Program-made: the position numbers and the translations under genes
Notes under the pieces: model-generated
What the model saw: the letters and a program-made list of their open reading frames with translations, nothing else
What the model was told of the DNA's origin: nothing
The model's database searches: none
Part shown: positions 1 through 64,000 of the stretch, in pieces
Layout of the letters: the number at the start of each line of letters is the position of its first letter
How positions within the stretch are numbered: position 1 is the first letter of the stretch
Source of the DNA: Chinchilla lanigera
Lineage: Eukaryota; Chordata; Mammalia; Rodentia; Chinchillidae
DNA: 64,000 nucleotides
Direction: 5' to 3'
Assembly: GCF_000276665.1 (NCBI RefSeq)
Contig: NW_004955416.1
Location: 6,784,796 to 6,848,795, forward strand

Positions 1-167
1 GATCTGATGTCTTCTATGGCCTGATGGAGTTGTTTTTTTACTTCAGCTGCTATCATTTCAGAAATTTCAGGTGTATGACTTCCAGGGTCTTCTGTGTTGA
101 TGCCTCCTGGACTTGTTCTGGGTGGTGTGGAGGTCTGGGATTGCACTTTGCTCCTTCATTTTGTCAT
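1..167 (-). pseudogene. L1 ORF1 N-terminal remnant (inverted L1 5' end)
   Basis: Read on the minus strand, this begins with ATG codons at 167 and 159 and continues into a Pro/Thr/Ser-rich then Glu/Lys-rich stretch ending in residues like IAAEVKKQLHQAIEDI, typical of the start of an L1 ORF1 (RNA-binding chaperone of the L1 ribonucleoprotein). A stop three codons after the first ATG and at least one frameshift show it is dead. It is followed, still on the minus strand, by tandem promoter monomers. The window edge cuts the rest of the element. Confidence 0.55.
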
Positions 168-632
168 TTTTGAAGAACCAGAGTCTCCTAGTAGTGCAGT
201 CTCACTGTCCTGATTGTGAGTGGCAGGGCAAGAGTCTGAAGATCCCCAGTGCTCAGTGTAGCTCCTGTGCAGGTGAGTGGTGGCAGCCAAGCCTGGGCTG
301 ACACACTATGGGTGTAGCAGGCAGCCACCAAGGCCCTAGAGGGTGCCCAAGGCTTCGCCTGCCTTGCACGCTGGTCAGGGAGGCAGAGCCCAGACTCACC
401 GGGCTTCTTGAAGGTGTCCAGGGTTTAGCTCAGCCTGGGGCAACACACTATGGGTGTGGCGGGTAGCCACTGAGGCCCCAGAGGGTGCCTGAGGCTTTGC
501 CTGCCTTGCACTCTGGTCTGGGAGGCAGAGCCCAGACTCACCATGCTTCCCGAAGATGTCCCGGGTTCAGCCCAGCCTGGGACGACACACTATGGGTGTG
601 GTGGGTAGCCACCAAGGCCCCAGCATAATCTA
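168..632 (-). repeat. L1 5'UTR with 142-bp tandem promoter monomers
   Basis: The block starting ACACACTATGGGTGT occurs at 301, 443 and 585, an exact spacing of 142 bases. Each copy carries the same order of GC-rich sub-blocks (GGGTAGCCACC, GAGGGTGCC, GGCTTTGCCTGCCTTGCA, GGAGGCAGAGCCCAGACTCACC). Tandem 5' monomers upstream of ORF1 are the promoter design of several rodent L1 families. The third copy is cut at about 622-632, where the sequence switches to an L1 3' end in the opposite orientation. Confidence 0.7.
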
Positions 633-2012
633 ATTTTTAAATGGGCAAAGGATCCAAAGCAGATAGGCAATTGGCCAGTAAAGCTTAGAAATCTGTTCAA
701 TATTGTAAACCATTAGAAAAATGGAAATCAAAATCACAATGAGATAAGATACCTATGCTCAAAAGAAAACAAAATTATAACAAAAAAGTTATAACAAGTG
801 TTGCTGATCATGTAGTTAAACTGGATCCTCATATACTGTTGATGGCAATTTAAAACTGGACAGTTCCTTTGGGAAACATTCTAACAGCTCCTCAAAAGGT
901 TAAACACAGTTACCATATCACCCAATATATGTGCTTCCTATTACTGCAAAAACCAATTATTACAAACTTGGTTGCTTAAAACAATACGTAATTACTACAG
1001 AACAAAAAACAGAATTATAGCTCTGGAGGTCAACTAATCAGAATCTCAATTGGCGATAATCAAGGCTCAGTGGGGCTGTGTTCCTTTCGGGGCTCTGGGG
1101 AAATTTACTTTCTTGCTTCCTCTAGCTTGTAAAAGCTTCCCAATTTTTTTGTCACTCAGAGTATTTCTTATACTGTATCACTCTAACTCTGACTGTTTGC
1201 TTTTCCAAAATTTGACAGACTCTCTGAATTATATGGAGCCCACACAGATAATCCAGAATTTTGCAATTTTACAGTGCACTGATGAGCAACCTTAATTTCA
1301 TCTGAACCCTTAATTCCAAGTCTAATTACTCTGTGATATAAAATACTCACAGGTCCCAGGGATTAGGTAATGGATATCTCTAAGGGATAGTGAGGCAGGA
1401 GGCATTATTCTTTGTCTATCACATCCAGCAATTGTACTCCTTGGTATATAACCAACAGAAATGAAAAAAACATGCCCACACAGAAACTTATACAAGAGTG
1501 CTCACAGAAAGTTTACTCATAATAGCCAAAAAGTGAAAACATCCAAATTTTATCAACTTATGAACAAAGAAAATGAAGTATATTTATCCAATGGAATATT
1601 ATTTAGCTATAAAAGTAAATAATTAAATAAAAGTAAAAAATTAGTACTTCATAAAAATGAAGTACTAATAGACACTACAGTAAGGATGAACCTCAAAAAC
1701 ATTAGAACATGTAAAGAAGTCAGTAAGAGAAGAGTACCTATTGTACAAATACATTTCTACATATCTAGAATAAGAAAATTATTAGAGACAGAAAGTAGAT
1801 TAGTATTTGCCTAGGGCTGTATTGAAAAAGGACTGCAAGAAAATGGAGATGCTAATGATTTTAGGATTCCTTTCAAAAAAGAGTAATAAAAATGTTCTGA
1901 TTGTGGTATGGTTTCACAACTGTCAGTATGAGAAAACCTGAACTGCATACTTTAAAGGGATGAATCATATGGCAAATGAATTATACCTCAATAGAGTTAT
2001 TTTTTTTAAAGT
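633..2012 (+). repeat. old L1 3' end (L1M-type), split by a younger repeat
   Basis: The left arm (633-955) resembles the 3' part of L1 ORF2, including the run near ATGGGCAAAGGATCC. The right arm (1435-2012) continues ORF2 and ends with the 3'UTR pattern 'gattgtggtatggtttcacaac ... ctcaatagagttatttttttt', typical of ancient mammalian L1. The interruption at 956-1434 is a separate repeat. Many stops in all frames. Confidence 0.7.
956..1434. repeat. MLT/MER-type interspersed repeat inserted in L1
   Basis: The sequence begins near 'attactgcaaaaacc', contains 'tagctctggaggtcaa', and ends with 'cccagggattaggtaatgg ... cattattctttgtctatcac'. The same family recurs at about 34,530-34,936 plus 41,918-41,968, where it is the host of ERV-A. 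I recognise the layout as an ancient mammalian medium-reiterated element but cannot fix the family name. Confidence 0.5.
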
Positions 2013-3639
2013 GAGTCAATTATGTTTCTGAAGGTGTGGGGTGCAAACATGAAGAAGCTCCTAATTCAATTATTTCTCCCTTAAACCTGGTTTTAAGTCA
2101 CTATTTTGCAGAGAATTTAACCTCCAGAATATACAGCACAAAAATGTGTCTAGCCTCTCAGACACCAGCCCCAATTTCATGCACCAAGATATCTGACATT
2201 GCTTCCCTACTGGGATATGCATAAAGCTCCCCATGAAGCAGGAAACAGGGAGGCAATTGAACATATGAAATGTTTTCCTTTAAAGATATCTTCTCTGACT
2301 CTCTTTGAGATGAGAGAGAATATGACTATTATCTCCCTAGACATAGTATAAATACATTCTTTTTCTGTTTTCACAGTTCAGCAGACAGCTTTCATTTTGA
2401 CAAAAGCAAGCTTGCTGCAATCCACTAATAAAACATCATAGGCATAAGTAGAACATCAAGCTTAGCATAGCCAATTCTCTTATGTAAGAGTCTAGCTGTG
2501 AATATTTTTCATAAAATAACATTAAAGTTCTAAATATACTGATTGACAAAAAGCAATAAAGCTAAAATAAGGAGCTGGGGTCTGTCTCCACACTAGAGGG
2601 CTGGTCTAACATACATGAAGTCCTTGGGTCAAGTCCCAGTTACCACAACATAAATTTAAAACATAAATGAAAATGTTATATTCCATGAATGTTTATTATG
2701 AAGAAGAAGTCAATCAATTGTTACCTATGTTCAAAGATTTGAACAAAGAGAAATAGATTGTATTGGGGATATTTTTAAAGATTAAAAATGAATACTAAAG
2801 GATAAGCAAGGCCTATAATAAACTTCCAGGAAAGGTTTTTAAGTCTCCTTTCCTAAATGACAGGATCCTTACATCACTTTAGATTTGGCTAGATAACAAA
2901 ATAATAACTTAAGCAAGACAAATTTGTCTTTCTATCTCATTCAAAAATCCAAGAGACAGACAGTTCAGACTCTGCCCCCACAAAATCTTTAGCATTTTTC
3001 TAGCTCATTCTTTCACCTTCCCAAATACCAGGCTCCAAGTCACATAGTCCAAGACAGGAACTGGAGCTCAGTAAACACATCTGTGTTACAGATACAGCCT
3101 GGAAGTGATTTTTAAAAATGGAAAAGGAGCAGACAGTGTCCACTGTCTTTAAGAAAAATTCCAAGAAGTTATCATATGACATTTTGAATCATATGACCAC
3201 ATTGATTGCCACATGACCTGTCTTTATTCAGGCAAGCCTTGTGCCATCTAAAACCCAGGATTTCTATTGTTCTAGAAAGAGTTAGAAGGCCAGAGATATA
3301 GCTCAGTGACACAAGTGGCTGCCTAAAAAGAATTGGATAGAATACTCAACAATATCCCAGTTTCTGCCTGTCATCAACATCTATCCCTTTACTTTAGGCA
3401 AGCCCTTCAGGAATATACTTTTTACACAATGAATAAAGATTCTAAAGGAGGTAGATTTTTCATGCTATATATACCAGGAGACATTCAGTACCTCCCCATA
3501 CCCTGTGATTCCAAGTAAAGTTTCATCCTCCTTCTTTAGATTTGGGAAAGGATGCACTGATCCTTGCTAAGTACACAATCAACAGTTAACAAATAAAACT
3601 ATAAAAATGAATAAGCCAAAAACCAAATACAAAAACAAA
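2013..3639. other. no gene seen; two degraded ID-like SINE traces
   Basis: Low-complexity AT-rich DNA with no credible reading frame. At 2570-2650 and 3287-3330 there are tRNA-like patches (for example 'agagatatagctcagtgacac', an A-box type sequence) that look like decayed ID SINEs. Nothing else is recognisable. Confidence 0.35.
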
Positions 3640-6065
3640 AGAGACTTCTGGGAAGATGGCAGGGTGATGAGCAGCAGAGAAACAGCCTTTCTGACTGAGA
3701 TTTGGTATCCAGACCCTGAAACATAGCAACATGAAGAAGAGAAGAAGGAGGGAAGTAGGTCCCCAGGGCCCAGCAAGGATCTAAATCAAAAACTGAAGCC
3801 CATGAGGAGAATGAAGAGAGAGATTTCCACAAGACATTTAGAAAAGAACTAATGCCTCTATTTCTCAAACTCTTTAAGGAAATTGAAAGCAAAGCAATAC
3901 TCCCAAATTCATACCTGGAAGCATGCACTACCATGATACCAAAACCAGAGAAGGATCCAACTAAAAGAAAGAACTACAGGCCATTCATCCTAATGAAAAT
4001 AAACACAACATCCCCAATGAGATACTGACAAACAGAATGCAGCAAACCATCAAAAAGATTACACACCACGACCAAGTAGGATTAATCCCAGGGATGTATG
4101 AATAGTTCAATACACACATGCAAATCAATAAATGTAATATACCATATTAACAGAGCCAAAAGCATTTGATCATCTCAATAGATGCAGAAAAAGCACTTGA
4201 CAAAGTCTAACACCCATTCATGATTAAAAAATAAACCCTATAGAAAATTGGAATCAATGGTCTTTATCTCAATCTGACAAAAGCCATCTATGACAAACCA
4301 ACAGCCAACATCATACTAACTGGTCAAAAGCTGAAAGCTTTTACTCTAAAATCAGGAACAAGATAAGGAGCCCACTATCACCACTCCTATTCAATATAGT
4401 TTTAAAAATATTACCAAAACAATTAGACAAGAGATAGAAATACAAGGAATATGAATAACAGAGGAGAAAGTTAAATTATCATTATTTTCTGATGACATGA
4501 TACTATACATAGAAGTCCCCCAAACTCCACCAAAACACTCTCAGAATTAATTACCAAACTGAATAGTGTAGCAGGATACAAAGTCAACACTCATAAACCA
4601 ATAGCCTTCCTGTACACAAATAATAAACTCACTGAGAGAGAAATCATGGAAACAACATCTTTCACAGTAGCATTCCAAACAAATTAAATACTTAGGAGTC
4701 AATCTAACAAAGGAAGTGAAAGACCTTTAACATTGAAAACAACCATACTCTGAAAAAGTAGATCAAAGAAGACATCAAGAAATGGAAAGATATCCCTTGT
4801 TCTTGGGTAGGAAGAACCAATATAGTGAAAATGGTCATATTTTCAAAATTGTTACACAGATTTAATCCAATCCCCCCAAAAAGTACCAGTAACATATCTC
4901 ACAGAATTAGAAAAAACAGTCCTAAAGTTCATTTGGAACCAGAAGAGACCTAGGATAGCAAAAGCAAGTCTGGGCAACAAAGGCAAGGCAAAGGGCACCA
5001 CAATCTTTGACTTGAAATTATACTACAAACCTACAGTAACAAAAACAGCATGGTACTAGCAAAATAACAGACCTGAAGATCAGTGTAATAGAATAGAAGA
5101 TGCAGAAACTGATTCAGACATACTTAGCCAACTTATCTTTGACAAAGGAGCCAAACACCTTCACTAGAAGAATGACAGCCTCTTGGTGGTAGAAAAACTG
5201 GCTTTCCACATGCCAAAGTTTAAAACTAGACTCATATGTTTCACCATGCACTAAACTAAAATTGAATTGCTCAATGACCTAAAAATTAAAACAGAAACAC
5301 TTTATAAACTGGAAGACAGAATAGGTAGAACTCTTAAAGACATTGGTATAGGCAAAGTCTTTATGAACAAAGCCCTGATCACACAGGAACTATCACAAAG
5401 AATCAATACCTGGGATCTCTTCTTATTAAAAAGCTTTTGCACAGCAAGAAAAACACCAACAGAGTGAAGAGACAACCAACAATGTGGGAAAAAATTTATG
5501 CCAGCTGTTTGTCAGAGGACTAATATGTAGAATATATAATGAACTCAAAAAAAAATCAGACCTCCCCCCAATTTAAAGACCGAATCCAAAATGGGCATCT
5601 GAAAAGAATAGACATATCTCAGACAAAAAAGTAGAAATGGCAAATAAATATATGAAAAAATGTTTAATATCATTGGTCATTTAAGAGATGCAAACTAAAA
5701 CAACACTGAGATTCCACTGCACTCTAGAAAGAATGGCTATTATCAATAACAAATGCTGGAGGGGCCGTGGGGAAAAAGGAACTCTTCTCCACTGTTGGTG
5801 CAAGTATAGACTGGTGCAACCACTGTGGAAAGCAGTGTGGAGATTCCTCAAAAAACTAAAACTAAAGGTTCCATTTGACCAAGCTATTCCCCTTCTTGGT
5901 ATCTTCCCAAAAGAGTTAAAAGCATCATACCACAGCAATGAATGCACACCCATGTTTACAGCAGCACAGTTTGTAATAGCTAAAGCTTGGAAACAGCCCA
6001 AATGCCCATCAACCAATGGATGGATAAAGAAGATGAGGTTTTCTAATACAATGGAGTACTGATCT
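3640..6065 (+). pseudogene. L1 remnant: 5'UTR start joined to ORF2 reverse transcriptase and C-terminus
   Basis: Positions 3640-3790 look like an L1 transcript start (ACTTCTGGGAAGATGGCAGG). From about 3800 the frame is L1 ORF2 (endonuclease/reverse transcriptase): fragments resembling [17 protein letters not shown], then [11 protein letters not shown] and [14 protein letters not shown], are read between 3930 and 4200. The C-terminal ORF2 region appears as an open frame at 5688-6062 with [12 protein letters not shown] and [15 protein letters not shown]1 and the ORF2 endonuclease are missing between the two parts. Multiple stops and frameshifts make it inactive. Confidence 0.8.
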
Positions 6066-6097
6066 GCCATACAGAAGGATAATCTTGAGGATGGGTA

Positions 6098-6513
6098 TCT
6101 TAGTTAATTTTCTTGTTGCTGAGACAAAACACCGAACACCTAAAGTTAAAGGGGAAAGGTTTATTTAGCTCACAGTTTGTGGAGGTTTCAGTCCATAATC
6201 AGCTGGCTCCAAGGCAAGGCAGCACATGACAGAGGGCAACCATTCATGGTGGCAAAAGACAGCAAAATCAGCAAGCGAGTCAGAAACAAGCATCTTTCTG
6301 CCCTTTTTACTTAATCAGACTGCTGAAATTAGGACAGTGCCGATCCAATCAGTGAACTGATCCAGTAATCACCCACCATTAATCCCAGAACCCTTAAACC
6401 CAGTATTGAACCAAGAATTGATGACAAACTCTAGATTCACCTCCCTCCAAAAAACCCACCCCCCCATGACCACATGAGGCTTTGGGGGGACATCCAGACA
6501 CAAACCATAACAC
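6098..6513 (-). repeat. MaLR-type LTR, minus strand, inserted in the L1 3' end
   Basis: The plus strand shows the reverse of a MaLR LTR: 'ttgttgctgagacaaaacacc', 'aggtttatttagctcacag', and at the far end 'catgaggctttggggggaca' plus 'cacaaaccataacacc'. Closely similar copies lie at 10,600-10,985 and 33,872-34,288. L1 sequence resumes after the adjacent SINE. Confidence 0.6.
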
Positions 6514-6690
6514 CAGGCATGGCAGCACAATGTCTTTAATCACAGCACTTGGGAGACTGAAGCAGAAGGCTCACCGTGAGTTCAAGACCAGCCTGGGCTA
6601 CATAAGCAAGTTCCAGCCCAGCCTCTACTATGTAGCAAGACTCTGTCTCAAAACAGAAAACAAAAACAAAAACAAAACAAGAAGAATAAA
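6514..6690 (+). repeat. B1-type SINE
   Basis: Starts 'ccaggcatggcagcaca', contains 'cagcacttgggagactga' and 'gttcaagaccagcctgggc', and ends 'ctgtctcaaaacag' followed by an A-rich tail. This is the 7SL-derived B1/Alu-type layout. It sits directly behind the inverted MaLR LTR, inside an L1 3' end. Confidence 0.8.
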
Positions 6691-6900
6691 CTTCAGACAT
6701 TTCTAGCTAGATGGATGCACCTCCAACCACACTTTTAAATGAAGTAAATTGGACACATATGTTTAAATACTGCATTGTTTCTCTGGTGTGAGAAATTGAA
6801 AGTGTAAATAAGGATCAAAATATATAATAGATATTGGGAAATGGGAAGAAAATGTTCAAATGAGAAGTGAAATAAGGGGGGGAGAGGGTAATCAACTTAA
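6691..6900 (+). repeat. L1 3'UTR, continuation of the 3640-6065 element
   Basis: Resumes with 'aagaataaacttcag' and runs through 'gaagtgaaataagggggggag', matching the L1 3' end also seen at 31,380-31,680. The two arms flank the nested LTR and SINE, so the order of events is L1 first, then the LTR and SINE. Confidence 0.6.
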
Positions 6901-7124
6901 AACCTCACTCTTACCCAACTACCTCCTCTTAGCCCTGGAAAGAATAGCAACTGATGCTTTCAACATTTATACCTAGATGGTAAATGTGGTTGCATCTGTA
7001 TTATTAAAGGGTGAATCCAGGGTGCCCACTGGCTAGTTACCTGTTTCTCATTTAGAAAGCCTTGACAATAGTAATAATAATACCGATACACACTGATCAT
7101 TTCTAGGTGTGTTGCATATACTTC

Positions 7125-7962
7125 TATGATGGGCTGAACTGAGTCCCCCAAAAAAGATATGTTAAAATCCTCAGTATCTCAGAATGTGGCTTGTCAATAG
7201 CCTTTACAGAGGTAATCAATTTAAAATGAGACTTTCGCAGGAAAAACTGATTCAACATTAGCCAGGAGCTCAGGAGAAGAAAGGAAATTTTACTGACACT
7301 AGTGGACCCCAGAAGAGTAATCTCCAAACTCTGAGGCGGTGATTACAGAGAATTTGTCTTATTTATAGGGTGGTGAACAGAAGTTACAAGAGCTAGATAA
7401 TCTTTTGCTGGAGACTAGGATACAATGGGTACCTTGTGATGACCATAGTGACAAGCACAGTTGTATAGCTAGCAAGTTATTTTTAGCACACTCACAGAAG
7501 TTTCAATTTGATGGCAAATCATAAAATTTAGCGGAGTTCAGTGGCAGAGAACAGAATGACTGCATCTTTATATAACAAAATGGCTGCAGTTAGGTCAGGA
7601 TTTCTGGTCAAGATGATTTAGGTGGGCCCTCATCTATTATGACTGATATCCTTATGCAAAGGGGAAATTTAGAGATAGACACACTCAGAGGAAGGATGAT
7701 GTGAGGTCCCGCAGGGAAAAGGCCATGTGAAGAGAGGACTTGCATGATACATCTACAGGCTGAGAAACACCAGAGATTGCTGCAAACCACCAGAAGAGAG
7801 GGAGAGGCAAAGAAGGGCTCCCCTACAGGTTTAAGGTGGACTATGCCCCCGCCAGTGCCTTGATTCACACCTCCAGCCTTCAGAACTGTAAGGTAATATA
7901 TTTCTGTTGTGTTAAGCCACCCAGTTTATGGTACTGTTAAGGCAGTTGTGGGAGACTAATAC
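7125..7962 (+). repeat. MLT1/MaLR-type LTR, split by another LTR-like block
   Basis: The left arm (7125-7229) begins 'tgatgggctgaactgag' with 'aaaaaagatatgttaaaatcc'. The right arm (7613-7962) continues 'taggtgggccctcatc' and ends 'tctgttgtgttaagccaccc ... ggagactaataca', the usual MLT1-type 3' end. Both arms fit one ancestral LTR. The gap is flanked by ATGA at 7226 and 7613, a possible 4-bp target duplication. Confidence 0.65.
7230..7612 (-). repeat. LTR-like insertion inside the MLT1-type LTR
   Basis: This ~383-bp block interrupts an otherwise continuous MLT1-type repeat. On the minus strand it carries a TATA-like 'atataaagatgcagtc' and, further on, an 'aataagacaaattctc' segment, the order expected of an LTR. 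Clean TG/CA ends are not visible, so the class is uncertain. Confidence 0.35.
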
Positions 7963-8221
7963 AACTCAGGATAATTTTGAGAAAATGATAGGCTTATAAG
8001 GATGAGGCTATATGGCCAGCCATGGCTTATTTACAAATTTTAGAAACCATTATAATGATTCCATTGTCTCAAACACAAAATCTGTAGTTACAGCCTACAG
8101 ACATGTTATCTTTGCAAGTTAATAAATTAAGATTAAACTCTCTATAGGGACCTAAGCCCAGGCCCACTGATGAGAGGTAGGTCCCTGTGAGCTCATCTTG
8201 CTAATTCAAAGCTCGTTCAAA

Positions 8222-8530
8222 CATGCTATGGTTTGAATGTCTGTACCTCACTGTCCCAAAATTCCTATGCTGAAACAATTCCAATATGATGGTATTTGGA
8301 GAGGGGACTTTTGAGGGTGATTATGATCAGGCCCTTTATAAAAGACACCCCAGAGAAGTCCCTTGCCTCTTCCAGCATGAGACAACACAATGGAAGAGTG
8401 ACAAGCTCTTCTGTACTTTCCTGAGGGAGCACCTGGCAGGAGGGAGGAGTCATGGTAACCAGCAGACATGGAATCATAGCCTGATAGCTGAAGTGAAGAG
8501 GAGAATAATTCGGCTGTTAGACAGGTATCC
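8222..8530 (+). repeat. MaLR-type LTR
   Basis: Starts 'tgctatggtttgaatgtctg', the classic MaLR 5' end, and continues with 'gatggtatttggagagggga' and 'ccctttataaaagacacc' before decaying. No internal sequence is visible, so it is a solo LTR. The short open frames here are fortuitous. Confidence 0.7.
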
Positions 8531-8831
8531 CAACTTTTGAGAGCATGTGTGGAATGCCCCTGTGATGGTTGGCATCTGCACGTGGGACACAAAGGCCAAC
8601 ACAAAAATGGCCTCAATTATAGGTATTTCAAAAGTAATTTATAATCAAGAAAAGAAATCTAAATCCAAATCATTATTGCTATTATCTTTAGTTCGGCCAC
8701 TGTTAGGCCATTTTATCCTAGGGACAGATTATAATTCTGACTATGGAGAGGCAAACCTATTGCCCAACCACTCCATGAAAGTTGCTATCAGCTGAAACAG
8801 ACCCTTCAAAAGAGCCCCCAGATCAGCCCCT

Positions 8832-9176
8832 GCTGTAGTGTGGACCATGAATGTCCCCCACAAGTCCATTCCTAAAGGTTTGGTTCCCAGAGAGGTGTGA
8901 TTTTTGTAAGAGGTCCTTGGGTCATTGAGGAAATGCCTTTGAAGAGGGTTGAGGGATCCTGGTCCCCTTTTCTCTTTCTTTCATTCCCTGGCTTGTGATG
9001 AGATAAGCTGTTTTGCTCTGCCAAACATTCCCACCATGATGTGCTGCTTCACCACACCCCAAAGCAATAGGGTCAATGAGTCATGGACTGAAACCCCAAA
9101 AACTGCGAGCCAAAACAAACTTGTGCCATAAAAAGGCATTTTGTTACACGGACAGGAAGCTGACTAACACAGCCCT
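8832..9176 (+). repeat. MaLR-type LTR (ORR1/MT-like)
   Basis: A MaLR layout: 'aatgtcccccacaagtcc', 'gaggtccttgggtcattgag', then 'atggactgaaaccccaaaaa' and a 3' end 'gttacacggacaggaagctg actaacac'. Length is about 345 bp, close to a full LTR. The 3' half matches those at 28,226 and 44,243 in layout. Confidence 0.65.
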
Positions 9177-10599
9177 AGTTACAGCACTCAAACAACCACT
9201 CCTCTCCATATTTGCTCCCAGAACCACATTTTTCAAGTTACTCCCACACCTGGAATTTGAACATACCCATTGGTTAACAAATCAATACATACTCTCCGCT
9301 AGGGCAAAGATTACTACATATGCATAATTCTGCCTGAGGGAAGAAAGAAAGCCAAATTCCCAGCTAAGATGTCATCTAGATTTATAACACAATAAATATC
9401 TTTCTAGAATAGCCTTTAATTTAAAAATATTAGACATGCAGCAGGTACAGTTAAGGGTGGGGTTGAGCTGACTTCCAAAAAAAAGAAGGAGTCTTAAAGA
9501 TCTACAGATTATCCCAGTTGCAGAACACAGGGTAGGAAGTACTATCCTTCATCTTACAACTTTGAGTCATTTTCCTTATTTAATTTTCCCTTCAATCTTA
9601 GGTAAGGCCTATAAAGCTGAGTGAAGAAACTTTTAAGCTGCCATACACACATTATTCTCCCATTTAATATGAAGTTCTCTCTCTTTCCACTGCTAAAGGT
9701 AGAAAGAATAGCATCCAAAAACTGTTGGGTGGGGAGTACTACTACTGTTCTAAATTTAACCCAAACTTAATGCCACACAATTAGTAGAATGATAATGAAT
9801 AATAAAACTCATAGTCCCAAATATTTTTTATGGACCTTCCAACAAAAAGCAAAGTTAGAAGCAGACTTCCCCTGATATCTGCCAGGTATTACTACCAGTA
9901 CAGAGATTTTCAAATGTCAAGTTTCATGAAAATTATATAAGGTGCTTGTAAAAACATAGCTTCCTGGTTCCTTCTCCAAATCTACTGAGTCACAATCTAT
10001 ATTTAATAAGGTCCTGGGTGATCCTGAAAAAGGTAGTTTCAGACCACTCACTGGGAAACATTATTATAAAATTTGTATTTAAACTCACCCATATTATATA
10101 GCTGTCAGTTTAGCTATTCACCTACTCCAATATTCAAATCACAAGGAGACAGTGATCCATGGTTCTCACCATGGTCACAAGATCAGACAAGAGGACTGAT
10201 GAATAAATTAAGAAATCTTTTTTCATACTGCTCCTGGTAACCCAATAGAAGGCCTACACCCTACCCACCCTCTATTCCCACCTACCACTGAGAAAAAAAT
10301 AGATCATGGAATTAGGGCAAGAACCCATAGGCTACACAAATCTAGACCCAGGAAGTGCTTACTTTTTCTTGGTTTGCTGCCTTTAGAAGAACACACTCTA
10401 ACAAGGCCTCAAAAGTGTGAGCTTAGAAGAATTGAACTTGGACATCTCAGCAATGACCCCAAACCACTTCCATGTTCTCTCAAACTCTTCCCTCCCAAAA
10501 TCCAACCGGCCAAAGACTGAGGGAGTTCATGGGATGAGGGTCTTTCAGAACCAAAACTAAGGAAATCCTGAGCCAACCAAGATAAAACATTCCCCTACT
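9177..10599. other. no recognisable feature
   Basis: About 1.4 kb of AT-rich sequence with no credible coding frame, no SINE boxes and no LTR ends that I can support. Probably unique or very old repeat-derived DNA. Confidence 0.4.
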
Positions 10600-10985
10600 T
10601 TCTTGCAATGCTAACTTGTTAGTCAGCTTTCTGTCATGTGACAAAATACCTGAGAAGTACAACAAGCAGGAAAGGTTTATTTTGGTTAATTTCAGTCCAC
10701 AGTCAGTTGACTCCATTGCTTTTGAGCCTGTGGCAAGACAGAACATCATGGTGGGGGAACAGCATAGAAAACTGCTCACCTACAGCAGCCACGAAGCAAG
10801 AAGTATAAGGAAGAGGCTGGGGACCCAATATCCCCTTCACAGGCATATGTCAGTGACCATTCCTCCCACTAGGCCCCACCTCCTAACAGTTGCACCATAT
10901 CCCAATACTACCACAAGCTGGTGACCAAGTCTTTATTCTTGGGCCTTGGGGGTCACTTATCCACACCATAGTAACAAGGGCCAGC
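10600..10985 (-). repeat. MaLR-type LTR, minus strand
   Basis: Plus-strand text is the reverse of a MaLR LTR: 'ttagtcagctttctgtcatg tgacaaaatacc', 'ggaaaggtttattttggtta', 'catcatggtgggggaacag', 'cccacctcctaacagttgc', ending 'cacaccatag'. The family resemblance to 6098-6513 and 33,872-34,288 is clear. Confidence 0.65.
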
Positions 10986-11302
10986 TTCTCAGAGCATTGG
11001 CATTACCAGCACCAGAAACGCCATGAATACCTCAGCAGAGGGAGGTATCCATAACCAAGCAAAAGGCTCTCAGAAGGGAAGAACACTAGCCAGATCATCA
11101 CTCACTGAGAGGTCACACCTAGGCCAAACCCAGGCCCACAAGATCTGGTTCAAAAGGAGAAACCTCAGGACCTCTGAGGTCTAACCAAGAGCTCACAGAG
11201 ATCAATTTACTAGAGTCCTTGATGTCATGTAAACCTCAGACTCCAAAATGTGATGCAGAAATACAATTGCTGAAAAGTAAGAAATTAAGTTTTCCATTCA
11301 AG

Positions 11303-11456
11303 CTGGGTGTGGTAGCACATGCCTGTGATCCCAGCACTTGGGAAGCTGAGGCAGGAGGATCGTTTTGAGTTTGAGGCCAGCCTGGGCTACAAAGAGAGCT
11401 CAAGGCCAACCTGAACTGCATAGAGAGACCCTGTCTCAAAAAAACAAAAAAAAAAA
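11303..11456 (+). repeat. B1-type SINE with perfect 16-bp target-site duplication
   Basis: Body: 'gctgggtgtggtagcacatg', 'cccagcacttgggaagctga', 'gaggccagcctgggctacaa', then a second half 'ctcaaggccaacctgaactg' and 'accctgtctcaaaaaaac' with an A tail. The duplication AAGTTTTCCATTCAAG is at 11287-11302 and again at 11457-11472, so this is a complete, fairly recent L1-mobilised insertion. Confidence 0.92.
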
Positions 11457-11988
11457 AAGTTTTCCATTCAAGGACTTTAAATTCACTTTATTTACTAGAT
11501 AAGATCTAGAAGAGAGGAGAAACTAAAAAGTTAGCCAGTAATAGAAGGAGGGGGTAACCCTAAACAGCTTTTGACCTTTGCTGCACACTGGGCTTCTCTT
11601 GAAAGCTTTAAAAGCACAGATGCCTTGGCCACTTAGAGGCTTGGATCTAACTTGCCTGGGGTGAAACTGGGCTTTGGGGTCTCTGAACATGAACATGATT
11701 CCAACATGCAGCCAAGAAAAGTATCCTCACTTCAGTCAGAAGGGGAAGGTCTGCCTGACGGGGAGATGCTTGAACTGCGTAGAACCCTAGTAGGTGAGAG
11801 GGAACCGGTGAGACTGGATTTCAGAAACTGCCTGTCTCTGAACTGGGAACTAGAGGAGCACTACAGGAACTAAACCAGTGTCAGCTCTAGCGGGGCAGGG
11901 ACTTTATGTCTACACTTAGCACAGGGCTGACACCTGTGCCTATGATATAATAGGGGCTTGATATACATCTGGCAAGAAAATTAATATT

Positions 11989-12091
11989 ACTGGGCGTGGT
12001 GGTGCACACCTGTAATCCCAGCACTCAGGAGGCTGAGGCAGGAGGACTGTTTCAAGTTTGAGACCAGCCTGGGCTACAAAGTGAGCTCAAG
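11989..12091 (+). repeat. B1-type SINE, left part (split by an L1)
   Basis: 'ctgggcgtggtggtgcacac', 'cccagcactcaggaggctga' and 'gagaccagcctgggctacaa' are the B1 core. The SINE stops at 'tgagctcaag' (12082-12091) and resumes after the same ten bases at 12824-12833, where 'gccagcctgaactgcacag' and 'accctgtctcaaaaagac' complete it (to about 12,892). Confidence 0.88.
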
Positions 12092-12515
12092 TTAAGGTAG
12101 AGGCCATCTATTCCTATTTTCTGTAGAATTTTTATCATAAATGCACGTTGGACCTTGTCAAAAGCTTTTTCTGCATCTATTGAGATGATCATGTGGTTTT
12201 GGTCTTTGGCTCCATTGATATGGCGTATAACATTTATAGATTTGCGAATATTGAACAAACCTTGCATTCCTGGAATGAATCCAACTTGGTCGTGATGTAT
12301 GATTTTCTTGATAATTTGCTGCATTCTATTTGCTAGTATCTTATTGAGTATCTTTGCATCTATATTCATTAGGGAGATTGGTCGGTAGTTCTCCTTCTTG
12401 GTTGGGTCTTTCTCTGGTTTTGGTATCAGTATAATGCTCGCCTCCAGAAATGACTTAGGGAGAATTGCTTCCTTTTCAATTTCATTGAATAGTGTCAGTG
12501 AGTCCTTGGTTGATC
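12092..12515 (-). pseudogene. L1 ORF2 reverse transcriptase fragment
   Basis: An open minus-strand stretch (start Met at 12,369) encodes residues characteristic of the L1 reverse transcriptase fingers/palm: [25 protein letters not shown] and [11 protein letters not shown]. The frame reads better than the other L1 fragments in this window, so it is one of the younger ones here. No catalytic YADD motif is included; the fragment stops before it. Confidence 0.85.
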
Positions 12516-12552
12516 AGCATTGCATGTCTATATCTGTTTTCATGAGAAATCA

Positions 12553-12705
12553 CTTTGAAGATATCAATATGTAATACAACAAGCATTGTTAATTCCCTAC
12601 CACTTTGTTTTATAACTCCGTACTATCTGTACTGTTCCTTTGCTATTTTGTAAAATGTTATCTGTCTGTTAATATTTTCCTCCTTTTATTTTTAAAATAA
12701 AAAAA
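12553..12705 (+). repeat. copy 1 of an unrecognised ~125-150-bp repeat family
   Basis: 'cactttgaagatatcaatat', 'acaacaagcattgttaattc', 'ctttgttttataactccg', ending A-rich. It aligns with 15,526-15,640 (+) and 21,570-21,695 (-). Here it lies inside the plus-oriented arm of the twin-primed L1 insertion. It may be an L1 3'UTR piece or an independent retrocopy. Confidence 0.5.
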
Positions 12706-13074
12706 ATAATAATTTCCAGTGTAATAGAGCAATGACAAATATTTGGGGCTGTTTTTACCACAGTATATGTGGTAAACAGCCATCCCACCTAAATAAAAGT
12801 TTTTATAATATAAAAAAAAAAATTGAGCTCAAGGCCAGCCTGAACTGCACAGCGAGACCCTGTCTCAAAAAGACAAAAAAAAAAGGAAGAAAGAAAATTG
12901 ATATTTAAAAAGTTCAATGTTCCTAAAGCAAATTGTGCAAAGGGAGAAGGTGTGTGGGAAAAGCTGGAAAAGCCAGCAGGGCAGGCTCATGCTCTTTGGG
13001 CAATAAGGAACCTATACCTGGACTACAAACGAAACCACTCCAGGATTTCAAGCAGGACTGTGACAATGGCACTT

Positions 13075-13320
13075 GTTTTGATCTGTCATTGTCTTGTGGT
13101 ACTGGGAACTGAACTCAGGGCCTTCACACTGAACTACATACCCAACTTTTTTTTTAATCTTGAGATTTTTTTTAAACCTTTTTTTTTAATCTTGTTAAAT
13201 TGCCCAGCCTGAGATTGTTAGGCTGGGCTTGTTAAATTGCCCAGACTGGACAATCCTCCAGCCTCAGCCACCCACTGTGCTGGGATTAGAGCATGTACCA
13301 CCATACCTAGCAACTTGGTT
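13075..13320 (-). repeat. ID+B1 composite SINE, minus strand
   Basis: The plus strand reads the reverse of an ID SINE ('gtggtactgggaactgaact', 'agggccttcacactgaac') joined through a T-rich linker to the reverse of a B1 unit ('ctccagcctcagccaccc', 'gtgctgggattagagcatg', 'accaccatacctagcaac'). Composite ID/B1 dimers are known from non-murid rodents. Confidence 0.7.
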
Positions 13321-13342
13321 TATTTTTTAAAACATTATTTTT

Positions 13343-13415
13343 GGGCTGGAATGTAGTACAGCACTTGCTTAGCATGCAAGATACCCTCAGTTCGATCTCC
13401 ACTACTAGAAAAACA
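13343..13415 (+). repeat. ID-type SINE
   Basis: 'gggctggaatgtagtacagc', 'cacttgcttagcatgcaag', 'cagttcgatctccactac' followed by A-rich tail. tRNA-derived with degenerate A and B boxes. Confidence 0.65.
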
Positions 13416-14384
13416 TTTTTTAAAAAGAAAATAAAATAGTTCACTCTGGACTTTTGCTTCTGAGTAAATACCTATGCCTCCCATTAAAATCAATTTAAAA
13501 CTCAGACACTGTTTACAAAACAAACATAAAAAGTCTCTGAAAAGTAGAGAGAAGGTAGCAAAATGGTGAGGCCCTTTGGAATCTAGGAAATAATATGGCA
13601 GTGAATTCTCTGGGTTTTCATTCTGCTTCATATATTGGACTTGGAGCTGAAAAGTCTGTCATCCTGGAAGCACTAATGTTTATGGTTTCTGTCTAAACCA
13701 CAGACATAAAAAAAAAAAAGCCTGTTCCTTCTAGCAAAAAGAATTAACCATCTAACAAGATAGGAAACTTTTAGCAATTACTCCAACCAAACAACACTGA
13801 AAACACCATGGCCCACACACACTCATGCCAAGGGAGGCAGGTGGGAAATCCAGAGTTCCAGCCTCACTCGGCTGTAGTGAGTGCCCTCCCTCTCTAGTAA
13901 AGCAGTATCAGAGAAGGTGCACTAGAGATGTAGGGCTTTTACCACTTTCTGGTGATGAGCCCAACACCTCCTGCAGGATCACACAGGAGGTCACACAAGG
14001 AGCAATAATGTGTTTCTTCTACCCTGCAGCACCAGGAAGGGATCAGGAGAGACGTAGTGGGCAGCCAAAACTGTTACTGATATGTTCTGTGTAGGGAGCT
14101 GTGTAGGGAGCCTGGGTCTCTCTCTGCCTGACAGTAACAAAGCAGTGCTCCTCATTTCCAGCTAAAACAGAAGGTTTAAATAAGATTCAGACTATAATAA
14201 TTCTCAAAATGTCTGTTTTTCAACTAAAAATCACTCATTATACCAAGTACCCTGAAAATCTCCATGTGAAAAATGATAGTCAACAGATGCCAACACCACG
14301 ATGGTAGATGTTAGGACTCTCTGACAAGAATTTTAAAGAAACAATCATAAAAATGCTCCAATAAGCAATTACAAAATTCATTTT

Positions 14385-14583
14385 TTCCTTTTTTTGTGCT
14401 ACAAGGGATTGAACCCAGGGCCTTCATGCAGAGTTATAATCCCAGCTCTTTTTTAAATTTTTTAAAAATTTTTTGAGACAGAATCTCACTAAATTGCCTA
14501 CACTGAGCTTAAACTTGAGACTCTCCTGCCTTAGCCTTGTAGAAAGTTGGAATTACAGGTATGCATCACTGTGCCTACCTATG
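14385..14583 (-). repeat. ID+B1 composite SINE, minus strand
   Basis: Reverse ID half: 'gtgctacaagggattgaacc' and 'cagggccttcatgcag'. Reverse B1 half: 'ttttgagacagaatctcac', 'gccttagccttgtagaaag', 'ggaattacaggtatgcatc'. Same composite type as 13,075-13,320. Confidence 0.7.
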
Positions 14584-14589
14584 ATCATT

Positions 14590-15850
14590 TTTGAAACAAA
14601 TAATCATATAGAAATTCTCAGCAAAGAAACAGAGGCTCTAACGAAGAACAAAATGGAAATTTTAGAATTTAAAAATAAGATAACCAAAATTAACAACTCA
14701 ATGAATAGCTCTAGTGATGTGGTGGAAGAAACAGGAGAAAGAAACAATGAACAGAAATATAAAGCAATTGAAATCAATCTGAATGTAAGAAGAAAAAGTA
14801 GATTTCTAGAAAGTGAAATAAGACTCTGGAATATGTGGAACTATAATGAAAGATTTAACATTTATAGCACTAGAATTATGGAAGTAAAGAAGAAATAATA
14901 GCTGAAAAATTCCCAGAGTTACCAAGACATAAATACAGAATCAAGAAGCAGAGTGAACACAAGATAAAATAAATAAGAGTCCACATCAAGACACAGCAGG
15001 GTCAAACTAAAGACAAGGAAAAAACCTTGAAAACAGTAAACAAGAGAGAAATGGCATCTTACCTACAGGGGAAAAACAATTACAATGATAGAGGACTTCT
15101 TACCAGAAATCATAGAGAACTAAAAGACATGGCCCATAATATTTTTACGTGCTGATGGTAAAGAGTCATCAAATCAGAACTGTATATTTGGTGAACATAG
15201 CCTTGAAAGGGAAGCAGACACTCTTAACGAATGGCTGAAGAAGAATGATTAAAGGAAGAGATTTGGAGTATCAGAAAGAAGGAAAAATAATACAAATATT
15301 TTAAAATAGAAAAATATATTTTTCTTTTGTTCATTTTCCAAAAATTTTAACTGTCTAATAGAGTTTCAAATGTATAAAGAAAGGAGACATTTTTAAAATT
15401 ATATTATAAATGGAAAAGGATAAAGGCATAGAAAGGGAAATAAAATTTCTGTACCATGAAATAAGACAATGCCGTCAGATGCTAAGTTATGTGTATATAA
15501 TAACACCCAAATCAGGTAACCTAAACAACTACTTTGAAGATAACAATATGCAATATAACAACCACTGTTAATTTTCTATCATCTTGTTTTGAAATTCTGT
15601 GTCGTTTTTTTTTATTTTTTATTCTCTTTAAAATAAAAAAAATAGATAAACAGGAACATTTAAAAACATTATGGGTAAATAAATACAGAAATCTAAAAGT
15701 TGTCCACATCATCCACAGGAAAGCAGGAGAAACAAAAAATTGAAAGAACAAAACAAAAAAAAAAAATGGCAGATTTATGCCCTCACATATCAATACTAAC
15801 ACTAAACATCAATAGTCTAAGTATACTAATCAAAAGACAGAAAAACCCCT
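14590..15850 (+). pseudogene. old L1 ORF1 end, linker and ORF2 start
   Basis: 14,590-14,890 encodes a Lys/Glu/Asn-rich coiled-coil-like stretch as in L1 ORF1. 15,050-15,280 resembles the ORF1 C-terminal region. 15,690-15,850 resembles the start of ORF2 ('acactaaacatcaatagtct' and 'aatcaaaagacag'; residues NSLSILIKRQ). Stops and frameshifts throughout. The linker carries a copy of the short repeat described at 15,526, and ORF2 is broken at about 15,850 by a foreign block. Confidence 0.6.
15526..15640 (+). repeat. copy 2 of the unrecognised ~125-150-bp repeat family
   Basis: 'actactttgaagataacaat', 'gcaatataacaaccactgtt', 'catcttgttttgaaattctg', then T- and A-rich sequence with 'aaaataaaaaaaatag'. 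It is very like the minus-strand copy at 21,570-21,695 and more distantly like 12,553-12,705. It interrupts an L1 ORF1-ORF2 linker. Confidence 0.55.
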
Positions 15851-15856
15851 CAGAAC

Positions 15857-16600
15857 TAGGTGGACCTGCTGCTCCAGGAGACAGCTGATGATTTGGGTCT
15901 GGATCTCAACATGGAGCTGCTGCAGAGCCAGATCGGCTCCTTGGATCCCAGCCGAAAAGGAAGAGCCGTTCTAGAGATTGGCCCGCCTGTAGGAACAGGT
16001 GTGAGGTGGACATGCCCAGGTCCCCCGTGCAAATGATCTCTGAGAAAGACACCCACCCGGGACTAGCAGAAAGCTAAGATGCCCTCCCGCCTGCCTTTGG
16101 GTTTACAGCATTAAGGAGTCAAGGTTTTCTCCATCCTTAACTGGAGCTTAAAGTTTTGTATCACTTGTGATGATATGTATTTTTATAGCTGCCTTTTAAC
16201 AGAAATAGTTGAATTAGTGTATATGGATCTTGAAAATTCAATCCAAATTGTAATTCCCACATATTCAGTTTCCCATTTAAAATTATCAGAGTGAATGGGG
16301 ATTAGTTCCTTTATTGTGATTGGTTATATAGGATAACAGGTGGTTTGTGAAGATTAAAGAAGGGGAATGACTCTGATTTGGTTTCATGCTGTAAACACCT
16401 CCTTAGCTTACTCAATGGACAGCGCTGTCTCTGTATAGCCTTTGCCTTTCGTTGTTTGTTTTTGCCATCAAAGCAACACTGTAATTAACTACTGATTCAT
16501 TCTCATAACTTTTACTACAGTTACTTTATGAAATTTTTCAGTAATACTCTCACTGTTTACATTCCGTAAGTTTTTCATGTAATAAAAGAGTTTGTGTGCT
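15857..16600 (+). pseudogene. transcript-like retrocopy fragment, gene not identified
   Basis: The GC-richer start (15,857-16,075) has a plausible coding frame of about 58 codons, reading VDLLLQETADDLGLDLNMEL then residues such as SLDPSRKGRAVLEIG, ending at a TGA near 16,036. The rest looks like a 3'UTR and ends shortly after an AATAAA at 16,582. The abrupt start inside L1 ORF2 sequence, lack of introns and terminal poly(A) signal suggest a 5'-truncated processed pseudogene. No poly(A) tail or clear target duplication is visible. I do not recognise the protein; a genuine terminal exon cannot be excluded. Confidence 0.4.
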
Positions 16601-16797
16601 CTCAAGCACAGACTTCCCTTTGGCTTGCCCTCTCTTCCTCCTGGTGGTGTACTCCAATCTAAATAAACTTACTTTTTCTTATTCTGATCCTGGTAAATTC
16701 TTTAACTGCCAGCATCACCAGTCTCTGCAACACAGTCTCACATGGCATATTCCTTGGGAGAACACTGACCAATACATCCATTATCACCGATCTGTTT
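16601..16797 (+). repeat. LTR-like 3' end
   Basis: Contains 'cctctcttcctcctggtgg', 'tctaaataaacttactt' (poly(A) signal) and 'gatcctggtaaattcttt', a spacing seen at the R/U5 end of many rodent LTRs. No matching 5' end is visible. Confidence 0.35.
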
Positions 16798-17170
16798 CAA
16801 AATAAAGTTAGAAGTTCTAGATATACATATGAATCCATCTATATAACATTCTTGAAAAGGAAAAAGTTGCAGAAATAGAGAACAGATTACTGGCCACCAG
16901 GTGTTAAGGAAAAGTTAGTGTTGGAGGAAAGTAGCTATGGTGAAACAAGGTCAACAGGGGGAATCACAGGGAGACCCTCCTGGCACTAGAAAGGTTCCAT
17001 GTCTTGATGTAGCAATGCCAACCTCGTGCTATAAACATGCAAGATATTACCACAAGAAAACTAGGTTAGAGATGCATGGAATCTCTATTATTTCTTATAA
17101 CCACCTGATGAGTTAGAGATATCTCAAATGAAAACACTTAATTTACACAGAAAGATCATCCTGTCAACCG
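16798..17170 (+). repeat. old L1 3' end
   Basis: 'agatatacatatgaatcc', 'gaaaaggaaaaagttgcag', 'agaacagattactggccacc' and 'ccatgtcttgatgtagc' follow the order of the 3'UTR-proximal part of old mammalian L1. Probably the right arm of the 14,590-15,850 element. Confidence 0.45.
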
Positions 17171-18515
17171 TGGGGAGAACGAATGTTTAAAAAAATAGGA
17201 GTATTGAGAGACTAGTGAGAACATGAAGAGGAGACATAGAGGCAAGAGAGGAGTGTGCTAGACCTATTGCAGCAGCTGAAACAGGAAGGAGTGGGTAGGT
17301 TGCAGACATACTGTGGAGGCAGAATCAAGAGTATTCCTCAGTGATGAGCTATGTGTACCATATGAAAAAGTCAAAAATGACTCCTTGGTTTCTTACTTGA
17401 ACAACTACACAGACAATGTTGGCATTTACTGACAGAAGAATTCTGTTCTAAAGAAACTTGAGTTCTGCGACCATTGTTCATGTACCTTATCTTCTTTATT
17501 AAAAACATTCAAAATTTAGATGTAAACAGTAGCCTCCACACATGAAGAGCTTCCACAGCTTACCACAGGCTATGGTGCTCTGAATAAAGCCAAGGAAGAA
17601 ATTCTAAGCCTACAAAGACCCAAAGCAAAGAAGGAATGCTGAGTCAGAAACCTTTCGTTCCCTTGTCTTTCAAAAACCTGAATACCAGAGCAAGACAGGG
17701 TTCCTTACCCTAAAATTGTGAACAAACCCTCTACTTAAAATATTTTTTCTACTCAACCATTGCTTTTATTTAGTTATTTTCTCCCTGATGTCAGACAAGG
17801 ATGCTTCACCTGGCTAAAGAAAATTGATGGACATAGACCAAAAGGCAGATGAGCATGCAGTGAAGGCGAACATTTTAGAGCTTTCAATGATACAAACACC
17901 CTGCTGTGGCACACGTGCCATAGGTTCACCACCAATGATGGGGCGGGGGTTGTAGAATTTACTTCCTCGGAGCCTAGCATTTCAATGGGCACATCCCAGG
18001 CTCAGTCTTTTTCTTTAAGGTAATGCTTGATTCTCATTCATTAACAATAATTCTTGTTTTCTTTGTAAGCATGAGCCAGTAGGTTGCAGGCTCTAGTTGT
18101 CATAGCAACTGCAGTTTCATGCACCAAAGTAGTTTTCTCTGAATGCAGACTTCGAGTAGCATTTTTTAAAAATACATATTTTAGTGCATGAAGGATTTGG
18201 TGTCATTTCCAGATATCTCTTGTCTCAGACATGTTTTGCTTCTAGAATATCATGGTGACTAAAGACTGAACACTAAAAAATTAAACTTTTTATTATAACT
18301 GCTCCTTGTCTACTCTCTTTCCCTGAAGAGTCTCCTCACAGTACTCAAGCCAGGGAGTATCATAAAGGCCAAGTAATCAGATTTGACCCACCAGACAATA
18401 GAAATTCTTTGACATACCTTGAAGGAGCAGACATACATATTTATTTTACCCTGCTCTTATTCTCCTGGCCCAGTGTTTTCTGCTGGGCAAGAAAAGAAAA
18501 AGCATGGTGAGGTTG
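17171..18515. other. no gene seen
   Basis: AT-rich sequence without a convincing reading frame. At 17,890-17,960 the segment around 'gtggcacacgtgccatagg' vaguely recalls a hAT-type DNA transposon but is too short to assign. Confidence 0.3.
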
Positions 18516-18940
18516 CTTGCTATGGTTTGGATCTGGAATGTGCCACCAAAAGACTCAGGTGTGCAGACGCTGAGCTTTTGAAAAGCGATTGGATCGTGGG
18601 GGCACTGTACTCATTGGTGGAATCCACTGGTAACTTTACAGCTAAATGTGCTGGTGCGAGGTGGGGCCTGGTTAGAAGAGGTAGGCGGGATACTGAGGAC
18701 AAGACTTTGAAGAGTGTCCCTCCCTTCCTCGTTCATCCGTTCTCTCTCTGCTTCCTGGATCCCACAACATGAGCACTTTCTTTCGTGGCACGCCCTTTCA
18801 CCAGGTCATTTCTGCCTTGGAGCCAGATGAGCACGGACTGAAAACATGAGCCAACATAAACCTCTCCCGCTTTAAATCGTGGGTGCCCAGTACCTTGTCC
18901 CAGCCACGAGAATGTAACAACGACTTTGCTCAACTCTTAT
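18516..18940 (+). repeat. MaLR-type LTR
   Basis: Begins 'ttgctatggtttggatctgg aatgtg' and continues 'attggatcgtgggggcactg', 'gaggtggggcctggttagaa', then 'aacataaacctctcccgc' and a 3' end with 'cagccacgagaatgtaac'. Length about 425 bp. The frame across it is fortuitous. Confidence 0.75.
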
Positions 18941-20357
18941 GAGAAATCAGAAAAAGAATGACGAAGCCAATGGTTTCTTGTTTGAGAAGTTCCCAAATGA
19001 CCTTATCACACATACAAAACACATCTACTTTCACTCCTCTGCCTCCATTCACAGCAAACATTGCAAATCTGCCACAACCCTCTTTTCCTGAACCCAGTAC
19101 AGGACCTCAGGATTTCTGTCAACATTACATTCCTGGCAAGAGGACTGAGACACATTTTCCATCTGAGACTTGAGTCCTAATGTCTCAAAAAGTTAACTGC
19201 AGGCTTTTGATCATGCCAGCCTGAAGGAAGGCAGCACTCACAAGCTACTCCAGGATACTCATCCAAACCAACAGGTAAGCAGCGAGATAGAAAGATAAAA
19301 AAATTCTCTGGATTACAACTTGAGTGAGCAAGGAATCACATAAAACTCAGAAATATTGGTTTTTGGAAAGATAAGTAAAGTAACAGAGGTAACACACACC
19401 AGCAGGTGAGTGCAGGCAGAGGGACCTCCCCTTTGATGAGACAGTAAAAGAAAAATCTCAGCATACTGTTATGAATGCTCACTTTGTTACTACACAGGCC
19501 TGCAGCCTGAGCAGACGGGTAACCTGAGTTCAGCCAAGGGATCAGGGACAGGAATGATAATTCCTAACATTTCCCTATGGACTTAGGTAGTGTTAGGACG
19601 GGGAGCAGTCTTAGAATTCCCCACCTTTGCCTGAGGAGACTGCATGGCAGATGAATTTAGATAGAACTAAGATAAAAATCCATCTTCAGTAACTTCCTTT
19701 GCTTCAGTAGGCAGCACTAGAGAACAGAAACCCCTCGACTTTTTTAAATCTCCAGGATGTAACAGCTATTTCTCTCCAGGGAGATACATGGCACCCTCCC
19801 CAGGAGGCAGCTTGGACCAGGTGAGTCGGGGACTATGACACAAAAAACCCAAAACCACATGGTACCAGGAAATGTCCCTGTGGCTGGATCATGGAAGACT
19901 GGATCTCAGGCTGGGAAAGCCTCAGTGTGATAGCCAGATAGTTTGAAACACAGCTAGCAGCAAGTACCTTCAACCAGGTGGAGGGAAACACCCAAACAAA
20001 ACAAAATAAAAAAGAAACAAACAAAAACAGTAGTTTAAACACAGAGACGGGAAAAGAGTACAACAGTATAAAGTTTTGCAGGAGACAGAGTCTGAGTCTG
20101 GGAGCACCAAGGCACAGACCAGTAGAAGGATGGGTGCTAACACTTCTCATCCCAGTACACCCCCTTGTGCTCAACTACCACTGCCCTTCTCAAAGGTACT
20201 CAGAGCAACACAGTAGTGCAGACACTGGCCAGTCATGCTTCCCAGAGCAAGGCCTGGTGATTTCCGGAACTTTGGCTAACTATCCAGACCTACCTACAGA
20301 CTAAGTTAGTGAGAGGCTTGGAAGACTCCCAAATTTTTCCCATGCCCTTATTACCAG
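18941..20357. other. no recognisable feature
   Basis: About 1.4 kb with no supported gene or repeat. The ORFs here have no recognisable motif and no codon-like pattern. Confidence 0.35.
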
Positions 20358-20780
20358 TGTTACGACTTATATCTAGATGTACCCGCAAAGCCTCATGAGC
20401 TCATAGGTGGGGCTTTTCAGAGGTGGCTGGGTTTAAGGGGTATGAAACTGGTATTAATGGGGTGTAATGAGTAAACTGATTTAACATAGTTTTAGGTGTA
20501 GATAATGGAAAGCCCACCATGAGTGTGGGTGCCACCAATAAATAAGCTGGTAGCCTGGATGGAATATAAAGGGAAAGATGGAAGGCAGGCTGGCTTTTTT
20601 CTGCCTGCTCTGCCATTGACTGTTTCTCCCCTGTCATGCCCCTCTGCCATGCCACTTTGCCTTGGAGACATCTGACAGTGCACTGAAACCTCTACAAACT
20701 GAGCTGAAATAAATCTTTCCTCCTTTAACTTTGGGTGTCAGGTATTTTATCTCAGTAACAAGAAAGTAACCAGGACAACC
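20358..20780 (+). repeat. MaLR-type LTR
   Basis: 'cgcaaagcctcatgagctca', 'taggtggggcttttcagag', 'gcactgaaacctctacaaac', 'ctgaaataaatctttcctcc', 'ttgggtgtcaggtattttat'. It closely parallels 44,243-44,655, so the two belong to one subfamily. Confidence 0.75.
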
Positions 20781-20789
20781 AAATACCCT

Positions 20790-21520
20790 CCAAAAATTGA
20801 GATATCGAGTGCAATCTAGTCTCAGTATCCCTAGGAAGCCTGGTCCTAACACCACAAAGAACACCAACACTCCTCAGTTCTGTGTCCCCAAGGAAAGAAT
20901 TTAGACAAGACACATAGACAGCCATACAGAGTACAAGTAGAGTTTACTACAAAGTGATAGACTTTCAGAGTAATATATAGAGATAATATCCTTCTAGTGC
21001 GAAGGTGGGCAAGAGCCAACGTGGCAGTTGCCACAAGTGAGGCTCAGGCTAGATTTATATGATTAAATGAACCTTCCTCTGAGGTCACTGTTCTGTTACA
21101 AGGAAACAGGAGCTATTTTGATCAACTTTAGAGGGAAAATGTTCTTGTTTAATCTCTAGATGGAATGTTTCTGTTTAATTTCTTTTGCAACTTTGAGGCT
21201 TTTTCAAACCATCATCCATGGTCTGGACTTTGTATGGGTGCTAAACCTTATCAACATGCTTAGAGCAGGTTACATTCTTTTGGGCCATAGTTTGAAACCA
21301 TAAGCTTGTTTGGGTTTTACCCACACCTAATGATTAAGAAAACAAAGGAAAAAGGAGAAAACACCACATCGCCTTTTCATATAGCCCCTTATACCCTCAC
21401 GTAATCCCCAACCACACCTCTCCAGGCCTGCTAATATTTAACTTCCTAACTAATACTGGCGAACCCTTACCATTCACCTGGAACCATAGGCCAGCAGAGC
21501 TCAGCCTCCAAAATGTCCCC
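20790..21520 (-). repeat. possible LTR of unknown family, minus strand
   Basis: The plus strand shows a polypyrimidine/polypurine-poor block with 'gtacaagtagagtttactac', which on the minus strand would be a poly(A)-type end as in LTRs read backwards, and a GC-richer distal part. It directly abuts the MaLR LTR. Ends are not resolved. Confidence 0.25.
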
Positions 21521-21569
21521 AAATTGTTTCTCCTACTTGGACAAAGGCTGAGAAAGCAAAATCTGGACT

Positions 21570-21695
21570 AAAAAACAATTTTTTATTTCAAAGAGATTTT
21601 TAAAAAACAATAAAAATGATACAGAATTTCAAAACAAGATATAGGAAAGTAACAATGGTTGTTATACTGCATATTGTTATCTTCAAACTAGTTGC
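21570..21695 (-). repeat. copy 3 of the unrecognised ~125-150-bp repeat family
   Basis: On the minus strand: 'actagtttgaagataacaat', 'gcagtataacaaccattgtt', 'tatcttgttttgaaattctg', then an A-rich end 'gaaataaaaaattg'. By eye it differs from 15,526-15,640 at only about one base in eight across the core. Confidence 0.55.
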
Positions 21696-21699
21696 TCAG

Positions 21700-22190
21700 A
21701 TATAACCTTCTTTCTGTGTCAGGCAGCATCCAACAATAAAAGTCTAAGAGGAATAATTGCCCCAAAGGAGGAAAACTGGACCTGGTGTGTTATGGAGAAA
21801 GACATTCTTTAGTTACTCTTTTGTGTATTGCCTCAGGCCTGACCAAGCCACGACTGTTGGGTCTGGAGGAAGTCTAGCAAAAGTATTGAAAGCTCCGGGG
21901 TCAACACTAAATGCTTCGCTGAGATATCCCCTAAGGAATGATAACATGATGGCTAATTAGTCAAGTCTTATTTATTGTCCTTGCTAAATCAGATGAGATC
22001 CTCCCATTTGCACTGCTGCTTCTTTTGTTCTTTCTGAATAAAGAGTTACTGAAATTGGTAATTGGGACTGCAGTCCAAGAGGCTGTAAGCCCTCTGATCC
22101 CAGAATTTTGCCTCTCTTGGTTTTCTTTTTTCTTACTTTTATATTCATCCATGGGTACCTTGTTCTTGGGACCTGACACCCTGAATAGAA
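21700..22190 (+). repeat. LTR-like element, R/U5 end recognisable
   Basis: 'ttctttctgaataaagagtt' provides a poly(A) signal, followed by 'gactgcagtccaagaggctg', 'taagccctctgatcccag' and a U5-like T-rich stretch ending 'ttcttgggacctgacacc'. A second copy of this 3' part lies at 52,250-52,415 inside ERV-B. The upstream frame at 21,757-21,960 is not recognisable. Confidence 0.45.
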
Positions 22191-22192
22191 GG

Positions 22193-22229
22193 ACAGTGTG
22201 TGTGTGTGTGTGTGTGGGTGTGGGTGTGG

Positions 22230-22258
<29 letters not shown>
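22193..22258. repeat. (TG)n microsatellite
   Basis: Sixty-six bases of TG repeats with three interspersed GGGTG variants in the centre, immediately 3' of the LTR-like element. Confidence 0.95.
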
Positions 22259-22260
<2 letters not shown>

Positions 22261-22869
22261 AGTATTAGTTTTTGCTGTTTCTTCGAGAGTGTTCTACCTT
22301 GTTTTGTCATGTCTTCCCATATAAAGGATTGTTTCATAGGGTTTTCTAATTTTGGACTTTCATTAGTTCAGTAATTGATTCAATCTGCCTCTTTCTTTTC
22401 TCATTTTCCATTTATATTCCCTTTCATTTTCATCTTTCTTTTTTTCCCTCATACCTGCTCATATTTCCCCCTCCTCCTTCTTTTATTGCATATAAATATT
22501 ATCATTAGTACCTATTTTGTGCTTTTGTTTTTCTAGCATATTCTACATTAGTACTCTACCTTTCTTTTCCTGAAATAGTAAAGAATTTTGATGTTTTAAA
22601 TTATATGTTGAAATACAGTTGGTTTTTTAGATATTAATATTACTGATAGTTACTCTCTCCTCAGCAGTGCAAAGGGTTGAACATAGTACTGTGAATACGT
22701 TGAGGGTGTGCATTCACATTGAGACATACAGCCCAGGGCACATCACAAAGACAGTGTTACTTACTAAAGAGACCTCTGAGCATTAGTGGGTAAGATATCC
22801 ACCCTAACTGATCTGCAAACTTCAACACACACACACAAAAAAAAAAAACACAAAAATCATGAGAAAACA

Positions 22870-24239
22870 AGATGCTTCCAAAACTGTATAATTCCCAAAA
22901 AATGATTTCTCAAATATTGAACTGGATAAAATTGCAGACAAGGAATTTTTAAAATGGATTATTAAAATGATCACTGAGATCAAAGAAGATACCTACAAAC
23001 ACCTAAATAAGTCAACTGGTGAAATGATCAGTGAGCTCAAAGAATCAAATAAGCAGCTGGATGAATTAAGGAAAATAATACATGACATGAAAGACCATTT
23101 CAGTAAAAAGATAAAGGTTCTAAAAATAATAATAACAATAATTCCTGGAAGCGAAAGACTCAGTCAAATTAAAAACTCATTTTAAACTTGGTAGTATGTT
23201 AAATGAATCATAAAAAAGAATATTAGGGCTTGAAAACAAAGGGGATCTAACAGAACATTCAGATAGTAATAAAAAGGATAAGAATCAATGAGTACAATAT
23301 TCAAGTGCTCTTAGACACCTCACTTAGACTCACTAGCCTTGAGAAGAGTGAGGAAGTACAGGATAATAGCATAGAAAAACTATTTACTGAGAATATATCT
23401 GAGAATTTCTCAAGTATAGAAAATGAGGTATCCACATACTGAGGAATTTAGAATCCCCAAATACCCACGACCAGCAAAGAACCTTTCATAGTCAGTGTGG
23501 CAATATATCATAGCCAACATATGATAATCAAATTGCCAAAAATTCAGAACAAAGAAATAATATTAAAAGCTATTAGACAGAAATGTCTAGCACCTTATTA
23601 TGGCAAGCCCATCAAAATCACAGATTTTTTCAACAGAAATTATCAAGGCCAGGAAGGCTTGGAATGATATATTTCAAGCACTGAAAGAAAATAATTGCCA
23701 ACCTAGACTACTATATTCTGCAAGATTATCTCTCAAAATCAAAGGAGAAATAAAGACCTTCCAAGCTAAGCACAAATTAAAGAAATGTATGAACAGTAAG
23801 CTAGCATGGCAGAAAGTACTCAAAAGAATACTAAACACAGAGAAAGAGGACAACCATAATCATAAGACAAAAAAATAAATTTCCTTGAGAGAGGAGATAA
23901 ATAAATGAGATTCAGAAATGAATCAAACACTAGAAAAACAAGAAAATGATAGGAATTAGTATATAGCTTTCAATAATAACAGTTAATGTAAATGCTCTTA
24001 ATTCTCCAATTAAAAGACAAAGACTAACATACTGAACTAAAAAAATAAGACTTAACTACCTGTTGCCTGCAAAAAACACCCCTCATCAACAAAGATATAC
24101 ACATACTGAAAGTGAAACAATGGAAAATGATATGCCAAGAAAATGGAGCCCAAAAGCAAGCAGAAATAGCTATATTTATATCTTGACCCTTAAAGTTCAA
24201 AGTGATACTCCACTAGAAAAACCCTTATCCAGGGTTTTT
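22870..24239 (+). pseudogene. L1 ORF1 C-terminal half, linker and start of ORF2
   Basis: 22,967-23,185 encodes a coiled-coil-like stretch (SELKESNKQLDELRKIIHDM). 23,600-23,878 encodes the ORF1 C-terminal domain (ARKAWNDIFQALKENNCQPR, then ARLSLKIKGEIKTFQ). 23,970-24,060 resembles the ORF2 start, with 'ctccaattaaaagacaaaga'. ORF1 encodes the L1 RNA chaperone. Stops separate the pieces. The L1 match ends at a small perfect inverted repeat at 24,215-24,241. Confidence 0.75.
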
Positions 24240-24241
24240 CT
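24215..24241. repeat. perfect 10-bp inverted repeat (hairpin)
   Basis: AGAAAAACCC (24,215-24,224), a 7-base loop and GGGTTTTTCT (24,232-24,241) are perfect complements. It lies exactly between L1 sequence and the displaced piggyBac patch. Confidence 0.9.
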
Positions 24242-24306
24242 ATTTATAATACAGAAATTATAGAATTTGAAAGAAAAAAAGAAGCTAAAAACATTCCAAT
24301 AGTGGT
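24240..24306 (+). repeat. 67-bp displaced copy of piggyBac transposase sequence
   Basis: Sixty-four of 67 bases match 26,864-26,930, which is inside the piggyBac transposase relic. Homology stops on both sides: the left flank is the hairpin and L1, the right flank is unrelated. No target duplication, A tail or terminal repeat is visible. Confidence 0.85.
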
Positions 24307-24837
24307 ATGAATGAATGAACAATGGGGAGAATACATTCTTTCCATTATTGGATGACAGGACATATAATGCAAAGGATGTAGACAGGATTTTAAAATAAAA
24401 GCCTCAGAGTCCAGGCTGATGAGCCTCAGGCCGCCTTTAGCCAACAAACAGCCTCTCTAGCATTGCCCTGATTGAGCAAAATAGGTGCATTCCTTCCCTG
24501 CTCTGGGCATATGAAGTGCTCTTCTATTCGTGCATTCACTATGCCTCCTACAAAGTGAGTGAAGTGAGTGAAGCTGCTCACAGAAGTGAGTGAAGCTGCT
24601 TCTAGTTTCTGAGGGAGAAATTAAAACACAAGGAGATAAATGGTCTGGTTGCATCACATATAGGCTCAAAGCAAATACTCCCAACTTTGTGCTTTCTCTT
24701 CCACATTCTACCCCTCTATTAGCCTTAATTTTAGAATGTTTTTGGGAAAAAAATGGGTTAGTTTATGACCATTTTTCAGCCACTGACCATATCTTCTGTG
24801 GTTAGTTAAATAACCATAAAAAAAGAAAGAGAATGGG
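24307..24837. other. no gene seen; short direct repeats
   Basis: The only structure is a small cluster of 'agtgagtgaag' direct repeats at 24,555-24,602, in which 'aagtgagtgaagctgct' occurs twice. The rest is unassigned. Confidence 0.5.
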
Positions 24838-25045
24838 GGATGTATTCTAGTAGCTCCGTGGTAAAGCACTTGCCCACCATGATCAGTAAAGGCCTTGGTT
24901 CAATCCCAGTGCTAGAAAAAAAGCCAAGCATGGTAGCACACACCTGTAACCCTAGCTACTTGGGAGGCTGTGGGAGGTTGATAAGTTTGAGACCAGCCTG
25001 GACTGTCTGGCTTCAATCCCTTCAATCCCTAGAGAAAGAAAAAAA
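24838..25045 (+). repeat. ID+B1 composite SINE
   Basis: ID half: 'gggggatgtattctagtagc', 'ggtaaagcacttgcccacc', 'ggttcaatcccagtgctag' then A-run. B1 half: 'gccaagcatggtagcacac', 'ctagctacttgggaggctg', 'tttgagaccagcctggac'. The tail passes into a GGAA microsatellite. The open frame running through SINE and microsatellite is not a gene. Confidence 0.8.
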
Positions 25046-25112
25046 GGAAGGAAGGAAGGAAGGAAGGAAGGAAGGAAGGAAGGAAGGAAGGAAGGAAGGA
25101 AGGAAGAGGAAG
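25046..25112. repeat. (GGAA)n microsatellite
   Basis: About 15 GGAA units followed by imperfect GA-rich sequence. It evidently expanded from the A-rich tail of the preceding SINE. Confidence 0.95.
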
Positions 25113-25779
25113 AGAGGGGAGCAGGGGGAGGAAAAGGAAAAGGAAGGAAAGCAGGTTAGCTAAGAGTTCATACACAGGCTCACCTTAGTATGGATAAAAG
25201 AAGTTGACTTAGACATGGTCCCAGATGAGAATTTTAGTATGAAAACACTCTGAGTCATGAAGACTTTATTTCATTTTTCCATGAGTATTTACATTCTGCC
25301 TTTTACAACTTTCACAACATCCATGCCATACTTGAAAATAAAACGTAAGTTCCACTCTTAAGTATTATGGTGCTGGGTACCCTAGAATATCCATTTTGCA
25401 AGCAAGTATCAGGTATAACAGCTAAAGAAATTAGCACAAATCAACCTGAAGAAGAGAAATCTCCTACAGAAGGTTTAGATACTCCTGATTATAAGTGTTC
25501 TATTCATTGAGGTTCCAATATCTCCTTGAAATATCCTAAGAATTCCAATGCTTCAACAAACTGTGTCTGCATAAAGACCCAACTTTAGCCAGAAACTTCC
25601 AAACAACTTCCACGATATTGTGCGGCTAGCACAGTTTATCAGCCATAACATAACATTTACTGCCATTGGCAGTACATATTTTCAGGAGCTATACAGTATA
25701 GTTACTTAACTTATAATATGAAGAATGGTTGAAATAATTATAAAACTATATTTTAGTGTCCAAGTGACAAGAAATTGTA

Positions 25780-25932
25780 TCTTTTTTTTCTTTTGAGATA
25801 TGAACTTGCTTTTTTTCTTGAGATATGAACCTGCTTATATGTAACCTAGGCTATCCTCAAACTCCTGGTAATCCTCCTGCCTCAGCTTCCCAAGTTCTGG
25901 GATTACAGGCATGTGCCACCACACCAGGTTAC
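25780..25932 (-). repeat. B1-type SINE, minus strand
   Basis: Plus strand: T-rich start, 'taacctaggctatcctcaa', 'cctcctgcctcagcttccc', 'ctgggattacaggcatgtg', 'ccaccacaccaggtt'. A local duplication of 'cttgagatatgaac' is present near its 3' tail. Confidence 0.8.
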
Positions 25933-26141
25933 AAATTGTATCTTAAGGTTTGCAAAAGAAATCTTTCTCTTTAACATTTATGACAATCCCCATCTAACAT
26001 TGTATATCCTTTATGAGTGAGGTTAATGATATACTCTGCAGGAAACCTGACATTAATTCACATCAAAGAGTCATCACTTGGTTCTCAGCTGGAATACTAG
26101 TATTTAAATCTAGAAAATTATCTTTAAAAATGTTAAAGATG

Positions 26142-26243
26142 GGACTGGGGATTTAGCTCAGTGGCACAGCACCTGCCTGGCAAACGCAAGGTCATGAGTT
26201 CAATTCCTGGTACCGGAAGAAAAATAGACAAACAAAAAAAAAG
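26142..26243 (+). repeat. ID-type SINE with 11-bp target-site duplication
   Basis: 'ggactggggatttagctcag', 'cctgcctggcaaacgcaag', 'gagttcaattcctggtacc' and an A-rich tail. TGTTAAAGATG flanks it at 26,131-26,141 and 26,244-26,254. The A box (TAGCTCAGTGG) and B box are still readable. Confidence 0.92.
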
Positions 26244-26714
26244 TGTTAAAGATGTGTTTTATAAACAAGGTAGTTTTTGCATATCAGATCTTAACACGAT
26301 GAATTTCTAGATCTTGAGAACCAGTGTTTAACCACTTAAACAGTTTACCCTGAGTGTCAAGTAATATTTATTTACGTACTGTCCCAAGTGTAGTGTTGCT
26401 TTGTTAGGTGTCATTTCAAGCAGTAGATTCTTGTTTGCCTGAGATACACTTATACATCTGTTTATTTGTTTTATAACAACTATTTTTTCCATACTCTTTA
26501 ATTTAGAACATTGTATTTGCCTTTGATACTTGTTTCAAGTGAAATCTAATAATAAGTTCTGGTCATTCTCTTTTACTAATTTGTATTTACTTTATTTGTG
26601 AAAAATAACCTATAATTTTATGCTGCAATCTATAAAAACTCTTCTCATAAGTACATTACATATAATGTATACTTCTCCAGAACTCAGTGATATTCTTTTG
26701 CAACACAAAATAGA

Positions 26715-27290
26715 TAAGTTGAGGACACTGAGACTGAATAAGAAGGAAGTACCAAAAGATCTGCAAAAGAAAAAACTGAAAAAATGAGAAACATTAACAT
26801 ATCAGAGAGGAAAAGTCTGCGTCATGAAATGGAAAGATAAAATATACATCTCCTTATTGTCAACTATTTATAATACAGAAATGATAGAATTTGAAAGAAG
26901 AAAAGAAGCTAAAAACATTCCAATAGCGGTCCATGATTACAATAATTTTATAGGTGGTGTTGACTTAGTTGACCAAGATCTAACAAGTTATCCTATAATC
27001 AAAAAGGAGAAAAGATACTATTATAAAATATTTATGTACCTCCTGGAGCAAACAATATGAAACTCATTTGTAATTTATTCAAAACAAGGGGGTTCAAAAA
27101 GTTATTTACAATTTAAATTAGGTCTAATAGACCAAATAATTGAAAAATACAAGACAGCAAAACACCAACCAGGACATCCATCATTGATGTCTTCACCATT
27201 ACTTTTAGAGGGTAAACATTTTATTGAAATTATACCACCCACAGAAAAGAAGAAAGGCCAACATGAGAGTTGTCAGAGAATGCCAAACTG
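26715..27290 (+). pseudogene. piggyBac-type transposase remnant, catalytic core C-terminal part
   Basis: The frame at 26,824-27,060 reads MKWKDKIYISLLSTIYNTEM and then HDYNNFIGGVDLVDQ, followed by TSYPIIKKEKRYYYKIF. 'WKDKR..LLST' and 'DYN..MGGVD..DQ' with a Tyr-Pro and an aromatic/basic stretch are hallmark blocks of the piggyBac (DDE_Tnp_1_7) transposase family; the Asp in GGVD is one of its conserved acidic positions. Upstream (26,720-26,800) and downstream (27,060-27,280) family-like residues continue past stops. The N-terminal two-thirds of a usual ~550-600-residue transposase is absent. Dead element. Confidence 0.8.
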
Positions 27291-27294
27291 CACT

Positions 27295-27905
27295 TTCCTG
27301 AGAGACAAATCCCTTTGCATCGATCTTTACCTGACCTTTACTTCACCCCTATTCACTGAGATACCCAGAACTGACTATAGAGAAACAGATGTTCCCTTAA
27401 TTGGCTAAAAGAATGTGATCAAGTCTTGCCAATGTGTCTCACTGCAGCATGTGGGTGAGAACTGCCTCCCCTACTGATAGCTAGAATAGGGGCTGAGCAA
27501 GAGCCTGTGAGATTCCAGGGCTAAAACATGAGATAACATCTCAGCTGAGGCCATAGGACTCAAAAAGAATAATATCTTCCTGGCAGTAAAGGTGCAAGCC
27601 TTGTATACATCAAGTTATCCATTGCACTGCTAACTGGAGGGCCTCTGTGCCTGGCACAGAATTGCTCTGTTTCACCTTACAGCCAATGCCTGCAAAGTTT
27701 CTCTTCCCTAGCACTCTGCCATGACCCCATCCATCTCCCTGGTTGATAGCAAAATAAAGCTATGAGTTTTTGGACTTGTGACCCTTTGTTCCATACAGAG
27801 CATTTGGGTCATCCCAGAACTCCTCACCTGTAGAATTTTCTCTCTTTGTCTTTATTTTGTATTTATGTGCCATATTGCTTGGTGGGAGATGCAAACCCTC
27901 TGCAG
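27295..27905 (+). repeat. LTR-like block interrupting the piggyBac relic
   Basis: Between two collinear parts of the transposase lies ~600 bp of unrelated DNA with a poly(A) signal ('agcaaaataaagctatgag' near 27,752) and a following T/C-rich U5-like stretch. Consistent with a solo LTR, but ends are not defined. Confidence 0.4.
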
Positions 27906-27907
27906 GA

Positions 27908-28065
27908 GTTTTGGTAGAGAGTGTAAAGTGTGTTGTTCAAAGAAAGACAATAATGCAAAAAACAATTTGGAAAGAGACTAGATACTACTGTCCAGATTAT
28001 AATATTGCATTGTGCATTGAATGTTCTAAGATATACCACACACAGAAAAATTATTCAATAAATCT
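27908..28065 (+). pseudogene. piggyBac transposase C-terminal Cys-rich domain remnant
   Basis: Two overlapping frames give CKVCCSKK and then ETRYYCPDYNIALCIECSKIY followed by HTQ. C..C, Y.C..C, LC...C and a terminal Tyr-His are the pattern of the C-terminal zinc-binding domain of piggyBac transposases. A frameshift separates the first two cysteines from the rest, and one cysteine of the CPDC-type motif is Tyr here. Confidence 0.75.
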
Positions 28066-28225
28066 GATAAAATTTTCATTTTATATTTCCTATTGTCTTG
28101 TAAAATTTAACAGAAAAAATGCAATTTTTGTCATCCTGTATTTTGAAAATTAGATTGGTAAGTGGCAGCCCAAACCCTCTGTCTTTTAACAAAATGTCTT
28201 TAAACAGCTGGGGCTATTTCTTCTT

Positions 28226-28715
28226 TGGGAGCTTGTTATGCTTGGAATCTAAATTGCACCTTCCTCTCCAAGGCTCACTGGATTTAAGGCTTATCTGCTA
28301 GATGACAGAGTTGAAAAGTGACTGGATCATTAGAGTTCTAACTTCATCAAGTGAATTAATTCACAGAAGGATTTATAGTTTGATGGCATTATTGAGGGGT
28401 AACAAACTCAGTGAGGTCTAGTTGAAGGGTATGGGGCATGGAGGCATGACCTGGGAGAATAATCAGCCTTGTCCTTGGCACCTTGCTGTCTGTGTTTCTC
28501 AGCTCTCTGCTTCCTGGTTGCCATGAGGTGAGCAGCTTTCCTCCACGAAGCCTTTCTATCATGATGTTTCTGCATCACCACAACCTTAAAAGCAATAGAG
28601 CCAGCTGACCATAGACTGAAACCTCTGAAACCACCAACCAAAACAAATCTTTCTTCTTTTAAGTAGTTTTTCTCAGGAATTTTGTGACAGCAATGGAAAG
28701 CTGACTTACACAGGG
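28226..28715 (+). repeat. MaLR-type LTR
   Basis: 'ttgttatgcttggaatctaa', 'gtgactggatcattagag', 'ctctgcttcctggttgccat', 'atagactgaaacctctgaaa' and 'agcaatggaaagctgactta'. About 490 bp with a complete MaLR order. Confidence 0.7.
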
Positions 28716-28734
28716 TCCTTTAGGAGGTAGACCC

Positions 28735-29945
28735 CTTAGAATAATAGAAGATTTCTTAGCAGAAACTCTACATGGTAGGAGGGCATGGAATTATGGATTT
28801 AAATCCCTGGAAGAATACTATATCCAGTAAATTTATCTTTTAGAATGAAAAGTGAAATAAAGACCTTTCCAAATAAGCATTACAGAGGATACTTTTAAAA
28901 TCCTACACAGAAAAGAGGAACCAAGACAAACAATTATGACAGCACAAGAAATTATAAATCTTTCTAGGAAAGTAAAAAAGTAAATGAAAACTAAAAAACA
29001 AGCAACTATCACTAATTCAGTAAGCCATCAAATTGCTAAGATAGTAAGAAACAAACATTGATTATTCAAAATAATCAGAAGAAAAACAACAAAGGGACAG
29101 GAACTACTGCATATATTTCAATAATAACCCTGAATATAAATGGTCTGAGTTATACAATTAAAAGACACAGACTGGCTGACTATATTAAAAATACAACCCA
29201 ACTCTACTGACTACAAGAAACTCACCTCATAGCAAAGACATACAAACTAAAAGTGAAAGCATAAAGAATTATATTCCAATCAAATGTACTCTGAAAGTAA
29301 GAAGGAGCAGCTACATTCATATCTGACAAAACAGACTTCAAGTCAAAACTGGTCAGAAAAGATAAGAAGGTCACTACATATTGATAAAAGGAATAATCCA
29401 TTAAAAATAATAATTGTAAAAATATATGCACCAAACAGAATTTTATAAACCAAGTTTTATAAAACAAACACTACAGAACATAAAGCAAGAGGCAGTACCC
29501 AGGACAATGACAGTGGATTACTTCAACACACTAACCAACAGATCATCCAGTCCAAAGCATAATCAATGAAAAACATCAGAGTAAATTGCACTATGGATCA
29601 AATGGACTTAGTGTGATACCTACAGAATAGTGCATCCAACAGCTGTAGAATTCTTTTCATCAGCCTATGGAGTTTTCTTCAAAACAGATTAGAATTTAGG
29701 CCACAAATCAATCTTAACAAATACAAAATACTGAAATAATTTCTTGCATCTAATCAGACCACAAAGGAATGAAAACATCAACAGCAAGAGAAACTGCAGA
29801 AAATATACAAAAAAATGGAGATTGAACAATACAATCTTGAATGAATAGTGAGTCACTGAAGAAATCAGGGAGGAAATTTTTAAAATTCTTAGAAGCAAAT
29901 GAAATAAAAATACAATCTACCAGAACCTGTGAGTAGAAAAAAACC
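28735..29945 (+). pseudogene. L1 fragment: ORF1 end, linker and ORF2 endonuclease region
   Basis: 28,740-28,900 resembles the ORF1 C-terminus ('gcagaaactctacatggtag', 'aatctatcttttagaatg'-type order). 29,100-29,250 is the ORF2 start ('acaattaaaagacacagact', 'actacaagaaactcacctc'). 29,400-29,900 continues through the endonuclease domain, with many stops. It ends abruptly at about 29,945. Confidence 0.65.
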
Positions 29946-29949
29946 TGTG

Positions 29950-30413
29950 GGTAGATTTCTTAGCAGAAACTCTAAAGGGCAGGAGGGTATGAAATTATGG
30001 ATTTAAACCCCTGAAAAAAGAATATTATATCCAGCAAATTTATCTTTCAGAATCAAAGGTGAAATAAAGACCTTACAACTCTAAAATTCATATTTTACCA
30101 AAGACCAAAGACCCTGAATAGCTAAAGCAATCCTGAGCAAAAAGAGGAATACCAGAAGCACCAAAATATACTATACAGCCACTGTAACAAAAAGTACATG
30201 GTATTCAAACTAGACATGTAGACAATGAATAGAAGGCCTGGAAATAAACCTATAAATCTACAACTATCTAATGTTTGACGAAACAGCATTCATGCATGCT
30301 TTCATTCAAAAGCATGCATATGTTAGAGAAAAGACAGCCTTTCCAGAAGTGGTAAGAAAACTGAACATCCACATGTAGACTTTGAAAATAGATCCTTAAC
30401 TCAAAGCTTGTAC
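29950..30413 (+). pseudogene. second L1 fragment, left arm (ORF1 end joined to late ORF2)
   Basis: 29,955-30,075 repeats the ORF1-end sequence of 28,740-28,870. Directly afterwards (from about 30,085) the sequence is late ORF2 ('aaaattcatattttaccaaa', residues resembling RPKTLNS*SNPEQK). ORF1 end and late ORF2 are not neighbours in an intact L1, so this is a rearranged copy. The L1 is then interrupted at 30,414 and resumes at 31,123. Confidence 0.6.
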
Positions 30414-30423
30414 AAAAATCAAC

Positions 30424-31112
30424 CCAAGGAATGGAGAGGGACCTGACCACAGCCTCAGTCTGACATTCCAAACCAGGGATGGGTAGGAGCTGTGAGGATT
30501 GAGGCTACCCAGGACTTCCTTACTAGAATGTCCCCAGCTACAGTCACCCACTTTAATTTTCTACCAGAAACCCCTCCCCCTACCTCAACTTGCTATTTAT
30601 TGCTGTAATTTATTGACCTGAAATGCTACATAACAGACCTCACTTGGGACAGAGAGAGTCCCCAGGGATTCCCCCTACTCCACTTGGCAAGCCTCCTTGG
30701 CCCCAGGTGCTGAGGATAGCCTCTCTGTACTCTATCACCTGCTTTCCCCTGCCCTTCTGAGGGCCCCAGTTGGGCCCTGCCCCACTTGCTAGTACCTTGA
30801 GGTGGAGAGGAAGGGATGGGGTTATAACTGTTTCATTTCACTGCAACTGGAAGAGGGATCATATCCTATTATGCTCTTCCCAGAGAAGGGGACGGACAGT
30901 AGGATTGCACTCTTGTACTGGTCACTGCCACTTCCCAATCAAGAATTTGGATAAATTCAAGTCAAAGCTGAAAGTATGCAGGCTTCCAGTGTCACAAAAA
31001 AGTGATTCATTGATGACTTATCTCTTCATTCAGAAGCATGTAGTCTTAATGTACAGAGATGAAAAACTTATTTTATAATCTTTTTCATTAAAAGCTTAAT
31101 TGAAAACTTTTT
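30424..31112 (+). pseudogene. ~0.69-kb retrocopy of an unidentified transcript
   Basis: The block is flanked by AAAAATCAAC at 30,414-30,423 and 31,113-31,122, and L1 sequence is continuous across it once one copy is removed. It is GC-richer in its first half, has an ATTAAA poly(A) signal about 25 bases before its 3' end (near 31,088) and no LTR ends. This fits an L1-mobilised mRNA fragment with an eroded or very short A tail. The open frame at 30,770-31,078 has no recognisable domain, so the parent gene is unknown; an unrecognised repeat is the alternative. Confidence 0.6.
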
Positions 31113-31122
31113 AAAAATCAAC

Positions 31123-31685
31123 TCAAAATAGATCAAAAACTTCAATGTAAGACCTAAAACTCTGAAAACACTATAGGAAATACTTCAAAAGTACAATATG
31201 GCAAAGCTAGCTATACCACTCCTGGATATATACCCAAAAGAGGATATATTTACTCAAAATACACAATAGAGATACCCGCATATTTTGTTTATTGAGGCAC
31301 TACCACAATAGTCAAGTTATGGAATAGCCTATAGGCCTATCAACAGATGAAAGGATAAAGAAAATAATGTATATAGTAGAGTATTAGATAAAAAGAAGAA
31401 TGAAATCACACCATTTTCAGAAAAATAGAAGAGACTGGAAATCATCATGTTAAGTGAAATAAGCCAGACTCATAAAGACAAGTATTTATTTTCATATATG
31501 GGGGGGCACTTGAGAGTAGAAAGGGGTCTATTAGGGAAGGAGACCCAGAGGAAGTGGGAAGAGATAAGAGAGTCCAATAGGAAGGGTGGTTTTGGTCAAA
31601 GACATTGTTTGTATCATGAAAATGTTACACAGAAACCTGTTCTACTGTTCAATTAAGATGTGTTAATAACTGTAATTTTAAAATA
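31123..31685 (+). repeat. L1 3' end, right arm of the second L1 fragment
   Basis: Resumes 'tcaaaatagatcaaaaactt', then ORF2 C-terminal text ('ctataccactcctggatata tacccaaaag') and 3'UTR with 'gaagagactggaaatcatca', 'agtgaaataagccagactc'. It ends near 31,685 in A/T-rich sequence. Confidence 0.75.
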
Positions 31686-33871
31686 ACTAAATAATACTTA
31701 AAAGAGCTAAATTAATTTGCAACAGGGTCACAGAAAAGGGACACTGGACTCAGGAGGTTCAGATTCCAAATTTGGAGAATGAGAATGAGTTAGGATGTTG
31801 AGCAGCAATAACATGTGCAGAGAGGGAGATTTGAAATGCATGATCAGTCAGGAAACTGGCTAGAGTGTTGGCTCTTCAGAAGGGAGATGACAGGCCCACT
31901 TTGAAAGCCCCTATAACTTCTGATTCTGAAGTTCACTCTGAGGTACTCATGGCCACTGGAGGATTTCAATCAGCTAAGTGAAATCATCAGATATGGATGT
32001 TAGAACAACTGGAAGAGAAACAGTAGCTTCCTTAGCATCCTCCAGGGGACATGACTAAGCAGTGGGCAGTGAAGAGATCCTACAGGAACATTTATTAGGC
32101 CCAAATGACAGGAAGGAAAAGAGCCACATGAGTAGTGGATGCAGGGCCAAGGAAGAGGAGGAGTCTAGAGAACCCCAACCACCAACTATGACAAGTGATG
32201 AGAACTGTGGCACCTTTGGTTGAGTATTCCTGGGATAGAAGACAGTTTGGGTGCCAAGAAGGCAAGAATTTGCACAAGCTTGGAAGTGTCTTCCAACCCC
32301 ATATTAACAGATTCCTAGCTATTGAGGCTGACCCAAATAAAACCTAGATGTCAGAGTCCATAAGTGACATCTCACTAGAGAAGTGGTTTGGGCTGTGAGA
32401 ACCTCCATCAATGTAAAACCAAGTAGTGAGAAGAACATTGGAGATTAACAATCTGAGGTTTATATGGGCCCAAGAACATAGGTCTGGGATCATGAACAGC
32501 CACCCAAAATTGGTTTTTCTGCTCACAAAATGTCACTTTTTTGACAAATATGGCTGTTGGTGGTCAAGAGTGATAGGTGAAACAATCAGAAGGCAGACTA
32601 GAGTGTGGTTTCCTCAGCAAAGAAAATCCATAAACCTCCCTAAAAACTAACAGGTCCAAGAAGCTGACCATGGGTATAAGGATGCATCCAAGTGAAAGCA
32701 GTGTGAAAGGTCAGGCCAGGAGATTTTAGTAGGGCATGTAAATGAGATATGAAGCAGGCATCAATAACCTGGGCACATCTTCACTAGAACTGGCACACAG
32801 TAAGCATCTTATCTGGGACAGGCAAGGAGGTCACTCAAAAACAGAGAACTACTTTATGCACATAGTCATTTTAAAAACTACTTTTCCAAAAAGTTTGCTC
32901 TGATTTTTTAATTGGACTTCTGTAATTCTCAACAAAAAGGCTTTATTTTAAGACAGTCTTAATTAGTGTTAATATTGGCCCATTAACCTAGCAGTTACAC
33001 TTAAATGTAGGGATTTACCAAAATTTCAGTAACCTATCAGCCTGCCAGCCCCCCTGGTGGAGTTGCCTTGGTAGTGTTTGTGCCCACAGGAAGGAGCAAT
33101 AGTAGACAGGCCAGCTTCTCTTTCTCTTCACACACTTGACCTTCTCCTGAATGTTCTATCTTCAGCAAAGTAACAGGTTGTACTTCATAAAAAGTTTGAG
33201 ATCACCAGAAATGGGAAATAGTCTTGCTATTGAAATGTTCCCCACTTGAGCCCCACAGAACATTCCTGAGACAACTAAACTTCCAAAACTGTGCACATAC
33301 TCAGAGCCCTCTGCACTTTGTTGAGTGGCACCAATGTCTTTCACCCCATTTCTATTTAAAAAAAAAAAGAAGAAGAAAAAAGACCCTTTGGTGACCTTTT
33401 TATTTGCAGTTTCAGGGTCCATAGTTTTATTTTAGAATAAAAATAAATTTCCAAATTTCCAAATAAAATTTTACCAAATTCCACCATTTGGTAAAATTAA
33501 AAAAAAAAAAAAAGCTGTACCTTTCCCTCTATAAATCTGTTTAAAAAGAAAAGTAGAGAGACTCTTGGATCTGGAGTAGTCGCCGACACAGCAGTTGAAG
33601 ACAGAAGAGGCCACAGTAAACTGCATGAGATGTCCCTGCCATTCAGTGGAGAAGGAACAGCTCTGTCACAGCTTCAACTTCTGACAGGTCTCTCTGCTCC
33701 TAGAGGTCCAGCCTGGAGCCATCAAACCTTCCAAACAGAAGCCACTTGTCACAAACTGTTTACAGAGCAAGTTGATAACAGCTGAATTGTACCTTTTGGT
33801 CCCTCCTTTTTTCTTCCCCTCACTTGATTTCCTGCCCTCCCTTTAGTCCCTTCTGTCTTATTTACTGTTCT
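31686..33871. other. no gene seen
   Basis: About 2.2 kb without a supportable gene. Short A-rich tracts lie at 33,359-33,383 and 33,496-33,514, the latter just before a GC-richer patch (33,560-33,760) that I cannot assign. Confidence 0.35.
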
Positions 33872-34288
33872 TGTCACCAAGACAAAATACTCGATACTCA
33901 AAAGAGGAAAAGTTTATTTCAGCTCACAGTTTATAAAGGTTTCAGTCCAGAGTTGGCTGGTTCCAAAACAAGGTAGAATGGAGAGGGGCATCGCAGAGGA
34001 GAAGCATCCATAGCATGGCAGGCAGGAAGGCAGCAAGCAGCCAAAGCAATGAGTAGCAGTAGCAGGCCTGCCTTCTTTCTGTCCCTGGATATTCCGTCCA
34101 GGTTACAAGCCTATTGACTGGTCACACCCATACCCAGGGTGGTGCTTCCATTATCCACACCCTTAATCCCAGTATCACATCCTTATTCACATTCACACAT
34201 TCTAATCCAGCCATCTTCAAAATTCCTCAACTATAACTGCATGAGGCTTTGGGGAGACATCTAGATAGTTCAAGCCATAATACCTTCA
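33872..34288 (-). repeat. MaLR-type LTR, minus strand
   Basis: 'gttcttgtcaccaagacaaa', 'agaggaaaagtttatttcag', 'aaaggtttcagtccagag', 'catgaggctttggggagaca', 'caagccataata'. Reverse of the same LTR subfamily as 6098-6513. Confidence 0.65.
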
Positions 34289-34529
34289 TTCTTTTATTAT
34301 TTCTTTAGATTACATTTTATTAATTTGTTTTGCACTCTTATTCAAAGATCTCCTTGCAACTGTACAATATTACTCCTTTACTCCAGTCATATTTGACCTT
34401 GAGGGATATCCCTACCTCTTCCAGTTCAAGATAGTCTCAGGGCACTACTAAAAAGTAAAGAAATGTAGACATCATAGATATGGGATGATGATGCTCCATT
34501 GATATATCTAGAATTATACACAGTCATTA

Positions 34530-34936
34530 TTAGGGAGTGTTTTCATTTTTTAGGACTATTATAACAAATTACCAGAAATTTAGAGGTCAATTGTAGTAAT
34601 TTATATTAAGATAATACAAATTTATTCTTACAGTTTTGGTAGCCAAAAGTCCAAAATCAGTCTCTCTGGGCTAACATGAGGTGTCAGAAGGACCAATTCC
34701 TTCAGAAGCTCTTGAGGAGCATCCATTTCCTTGCCTTTCTAGCTTTCGCAGGTTGCCTGCAGCCCATTATTCATGTCCCACTTCCACTTTCACTCTTCTG
34801 TAGTCAAATTGTGGTTACATTTAGGATATATCCAAATAATCTAGGAAAATCTCCACATCTCTGAATTTTTAACTGAATCACATTTGCAAAATCCCTCTGG
34901 CTTTATGAGGTAGTATCACAGTTTTCAGGAATTATA
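34530..34936. repeat. MLT/MER-type repeat, left arm (host of ERV-A)
   Basis: 'aacaaattaccagaaattta', 'ttcttacagttttggtagcc', 'aagtccaaaatcagtctctc', 'atccatttccttgcctttct', then 'cacagttttcaggaattatag'. The right arm is 41,918-41,968 ('ggaattaaaacaaagatatc', 'ccatgattcagcctacctca'). The parallel copy at 956-1434 reads continuously through the corresponding point, which proves ERV-A inserted here. Confidence 0.65.
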
Positions 34937-35106
34937 GGGGGAACTCACTTTCCAGTGCCCCTCTGTCCCTCTCAGACAGAAGCTTTCTTTCTCTCAATAA
35001 ATTCTTCCTACTCTTAACTTCCATTATTCCTAGAAGTCATTCCTCGATTTTAGAGAACGTGAACTCAGCATTTCAGACATCTAGCAGGTTGGGAATTTTA
35101 TTCCCC
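34937..35106 (+). repeat. ERV-A 5' R-U5 (U3 absent)
   Basis: Starts 'gggggaactcactttcc', includes 'ttctctcaataaattcttcc' (poly(A) signal) and U5 'gagaacgtgaactcagcatt', ending near 'cccctatatca'. The R part aligns with 41,824-41,902 and the U5 part with 61,010-61,107. The start corresponds to a point about 26 bases after an AATAAA-like TATA element in the 3' copy, i.e. to a plausible cap site. Confidence 0.85.
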
Positions 35107-35135
35107 TATATCAAATTTGGAGGTCTTTCATCAAG
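35107..35135 (+). promoter_or_regulatory. ERV-A primer-binding-site-like sequence
   Basis: Immediately after U5 comes 'aatttggaggtctttcatca'. A TTTGG.GG start after the LTR is typical of proline-tRNA-primed gammaretroviral elements, but the match is degenerate. The 60,505 LTR is followed by the related 'tatttgggggttctgatatc'. Confidence 0.4.
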
Positions 35136-37245
35136 ATAATTGGATGGAGGTAAGAGTTTCCTTTTGTTTCATAGATCCCAGGTTGTGACTCGCTTAGGTA
35201 ATCAATTTTTATGATGTTATGTCTTTGCCCATTGCTTACAATTACTTATAATTGGTCATGCTTTGTCTCTTACATAATTTTATTAAAAGGGTGACAAATT
35301 TAAGTTGAAAACATGGGAAGGTTATAAGGTCATAATGCTTTTTTAATGTGACATTTTATTCCAGTTTTGCACATGTTGCATTTGGATTTAGTTGCTGAAC
35401 TTACCTGTGTTCCTTGTTTTACCTGTTTGACTTATTTGACTGCTATGGTTCGTTATCTTAGACAGCAGTGCTAGGGAAACAATATTAGAGCATTCCCTAA
35501 AGGGCTTTGATATAAAATGCTGTAAAATGGTCCTTTTAAAATAAAATCTAGCTCATACTTAGAAAAATATACAAACCTATATAAGAAAACACAGGACTCC
35601 TTCCATCAGTTAAAGGATGCTAGTTAAAGGCTGTTCTTAAGACTTGGAGGACAGGTTTCACTGAGACAGACTGGCTCTAACCCTTCTCTACATTCTAGAG
35701 GAAATATCAAGCCTGTTCTGCTTCAGTTTCCTTTCTGGTCTGATCTTCTCCTAGTGAGGAAGCAATCTTAGCTCTTGAGATTCCCCATTCTCATCTACCC
35801 ATTGTCTTTATAACTCACTGTGAGCATGAGAGGGGAAGACTTCCTTTCTCTGGCCTTCTAATATTTTCCTGCCATGTTGTACTTTTCTTTTTTGGAGGCA
35901 TGTAAGAGTAGAGAAAAAGAACTCCAAATTGTTCCAGGCTTTTCCTCTTATCCAACAACTAAGTGAAGCCCATAGAAAGCATTTGCTAACACCAAAGACA
36001 GAGAGAAGTCATCTTAGATGAGGGACACACACCTCATCTCTGAGTCAGATAAGACATAGAAATTTTGCCTGTCCAGGAGAATACACATGAAAGCCACATC
36101 CCAGCTTAGTGTTCTGGGCAGGTCTCTCTTGAGCGACTGAACCTGGAACACAGTAGAAAGAACCAACTTCTGGGTGAAGCCAGAAAGAGCTATTTCCAAG
36201 GCACCACACTTACAGGACCAAAACACATTTAGCCTAAGGGAGGATCTCCAAACTTTCCTCTTCCCTCCTAGGTCTAATTATAATTTATATGCATAGGAGA
36301 AAATACTTTGATAATAAATTGTGGACTTTATAAACCTTTACTGTAAACTTCTAAAGTGCTAGGTAATGATCTTGCTCAGGCTTTCATCTATTCTTGTAGA
36401 ACTTTGAGAAACAGTGGTTGCTCTGCCAGCTAATTAAATGCTCTTAGAGCAGCTGCCACTGTTAAAGCAGAAGACAGGCTTCCCCAGCATCTTTTTGGTG
36501 AATCCCCATTAAAGACAATGGTCAATGGAATGTTGACCAAACAGACAGCTGGATTCCTTTCTGGAGACAGACCTGTGGTTCCACAGGCCAATAGAAACTG
36601 AGAACAACTGAGGGGTCATGGCCAGGGCTGCTCTCTGACAAATACCCAAAGGTATCTCAGTGGGAACTGCCTCCAGCCACAAAAAAATCTCCACTTATCT
36701 ATCATATTTTCTCTCTTTACTATTAAATCAGAAACCCCAATTTTTCTCCAACTTGTTGGGGGTTAACCTTAAAACCACCTGTCCTTCTACTACCCCTCCC
36801 TCCAGAAATAAGGCTGAGGCAACTTGAAACAACTATTTACCTTTCATGGAATAAAACAATTATCAAAGGAACAATTTACATTTGTAGCTTACATATGCTA
36901 AGAGTTAAGAACAGCCTTTTCCCTCCTGTGTGCATAAAAGACTAATAAATGTGCCTTTACTAACATCTGAAATGTGAGTGCTAGATAATAAATATAAGCT
37001 TAATATGTGAATTTCAAAGATATAAAAATTTAAATAAAGTATAGCTTGTCCTGCTGCTAGGAAAGGTTGCCTGGGTGCTTTGATGGATAACACAGGTGTC
37101 TTGGAGACTTCTTTGTCCTAGGGCCCAGGTCAGAATTTCCCCAGTCAATTGTTGCTTCTTCCAGATAGAGCTGATCTTCCAGATAGATAGAAATCTGATT
37201 TTCAGGGTTTGAAGCAGAGTTCAATGACTACCATCCTTGCTGGTT
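35136..37245 (+). pseudogene. ERV-A leader and degraded gag region
   Basis: By position between primer site and nucleocapsid this should hold the leader and matrix/capsid part of gag. A splice-donor-like 'ggaggtaagag' is at about 35,146. No long frame survives and I cannot recognise matrix or capsid motifs. Confidence 0.35.
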
Positions 37246-37740
37246 ACCACTGCCAAAAGCCAGGCCACCGTAAGAGGGACTGCCTTAAGAGGTCTTCCAC
37301 ACCCATGCCCTAACTCCAAAGGTGGTCACTGGAAGCCAGACTGCAATCTGAGTTGAAGGTCCCTAAGTTCAAACTCATCTTCTTAGCTGGTCTAGCAAGA
37401 CTAAAGGGCCCCAGGGCACTCTGCCTCCTCCCTCTGGCCAGACTGTCATCTCCACCTGTCATCTCCAGGGAGGAGCCCTGAGTAATCATGACTATAGAGG
37501 GAAAAGAAACCAACCTATTGCTTGACATTGGCAAGTCTCTTTGTCCTTCTTTCCAATCCTGGCCTTCCTTCCAGCTATCATACTTCAATAAAAAGGAGCC
37601 ACCAGATAAAAGGCAACTCACTTAAGCTATAACTGGGATGACTTTCTTTTCACCCATTCTTTTAGTTATGTCTAAAGCCCAGCTCCTATCCTGGGAAGAG
37701 ATATTTTACTCTGTCTCAATACTACACTATATATACCCAG
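37246..37740 (+). pseudogene. ERV-A gag nucleocapsid end and protease remnant
   Basis: 37,247-37,292 translates to a zinc-knuckle end, GHRKRDC, preceded by a Cys but with one of the expected cysteines lost. The protease follows: 37,485-37,535 reads IEGKETNLLLDIGK, in which the catalytic Asp-Thr-Gly is Asp-Ile-Gly. A later part encodes LSWEEIF-like residues at the usual protease end. Frameshifts interrupt it. Role in an intact virus: RNA packaging and Gag-Pol maturation. Confidence 0.65.
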
Positions 37741-37865
37741 GTTGGCAACTAGTCAAAATGATGCTTAGACTGGTTTTACAAATACAATATATACTGTTGA
37801 CTCTGTGCAATAACTTGAGTTTTTCACTGGTCAAAATGTGTTAATTGTTATAGTCTGCTTCTCAT
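37741..37865 (+). other. AT-rich non-coding block shared with ERV-B
   Basis: 'ttggcaactagtcaaaatga' here and 'ttgccagctagtcaaaatga' at 50,712 start a stretch of about 115-120 bases that aligns imperfectly but continuously. In both elements it follows protease. It has no open frame. Confidence 0.65.
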
Positions 37866-37979
37866 AAGTCATAGCTAAAACTGGAGGAACTTAAAACAAG
37901 AAGTCAGTCTACACCAACAGAGAGTTCTAAAAGGGGCCAACGGGTTGCAATTGCTATTTCAGTCCCTTAAGAACAGTTT

Positions 37980-38600
37980 CTAGACTTACTCACAGCGTAG
38001 TTTCACTCATATGACAAAGAATAAAGAAGTTCAATATTTATTAGTATGCATAGATACCTTCACACTGGGTTGAAGCCTTTCCTTGTAGAACAGAAAAGGC
38101 ATAAGAGGTTGCAAAAATTTTAGTCTCATAAATCATCCCCAGATTTGGACCTCCTAAGAGCTTACAGAGTGATAATGGGACGTCTTTTAAATCAAGTTAC
38201 ACAGACTGTCTCTCAGGCACTGGGCATTCTCTATCACCTCCATTGTGCATGGAGTTCACAATCATCAGAAAAAGTAGAAAGGGTAAATAAGACCCTAAAG
38301 AGACATCTTTGTAAACTGGCTTAGATACTCACCTGTAGTGGCCTCACTTACTATCTTTAGCTCTCATTAAAATAAGAAATACACCTCATTCAAGGTCTCA
38401 GTCCATTTGAAATGCTTTATGGATGCCCTTTTCTAACAATTTTCTTTTCAATACAGAAACAGATGCCTTACTAGCTAAACTCCAATAGACTCTTTAACAG
38501 CTACTGGAAGCTCAGCCTAAAGAAAAAGGAAATCCCTTAATACTGCTGTCTAGGTAGCAAGCCTGGACTCCTGGATACACCACACCAAAATCAAGTCCTG
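37980..38600 (+). pseudogene. ERV-A integrase remnant
   Basis: 'tatttattagtatgcataga' encodes YLLVCID-type residues near the first catalytic Asp. 38,150-38,185 reads RSLQSDNGTSF, the conserved block with the second catalytic Asp. 38,270-38,460 gives family-like residues around a degraded third acidic region. Stops occur in every frame. The reverse transcriptase and RNase H that should precede it are deleted. Confidence 0.75.
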
Positions 38601-38713
38601 GGAACCAGAGACTGTAGTAGACTGTGAGCAACTATCATCAGAATACTCCTGTGAATGCATAGAAGTCTTCAGACTCTTGTTCAAGAAAAAAAGTCTTCAG
38701 ATAAGTAATCTAA

Positions 38714-38830
38714 GATGTTACTCTTAGTCCTTATACTAATCACTTTACCACTTAAGGGAGAATGTAATTCCTTTCTAAGTGGTGTTATAGTTTGGGAGAT
38801 ATTTTTACAAGGGGGAACAATATAATAGAG
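38714..38830 (+). pseudogene. ERV-A env signal-peptide region
   Basis: ATG at 38,714 opens MLLLVLILITLPLKGECN, a hydrophobic leader with a plausible cleavage region, at the expected distance after integrase. It runs about 35 codons before a stop at 38,826. The rest of the surface subunit is interrupted by a ~0.9-kb insertion. Confidence 0.6.
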
Positions 38831-38879
38831 GACACATATTTTATAAAATTATTTGTAATAGTCACCCAAAGAATGCAAG

Positions 38880-39800
38880 AAATCTGTCCACACACTAAGA
38901 CCAAGGAAACTAGCCGAGGGCCTGGATCCCACAGAAATGTCCTGCATGAGTCCAGCTGAAGGTCTAGAGCTCATAACAATGCTTCCCACAAATGCAACTG
39001 GAGGCCTAGAGCCCATAACAGTATCTCATGCAGGCCTGTTTCACAGATCTGCACTGCGAAGGCCCAAAGGTCAGTGGTGGAATCTAGGAAATCCGTGCCA
39101 ACAGGCTGAGGGATCTACACTGCATCCAGGAAGCGATGCTCAAAGTAAGAACCGGAGCTCCCCGAAAGGTACCACAGCCACCCTCAGCAACAGTGAGGTC
39201 CCGAGCTCCTCCAATGATCAGCATGGCCGAGTTCACATCAGGAAAGCCAATGCAATAAGCTCCTTCAAGACACTGGCAATGCACCATCTTCCCCTCCGGA
39301 GCCAGGAAGCGATGTTCAAAGTGAGGACCAGAGCTCCTCCAAAATGAACCGAAGCTATTCTCAGTGCCAACAAGGCCTCAATCTCCTTGGAGGATGAAAA
39401 CAGTCAAGTTCATCAGGAAAGCCAGCATGAGGAGTTCCTCCAAAACAACCAATAGCTCCTTACAGCTTCTACCAGGCTCCCAACAGTCTCTCTCAGCTAC
39501 CAACAGTCTCTCTTAGCTCCTAACAGCCTCCTTCTCCTTCTCCAGTTCTGCCTCTTATGCTGCTGGAAACAATTCCCAGGTGGGCCTCCCATACCCAGCA
39601 CCACGCTTACTCAGCTCAGCTGGGGGTTATAAGTTGACCACCAGTTGTCAATTCACTATAGGTAGGCACAAGAATATGCAGTCATTAGAATAAACATCTG
39701 CTGGATATGTGGCCTCCTCTCCTTCTCCAGTACATCTGGCCTTCCTTGCTGGGTATTCCTACTCCAAGTATTGAAATAAACTACAAGACTATATTAATAA
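38880..39800. repeat. insertion inside ERV-A env, internally repeated
   Basis: GC-richer than its surroundings. 'ccaggaagcgatg' recurs at 39,126 and 39,302 with similar flanks (spacing 176). Shorter repeats occur around 'ctagagctcataacaat' and 'caacagtctctct'. It ends with 'gaataaacatctgctgg'- and 'attgaaataaactac'-type poly(A) signals, so an LTR of another family is possible. The open frame at 38,937-39,347 has no recognisable domain. Confidence 0.45.
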
Positions 39801-40018
39801 GTTACAAAAGCGTTCAAAGGTTCATAGTTTAGCCCACCATTACAAGGTAGTTGAGTGGCCTATAACCTATACTCTTAATAATCCTGGACATAATAGAATT
39901 TTTTTCTAACAACGCCAATGTAGCCTCTTTAAAGGCTATAATAGAACCCCTATTAAATAAAAGAAAATGTCCTATCCTGAGGGCCAACAACCATAGACAT
40001 CAAGATGGCCATTTTCAG

Positions 40019-40116
40019 GGGCTGGGGATTTAGCTCAGTGGCAAAGCGCCTGCCTGGCAAGCACAAGGTCGTGAGTTCGGTTCCCGGTACTGGAGAAAAA
40101 CAACAACAACAAAAAA
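40019..40116 (+). repeat. ID-type SINE in ERV-A env, perfect 17-bp target duplication
   Basis: 'gggctggggatttagctcag', 'gcgcctgcctggcaagcac', 'aggtcgtgagttcggttccc' and a CAA-rich tail. AAGATGGCCATTTTCAG flanks it at 40,002-40,018 and 40,117-40,133. The A and B boxes are intact, so this is a young copy. Confidence 0.95.
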
Positions 40117-40133
40117 AAGATGGCCATTTTCAG

Positions 40134-40752
40134 ATAGGGGATGATTATCTATTGTTAACCCCCACTACAGGACATTTTATCAGAAATTCCCCCATATGTT
40201 GTGAACAGAAAAATCACTCCTATTCTCATTGGCCTAACTCTACTAAATACCTGGGATGGACACCCCCTGAACAATGTATGCACACAACAACTTTACAGGC
40301 TGAAGATCAGTTTGCAACAATCATGTTTCATTTCCCTAAAGTTAGATGGGAAGCCCCCAAAGGCACTCATTGGTACTGTGGAACCAATTTGTGGCACTGG
40401 CTACCCACTGGATAGGAAGATGCACACTGGAATTTGCATGATTACAAGGTCGAAGTGTCAAAAATATTGACAACCCTACAAACCTGCCCCACCTATGGCA
40501 CTGATGGCCTAGAAGTGAGTTTCACTAGTATGATGATTCAGCTTCTATCCTTATCCCTTCCCTAGGGTTAGAGGATGTCATGCAAAATATCAAGGCCTTA
40601 ACTAACTATACTCAACAGTCCTTAAATGACACTGAGGCTGGTCTCTCTCTCCTGAATGAGAAAGTAAAATTAATGAGGCAAGCTGCCCTCCAAAATCAGA
40701 GGGCATCAGTCATTCTAACAGCAGCACAGGGGGTACTTGTGCAATTATAAAA
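40134..40752 (+). pseudogene. ERV-A env surface C-terminus and transmembrane ectodomain remnant
   Basis: The frame ending at 40,415 reads THWYCGTNLWHWLPTG, a conserved gammaretroviral env block ahead of the subunit cleavage site. 40,590-40,750 shows a Leu-rich heptad region (NEKVKLMRQAALQNQ) followed by the region that in this family carries the conserved transmembrane-subunit motif; it ends at a stop and is then cut by a SINE. Stops prevent any continuous envelope protein. Confidence 0.75.
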
Positions 40753-40754
40753 GC

Positions 40755-40912
40755 TGAATGCCAGGTGTGGTGGTGCATGCCTGTAATCCCAGCACTTGGG
40801 AGGCTAAGGCAGGAGGATTATTGTGAGTTCAAAGCCAGCCTGGGCTACAAAGTGAGATCATAGTGAGACCCTGTCTCAAAAAGGGTTGTGTGTGTCTCAA
40901 AAAAAAGTTGTG
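40755..40912 (+). repeat. B1-type SINE in ERV-A env
   Basis: 'gccaggtgtggtggtgcatg', 'cccagcacttgggaggctaa', 'agccagcctgggctacaaag', 'gaccctgtctcaaaaaggg'. It separates the heptad region of env from a later hydrophobic stretch. Confidence 0.85.
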
Positions 40913-41319
40913 CATACATTCCTCATCCTTCTGCTAGTATCTCAATAGCTGTTTGAGATATTAGATAACAGGTTAATGACATGTCAGAATCTGAAATTCC
41001 ATAGACTTTCTCCTTATCCTCTTTATGGAAAGTTATTATTGGCTCCTGTTGGTAGAAAACCCTGTTAGCTATATTCATAATTATCTGTTGATTTTATTAT
41101 TTGGCTCATGCATACTTAACTGTTTCTGTGGCCTTGTCTTAAAGCTCTATATCTAGCCAAAACAAAAACACCTGGGATCTATCAAGGGCCTTTAGATAGA
41201 TCCTCTGTGGAGTATCTCTGCTGATCACAACTACGACCCTCTTCAGCTGGATGTAGCCAGATCGGTCTTTGACGCTTGCTCCCTCATGGCGGTTAGGGGT
41301 ACTTCTTCAGAGGGGGTAA
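40913..41319 (+). pseudogene. ERV-A env membrane anchor and 3' untranslated part
   Basis: 41,085-41,150 encodes a hydrophobic run (LLILLFGSCILNCFCGL), consistent with the transmembrane anchor. A purine-rich tract 'cagagggggtaa' immediately precedes the 3' U3 and fits a polypurine tract. Confidence 0.55.
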
Positions 41320-41902
41320 TGCTATAGATAGCTAAGTTAGGTAGAAATATTGCAGGCCATCAGACAGGGCTGAGCCCTCAAGAGGTCTATGTAGACGACA
41401 ACTATAGCTGGAGTCATATTCACTGAAGGCCAGGCCTCAATAAAAAGAAGAACTACTACTCATGCATATACTTACCTACGTATGAAGAGCAGTGATTGAT
41501 ATTTTAAGTAGGCATCAATTACCTTGGGATGGAGGACCAAATCTCCTTAACCTACTCCTTCCATGAAAGTCTTTGTCTGTTCCATGTGTACTTGCTATGT
41601 GCCTTGTTTCCCCATTTGATCTCTATTTAATCAATATTACCCCAGTGACTATACTTGTATACTTACTGGTTGACCATAGTTTTGTCCCACCTCACACCCA
41701 TCCTATGATTTGTCATTGGATCAATATTACCTAAGTGACTAACCCTGTAATCTTATTAATTCCCACCTTAAGCCTGCCTTACCTCATGGCTTTACTCAAT
41801 AAACACCTTGAGGAGCGGGGCTGATGGGAAACCCACTTTCTGGCTCCCCTTCTGTCCCTATCAGACAGAAGATTTCTTTCTCTCAATAAATTCTTCCTAC
41901 TT
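41320..41902 (+). repeat. ERV-A 3' U3-R (U5 absent) followed by poly(A)
   Basis: Starts TGCTATAGATAGCTAAG after the purine tract and parallels 60,505 onward. A TATA-like AATAAA is at 41,799, R begins about 41,824, AATAAA at 41,885, and sequence changes to 15 A at 41,903. U5 as in the 5' copy is missing. Confidence 0.85.
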
Positions 41903-42222
41903 AAAAAAAAAAAAAAAGGAATTAAAACAAAGATATCTTGAGGGCCATGATTCAGCCTACCTCAGGGGCTAACTAATAATATCCATTCAAGAGGTCAAGG
42001 GAAGAGGAATGACATCTTTTCAGGGATAACCAAATATCTGCTCCTATATTAGAAGAAAACAGTAATTCCAGATCTTTATTGGTAACATATCATTTGTGAC
42101 ATCTCACAGTTTACCTAGATTTATCAATGTGTCAAAACATGAAAACAAGAAAACTTAACAAGAGGGACAGTTTGTGCAGGAGGTTCAAACGCCTCTCCCT
42201 TCCTCTCAAGAGTACCTGAACA

Positions 42223-42316
42223 GGTATGGGGATGTAGCTCAGCAGTGCAGCACCTACCTGACAAGTGTGAAGCCCTGAGTTCAATTCTTGGTACACAAAA
42301 AGAAAGAAAAAAAAAC
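42223..42316 (+). repeat. ID-type SINE with 12-bp target duplication
   Basis: 'ggtatggggatgtagctcag', 'gcacctacctgacaagtgtg', 'gagttcaattcttggtacac' and A-rich tail. AGTACCTGAACA flanks it at 42,211-42,222 and 42,317-42,328. Confidence 0.92.
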
Positions 42317-42328
42317 AGTACCTGAACA

Positions 42329-44242
42329 AACTCTTTTCCACCCATTCAGATGACTAATGCCTCATAGAGTGACGTCTTATTACATGATTTTCTAGCAAAC
42401 AAAACAGTCAACCTGCCTAAGACTCTAACCAATCAGATACAGAATTCAAAGCAGTTATATTCATCTAATGCCAACATCATGCTGTGTACTGATCCCTGCT
42501 GAGTGACCCATAAGCTAAAATGGAAAGACATTTTGAAATAAACCCTGAATTCACTTCTGTTAAATGAGCAAGGGCTAATGAAGCTATAATTACTTTATCC
42601 AATTCAGCACTTATTTCCTGAACACTTGCAAATATGCAGCACACAAGTTCCTTCCAATCCTAAAGTTAGAAAGTGATAGTGGCAGAGGCAAGAAAACAAG
42701 TCAGTAAACTCTTTTAAGGGAGAAACACAGAGCAATAAACAATACTATGGGAGAGAGGTGAAGGAATAAAGTCTGATTTGGTGCACTTTGAAGAATAAGC
42801 AGATGAGAGATGTGACATTCCTTCCAAACTGAAGAATGCAGTCAAAGGCAGACAGAAACCTAAAACTTCCAGACACACACAGAAGCATGAGAAGCAGGGT
42901 GAGGAGGACAGGCATAGACTTATAATTGGGCACAACAGGACATGAAGTCAAGGCAGGAAAAGACAACTGTAAATACTGTAATGGTCACAATACACCAGTG
43001 TTATCGTATAGGTAATGAGTTCCCATGAGAGGGCTTTTGTGTTGTTGCTTCTGCTTGCGTGTGTGTGTGTTTAATCATGAGAGTAACAGAATCCAAATAG
43101 TGCTTTCAGAAAATAACTGACAGCATAGGACAAATGGCTTGTAGAAGAAATAACAGAGAAACGAAAACCAGTTAGGAGTCCATTAAGTAACACAGGTTCT
43201 GAGAACAAACACTTACTGAACACAAAGCACTATACTTGTATCTACTCATTTCATCTTCAAGACAACCTCACAACATAGGTACTTGCTCTTACTAACCTCA
43301 TTTTCTGCCTGAGAAGAAATGAGGCATGGAAAGTAACTAGCTCAACCTCAGAATGTTGATGGGTAGAAATAACAGGCTCATATGTCAGGTTTGATTCTTG
43401 AGTCTAGCCTCTTGCTATGCTGTATCTCTGGGGACAAGGTGTAGACTAGGACAGTGGCAAAGAGGTATGGGAAACGTTTCTGGTGCAGAATCAATTGATT
43501 CTAGTATGATCTGAACTGGGCCCAGATTAGACTTGGAAATGGAGAAGACAGAAAAATCAAAGATTAAAAGATTTCTGGCCCAGGTGTCTGTAAGTATGTA
43601 TATCACAGGCCAAAATGACAGCGCAGGACTGAAAATTTCAGTGTGGCTCCCACAAATGCAAAGCTACTGAATCTGTAAGTGTCGTGGCAGAACATGAACC
43701 ATAAATTCTTCTTTTCTGCAGATGCCAACCGGCCATGGACTAAAACTTCTTTTAAGGGACATTCAGTACTATGTGAAGTAGTTTCCTATAGTAGCAGGCC
43801 ACCATGTGTGACACACTTACACCCCCAGCAGCTCCCTGGTTGCCACTCTAGTCATTTACTTTTTGGGTTACTTTCTTCTTGGTCCTCCTTTTGGTGAAAT
43901 TATCCATTAACTACATTTTATCACCAAGTAAAAAAAGTACAAAACCAGGTGGTCAAACTCAAACTGATAAATTATACCTACTCTTAGTGGTTCTGGGTTA
44001 GATGTTCAAACTACTGGGTGAAATGAAATCTGTGAAATAAACTATCCATGCTTTTCCTGAAACCTAACAACATAAAGAGTTCAAACTTTAGTATACAAAG
44101 GTAAGGTATTGGAAGGCTGCTCATAAGTCTCAAATGACATTTTAAGTTTATAGTCTACACATTTATATTCATGTTTCCATTAAACAGTTAGACTTCAAAA
44201 CTTCAATACTAGTCATCATCCTCTTGTTTTCATTGAATCTTA
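42329..44242. other. no gene seen
   Basis: About 1.9 kb with no supportable gene or repeat family; a short (TG)n tract at 43,059-43,070. Overlapping minus-strand frames near 42,714-42,966 look fortuitous (Ser/Leu/Cys-rich, no domain). Confidence 0.4.
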
Positions 44243-44655
44243 TTATGGTATGTGTCAATATGTCCCCTCAAAGCCTCACATAGTTATGGGTGAGACAGTT
44301 TTTTAGAGGTGGCTGGATCTAAAGTGTGTGGTACTGAGATCAAGGGTGTGTGATTACTAAATCAGTCCACTGATTGGTTTGGCATAATTGTGGCTAGGAT
44401 GAAGGGTGTGAGTGCTACACCGACCTTCAGGCAGGTAGCCTTCATAAAATGTAAGGGATGGAAAGAGAGCTCATGTGCTCTCACCTGCCTGCTTGCCATG
44501 AATTATTTCTCCTTGGTGATGCCCATCTCGCATGCCACTCTGCCCTGAAGTCAACAAATTATGGACTGAAACCTCTATAGACTGTAAGTCAAATAAACCT
44601 TTCCTCCTTTAACTTTGGGTGTTGGGTATTTTGTCTCAACAACGAGAAAAATCAC
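44243..44655 (+). repeat. MaLR-type LTR
   Basis: 'atggtatgtgtcaatatgtc', 'cagttttttagaggtggctg', 'atggactgaaacctctatag', 'caaataaacctttcctcct', 'gttgggtattttgtctcaac'. Same subfamily as 20,358-20,780. Confidence 0.75.
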
Positions 44656-46077
44656 GAAGAAAAATCTTAGAACTGTGCACCTTTTTCCAAAGCCTAGCCA
44701 CAGTGATAAATAACAATACCATCCTTAGTGACTCTCCAAAAGGTGATTTACCCTCAGGAATTATGCCAGGCTTTCACCAGCAACTCCTCATGTGGATGAT
44801 TTGCTGATGAGAACAGTCCTATAGCCTGTCCACCAGACCAACCCTGCTCCTAATAGGTGAATTGGCATTCATTTTTTATATAGACTGGCCCATCTGGACT
44901 GGCTCATGTAGAGTCACAAATACACAAGTTTTTCCATTTCCTCCATATTTTTCTATCCTTTTTGCCAGATATTATAAATGCATTAGAACAGTAAGTAGTT
45001 TGTACATGTTGCATGATTTGTAGTTTGTTCTTTACAAATGTCCTTTGACACATGCTGGTGTCAAAGGACTCATTTCTTACATTCTTGCAGAATTCATCAT
45101 TGTCATTCCATCCTTTATTACTTTTACATCCTTAAGAACCAATAAGAATTGGAGTCATTAGATGCCTTCTATCATCACTTTCATGGACATCACATGAGGT
45201 TAATAATGTTTACAAAACCCATTAAAATTAAGTCTCTCACCAACTGTCAGAAAACAGGAGCCACTACACAATTAATACTGTACTACCATCGGTTGTTGGC
45301 AAGCAGAATCGACTCATTTAGTGTGGCTTTGTTCTACCTATCAAAGCTAGTAGTTTTTAAACCCCTAAAGATAAAACCATTATCCCATTTTTTAAAGCCT
45401 GATACAGGTAAAAGCAACCATTTCTGGAAACATCTTAGATTGCTACCACAATACAACAAATGTTGATGTCTATTGTTTCTTTAACTATGAAGGCATTAAT
45501 AATTTGGTAAGATTTGTTTTCCCAAAATATTTATCTCTGAAAAATCATGCTAGATGAAAAAATATTTCATATTACTCTAGAAATGACATTTTAAAGCATT
45601 CCTAGAAAAATGCCTATGTTCTCACTCACAAGCAAAGTTGACTCGTTCATAAATAGAGCTTTTTAAAGCAACATATTTATAGACAGTAAAGAATATTAGG
45701 AAGACCACTAGATGGAGAAAACCAGATTCTCATTCAATCTGCCACTCATTAGTTCTATAGGCTTGGTCAAAACATACTCACGTTCTTCATATGGAATTAT
45801 AATGCCAATCCTCTTTACCTATGGGTCTATTGAAAAAAAATCAAGAGAACATGTGAAAATATTTGAAAACTATTAAATATGATGAAAGTTTTAAATGGTC
45901 TCATCTTGCTTAACTCAGATGTTTCTCACAAATACACATACACTCATCATCAAATATCATCAACTAATTTATCTGGTGCATATTTTTTGGCAGATTTCTA
46001 CATCTGTTATATATTCCTCCCAAAATCTGAACTTTTTATTTCTCAAATTATTACCTTTTTCTTCTGCTTTTTTTAAA
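44656..46077. other. no recognisable feature
   Basis: About 1.4 kb of AT-rich DNA. Small frames without motifs; nothing supportable. Confidence 0.4.
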
Positions 46078-46198
46078 AAATGAGGTCTTCCTATGTTGCC
46101 CAGGCTGGTCTCAAACTCATGGGGTCAAGGAATCTTTATGCCTGAGCTTCCTAAGTATTAGAACTATAGGCACATGTCACCATGCCCTGCTTGCTTTC
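46078..46198 (-). repeat. B1-type SINE, minus strand
   Basis: 'tgaggtcttcctatgttgcc', 'caggctggtctcaaactcat', 'gcctgagcttcctaagtatt', 'ataggcacatgtcaccatgc'. Older than most B1 units here. Confidence 0.75.
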
Positions 46199-46845
46199 TT
46201 TTTAAGCATTTTGTTAAAATTTAAAAAGAGTATTAGGCAGTGGAATAAAAATAAGTGCTCTGATTTCATACACCAATGATTCCTTTCATGACCCTACTAA
46301 CATGCATTTAAAATTGACATTAAGTGGAAAAATAAATAACAAACTTCATTAAAAGGGAATTCATAAATCCCTGAATTTAAAATGTTTCCCTTTAAAATTA
46401 AGAAATTCCATTACCAGCCCCCTCTGGCACAGAGGAAACTCAGGTCCAATAAAACTGGGTTTACACACACCCTCTCTCTCATCTTCTTGAATGCTGGATT
46501 CGTTTTCAAAATAGTATTCTATCGGTTGTCCCAGTTAGAAAGGTATGTTGTTAATGATGCTTATGTTTATACTTTAATTTTTATTGCTGTTATTATGGAA
46601 TGGCTTATTCAGTAGTTCATGAAAATCAGCACTTTCCTTAGCTTATTTTCTGCTGAGAAATTTTTGTAGCACTCAGGTAGATGACCTAAGGATAGGTAAT
46701 CTGCGATAGCTTTTGCCCCTCAACGTGGCCTCAGAAATCAGAGTAAAAGGGTTACTTCTCCAACTTACAAATAAAGACATCTTCTTCAGTGCTAGAGCTT
46801 GGCTTTTCTGTTAAATTTTTTTGTATTTTTCTTTATAATGTAATT

Positions 46846-46925
46846 GGGTCAGGGATATATCTCAGTGGCACAGCGCCTGCCTGGCAAGAACAAGGTCCTC
46901 AGTTCAATTCCTGGTACCAAACAAT
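46846..46925 (+). repeat. ID-type SINE
   Basis: 'gtcagggatatatctcagtg', 'agcgcctgcctggcaagaac', 'cagttcaattcctggtacc', then a CAATAATAA-type tail. Confidence 0.85.
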
Positions 46926-47439
46926 AATAATAATACAATTAAATGTCTCATAAGAAAACCCAGTAATTGAGTCAAGCAACTCTGAGGACACCTAATGGAA
47001 ATCTATATTGGTCCCAAGTGCTATTTATATTCCCTCTTGTTTTATTCTCTAGTTTATTGTCTCATTAGGCTTAGAGAGGTCTCTTTTATCAGTTACTGTT
47101 GCCAGGAAACATAAAAACAAGATAGTGAACAAAAGCTAGAAACACTACAGGGTTACTTGCTGCCCCCTCTCCATCCACACAGTTACACAGTTCAAGTGAA
47201 CATCCCTGTCTACACTCTTCTACAGTCATTCTCACCCAATTCACCCAAATCCAAATGTAAGCAAACAACAGATGCTCCACCAAATGTGAGCAAGAACTTT
47301 TCTAAATATTTCACAGCTTGTTATTAAACTAGGTTGCAGGTACATTAAGCCCAGGTTTCCTTGCTTCTACCTCTATGCCCTTTGTATTACACATGCATTT
47401 AAGTCCTAAGAGGGAGACTGCCACATTTTCTTTCACTAT
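46926..47439. other. no recognisable feature
   Basis: About 0.5 kb without a supported gene or repeat. Confidence 0.4.
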
Positions 47440-48005
47440 AAGTTGTTCTTTTTTCCAGCTTTACTGAAGTATAGTTAAAAATTATAATCATATATTTAAG
47501 GTATACAACATAATTTTTTGACATATTTTTATATTATGAAATGATTGCCATAGTCAAAGTAACTAATATACCCACCACCTCACATAGTTACCTTTGTGTA
47601 TACATGTGTGTATGTGTGTGTTTATTGAGAACATTTGTGATTTAGTCTCTTAGCAAATTGCAAGTATGCAACACAATATTATTAACTATAATCACCATAT
47701 TGTACATTGGATCTCCAGAACTTACTTATGGCACCAAATAGAAGTTTAGTACCCTTCAAGTAATACCTCCCTATTTTTCTCCCCACTCTGCCCCAGTCCC
47801 TGGCAACCACCTGCTAATCTCTACTTCTATAAATTCAATTTTTTTCAATTCCACATATAAGTAAGATCACACAGATTTTGTCTCTTTATGCCATGGATGC
47901 CTATCCATGTTCATCCTAGCCATGTTCATGCCTATCCATGTTCATCCATGTTGTCAGAGATAGGAATATTCTCTTTTTTATTAAGGCCAAAAATATTCCA
48001 TTATA
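47440..48005. repeat. old L1 3'UTR-type sequence
   Basis: 'ccagctttactgaagtatag', 'tttaaggtatacaacataat', 'gatttagtctcttagcaaat', 'ccctggcaaccacctgctaa' follow a known ancient mammalian L1M 3'-end pattern. A related fragment is at 55,690-55,960. Confidence 0.55.
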
Positions 48006-48169
48006 TATACGTGTGTGACATTGGAGACCACTACAAAGTGTCTCTGAGCAGGATTTAATATTAACCAGTTAGCTTTCCACATTTACTTGTGAGTTGTCCA
48101 AAGCTTAGAACCTTGTCTGGGGATGGGCAGTGGACTCATAGTAAGTAGACATCTGTGAGTCACACTGGT

Positions 48170-48640
48170 CACTGCTGAGGCCTGTATTGGCCTGTGAGGT
48201 TGTGACATCTCAAAGAACAAGATAAAGCCACAGCTGAGGACATCTGACTCCAACCCCCATTTACTACAAGGAGACTACAGCAGCAGGCTCCACACTCCTA
48301 CAATAAATACCAACCTAAAGATATGATAGTTCTCCTGATTGATGTAATTTACTGCTTGAGAAAATTATCCTAAGGTCCTGCTTAGATTCCCACATTTTGA
48401 TGAGTATCCCTCTCCTTTGTTTGTGAACCAAATAAATACAGACTGCCCAGAGAAGTTTTTGTCTAAACCCAGAGAATATCAAATGCTGTAAGAGAGTTAG
48501 ACCTCCTGCAGCCCTGAAATCATTTCAATTGCCTCATTTATTTAAGCCTTCACTGTCCACTTGTTTGGAAGACTGTGGGCCTAATCAGCCTGCAATAACT
48601 AAGGATTATTAACCCCATATGTGTACACATGTACATATGG
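48170..48640 (+). repeat. possible LTR 3' part, just upstream of ERV-B
   Basis: 'tgtttgtgaaccaaataaat' gives a poly(A) signal, followed by a U5-like stretch to about 48,600. It does not match the ERV-B LTR at 55,086-55,551, so it is either a different solo LTR or not an LTR. Confidence 0.3.
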
Positions 48641-49150
48641 TATTTTTTTTTATCCATTCTGCTTTTGCATTTGTCCAGAGATTGTCTCTGGGTTTGTTTG
48701 GATTTGGTTGGTTCTGGTGTCTAAACCTTTTCAAATTGATGGTCAGAGGTAATTTACGATTCCCAAGATTGTTTTGCTTTTTTTGTCTGCTCTGTGTTTT
48801 CCTCCCAAATGCGCCCATTATTTCAGGTCACCACAGCCTTGGGCTCTTGTTTGGACTGTTGGCTGAGTCGGGGAGGAAAGACCAGCTGAGATACACTGTT
48901 CTCTCTTTATTCTAAATTGAGCCATCATGGGCTCTGCAAACAGTAAGCCCACCATTCTGGTTTATGCATGATTAAGCATTCTGACAAATTTAAAGATGAT
49001 GTGTATTTGTGGATTCCCAGATTGAGTTCTGGTATTTAAGGAAAGGTCCCAAAAGCAGAAATTCTACTCAAATTCCCAGCTATGCTGAGACCAGATGGCT
49101 ACTATGTCAGAAGCCTGGGCCCATCAAACTGTCAGTCTGGAAAAAAAAAA
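48641..49150 (+). pseudogene. ERV-B leader and gag start
   Basis: Leader-like T/G-rich DNA leads to ATG at 48,927 opening MGSANSKP, with the Met-Gly expected for N-terminal myristoylation of a gammaretroviral matrix protein. A stop follows 14 codons in; family-like residues (SDKFKDDVYLWIP) appear in another frame just after. Assignment rests mainly on the Met-Gly start and on position before capsid and nucleocapsid. Confidence 0.45.
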
Positions 49151-49189
49151 TCAAAGTAAACAATAGAATCCAATTTTAAATCTTACCTA

Positions 49190-49385
49190 AGTCAGACAGC
49201 AGGGCTTAGTCGTTCTGCTGTCACAGTCTCGGCATCCTGGCATGCAGTTGTCCCCAGGTGGCCAGCTGAAATCAGCCAGGGTACCCCGCCACCCAAAGAG
49301 CGGCTGGCGAAGCCAGTAGGCACAGGGCTTCCTCAAACAAGGGTCTTTTCTCAAGAGGCCCCATCTCATACTCCGAGCCTCCAAA
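49190..49385 (-). repeat. inverted primer-binding-site-like and leader sequence
   Basis: Reading on the minus strand from the LTR end at 49,386: 'tttggaggctcggagtatga' is a degenerate proline-type primer site. The leader continues to a consensus splice donor, TTAGGTAAGAT, near 49,186-49,194. Confidence 0.5.
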
Positions 49386-49650
49386 TGATACAGTAAGCTA
49401 GTCCAATGAGACAGGCATTCACAAGAGACCGAAAAGGCAGGAACAAACAATGCTTTATTGGAGAGCCTACTTCCCAGTTTGTCCTGTATGTTCTGTTCTC
49501 GTTTTATGACTCTGTTCTCCTTTAAGTGGGTTGATAACTAACCAAGGGGACTGGGGTGAAGAGTAGGGTCAATGATAGCTCAAGTGAACTTAAGTGACTT
49601 CTCTTAATATGGAGTTAAAAAAAGAAAATGGAGTCTCTCTTTCCCTATCA
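49386..49650 (-). repeat. ERV-B-family LTR in inverted orientation
   Basis: On the minus strand it starts TGATAGGGAAAGAGAGACTC at 49,650, includes 'ctctccaataaagcattg' and 'ggtctcttgtgaatgcctgt', and ends TGTATCA at 49,386. The plus-strand LTR at 55,086-55,551 has the same ends and order but about 200 bp more in U3. TG...CA ends are clear. Confidence 0.88.
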
Positions 49651-49759
49651 ATTCTATAATTGGAGAACTCAAAATTCCCCTTTTCAGAGCAGACTTGGGC
49701 TTTGATTACTTTACTGGAATAGGTGTTTAAGACTCACTGCCCTACCTGGGATGATTATC

Positions 49760-50310
49760 AACAGATAACGTTAACTTTATTTTCTTCAGAGGGGCGGGAA
49801 AGGATTTTAAAGGCAGCTGAGAAACAAATGCAATTGGATACAGGAACAACTACATAGGACAAAGAAACCCCAACTTGGATTACAACTCTGAGAAGAGGCT
49901 AAACATTTAAAAAAATAAAAAATCATCAAGCTTTGAGAAAAGGGCATCATTCTGCAGCTCATCACCCCACTAACCTACATAAGGTGGCAGAAGTGTCAGC
50001 CTTTGATATCTGCCACAAGCTGCAGAAATTGGAACGTATTGTGGGGATGAACTTGTCCCTGCTAGTAGACTGCCCAAGAATTGTTTCACAACAGAGAGGA
50101 TGCAGAATGGAGATTTCAGCAGGAAAAGAGGAAGATAATGTTGGCAGCTTACAAGAAGGAGGCCCAGTCAAGAGCTAGGAAAAGAGACAAACAGGGAGGA
50201 GGTCGTCATACTCCCCTAGATCCAGACCAGTGTGGCCTCAAGGAAAAGGGACATTACACAGGAATGTCCAAAACTGCTAGAAAAGAGAGAAAAAGAAAGT
50301 GTTTGTGATG
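49760..50310 (+). pseudogene. ERV-B gag capsid end and nucleocapsid remnant
   Basis: 49,770-49,840 resembles the end of capsid. 50,210-50,250 encodes LDPDQCGLKEKGHY, the nucleocapsid zinc knuckle in which the second cysteine and the last are lost, followed by a basic tail (KTARKERKRK). A stop ends the frame at 50,309. In an intact virus this part binds and packages RNA. Confidence 0.7.
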
Positions 50311-50364
50311 GAATCAGAGGAAGTTTCAGGTTGATGGGACCATAGGTTTCTGTCTCTCAGCCCC

Positions 50365-50491
50365 AGGGAACCCATGCTAAAGACCAATGTAGGGGGAAAA
50401 CCTGTTAGACTTTTAATAGACACTGGCACAGATGTATTGGAAGTTAGTCAGCCAATAGCCCCAGTTCTAGGTCAAAAGAAATTATTATGAT
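50365..50491 (+). pseudogene. ERV-B protease remnant
   Basis: 50,380-50,440 encodes VGGKPVRLLIDTGTD, with the catalytic Asp-Thr-Gly triad motif preserved. The frame stops at 50,489 after roughly 40 residues, against about 120 in a full protease. Confidence 0.8.
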
Positions 50492-51719
50492 TCACTTTGG
50501 CCAAAATATATTTGACTGCACTCTGTTTTATAAGCGAATTGTCATGTGTGTTTTTTGTCTCTCTGCCCAATCTGTAAACAGCTGTTTTATTTGAGCTCAA
50601 CAAATTTTTCTACTTTTTGTATTTTTTTTGTAATTTTGAAGCAATTGTCTGAAATTTAATTTGGCTTGTAGATAAACATCATCTAAATTAAAGATATGCT
50701 TCCACCAAAAGTTGCCAGCTAGTCAAAATGATGTCAAAATTGGTTTTATAAATGTAATGTTTATTGTTGTTTATGTATTATGACTTAAGAGTTTTCATTG
50801 TTCAAATTTAATGTATTAAGTATTGTGATTATGTTTTCATGGATTATCAAAAAATTGTTAAGAAAATTAAACAAGAATCTCTTAGGATAGAGATTGTTAA
50901 ATAGGACTCCAGTTGATGGATTAAAAAAGCAGCTGCCTAGAATAACATTAACTAGTTTTTGTTCATTAATAAGGAGCCCAAATAATCTCCATAGTCTTAT
51001 AGAAGTCACCCCACTAAATATCATTCAAAATATATTGCTGTGTTATATTTACATTGGTCATTGTCAAAAGGTTAAGTTTTCAAAAATAAGACAATAAGGT
51101 TTTTGATTGAAAGATAGTCTTGGTACAAAACTAAATTAAGAAACAAAATAATGACAATTTGTTATTGCTAATATTATAGTGTATTGAATGTATTCATGCC
51201 TTCGAAATGTACAGTATTCTAAAATGCAAAACTAGGATTGTTTATAATGACAGACATTTTCTTTCAGATTCAGACATCTGCCTTTTTCTTGTGTTCCTAA
51301 TATTTGTGATGAGAGGTTCATGTCAAGTAAACATTAGGTCATCAGTCAAATGATAACTGTTTTAACAACAAAACACTTATGTGATGTGTATGCTATGTAT
51401 GTCATTTGGGATGCTAACATATTAAACAGCCCAGACAATGTTACAATTTTCTTCAGTGACATAAGGACAACAAATTAGATAAGAGCTTCTTATGTATTAG
51501 GTAGAGATAATTGGCCAAAATACCGGTCTATTCCAAGATGGAGATTTATATGTGTTACCAAAATGTCATCATTACTGTTATGTTACAATACAATGTTTAA
51601 ATTTTCTCTGTAAAACTATAATTGCTGTCTGTTAATGTTCTAACATTCTGATTCATCTACTAGAACATTCATGCTTGGTAAGAAATAACAGTTCTCTGGC
51701 TATACTTTATATTTCAAGG
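50492..51719 (+). other. 1.2-kb AT-rich non-coding block between ERV-B protease and reverse transcriptase
   Basis: No open frame and no retroviral motif. At 50,711-50,830 it aligns with 37,741-37,860 of ERV-A. No target duplication or known repeat can be recognised at the edges. Confidence 0.6.
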
Positions 51720-52050
51720 CTCTTCTGGATTTTCAGCAACTGAGGTTTGGAGACCAAAAATTAAAAAGATAGATGAGCTAAAGGGATAATCAATATGGCC
51801 CTAGCCCCCTGAAAAAAAAGTCAGTCTCCTTAGCATACTCCTTTTTTTTCCAGTTCACAAGCCTGGGACAAATGGGTATCACCCAGTCCAGGACCTGCTG
51901 GCAATAAATGCCCTGGTTGTAATCCTTCACCCTACTGTACTCAAGCCCTATACCTTGTTTAGCCAACTCCCACCTACTCGGACTTGGTATACTGTGTTGG
52001 ATTTAGGTAGAGATAATACAGATTTTTTTTTCTGTATTCCTTTGTGAGAA
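51720..52050 (+). pseudogene. ERV-B reverse transcriptase N-terminal remnant
   Basis: 51,855-52,045 encodes [20 protein letters not shown], then [20 protein letters not shown] and YTVLDL, ending FFCIP. These are conserved finger/palm blocks of a gammaretroviral reverse transcriptase, including the LD.kdaFFc region around the first catalytic Asp, here altered. The rest of the polymerase (YVDD block) is missing. Confidence 0.85.
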
Positions 52051-52249
52051 GTAAGGACTGTGATTGTAATGGATTGATAACTGACGGTTGGCTTGTGATC
52101 CCCAAGTGAAATGAATAAGCATGGTGCTGAGTGTTGAAGGCCCACCTGGGGATTGTTGCCATTGGCATAAATGGCAGAATTGGAGAAGGATAATGCATTA
52201 ATTACTAAAACGTTTGTAATCCACCTACTTGTTCTAGTCACATTCTTGC
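52051..52249. other. unassigned insert in ERV-B pol
   Basis: It replaces reverse transcriptase sequence. A minus-strand frame covers 51,948-52,241 (97 codons), but part of it overlaps real RT sequence on the other strand and no domain is recognised. Confidence 0.3.
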
Positions 52250-52415
52250 TTCTGGCTCAGTAAAAGGTGATTATGATTAGTGATCAGCACTGCAGTCCAA
52301 GAGGCTGTAAGCCCCCTGATCCCAGACCTTTGTCTCTCTTGTTTTTCTTGTCTCTCTTACTTTATCTGTTCATCTGTAGGCATCTCATTCTTGGGACCCA
52401 CTCACTACATATAAA
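52250..52415 (+). repeat. LTR R/U5 fragment, same family as 22,020-22,190
   Basis: 'cactgcagtccaagaggctg', 'taagccccctgatcccag', T-rich stretch, 'cattcttgggacccactc'. It lies inside pol, between reverse transcriptase and RNase H. Confidence 0.65.
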
Positions 52416-52512
52416 GAACTACGCCTTTGCCTGTTGCATCCCAAGAGCTGTTCACTTTTGAATGAGAGGATCCAGAAGGGGGAATGAAAATGTACTTTAC
52501 TAAGGGGACCTG

Positions 52513-53040
52513 ATGACCCTCAACCCTGCCTCCCTTTTACCGACATCACTGGAGCCACCTGAGCACAACTATGTGAAAACAATTGAGGCAGTCTACTCAG
52601 CCAGACTGGACCTACAGGACATGCCCCTCCAGAGCCCTGACCTGACCCTGTTTTTGGATGGCAATAACGTGGTAATCAATGGGATTTGGAAGGCAGGATC
52701 AACAGTTGTCACCCTTGAGCAGACTGTCCAGTGCGATGCTTTGCCTCCTGGAATATCAATACAAAAGGCTAAACTGATTGCTCTTACTTGGGCCTTGGAG
52801 AAAAAAAGACAAACAAATGAATATTTATACTGACTCCCATTATGCCTTCACCACTTTAAAACTCTCAGGAGATATTAAACTTGTTACAAGCTGTTTTGTT
52901 GCCCACTAAGGTAGCTGTGATCCATTGTCTGGGCCATTAGAAAGACAATTCTCTAGAGGCCCAAGGAAGCCAAGCAGCATATCTAGAAGCCAAACAAACT
53001 GCTTTTAGAGACTCACACCCCATATCCTGAGTTCTAATGG
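52513..53040 (+). pseudogene. ERV-B RNase H remnant
   Basis: The frame at 52,513-52,833 reads through a connection domain to LTLFLDGNNVVINGIWKAG and ALPPGISIQKAKLIALTWAL. First catalytic Asp is present (LDG); the catalytic Glu position is Lys (QKAKLIAL). A frameshift near 52,815 leads to IYTDSHYAFTTL, which keeps the TDS Asp, and later to VIHCLGH with a stop. Role: degrades RNA in RNA-DNA hybrids. Confidence 0.88.
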
Positions 53041-53114
53041 CTCCACTCCTCAAACCACCCAAGTATTCAGGAGCAGAACTGAAGTGTACCGTAACAGAGG
53101 GTGCTACAGAACAA

Positions 53115-53207
53115 AACGGGGGCCAGGGAGATAGCTCAGTGGCACAGCACCTGCCTGGCAAGCATAAGGTCCTGAGTTCAATTCCCAGTATCACACACAC
53201 ACACACA
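53115..53207 (+). repeat. ID-type SINE between ERV-B RNase H and integrase
   Basis: 'gggccagggagatagctcag', 'cacctgcctggcaagcataa', 'gagttcaattcccagtatc' and a CA-rich tail. Integrase coding sequence resumes immediately after. Confidence 0.88.
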
Positions 53208-54095
53208 AAATGATGACAAGTTTTGCCGGGAGTAAAGGTGTTCCTTCCTGAGGCTGTAGGACATTTTGTGGTCCAGGAACTCCATAACCATACTCACTTG
53301 GGAAAGATGGCCATGGCAGAGCTGCTTGACCATCACTTCTATATCTCCAGACTTTGGACCTTATGTGCTTCTGTGGCAAACAGGTGCACAGCTTGTGCTC
53401 ACAACAATTCCGTTTCTCACCCACAGCAACAGCCCAGAGTCTGGCGACAAGAGACAACGCCCTTTGAGGATGCCGAGGTGGAGTTTACTGAAATTAAACC
53501 TGCTAGTAAAAATAAAAAGTATTTGCTGGTTCTCATCTGTACCTACTTGAGCTGGGTAGTGGCCATTCCAACAAGGACTGAGACATCCAGAAAGGTGATA
53601 AAAGCCCCAATGGAGTTAATCATTCCCAGTATGGGCTCCCCATGATGGTAGGTTCAGATAATGGGCCTGCTTTCACAGGTCTAGTGGTTCAGAGTCTTTC
53701 CACAGCCTTAGGGCTGAAATGGAAACTGCACACCACCTACTGACCATAGAGTTCTGACCAGGTAGACAGACAGAATTGGACTTTGAAGTCTACCCTAGCC
53801 AAGCTGTGCCAAGAAACTGTGGCAAACTGGGTGACTGTGCTTCCAATGGCCTTGCTGAGGTCCTGATGCACCCTGTATTGGGATGCGCTCACTCCCTTTG
53901 AGATCATATTTGGGAGGCCTCCCCAACTTTTGCTCATCTTAGAAGGACTTCAGGGCATAGGGACTCTGGACTTGTACCAACAAATGAAAGCCCTACAAAA
54001 GACTTTAAAGGATCTCCAGCAGGTTGTGCTCCATGGATTCATCATTCTCGAGCCAAGAAGTGGATACCGGAACTCCCCGAGGGATCAACTCTGCC
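53208..54095 (+). pseudogene. ERV-B integrase remnant
   Basis: The frame 53,223-53,645 contains the zinc-binding domain (ELHNHTHLG with two His, later RCTACA with two Cys) and the start of the catalytic core, VEFTEIKP, where the first catalytic Asp is Glu. After a stop, 53,650-53,680 gives VGSDNGPAF with the second catalytic Asp; the third acidic block near 53,760 (QVDRQ) has Asp for Glu. About 53,880-53,930 encodes TPFEIIFGRPP. It would join viral DNA to host DNA if intact; it is not. Confidence 0.9.
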
Positions 54096-54660
54096 AGCCC
54101 CACTGCTGGCTCCTGAGACAGCTCCTTTCTCTCCCATTCCAGAACATCATGTGCCGTATCACTCTCCAAGACTGCAACAAAAATCAGCTGCAACCTGACC
54201 CAGTGATGACCTGCCTGACTGTCCTGGCCCCAGTACTCCTGCTACGGACGACCCTGATGAGAGCAAAGCCACAGACAAAAACTCTTGATGGACTGGGGGA
54301 GCACCTTTGTAACTACACTGTTGTGCACCTCCAAGTGGATTCTATTCACCTTTGGTGAGCTGAGCTGGCCTCCCTGCATCTCCTGTGTGACCAGCAGGAT
54401 GTTATAGTCATAATCCCCATATGTAAGTGTTGGAACCCCCACTGGTGGAGAGACAAAGCCAATCCTGAGACTCACCCTTTCCCCACATGTGAGGTTCAGA
54501 GAAAGGCAATTAGAGGGGATAATTATGAAATAGAGTTGGTAAAGTAAAGACTGTATATGTGTTCAAAAATAACAGGAGGAAGATATGGAAGGAGTTCAGA
54601 ATGTGGTCAGGCAGTTACATGACCAGGTTAATTCCTTGGCAGAAGTAGTGTTACTGAGTA
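54096..54660 (+). pseudogene. ERV-B residual env surface-subunit region
   Basis: The integrase C-terminus fades into a region with scattered Cys and Trp residues (for example ICKCWNPHWWRDKANPE near 54,420) in changing frames. Envelope surface sequence is expected here but little is recognisable. Confidence 0.35.
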
Positions 54661-54990
54661 GGATTCAATTTACTCTTCATGGAACAAGGGGGGCTATGTG
54701 CCATCCTGAAAGAAGAATGCTGTTTTTATGTAAACAACTCTGGGGTCATCATAAAAACACTTGACAGGTTAGATAGAGAAGCAAAGGAGAGGAGAAAGAC
54801 ATATTATAGCCACCAAGGATGGTATGAGGGACTATTCAACTGGAGCCTGGGATTAACATCCCTTATTGTTGGGATCACAGGGCTTCTAGTGATTATTGTG
54901 GTAGTCCTTACTTTCTGGCCATGCATAATTAATAGAGTTAAAAATAAGATCCAAAGCAATGTAAACCAAGCATAAATGATGGTTCTAAAG
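54661..54990 (+). pseudogene. ERV-B env transmembrane subunit remnant
   Basis: The frame 54,679-54,975 contains CAILKEECC, the CX6CC motif of gammaretrovirus-type transmembrane subunits, followed by a helical stretch and a clear membrane anchor (SLIVGITGLLVIIVVVLTF) with a short basic cytoplasmic tail. A frameshift around 54,680 separates it from the upstream heptad region. No continuous envelope frame exists. Confidence 0.88.
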
Positions 54991-55077
54991 GAGAGCACCA
55001 ATTATTGAGTGGAAACCAGACCCACAATGTATGAAGAAGGACTATATATGTCCTGAGAAAGGAAAATATGTCCTTCA

Positions 55078-55085
55078 TGGGGGAA
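55078..55085 (+). promoter_or_regulatory. ERV-B polypurine tract
   Basis: The purines GGGGGAA directly precede the LTR start TGATAGGG, the expected site of plus-strand primer formation. Confidence 0.6.
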
Positions 55086-55551
55086 TGATAGGGCAAGAGA
55101 GACTCCATTTTCATTTTGTAATTCCATTTCAAGAGCAGTAAGCTGAAGTTCACTTAAACTGTAGTTAAACCCTCTCCTCTTGGTTAGTCATAAACCAGAA
55201 CAGAGTTATAAAATGGGAACAGAACAAACAGGGCAAATTGGGAAGCAGGCTAAATGTTAAGCCACAACAGTCTTCTGGAATCTGGTTGACTGACAGCTTC
55301 TGGGAAAGGTAAACCTTATGATAATTATGTGACAGTCTTGTAAAATTCCCAAAAATGAGGTAATAATTACTATGGAAACCTAAAAGTGAACTTAAACCAA
55401 AGGTGAGACACAGATTAGGGCAGACATCTTCTCTGGCTCCTAGCCAGAGATGGTCCGTCAGCCAACTCTCCAATAAAGCTTTGTTCGTTCTTGCCTTTTT
55501 GGTCTCTTGTGAGTGCCTATCTCGTTGGACTCGCTTGCAGTATCAGTCTCA
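55086..55551 (+). repeat. ERV-B 3' LTR
   Basis: Begins TGATAGGGCAAGAGAGACTC, has 'ctctccaataaagctttg' as poly(A) signal and 'ggtctcttgtgagtgcctat' in the R/U5 part, and ends CAGTCTCA. About 466 bp. It matches the inverted LTR at 49,386-49,650 at both ends. Confidence 0.88.
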
Positions 55552-55689
55552 TTCTCTGATGCTGGACAAACATGGTCCCATAAGCCACACATGCTTGACT
55601 AGGACAGGTCCGTAACCCTTACTTGATTTTTGATGACTATGAAACACCAAAAATAACTACCCCAAAGACCTGCTGAAATCTTGAGGCCA

Positions 55690-55960
55690 CTGCACTTCAC
55701 TTCCTCATCATGTATCCACAAAAAATATAAACACATATGTACATGTGAAAAAACTTGTACATATTTAACATACACAATTCAATAAGTTTGTGGTATATAA
55801 CCATAAAACCATTCCTGCCATCAAGGACATGAGCATATCCATCATCTCCCAAACTTTTCTTCTATCCCCTTTATCAGGCATGCATGTCCCAGCATGTAGC
55901 CTGGACAACTTTTCAGAATCCTGTCTCAAAATTTTAAAAAAGGGCTATGAATATAGCATC
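55690..55960. repeat. old L1 3'UTR-type fragment
   Basis: 'tttaacatacacaattcaat', 'ataaccataaaaccattcct', 'ggacatgagcatatccatca'. Related to 47,440-48,005. Confidence 0.5.
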
Positions 55961-55974
55961 CGATTTCTAGTAGT

Positions 55975-55976
55975 GC

Positions 55977-56012
<36 letters not shown>

Positions 56013-56056
56013 ATGTGTATATATATATGTATACATATATACACACACACATATAT
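55975..56056. repeat. (TA)n/(TG)n/(CA)n compound microsatellite
   Basis: Alternating purine-pyrimidine DNA: TA repeats, then TG repeats, TA again and ACAC. The frame crossing it is not a gene. Confidence 0.95.
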
Positions 56057-56142
56057 GGGTTGTAATCATGATATTTAAATAATATATACTTTAAGTGGAT
56101 AACATCATTGAACAAAATAAGCAATTAAAAAATATTTTATTG

Positions 56143-56382
56143 GAGCTGGATATGCTCACCCACATCTGGAATTTAGCACTCAGGAGGGTGATGCAGGAGG
56201 ATCCCACAGGTTTCAAACCAGGCTGGGCTACATAGCTCAAAGCCAGCCTGAACTACAAAGGGAGACCCCATCTTGAAAAAACAAAGCAAATATATAATAT
56301 ACATTTACATAGCTCAGTGGTAGAGCACTTGCCTAACATGCACAAGTCCTGTAATCAATCCCCAGCACTGTACAAAAATAAC
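56143..56382 (+). repeat. B1+ID composite SINE
   Basis: B1 part: 'agctggatatgctcaccca', 'ctcaggagggtgatgcagg', 'caggctgggctacatagc', 'agaccccatcttgaaaaaac'. ID part from about 56,308: 'acatagctcagtggtagagc', 'acttgcctaacatgcacaag', 'atcaatccccagcactg'. A further partial B1 ('ggctgaggcgggaggatcac') follows at 56,415-56,480. Confidence 0.75.
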
Positions 56383-56489
56383 TGATTTATTGGACATAAT
56401 AAATAATACAAATTTTGGCTGAGGCGGGAGGATCACTGAGAGTTTGAAGCCAGCCTGAAATGCATAGCACCTCAAACAAATAAATCCAA

Positions 56490-59400
56490 TATTTCATCCC
56501 AGAATTTAAATCACTTGACGACTGATTTTATATCTATGAGACAGGCATTATAATATTATGATAGTAATGTCTGCTAAAAACAAGAGAGAAAAATCTTTTC
56601 TGGTTCTGAGTAACACTTCTGGAAATGAGGTCAAATGTCCTGATTAGTTCACTCTAAAGACTACACCACAATAATTATCAGGTTCTTTAAGTTTCATTAT
56701 CTAATACTGATGAGAGTTTAAGAAGTTCCAGTGTAGAAATAAGACCAAACTGTTTTGGTGAAATGATCATGAAAAGTATAGAGCACAGATTCATCATTCA
56801 CACTGTAGAAAGATTTCTGTACCAGCTCATGGTACAGAAAGACACCACATTCTCAAACTCTACCCAGTAACTTCCACTTACAACTCCCTGGTAAAGACCT
56901 GGACAGCACAACCACCCTTACCATCAAAGGAATCTGGAAGGTATTTCTATGTGGGCCCAAACAAAATCAAGTTTGCTTAAGCAAGAAAAAATAACAGGAC
57001 GGATACTGAGTAGACAGCAAGCAATGATGGCCACATGATCAAGAACATTTTACATGTGGGCTTAAGTTCCACAAGTCAGAAACCATTGGCTCAAACTGCT
57101 TACTAGCCTCAGTGGATCTTCAAAGCATGTCAGGTAAAGAGGAGGTAAGAAGAAAGAATTGTAATGCAAAATAAATACAAATCTATTCCCACCTCTTTGT
57201 GGCTAGGCAGCTGTTGCAGTCATTAACTGAATCACTTGTAAGTCTCCAAAGTAAATTAGAGTCAAATCTTCCAATTAATTAACTGTGGCACAATTATCAC
57301 AGAACTTGATAATTACAGTATACCTGCCCTCACAGGCACTGAGGGCAGGCCCCTGGCCTTGATTACATCTGCCATGCAGTACCCTCTCCTCTTAAAACAA
57401 AACAAAACAAAACAAAACAAAAAAACAGCACACAGATACAGAATAAGGCACAGACAGGAGGAAGACACAATTTCTCGAAATCTTAAAATGTATAGACAAT
57501 TCTTTGCAGCTTCCATGCTTTCACAGGAGAACCCTAAACACATTAGAAATAACATTGGATGTTGACAGCCAAGACCTGGGAAACTCCCCAAAGAACTTAC
57601 AAAGACACAGTAAAAGAAACATGCTCACCTAAAAGTGGCAAGACTGGGGAGTTCTTCCAGCCCTGATATGGCTACTGCAAGAAGGCATTCCCTCACTCCC
57701 ATCTTGATTTTCACACCTATAAATGACGACATTGAACCAAATGAAAGATACCTGTGTTGTTTCTCCCTCAACAGTGGTCCAAATGAAGTGGAAAGAATCC
57801 ACAGGTGGCACACCAATACTAGGATGACAAGATATGAGTCAAGGGCCAAAACATGTTCACTCATACTGATCTCCATTCATCTTATACAAATGCCTGGGTT
57901 TCACAAATTAATGCTAACAGAATGAAATTTTAATGACTGAAAATGAAATGATTATATTCACCTTTAGCTGCAACTGTCACTAGCTAGCATGGATCCTTGT
58001 TTTAGTGGTAATGAAAATTAAAACTAAAGTGACTGTATGAGTTTAAGGGCAAAAGCTGTCACTGAAAGGGAAGATAAGAAAAGGGCTACAGCTTGAGCAG
58101 TAGTTGGAGGAGGCACATTCTAATGAAGAGGATCAGAATAGCCAATTAGTGAAGCCAAGGAAGCAGTTTAAGGAGGCACTTGTATCTCAGACCTGGTTTT
58201 GTACCTCAGGTTGAATCTTCATGACTCAAGGAGCAACTCAGTCATGTAAGGCTCTGCTGGAATCCAAGTGAACATAGGTTTAGGACAACAAAGACTTCAA
58301 GGGCTTAGGTGTTCTCAGTCTTGAATCGTGATGAGATAGGCAAGGTAAATTTAGGTCTAATAAAGCTTGTGTTCACAACTTTTAGAGAGGCAGTCCCTAA
58401 GTTATTAAGATGCCTATATGCAGAGCTGAGAAGGATTTCCTTTTGACCCAGAGTTTTTACAAATGCAGGTCAAACTTTGTTCTACCTGTAGTTAACTACT
58501 GGGTATTTACAGGCCCAAGTGAAGATACAGTTTTTAGCAAAAACCCCTCTGAACTCCCTGACTGCCTCAGAGGAAAACACAAGTCATGCTTTTGATGAAT
58601 AACAGGGTAAGGGCCCTGGAGTTTTTTGTCCTTGTTCCTGTGGTGGTCTCTGACCACATCACGACTGTACCACAATGACCAACTGACCCACAGTAAAGCA
58701 TCCCATCGTGGTGGTCTTTGGGAGTGGGCTTTGTTTTTACTGCTCTAAAATTGTGTGTTTAAATAGGAAAATGACGCTACCAACCCCTCCTAGACTCAAC
58801 TCTAGGGTCAGAAAGGCTGCATTTGTCTCCATGGGAACGCTAAGATTACTTACTAATATTCTATGACTCTGACCCAGTAGAGGTGCTGAAACTTTAGTGT
58901 GCCTATGAATCACTGGCAACACTTACTAAAGATGTGAATTTCTAAACCCTACTCCAGAGGTTCTGAGATGTGGAGTGCTTACTAGTTAATTCTAATGTAG
59001 GTAATTCAAAACCCATACACAGAGACACACTGGTGATTTCAAGGCAGCTAAGAAGGATCCTCATTCCAGGGGGGAAAAAAAGCTTTTTAATTTCCTTAGG
59101 AACCTATCTTCCTAGAGGAAAATTGCAACCCTCAAATCACACTATCAGTAAATATGGGACAGTGATTTTCAACAGGAAAGATTTGATGTACCTCACTGAA
59201 AATCCTAACTCATCTTCCAAAGGAGTATGCTGAAGAATAGCAGAATGTGCATCCCAAAACATGCCATTTTTGCATAAGAATTATTTTGAGTTGAAGGCAA
59301 CTGAAAAGAATGAGACAAGAAAAATTCTCTGCCCTCCATTTGCCTAAAAGCAGGACACAAATTTACAGTAGCGCCCTCTCCTTCCTTCCTCCTTCCCCCA

Positions 59401-59994
59401 CCAGGAAGTACAAGAGTTGATTGCCATAGGTTATTTTAGACACTTATGAGCCTGGAGTGGGCACCAGATGAATTTACATAAACTTTACTAATCAAGCTTT
59501 GCTGACAGTGAGTTTACCCTATACAGTCATGAACTGCATAAAACTAAAATGGAGTTGTGCACTTCCTGTCACCTAGTATTTTTACTGTTCTTTTTCTATG
59601 CCTAGATATGTTTAGATACACAACTTCTTGTTGTGTTACAATTTCCCACAGTATTTGGCATAGTAACGTGGTGTACAAGTTTGCAGCCTGGGAGTAGTAG
59701 TCTATGCCTAAATGTGCAGTAGGCTTTAGCATCTAGGTTAACATAAGTACACTCTACAGTGTTTACACAATGATGAAATGTCCTAGAACATTTCTCAGAA
59801 TACAGCCCGTTAAGCGATACAGGATTGTATTTGCCTTTCCACAATTTATTATTTGCTAGAGTCTCAAGGTCCTTTTCATTTGTCTTATCATTTCTCTAAA
59901 AATTTACTGTTCTTTGTTGAAGATGCTACAAAAGCCAGAGCACTAAAGTCACCTCTTTGAGACTTACCCATTTTTTTAGTGTCTCCCACGTTTC
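56490..59994. other. no gene seen; small (AAAAC)n repeat
   Basis: About 3.5 kb without a supportable gene or transposon. A (AAAAC)n tract lies at 57,394-57,427. Frames at 57,625-57,925 overlap on both strands and have no domain. Confidence 0.4.
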
Positions 59995-60186
59995 ATGGTT
60001 TGAATGTCTCCTTCAATGCTTCAATTTAAACACTGAAATTTAATCATCACTATGCCTGCATTGGGAAATGGGACCTGTCCTGGAGAGTGATTATGTCATG
60101 AGGGTTCCACTCTAAGGAATGGATTCACGACATTATTGCAGGAGTGGGCTGGCTATCATGAGAAGGGCTTTGTTATAAAAGCTCTC

Positions 60187-60365
60187 AGACAAGTGTGGTG
60201 GCACACACTTGTAATCCAAGCACTCTGGGAAGCTGAGGCAGGAGAATCTCAAGTCTGAGCTCACTCTGGGCAACTTAGCAACTTAGCAAAACCCTTCTCA
60301 AAATAAAAAATAAAAAGGGCTGCAGATTAGTGCTGAGACCCCGGGTTCAATCTTTACTATGGGAG
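60187..60365 (+). repeat. B1+ID composite SINE
   Basis: 'caagtgtggtggcacacact', 'gggaagctgaggcaggagaa', 'aacccttctcaaaataaaaa', then an ID-like half 'gggctgcagattagtgctga' and 'gggttcaatctttactatg'. Confidence 0.7.
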
Positions 60366-60504
60366 AAAGGAGCAAGGCAGACCTCTCTCAATGCTAACAT
60401 GTTCCCTTGCTCCTACCTGCTCTCACCAGGTGATGTCTCTACCACAAGGCAAAAAGGCCCGCATCAGATGCCACTACCTGGATGTTGGAATCCTTCATCT
60501 TCAG

Positions 60505-61117
60505 AATATTATAGACAGCTAAGCTAGGCAGAAATATTATAGGCTGTCAGATAAGGCTAGGCCCTCCAGAGTGGCAGGACCAAGGTGAAACACATCTCAA
60601 CAGTGGCTGGAGACATATCTGTTGGAGACCAGGCCTCAAGATAAAGAAGAAATGACCAGGTCTGTATACATCCTTCAAGTACAAACACCAGACCTAATGA
60701 AGCCTAGATAGACCTCACTCACCCTGGTGGATGACTAAGGCCTTCAGACCCATCATTTCCTAGAAAAAGTCTTTGTTCTTTCCATGCACCCTTGTTATAT
60801 GACTTGTTTCCCCATTAGATCACTATTACCTAAGCAACAATATCCTTATTGGTTAATCATAGCTGTTACCCACATCATACTCATGTGAGTATGGCTCTGT
60901 AAAACTTCCCTGTAAAGAGGGGTCCATGGCAACCCATCGGGCCTCTCCTGCCTCGCAGGAAATTATATATATATATTTTTTTTTTCTCTCAATAAGTATC
61001 TTCTTACTCTTAACCTCTGTTGTTCCTAGAATTCATTCTTCAATTTTTAAAGAACACGAACTCAGAGTATCAGATATCTAATGGGTTGGGAATTATATTT
61101 CTCTTATATCATATTTG
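60505..61117 (+). repeat. ERV-A-family LTR (U3-R-U5) with primer-site remnant
   Basis: 'ttatagacagctaagctagg' matches the ERV-A U3 start, 'tttctctcaataagtatctt' is R, and 'gaacacgaactcagagtatc' is U5. After 'ctcttatatca' comes 'tatttgggggttctgatatc', resembling the ERV-A primer site. It lies inside the MaLR LTR. Confidence 0.8.
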
Positions 61118-61225
61118 GGGGTTCTGATATCTCTGTAACAAGAACATGATGAAATAAATATGTTTTCTTTATAAGTTACCCAGTATGTGACATTCTGTTA
61201 TCATAGCATAAAATGGATGATGATA

Positions 61226-62066
61226 TACGTACATAGGAGACCTACATATTAATAAACTCATCTGTTCTTTTGTTACAGGGGTCTCAGCTGAGAATTCAGA
61301 AGGATAAAGGGAAATCACATTTCCCTACAATGTACACATCGTCTTTCTCTCTAGAGCTCTGTCAACAGTAGCGCTACCAACTCTTCCCACTTTTCTTGAG
61401 GATATGGGTCTTCACAGTCTTAGACATGATTTCAGCTTCCAGAAGATAATTCACTCTGTAAGCTTTCAGCTGTCATAACTTTTAATGAAAGAGGTAATGG
61501 TTTGCAATCTACAATTACCTCCTCTGGATTAGCTAGGGAACTGAAATTCCAAGGAAGATCCCTATCGTCTCTGTTCTTTAATTCATCCCTACTGGCACAC
61601 TGCCAATCCTTCTAGCATCACAAGAATTAGATCTCAGACATTCCAACATGGGAACAATTCAGAAAGCAATTCCACTTCATCCTCCATAAACCCTGCTTCG
61701 CATCCAGGTAAACTAAAATGAGCCCATACTATTTTTTTCTTTTAATAAATTAAAATGTTATAGGAACTTAAGATTCTTTGCTTAACAGTGTATTATGGGA
61801 CTAGACTCAAACTATCCAAAAATATGAGAATAGTAAGGTCATAAAAAGTTGAATTTAAAAATTTCTGTATACTATTTCACAGGAATATGAAACACCATGA
61901 AGGCTGGGATTTCTTTTGCTTCCAAACTATGTCCCAGGCACCTAAAGCAATGCTTAGCTTTTAGCAGGATCTTGCTAAATATTAGTAGAATAAATAAATG
62001 AACAAATGATAACACCAAAAGCAGTGATTCTTGGCATGTCCAAACACTCTTCACAGACTGAGCCTA
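61226..62066. other. no recognisable feature
   Basis: About 0.8 kb with no supported gene or repeat. Confidence 0.4.
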
Positions 62067-62099
62067 AGGCGCTCGCACACGCACGCGCATGCGCACGCG

Positions 62100-62137
<38 letters not shown>
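62067..62137. repeat. (CG)n/(CA)n alternating purine-pyrimidine tract
   Basis: Starts GGCGCTCGCACACGCACG, passes through a pure CGCGCGCG run at about 62,094-62,108 and ends in about 15 CA units. CpG density is far above the rest of the window. Confidence 0.95.
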
Positions 62138-62138
<1 letters not shown>

Positions 62139-63620
62139 TCCATCTACCTCTGCAAACCAAACCCCATGGAGAGGAGTGCTGGAGTCTGATCCCACATCTC
62201 TACCCAATTCCACACCAGTGAAGTCACATTGGTAGCTTGAAACTGGCCATGACTGGAGTAGCTGCACTGTGAAAACCCAAACGCGACAAACAGGGCTGAG
62301 CGGAAGCCCACTGTTGACTACCTAACAGCACACCACTGACCTTGACACTCTTAATGCCTCTTCTCTGTAAACACAAAGGCAAGAAAGAATTAAACCCAGG
62401 TTTTGACAGCTCTACTTAGAAAAGAAAACAGTTATTACTCAACTTATTTCATAAAAATATAAATTCACATCAATTTTCTGGTTCAAGTTTTTCAAATGAG
62501 AAGAGACATGAATGTATACTAATGAGGATCCTCTGTGAGAAGATTACCCATTTGCAGAAAGTTACAGTTAATAACAATTAAAGGAGCAAAGGAAGAAATC
62601 TGACCACAGGATGAATGAAGGATGGAGGACATGAGCCTGAGGCTCAGCCCACCGAGAGTCTGTGGAGAAGCTGAGAGTGGCTCTTTTGAATGGAGCAGGA
62701 TAGAATCACACATTCTGATTCTGACTACAAATCACACTTATTTTCAAGCATGTCTACAGTTTCTACTAGGTATCACTCACTAGTCTTTTGCTCAGCAAAT
62801 ATTTACTCATTATTCCAGCCATAAGCACCACATATACACAAGTGTTTAACATCATCCAGACAAAAGGAAGGAGTTGAGAGAATGCTTATTGGAAATTTTT
62901 TTTTAAATAGTTCTTGATGGTCACCAATTAAAGGAGATTCCTGAAATGGAACTGTCTACATGCTTTGTTTGTTTTGGTCTTACATAGATAAGCAGAAAAC
63001 AGGAGGCCTTGTAAAGGTTTTTAAAAATCAGTTACGTCACACATTTCAAAGGAAATAAGTTTAAAGGAAACTGGCTATTTTCCATTTTTAATGTTCCCTG
63101 ATGTCTAGTCTGGAAGTAGGGAGGAACTGTCAAGTAACTTAGCACACTCTGCATAAGAACCTTCTCTTTGGGAAGGATCTTTATCTCTCTATCCACTTTT
63201 ATCCTACTTTTTAAATTTTTTTCTTCCTGTCAGCGGTTTTTTGTTTTGTTTTATTTTATTTTGTTTTACATTTTTAAGATTAACTAGCTGCATTACTTGA
63301 ATTAGATATTAACTTGGTGTGTACTCTTTTTTATCCAACTCTATTTTAGGTTGCCCTTATTTATATACTAACTAAACTGTTCATTGTGCTCTAATTACAC
63401 TCCTCCCTCTGAAGAAGTATCTCTAACTGCCGCTAGTGAAGATGGGCAAAGGTCTCAGTCTACTGCTTCCAACTGAAAGAGGTCAGTGTATGAGGCCAAC
63501 ACTCAGGGATTTTTTTAAAGAGCTAATCTAAGGACCCCTCAGTAGAAGTCATGTTGGAGAAGTCAACAGTTATAGACTCTTCAGAGGGTTGATCTACTGG
63601 AGCCTAATAAAAGGGGTCTG
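62138..63620. other. no gene seen; small (TTTTG)n-like tract
   Basis: About 1.5 kb without a supported gene. T-rich 'ttttgttttgttttattt' repeats lie at 63,238-63,270. Confidence 0.4.
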
Positions 63621-63621
63621 G

Positions 63622-63725
63622 GGGCTGGGGATTTAGCTCAGCGGCAAAGCGCCTACCTGGCAAGCGCAAGGTCGTGAGTTCGGTTCCCGGTACCGGAGAA
63701 AAACCGAAAAAAAAAAAAAAAAAAG
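63622..63725 (+). repeat. young ID-type SINE, intact Pol III boxes
   Basis: 'ggctggggatttagctcagc', 'aagcgcctacctggcaagcg', 'aaggtcgtgagttcggttcc', 'cggtaccggagaaaaaccg' then about 18 A. TAGCTCAGCGG (A box) and GAGTTCGGTTCCC (B box) are close to a functional tRNA-like promoter. GGGGTCTGG flanks it at 63,613-63,621 and 63,726-63,734. Confidence 0.93.
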
Positions 63726-64000
63726 GGGGTCTGGCACATTTATGTTGGATCCATCTGAATGACCATTTCAAGTTTGACAGTCTCTAGGCAAACAGAAACA
63801 ACTGAAGAGATGGTGGGGTTTGTGGTTTTTGAGAACAATTTCAGCCAAGGAATTTAGAGATTCTTCTGGTTCTTTTACAGTAGCCACTGTGGCTTTTTAA
63901 CATTGTTAAAATAGATGTAGCTGAAGACTGCCAGTAGAGGCCAATGTAATGCTTAGAGCCCCCTTTTTATACTAGCCTATCTTACTATTGTTTTTATATA

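Follow-up and report, generated by a model that had tools for sequence, protein, structure and literature searches.

A chinchilla endogenous retrovirus copy with the ends of an mRNA and its relatives suggest L1 mobilization of a class I family

Structure of the window copy

The stretch of chinchilla DNA analyzed here (64,000 nucleotides; the window) contains, at positions 34927 to 41924, a retroviral copy with the layout host-AGGAATTA-TA-R-U5-leader...U3-R-A15-GGAATTA-host, read on the forward strand. The limits of its U3, R, and U5 were placed, as the initial annotation had suggested, by alignment to a related complete LTR of the window (60505 to 61117, forward strand; a median of 29% away from R-start copies in R-U5), with U3 matching 60510 to 60827 at 66% and U5, together with part of R, matching 60979 to 61122 at 81%.

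At the left edge, the target-site duplication AGGAATTA (34927 to 34934; flank score of 8 for its own pair, within the 13-copy permutation test described below) and a TA (34935 to 34936) that is unduplicated on the right are directly followed, from 34937/34938, by R. This 5' R (34937 to 35012; AATAAA signal at 34996 to 35001), which corresponds to the mRNA start and whose first G is possibly cap derived, is 88% identical to the right R (41826 to 41901) over 76 positions. It is followed by U5 (35013 to 35113; last bases, TATATCA), where LTR-only copies diverge. No U3 match was recovered upstream of R (locus L001), and hence the 5' LTR consists of R-U5 only, bearing out the initial description of a left end that lacks U3 and starts at R. 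The nick site, TTTTC/AGGAA, is, as a single site, a poor fit to TT/AAAA. The TA between the left duplication and R is a detail that counts against a retroposition reading.

At the right edge, U3 (about 41320 to 41825) carries a TATA-like AATAAA from 41798; its position upstream of R had been annotated correctly, its distance less so, there being 28 nt from its first A to R (41826) instead of the claimed 26 or so. The 3' R (41826 to 41902), which pairs with the 5' R, has its poly(A) signal at 41885 to 41890, and 12 bases after this AATAAA, again as first described, the sequence passes into a tail of 15 A's (41903 to 41917) and reads on into no U5, with GGAATTA following up to 41924. The second AGGAATTA (41917 to 41924) has its first A in common with the tail. 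The annotated repeat at both edges is therefore present and measures 8 bp, inside the 5- to 15-bp range of the definition of HERV-W pseudogenes; the R-U5 5' end, U3-R 3' end, and poly(A) tail by which L1-processed ERV copies are defined are all found here as well. Two full LTRs with a 4- to 6-bp duplication, as in an integrase-type provirus, were not found at the window copy.

The host repeat had been said to be continuous across the insertion when compared to a related repeat without it (956 to 1434, forward strand), a claim that gained modest support. In a gapped alignment, the joined flanks run through the junction with a score of 93, against a mean of 50 in 300 shuffles (standard deviation, 8.8; maximum, 81), none of which reached it; to the right of the junction, the alignment has only about 29 columns, and the join omitted bases 41925 and 41926. 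A blastn search of 956 to 1434 against the rest of the window gave no match at E < 1e-3.

Between the ends lie an unspliced leader (35114 to 36186), which is common to other R-start copies and has a donor-like GAG|GTAAGAG at 35149/35150, and a broken internal region (36187 to 41319), which was compared in 250-bp tiles with the loci of relatives. Slices of relatives match from about 37190 on, and the tiles at 36187 to 37186 had no match among the compared loci. An extra segment (38780 to 39649) is missing in relatives L023 and L040, and similar sequence occurs elsewhere in L041, L048, and L057; it is probably another repeat that inserted later. Two further short repeats are later inserts, one at 40018 to 40101, which fills a gap between L023 matches, is common to 23 loci, and is presumably an ID-type SINE, and the other at 40760 to 40860 on the reverse strand, which was delimited by comparison with relatives (L023 matches and tiles) and which we take to be a B1-type SINE. 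The host SINEs in the window, to our eye, look rodent. Pfam searches with 10 open pieces of the copy gave no retroviral match.

Ends of relatives in the same genome

A search of the source genome, as the initial annotation had proposed, showed that R-start and tailed copies are common among the nearest relatives of the window copy and that U3-bearing LTR copies are also present. We scored the best 40 of 4110 R-U5 candidates, the best 40 of 406 leader candidates, and the best 40 of 2458 U3-R candidates; these are nearest relatives and no census, and all shares apply to such best-match samples. With the window copy included, 35 of the 40 best leader matches start at R without U3 (5 have U3), and 26 of the 40 best R-U5 matches lack U3. 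With it excluded, 31 of the 39 best U3-R matches have an A-rich tail after R, 6 continue into U5, and 2 are unclear. The 5' end was read in 71 copies; 19 bear U3 and 52 are distinct R-start copies, 44 of which begin within the first three positions of R. The original framing as one odd locus thus holds for the locus itself and is too narrow, as the sampled relatives mostly share its ends.

The agreement has exceptions. L027 starts at R without U3, yet its 3' end extends 49 nt into U5, and some tails are not clean (L023 is GA rich, L040 has 4 A's, and L136 has no run over 4). L114 has neither tail nor U5, and L137 ends early. Slices taken 4.5 to 9.5 kb downstream caught the 3' end in 7 of 20 R-start loci and none in the other 13, because some copies are 10 to 11 kb long (e.g., L077 with L112 and L013 with L136).

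L1-like signatures, splicing, and class

Ordinary processed pseudogenes and L1-mobilized SINEs are products of the same machine and bear the same signature. Thirteen copies with both ends read and a tail-like 3' end, the window copy among them, have flank-pair scores totaling 114, a value that none of 100,000 permutations equaled, either with or without the microsatellite case L023; singly, 4 of the 13 pairs (L017, L007, L011, and L040; scores of 5 to 6; null mean, 4.8) would not stand out. An L1-endonuclease-like motif, YY/AA[AG], picked after examples had been seen, occurs 6 to 20 nt upstream of R in 32 of the 52 R-start copies versus 14, 10, 13, and 7 copies in the four windows used as controls, its nicks being concentrated 11 to 15 nt upstream (26, against 8 at 6 to 10 nt and 1 to 9 in other 5-nt bins). 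The first base is G in 33/52 R-start versus 2/19 U3-bearing copies (P = 9.8e-5) and, among strictly anchored copies, in 29/44 versus 2/14 (P = 0.0014). L1 ORF1 is abundant in the genome, with 14,429 candidates, and all 150 of those scored were above the cutoff.

The internal structure of the relatives varies among unspliced, spliced, and internally deleted forms. Of 40 matches to a piece of L023 that contains a splice junction, 10 span the junction and 30 reach it from one side only; gag-side splicing was seen in single copies only. The class I assignment holds for the family, since an Env piece of L053 matches TLV_coat (PF00429; E = 3.9e-12), and among solved structures this piece is closest to Syncytin-2 (E = 5.9e-14; Syncytin-1, E = 1.8e-5). 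Pfam found nothing retroviral in seven further pieces from relatives. In a tree of R-U5, R-start and U3-bearing states change 14 times, against 17.0 after shuffling, and a count as low arose in 16 of 500 shuffles, a slight clustering of R-start copies; as a guide to source copies, the tree was dropped, its resolution being too poor.

Origin of the copies

The start at R, the end in R plus tail, the duplicated target, and the absence of outer U3 and U5 support the initial proposal that the window copy was made by L1 from a retroviral mRNA, and we regard 34927 to 41924 as almost certainly a processed copy of unspliced viral mRNA. With RNA-shaped ends, a tail, a duplication, and the same ends in many independent relatives, spliced ones among them, directly visible, we infer L1 as the machine and another locus as the source of the RNA. 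In a source provirus at that other locus, polymerase II would have started at R, and the RNA would have been cleaved and tailed at the signal at the end of R and taken by L1 proteins in trans. L1 would then have nicked the host strand, with the A tail priming reverse transcription, which would have proceeded to the cap, and the target would have been duplicated.

Insertion as an ordinary provirus by integrase, followed by deletion of the outer U3 and U5, is in keeping with the existence in this family of proviral and solo LTRs (U3 in 19/71) and with what, by eye, are integrase-like copies (exact 4-bp repeats at the edges of complete LTRs in L038 and L029 and one with a mismatch in L004). We consider it highly improbable, since deletion would add no 15 A's and would neither leave duplicated flanks outside its cuts nor cut at the same R base in dozens of unrelated loci. 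Capture at a break, without L1, of cDNA made by the virus's own enzyme would also yield RNA-like ends; however, viral reverse transcription normally restores both LTRs, and capture predicts neither target duplications nor an endonuclease-like motif 11 to 15 nt away, making this route very improbable too. That a single copy spread by segmental duplication, so that the family counts reflect one event, is barely credible: the slight R-start clustering in a poorly resolved tree is not direct evidence for it, whereas each of the 13 copies has its own flanks and duplication, internal structures differ, and median R-U5 divergence is as large among R-start copies (0.185) as among U3-bearing ones (0.189).

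RNA-like ends, matching flanks, the endonuclease-like motif, 5' G, the splice junction, and abundant L1 ORF1 together point to L1 retroposition of both unspliced and spliced viral mRNA. Judged from sequence, most copies holding internal sequence among the sampled close relatives are apparently products of the L1 route. It is probable that this is a second class I ERV family of mammals, unconnected with HERV-W, whose copies with internal sequence were mostly made by L1 acting in trans and not by the viral integrase, each being a retrocopy in its own right of an mRNA that was unspliced, spliced on the gag side, or spliced on the env side.

Comparison with known systems and implications

Unlike in processed pseudogenes and SINEs, the template of the window copy was a terminally redundant retroviral mRNA, from which follows a copy without a 5' promoter and with U3 internal, near the 3' end. 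L1 mobilization of ERV mRNA has so far been described mainly for one human virus family, and the present one would be another class I family. According to a review, HERV-W is the sole HERV group so mobilized (PMC5537654), with 135 of 213 copies given as processed (PMC5016936, PMC5537654). Its processed pseudogenes, as characterized there, likewise have an R-U5 5' end, a U3-R 3' end, poly(A), and a target duplication, and complete-LTR copies coexist with a large processed share, although the shares are not directly comparable, ours coming from best-match samples. They also have a TT/AAAA-like site, to which the chinchilla family offers an enriched motif across 52 copies and a poor fit at the window copy. 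The chinchilla family differs in its genome, with SINEs that to our eye look rodent, and in that its Env piece (that of L053 alone, compared with solved structures) is nearer Syncytin-2 than Syncytin-1; it may also differ in having recurrent spliced-mRNA copies beside unspliced ones. The ARTenvV Env mRNA retrocopy of antelopes is similarly reported as an L1-made copy of a spliced ERV transcript with a duplication and a short A run, but there one co-opted gene was copied once, whereas the chinchilla family is multicopy, with many such copies (PMC9604959); the same paper refers to surveys in which retroduplicated ERV copies of mammals are reported. Searches of open-license papers turned up no rodent ERV family described as L1 mobilized, and the accessible portion of a paper on dog ERVs describes none (PMC3093408).

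With its hundreds of candidate copies (406 for the leader), a second family provides a data point independent of HERV-W and makes it possible to test for features that both RNAs have and that ERVs not used by L1 lack. Copies that begin at R are without the promoter at their 5' end, and the 5' and 3' "LTRs" of L1-made copies are unusable as a provirus clock. If the reading as a second family is true, L1 would repeatedly hijack the transcripts of certain ERVs, and a determinant common to these could be searched for.

Termini and host site of the window copy

The initial annotation had read the retroviral element at 34927-41924 as an mRNA copy lacking U3 on the left and U5 on the right, and blastn bore this out: its left LTR piece consists of R-U5 only and its right piece of U3-R only, with the R common to both ends matching at 88% over 76 positions. 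Against a complete related LTR (60505-61117), the left-copy U5 matches at 81% and the right-copy U3 at 66%. The left end reads ...TTTTC-AGGAATTA-TA-GGGGGAACTCAC... and the right end ...AATAAA, 12 bases, A15, GGAATTA...; we have no explanation for the TA between the duplication and R. The proposed mRNA start downstream of the right copy's TATA-like AATAAA stood, with the distance corrected from about 26 to 28 nt, counted from the first A of AATAAA. Continuity of the host repeat across the insertion, also claimed earlier, is modestly supported by a gapped alignment of the joined flanks (two bases omitted at the join) with the related repeat at 956-1434, which blastn missed at E < 1e-3. The alignment scored 93 (reverse strand, 49; shuffles, mean 50, sd 8.8, maximum 81, 0/300 reaching 93) and crosses the junction, with ~29 columns to its right.

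The element also contains an extra segment (38780-39649), absent from its relatives L023 and L040, that includes a 42-nt direct repeat (39126, 39302) and has similar sequence at other places in L041, L048, and L057; it is probably another repeat, inserted later. No retroviral Pfam match was obtained with 10 pieces of the window copy or 7 other pieces of relatives. In relative L053, an open piece has matches to both PF00429 (E = 3.9e-12) and Syncytin-2 (E = 5.9e-14), which identify it as a gamma-type Env.

Ends of related copies in the genome

In the 2.37-Gb assembly (442 contigs), the R-U5 of the window copy retrieved 4110 candidates. Among the best 40, all of which were scored and read, U3 lies directly upstream of R in 14, and 26 (window copy included) lack it, with host sequence starting at or adjoining the same R base. 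A leader query gave 406 candidates; 35 of the best 40, again all read and again including the window copy, lack U3, and the five with U3 (L090, L092, L093, L095, and L098) are each among the 11 weakest (for L091-L100, ~240 bases before R were examined). Nine copies are shared by these sets, so that the count suggested earlier yields, with each copy counted once, 52 that start at R and 19 that bear U3; these shares, like those of tailed copies below, describe samples of best hits rather than a census. R alignment begins at offset 0, 1, or 2 in 44/52 R-start copies. The family also includes three complete-LTR copies (L038, L029, and L004) that are bordered, as judged by eye, by 4-bp repeats (CAGG, CTGC, and TAAC/GAAC); these are integrase-type insertions.

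At the 3' side, a U3-R query gave 2458 candidates, 40 of which were scored, and the 39 places other than the window copy were each read for 135 bases. With a tail defined as an A run of 5 or an A fraction of >0.6 within the next 30 bases, 31 of these 39 are tailed, 5 run into U5, and 3 are open; by eye, the open ends are a U5 interrupted by a SINE-like insert (L111), neither tailed nor U5 (L114), and a match stopping short (L137). Slices downstream of 20 R-start loci located the 3' end in seven, none followed by U5; in L023 and L040, the tail is not a clean run of A.

Target duplications, nick motif, and 5' G

Both ends were available for 13 copies: the window copy, L003, L006, L007, L010, L011, L016, L017, L023, L035, L040, L013 (3' end, L136), and L077 (3' end, L112). 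When the 24 bases preceding R are scored against the sequence that follows the tail, the scores add up to 114 (156 cross-locus pairs: mean 4.8, sd 1.6), a sum reached in 0/100,000 permutations and likewise in none after dropping L023. Duplications are clear singly in L016 (ATCTTATATTC), L006, L003, L035, and L077; four copies score 5 to 6, which is no proof taken singly. L027, a fourteenth copy, begins at R (position 971 of the oriented locus) but is an exception to the tail rule, ending 49 nt into U5 without a tail, perhaps from a longer transcript primed internally.

The motif YY/AA[AG], which we take to be a degenerate L1 endonuclease site and which was picked after examples had been seen, occurs 6 to 20 nt before R in 32/52 R-start copies (control windows, 14, 10, 13, and 7; P = 4e-7 by position counts), with 26 nicks at 11 to 15 nt, 8 at 6 to 10, 3 at 16 to 20, and 1 to 9 in each 5-nt bin further out. 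Immediately ahead of the GG(G)C with which R begins, a G is present in 33/52 R-start versus 2/19 U3-bearing copies (P = 9.8e-5; strict set, 29/44 versus 2/14, P = 0.0014), the latter having mainly T (11) or C (6). A G copied off the mRNA cap can yield an extra 5' G and would account for this excess; host bases explain the A found there in other R-start copies (e.g., L016). The genome holds 14,429 L1 ORF1 (PF02994) candidates, and all 150 scored exceed the cutoff; many have no stops within the domain, a sequence observation that does not imply present L1 activity.

Spliced and shortened templates

Unspliced copies (30 loci) carry a leader with the donor-like GAG/GTAAGAG (window 35149/35150). 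In L010 and L023, the leader ends at this donor and is joined to sequence matching window 38546 onward. A 200-base junction piece of L023 gave 429 candidates; among the best 40, which were scored, 10 span the junction (L023 included; one from base 64), 8 match the leader side only, and 22 the other side only, the edges of one-sided matches lying mostly at 99 to 101. In L007, L011, L025, and L037, the same donor is joined to an exon beginning ACATGGG, which is gag-like by position only; a piece of it gave no Pfam match. L006, L016, and L035 are short R-U5-leader-U3-R-tail copies (~650 to 740 bases) with RNA-like ends, most of the inside gone, and differing join points, formed by internal deletion or alternative splicing ahead of retroposition. 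Without RNA templates, it is difficult to account for one RNA occurring in such various processed forms at separate sites.

Relationships and age

In R-U5, R-start copies differ from one another by a median of 0.185 and U3-bearing copies by 0.189; the median is 0.188 between the two sorts and 0.288 to the related LTR. The two sorts are intermixed on a poorly resolved R-U5 tree, with 14 changes between them versus 17.0 in shuffles (16/500 as low for R-start). The median end-branch length is 0.092 per column; with rodent rates of 2-4e-9 substitutions per site and year, this gives, as a rough guide only, an age of a few tens of millions of years. The LTR at 60505-61117 belongs to a related family about 29% from that of the window copy in R-U5; a PBS-like TTTGGGGG follows its end, and no 4-bp duplication was seen around it by eye. 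Elsewhere in the window, 53125-53196 has a tRNA-like match (RF00005, 34.5 bits; no ARAGORN call) and is presumably a tRNA-derived SINE of ID type.

Comparison with HERV-W

L1 mobilization of an endogenous retrovirus is already known from the HERV-W record. The tabulated 213 HERV-W elements comprise 135 processed, 65 proviral, and 13 undefined copies (PMC5016936); HERV-W resembles the window-copy family in having L1-processed copies alongside ones with complete LTRs. PMC5537654 terms HERV-W the sole HERV group specifically mobilized by L1, with unclear determinants. What is new here is a second family in which, within best-hit samples rather than a census, L1-processed copies dominate among close relatives.
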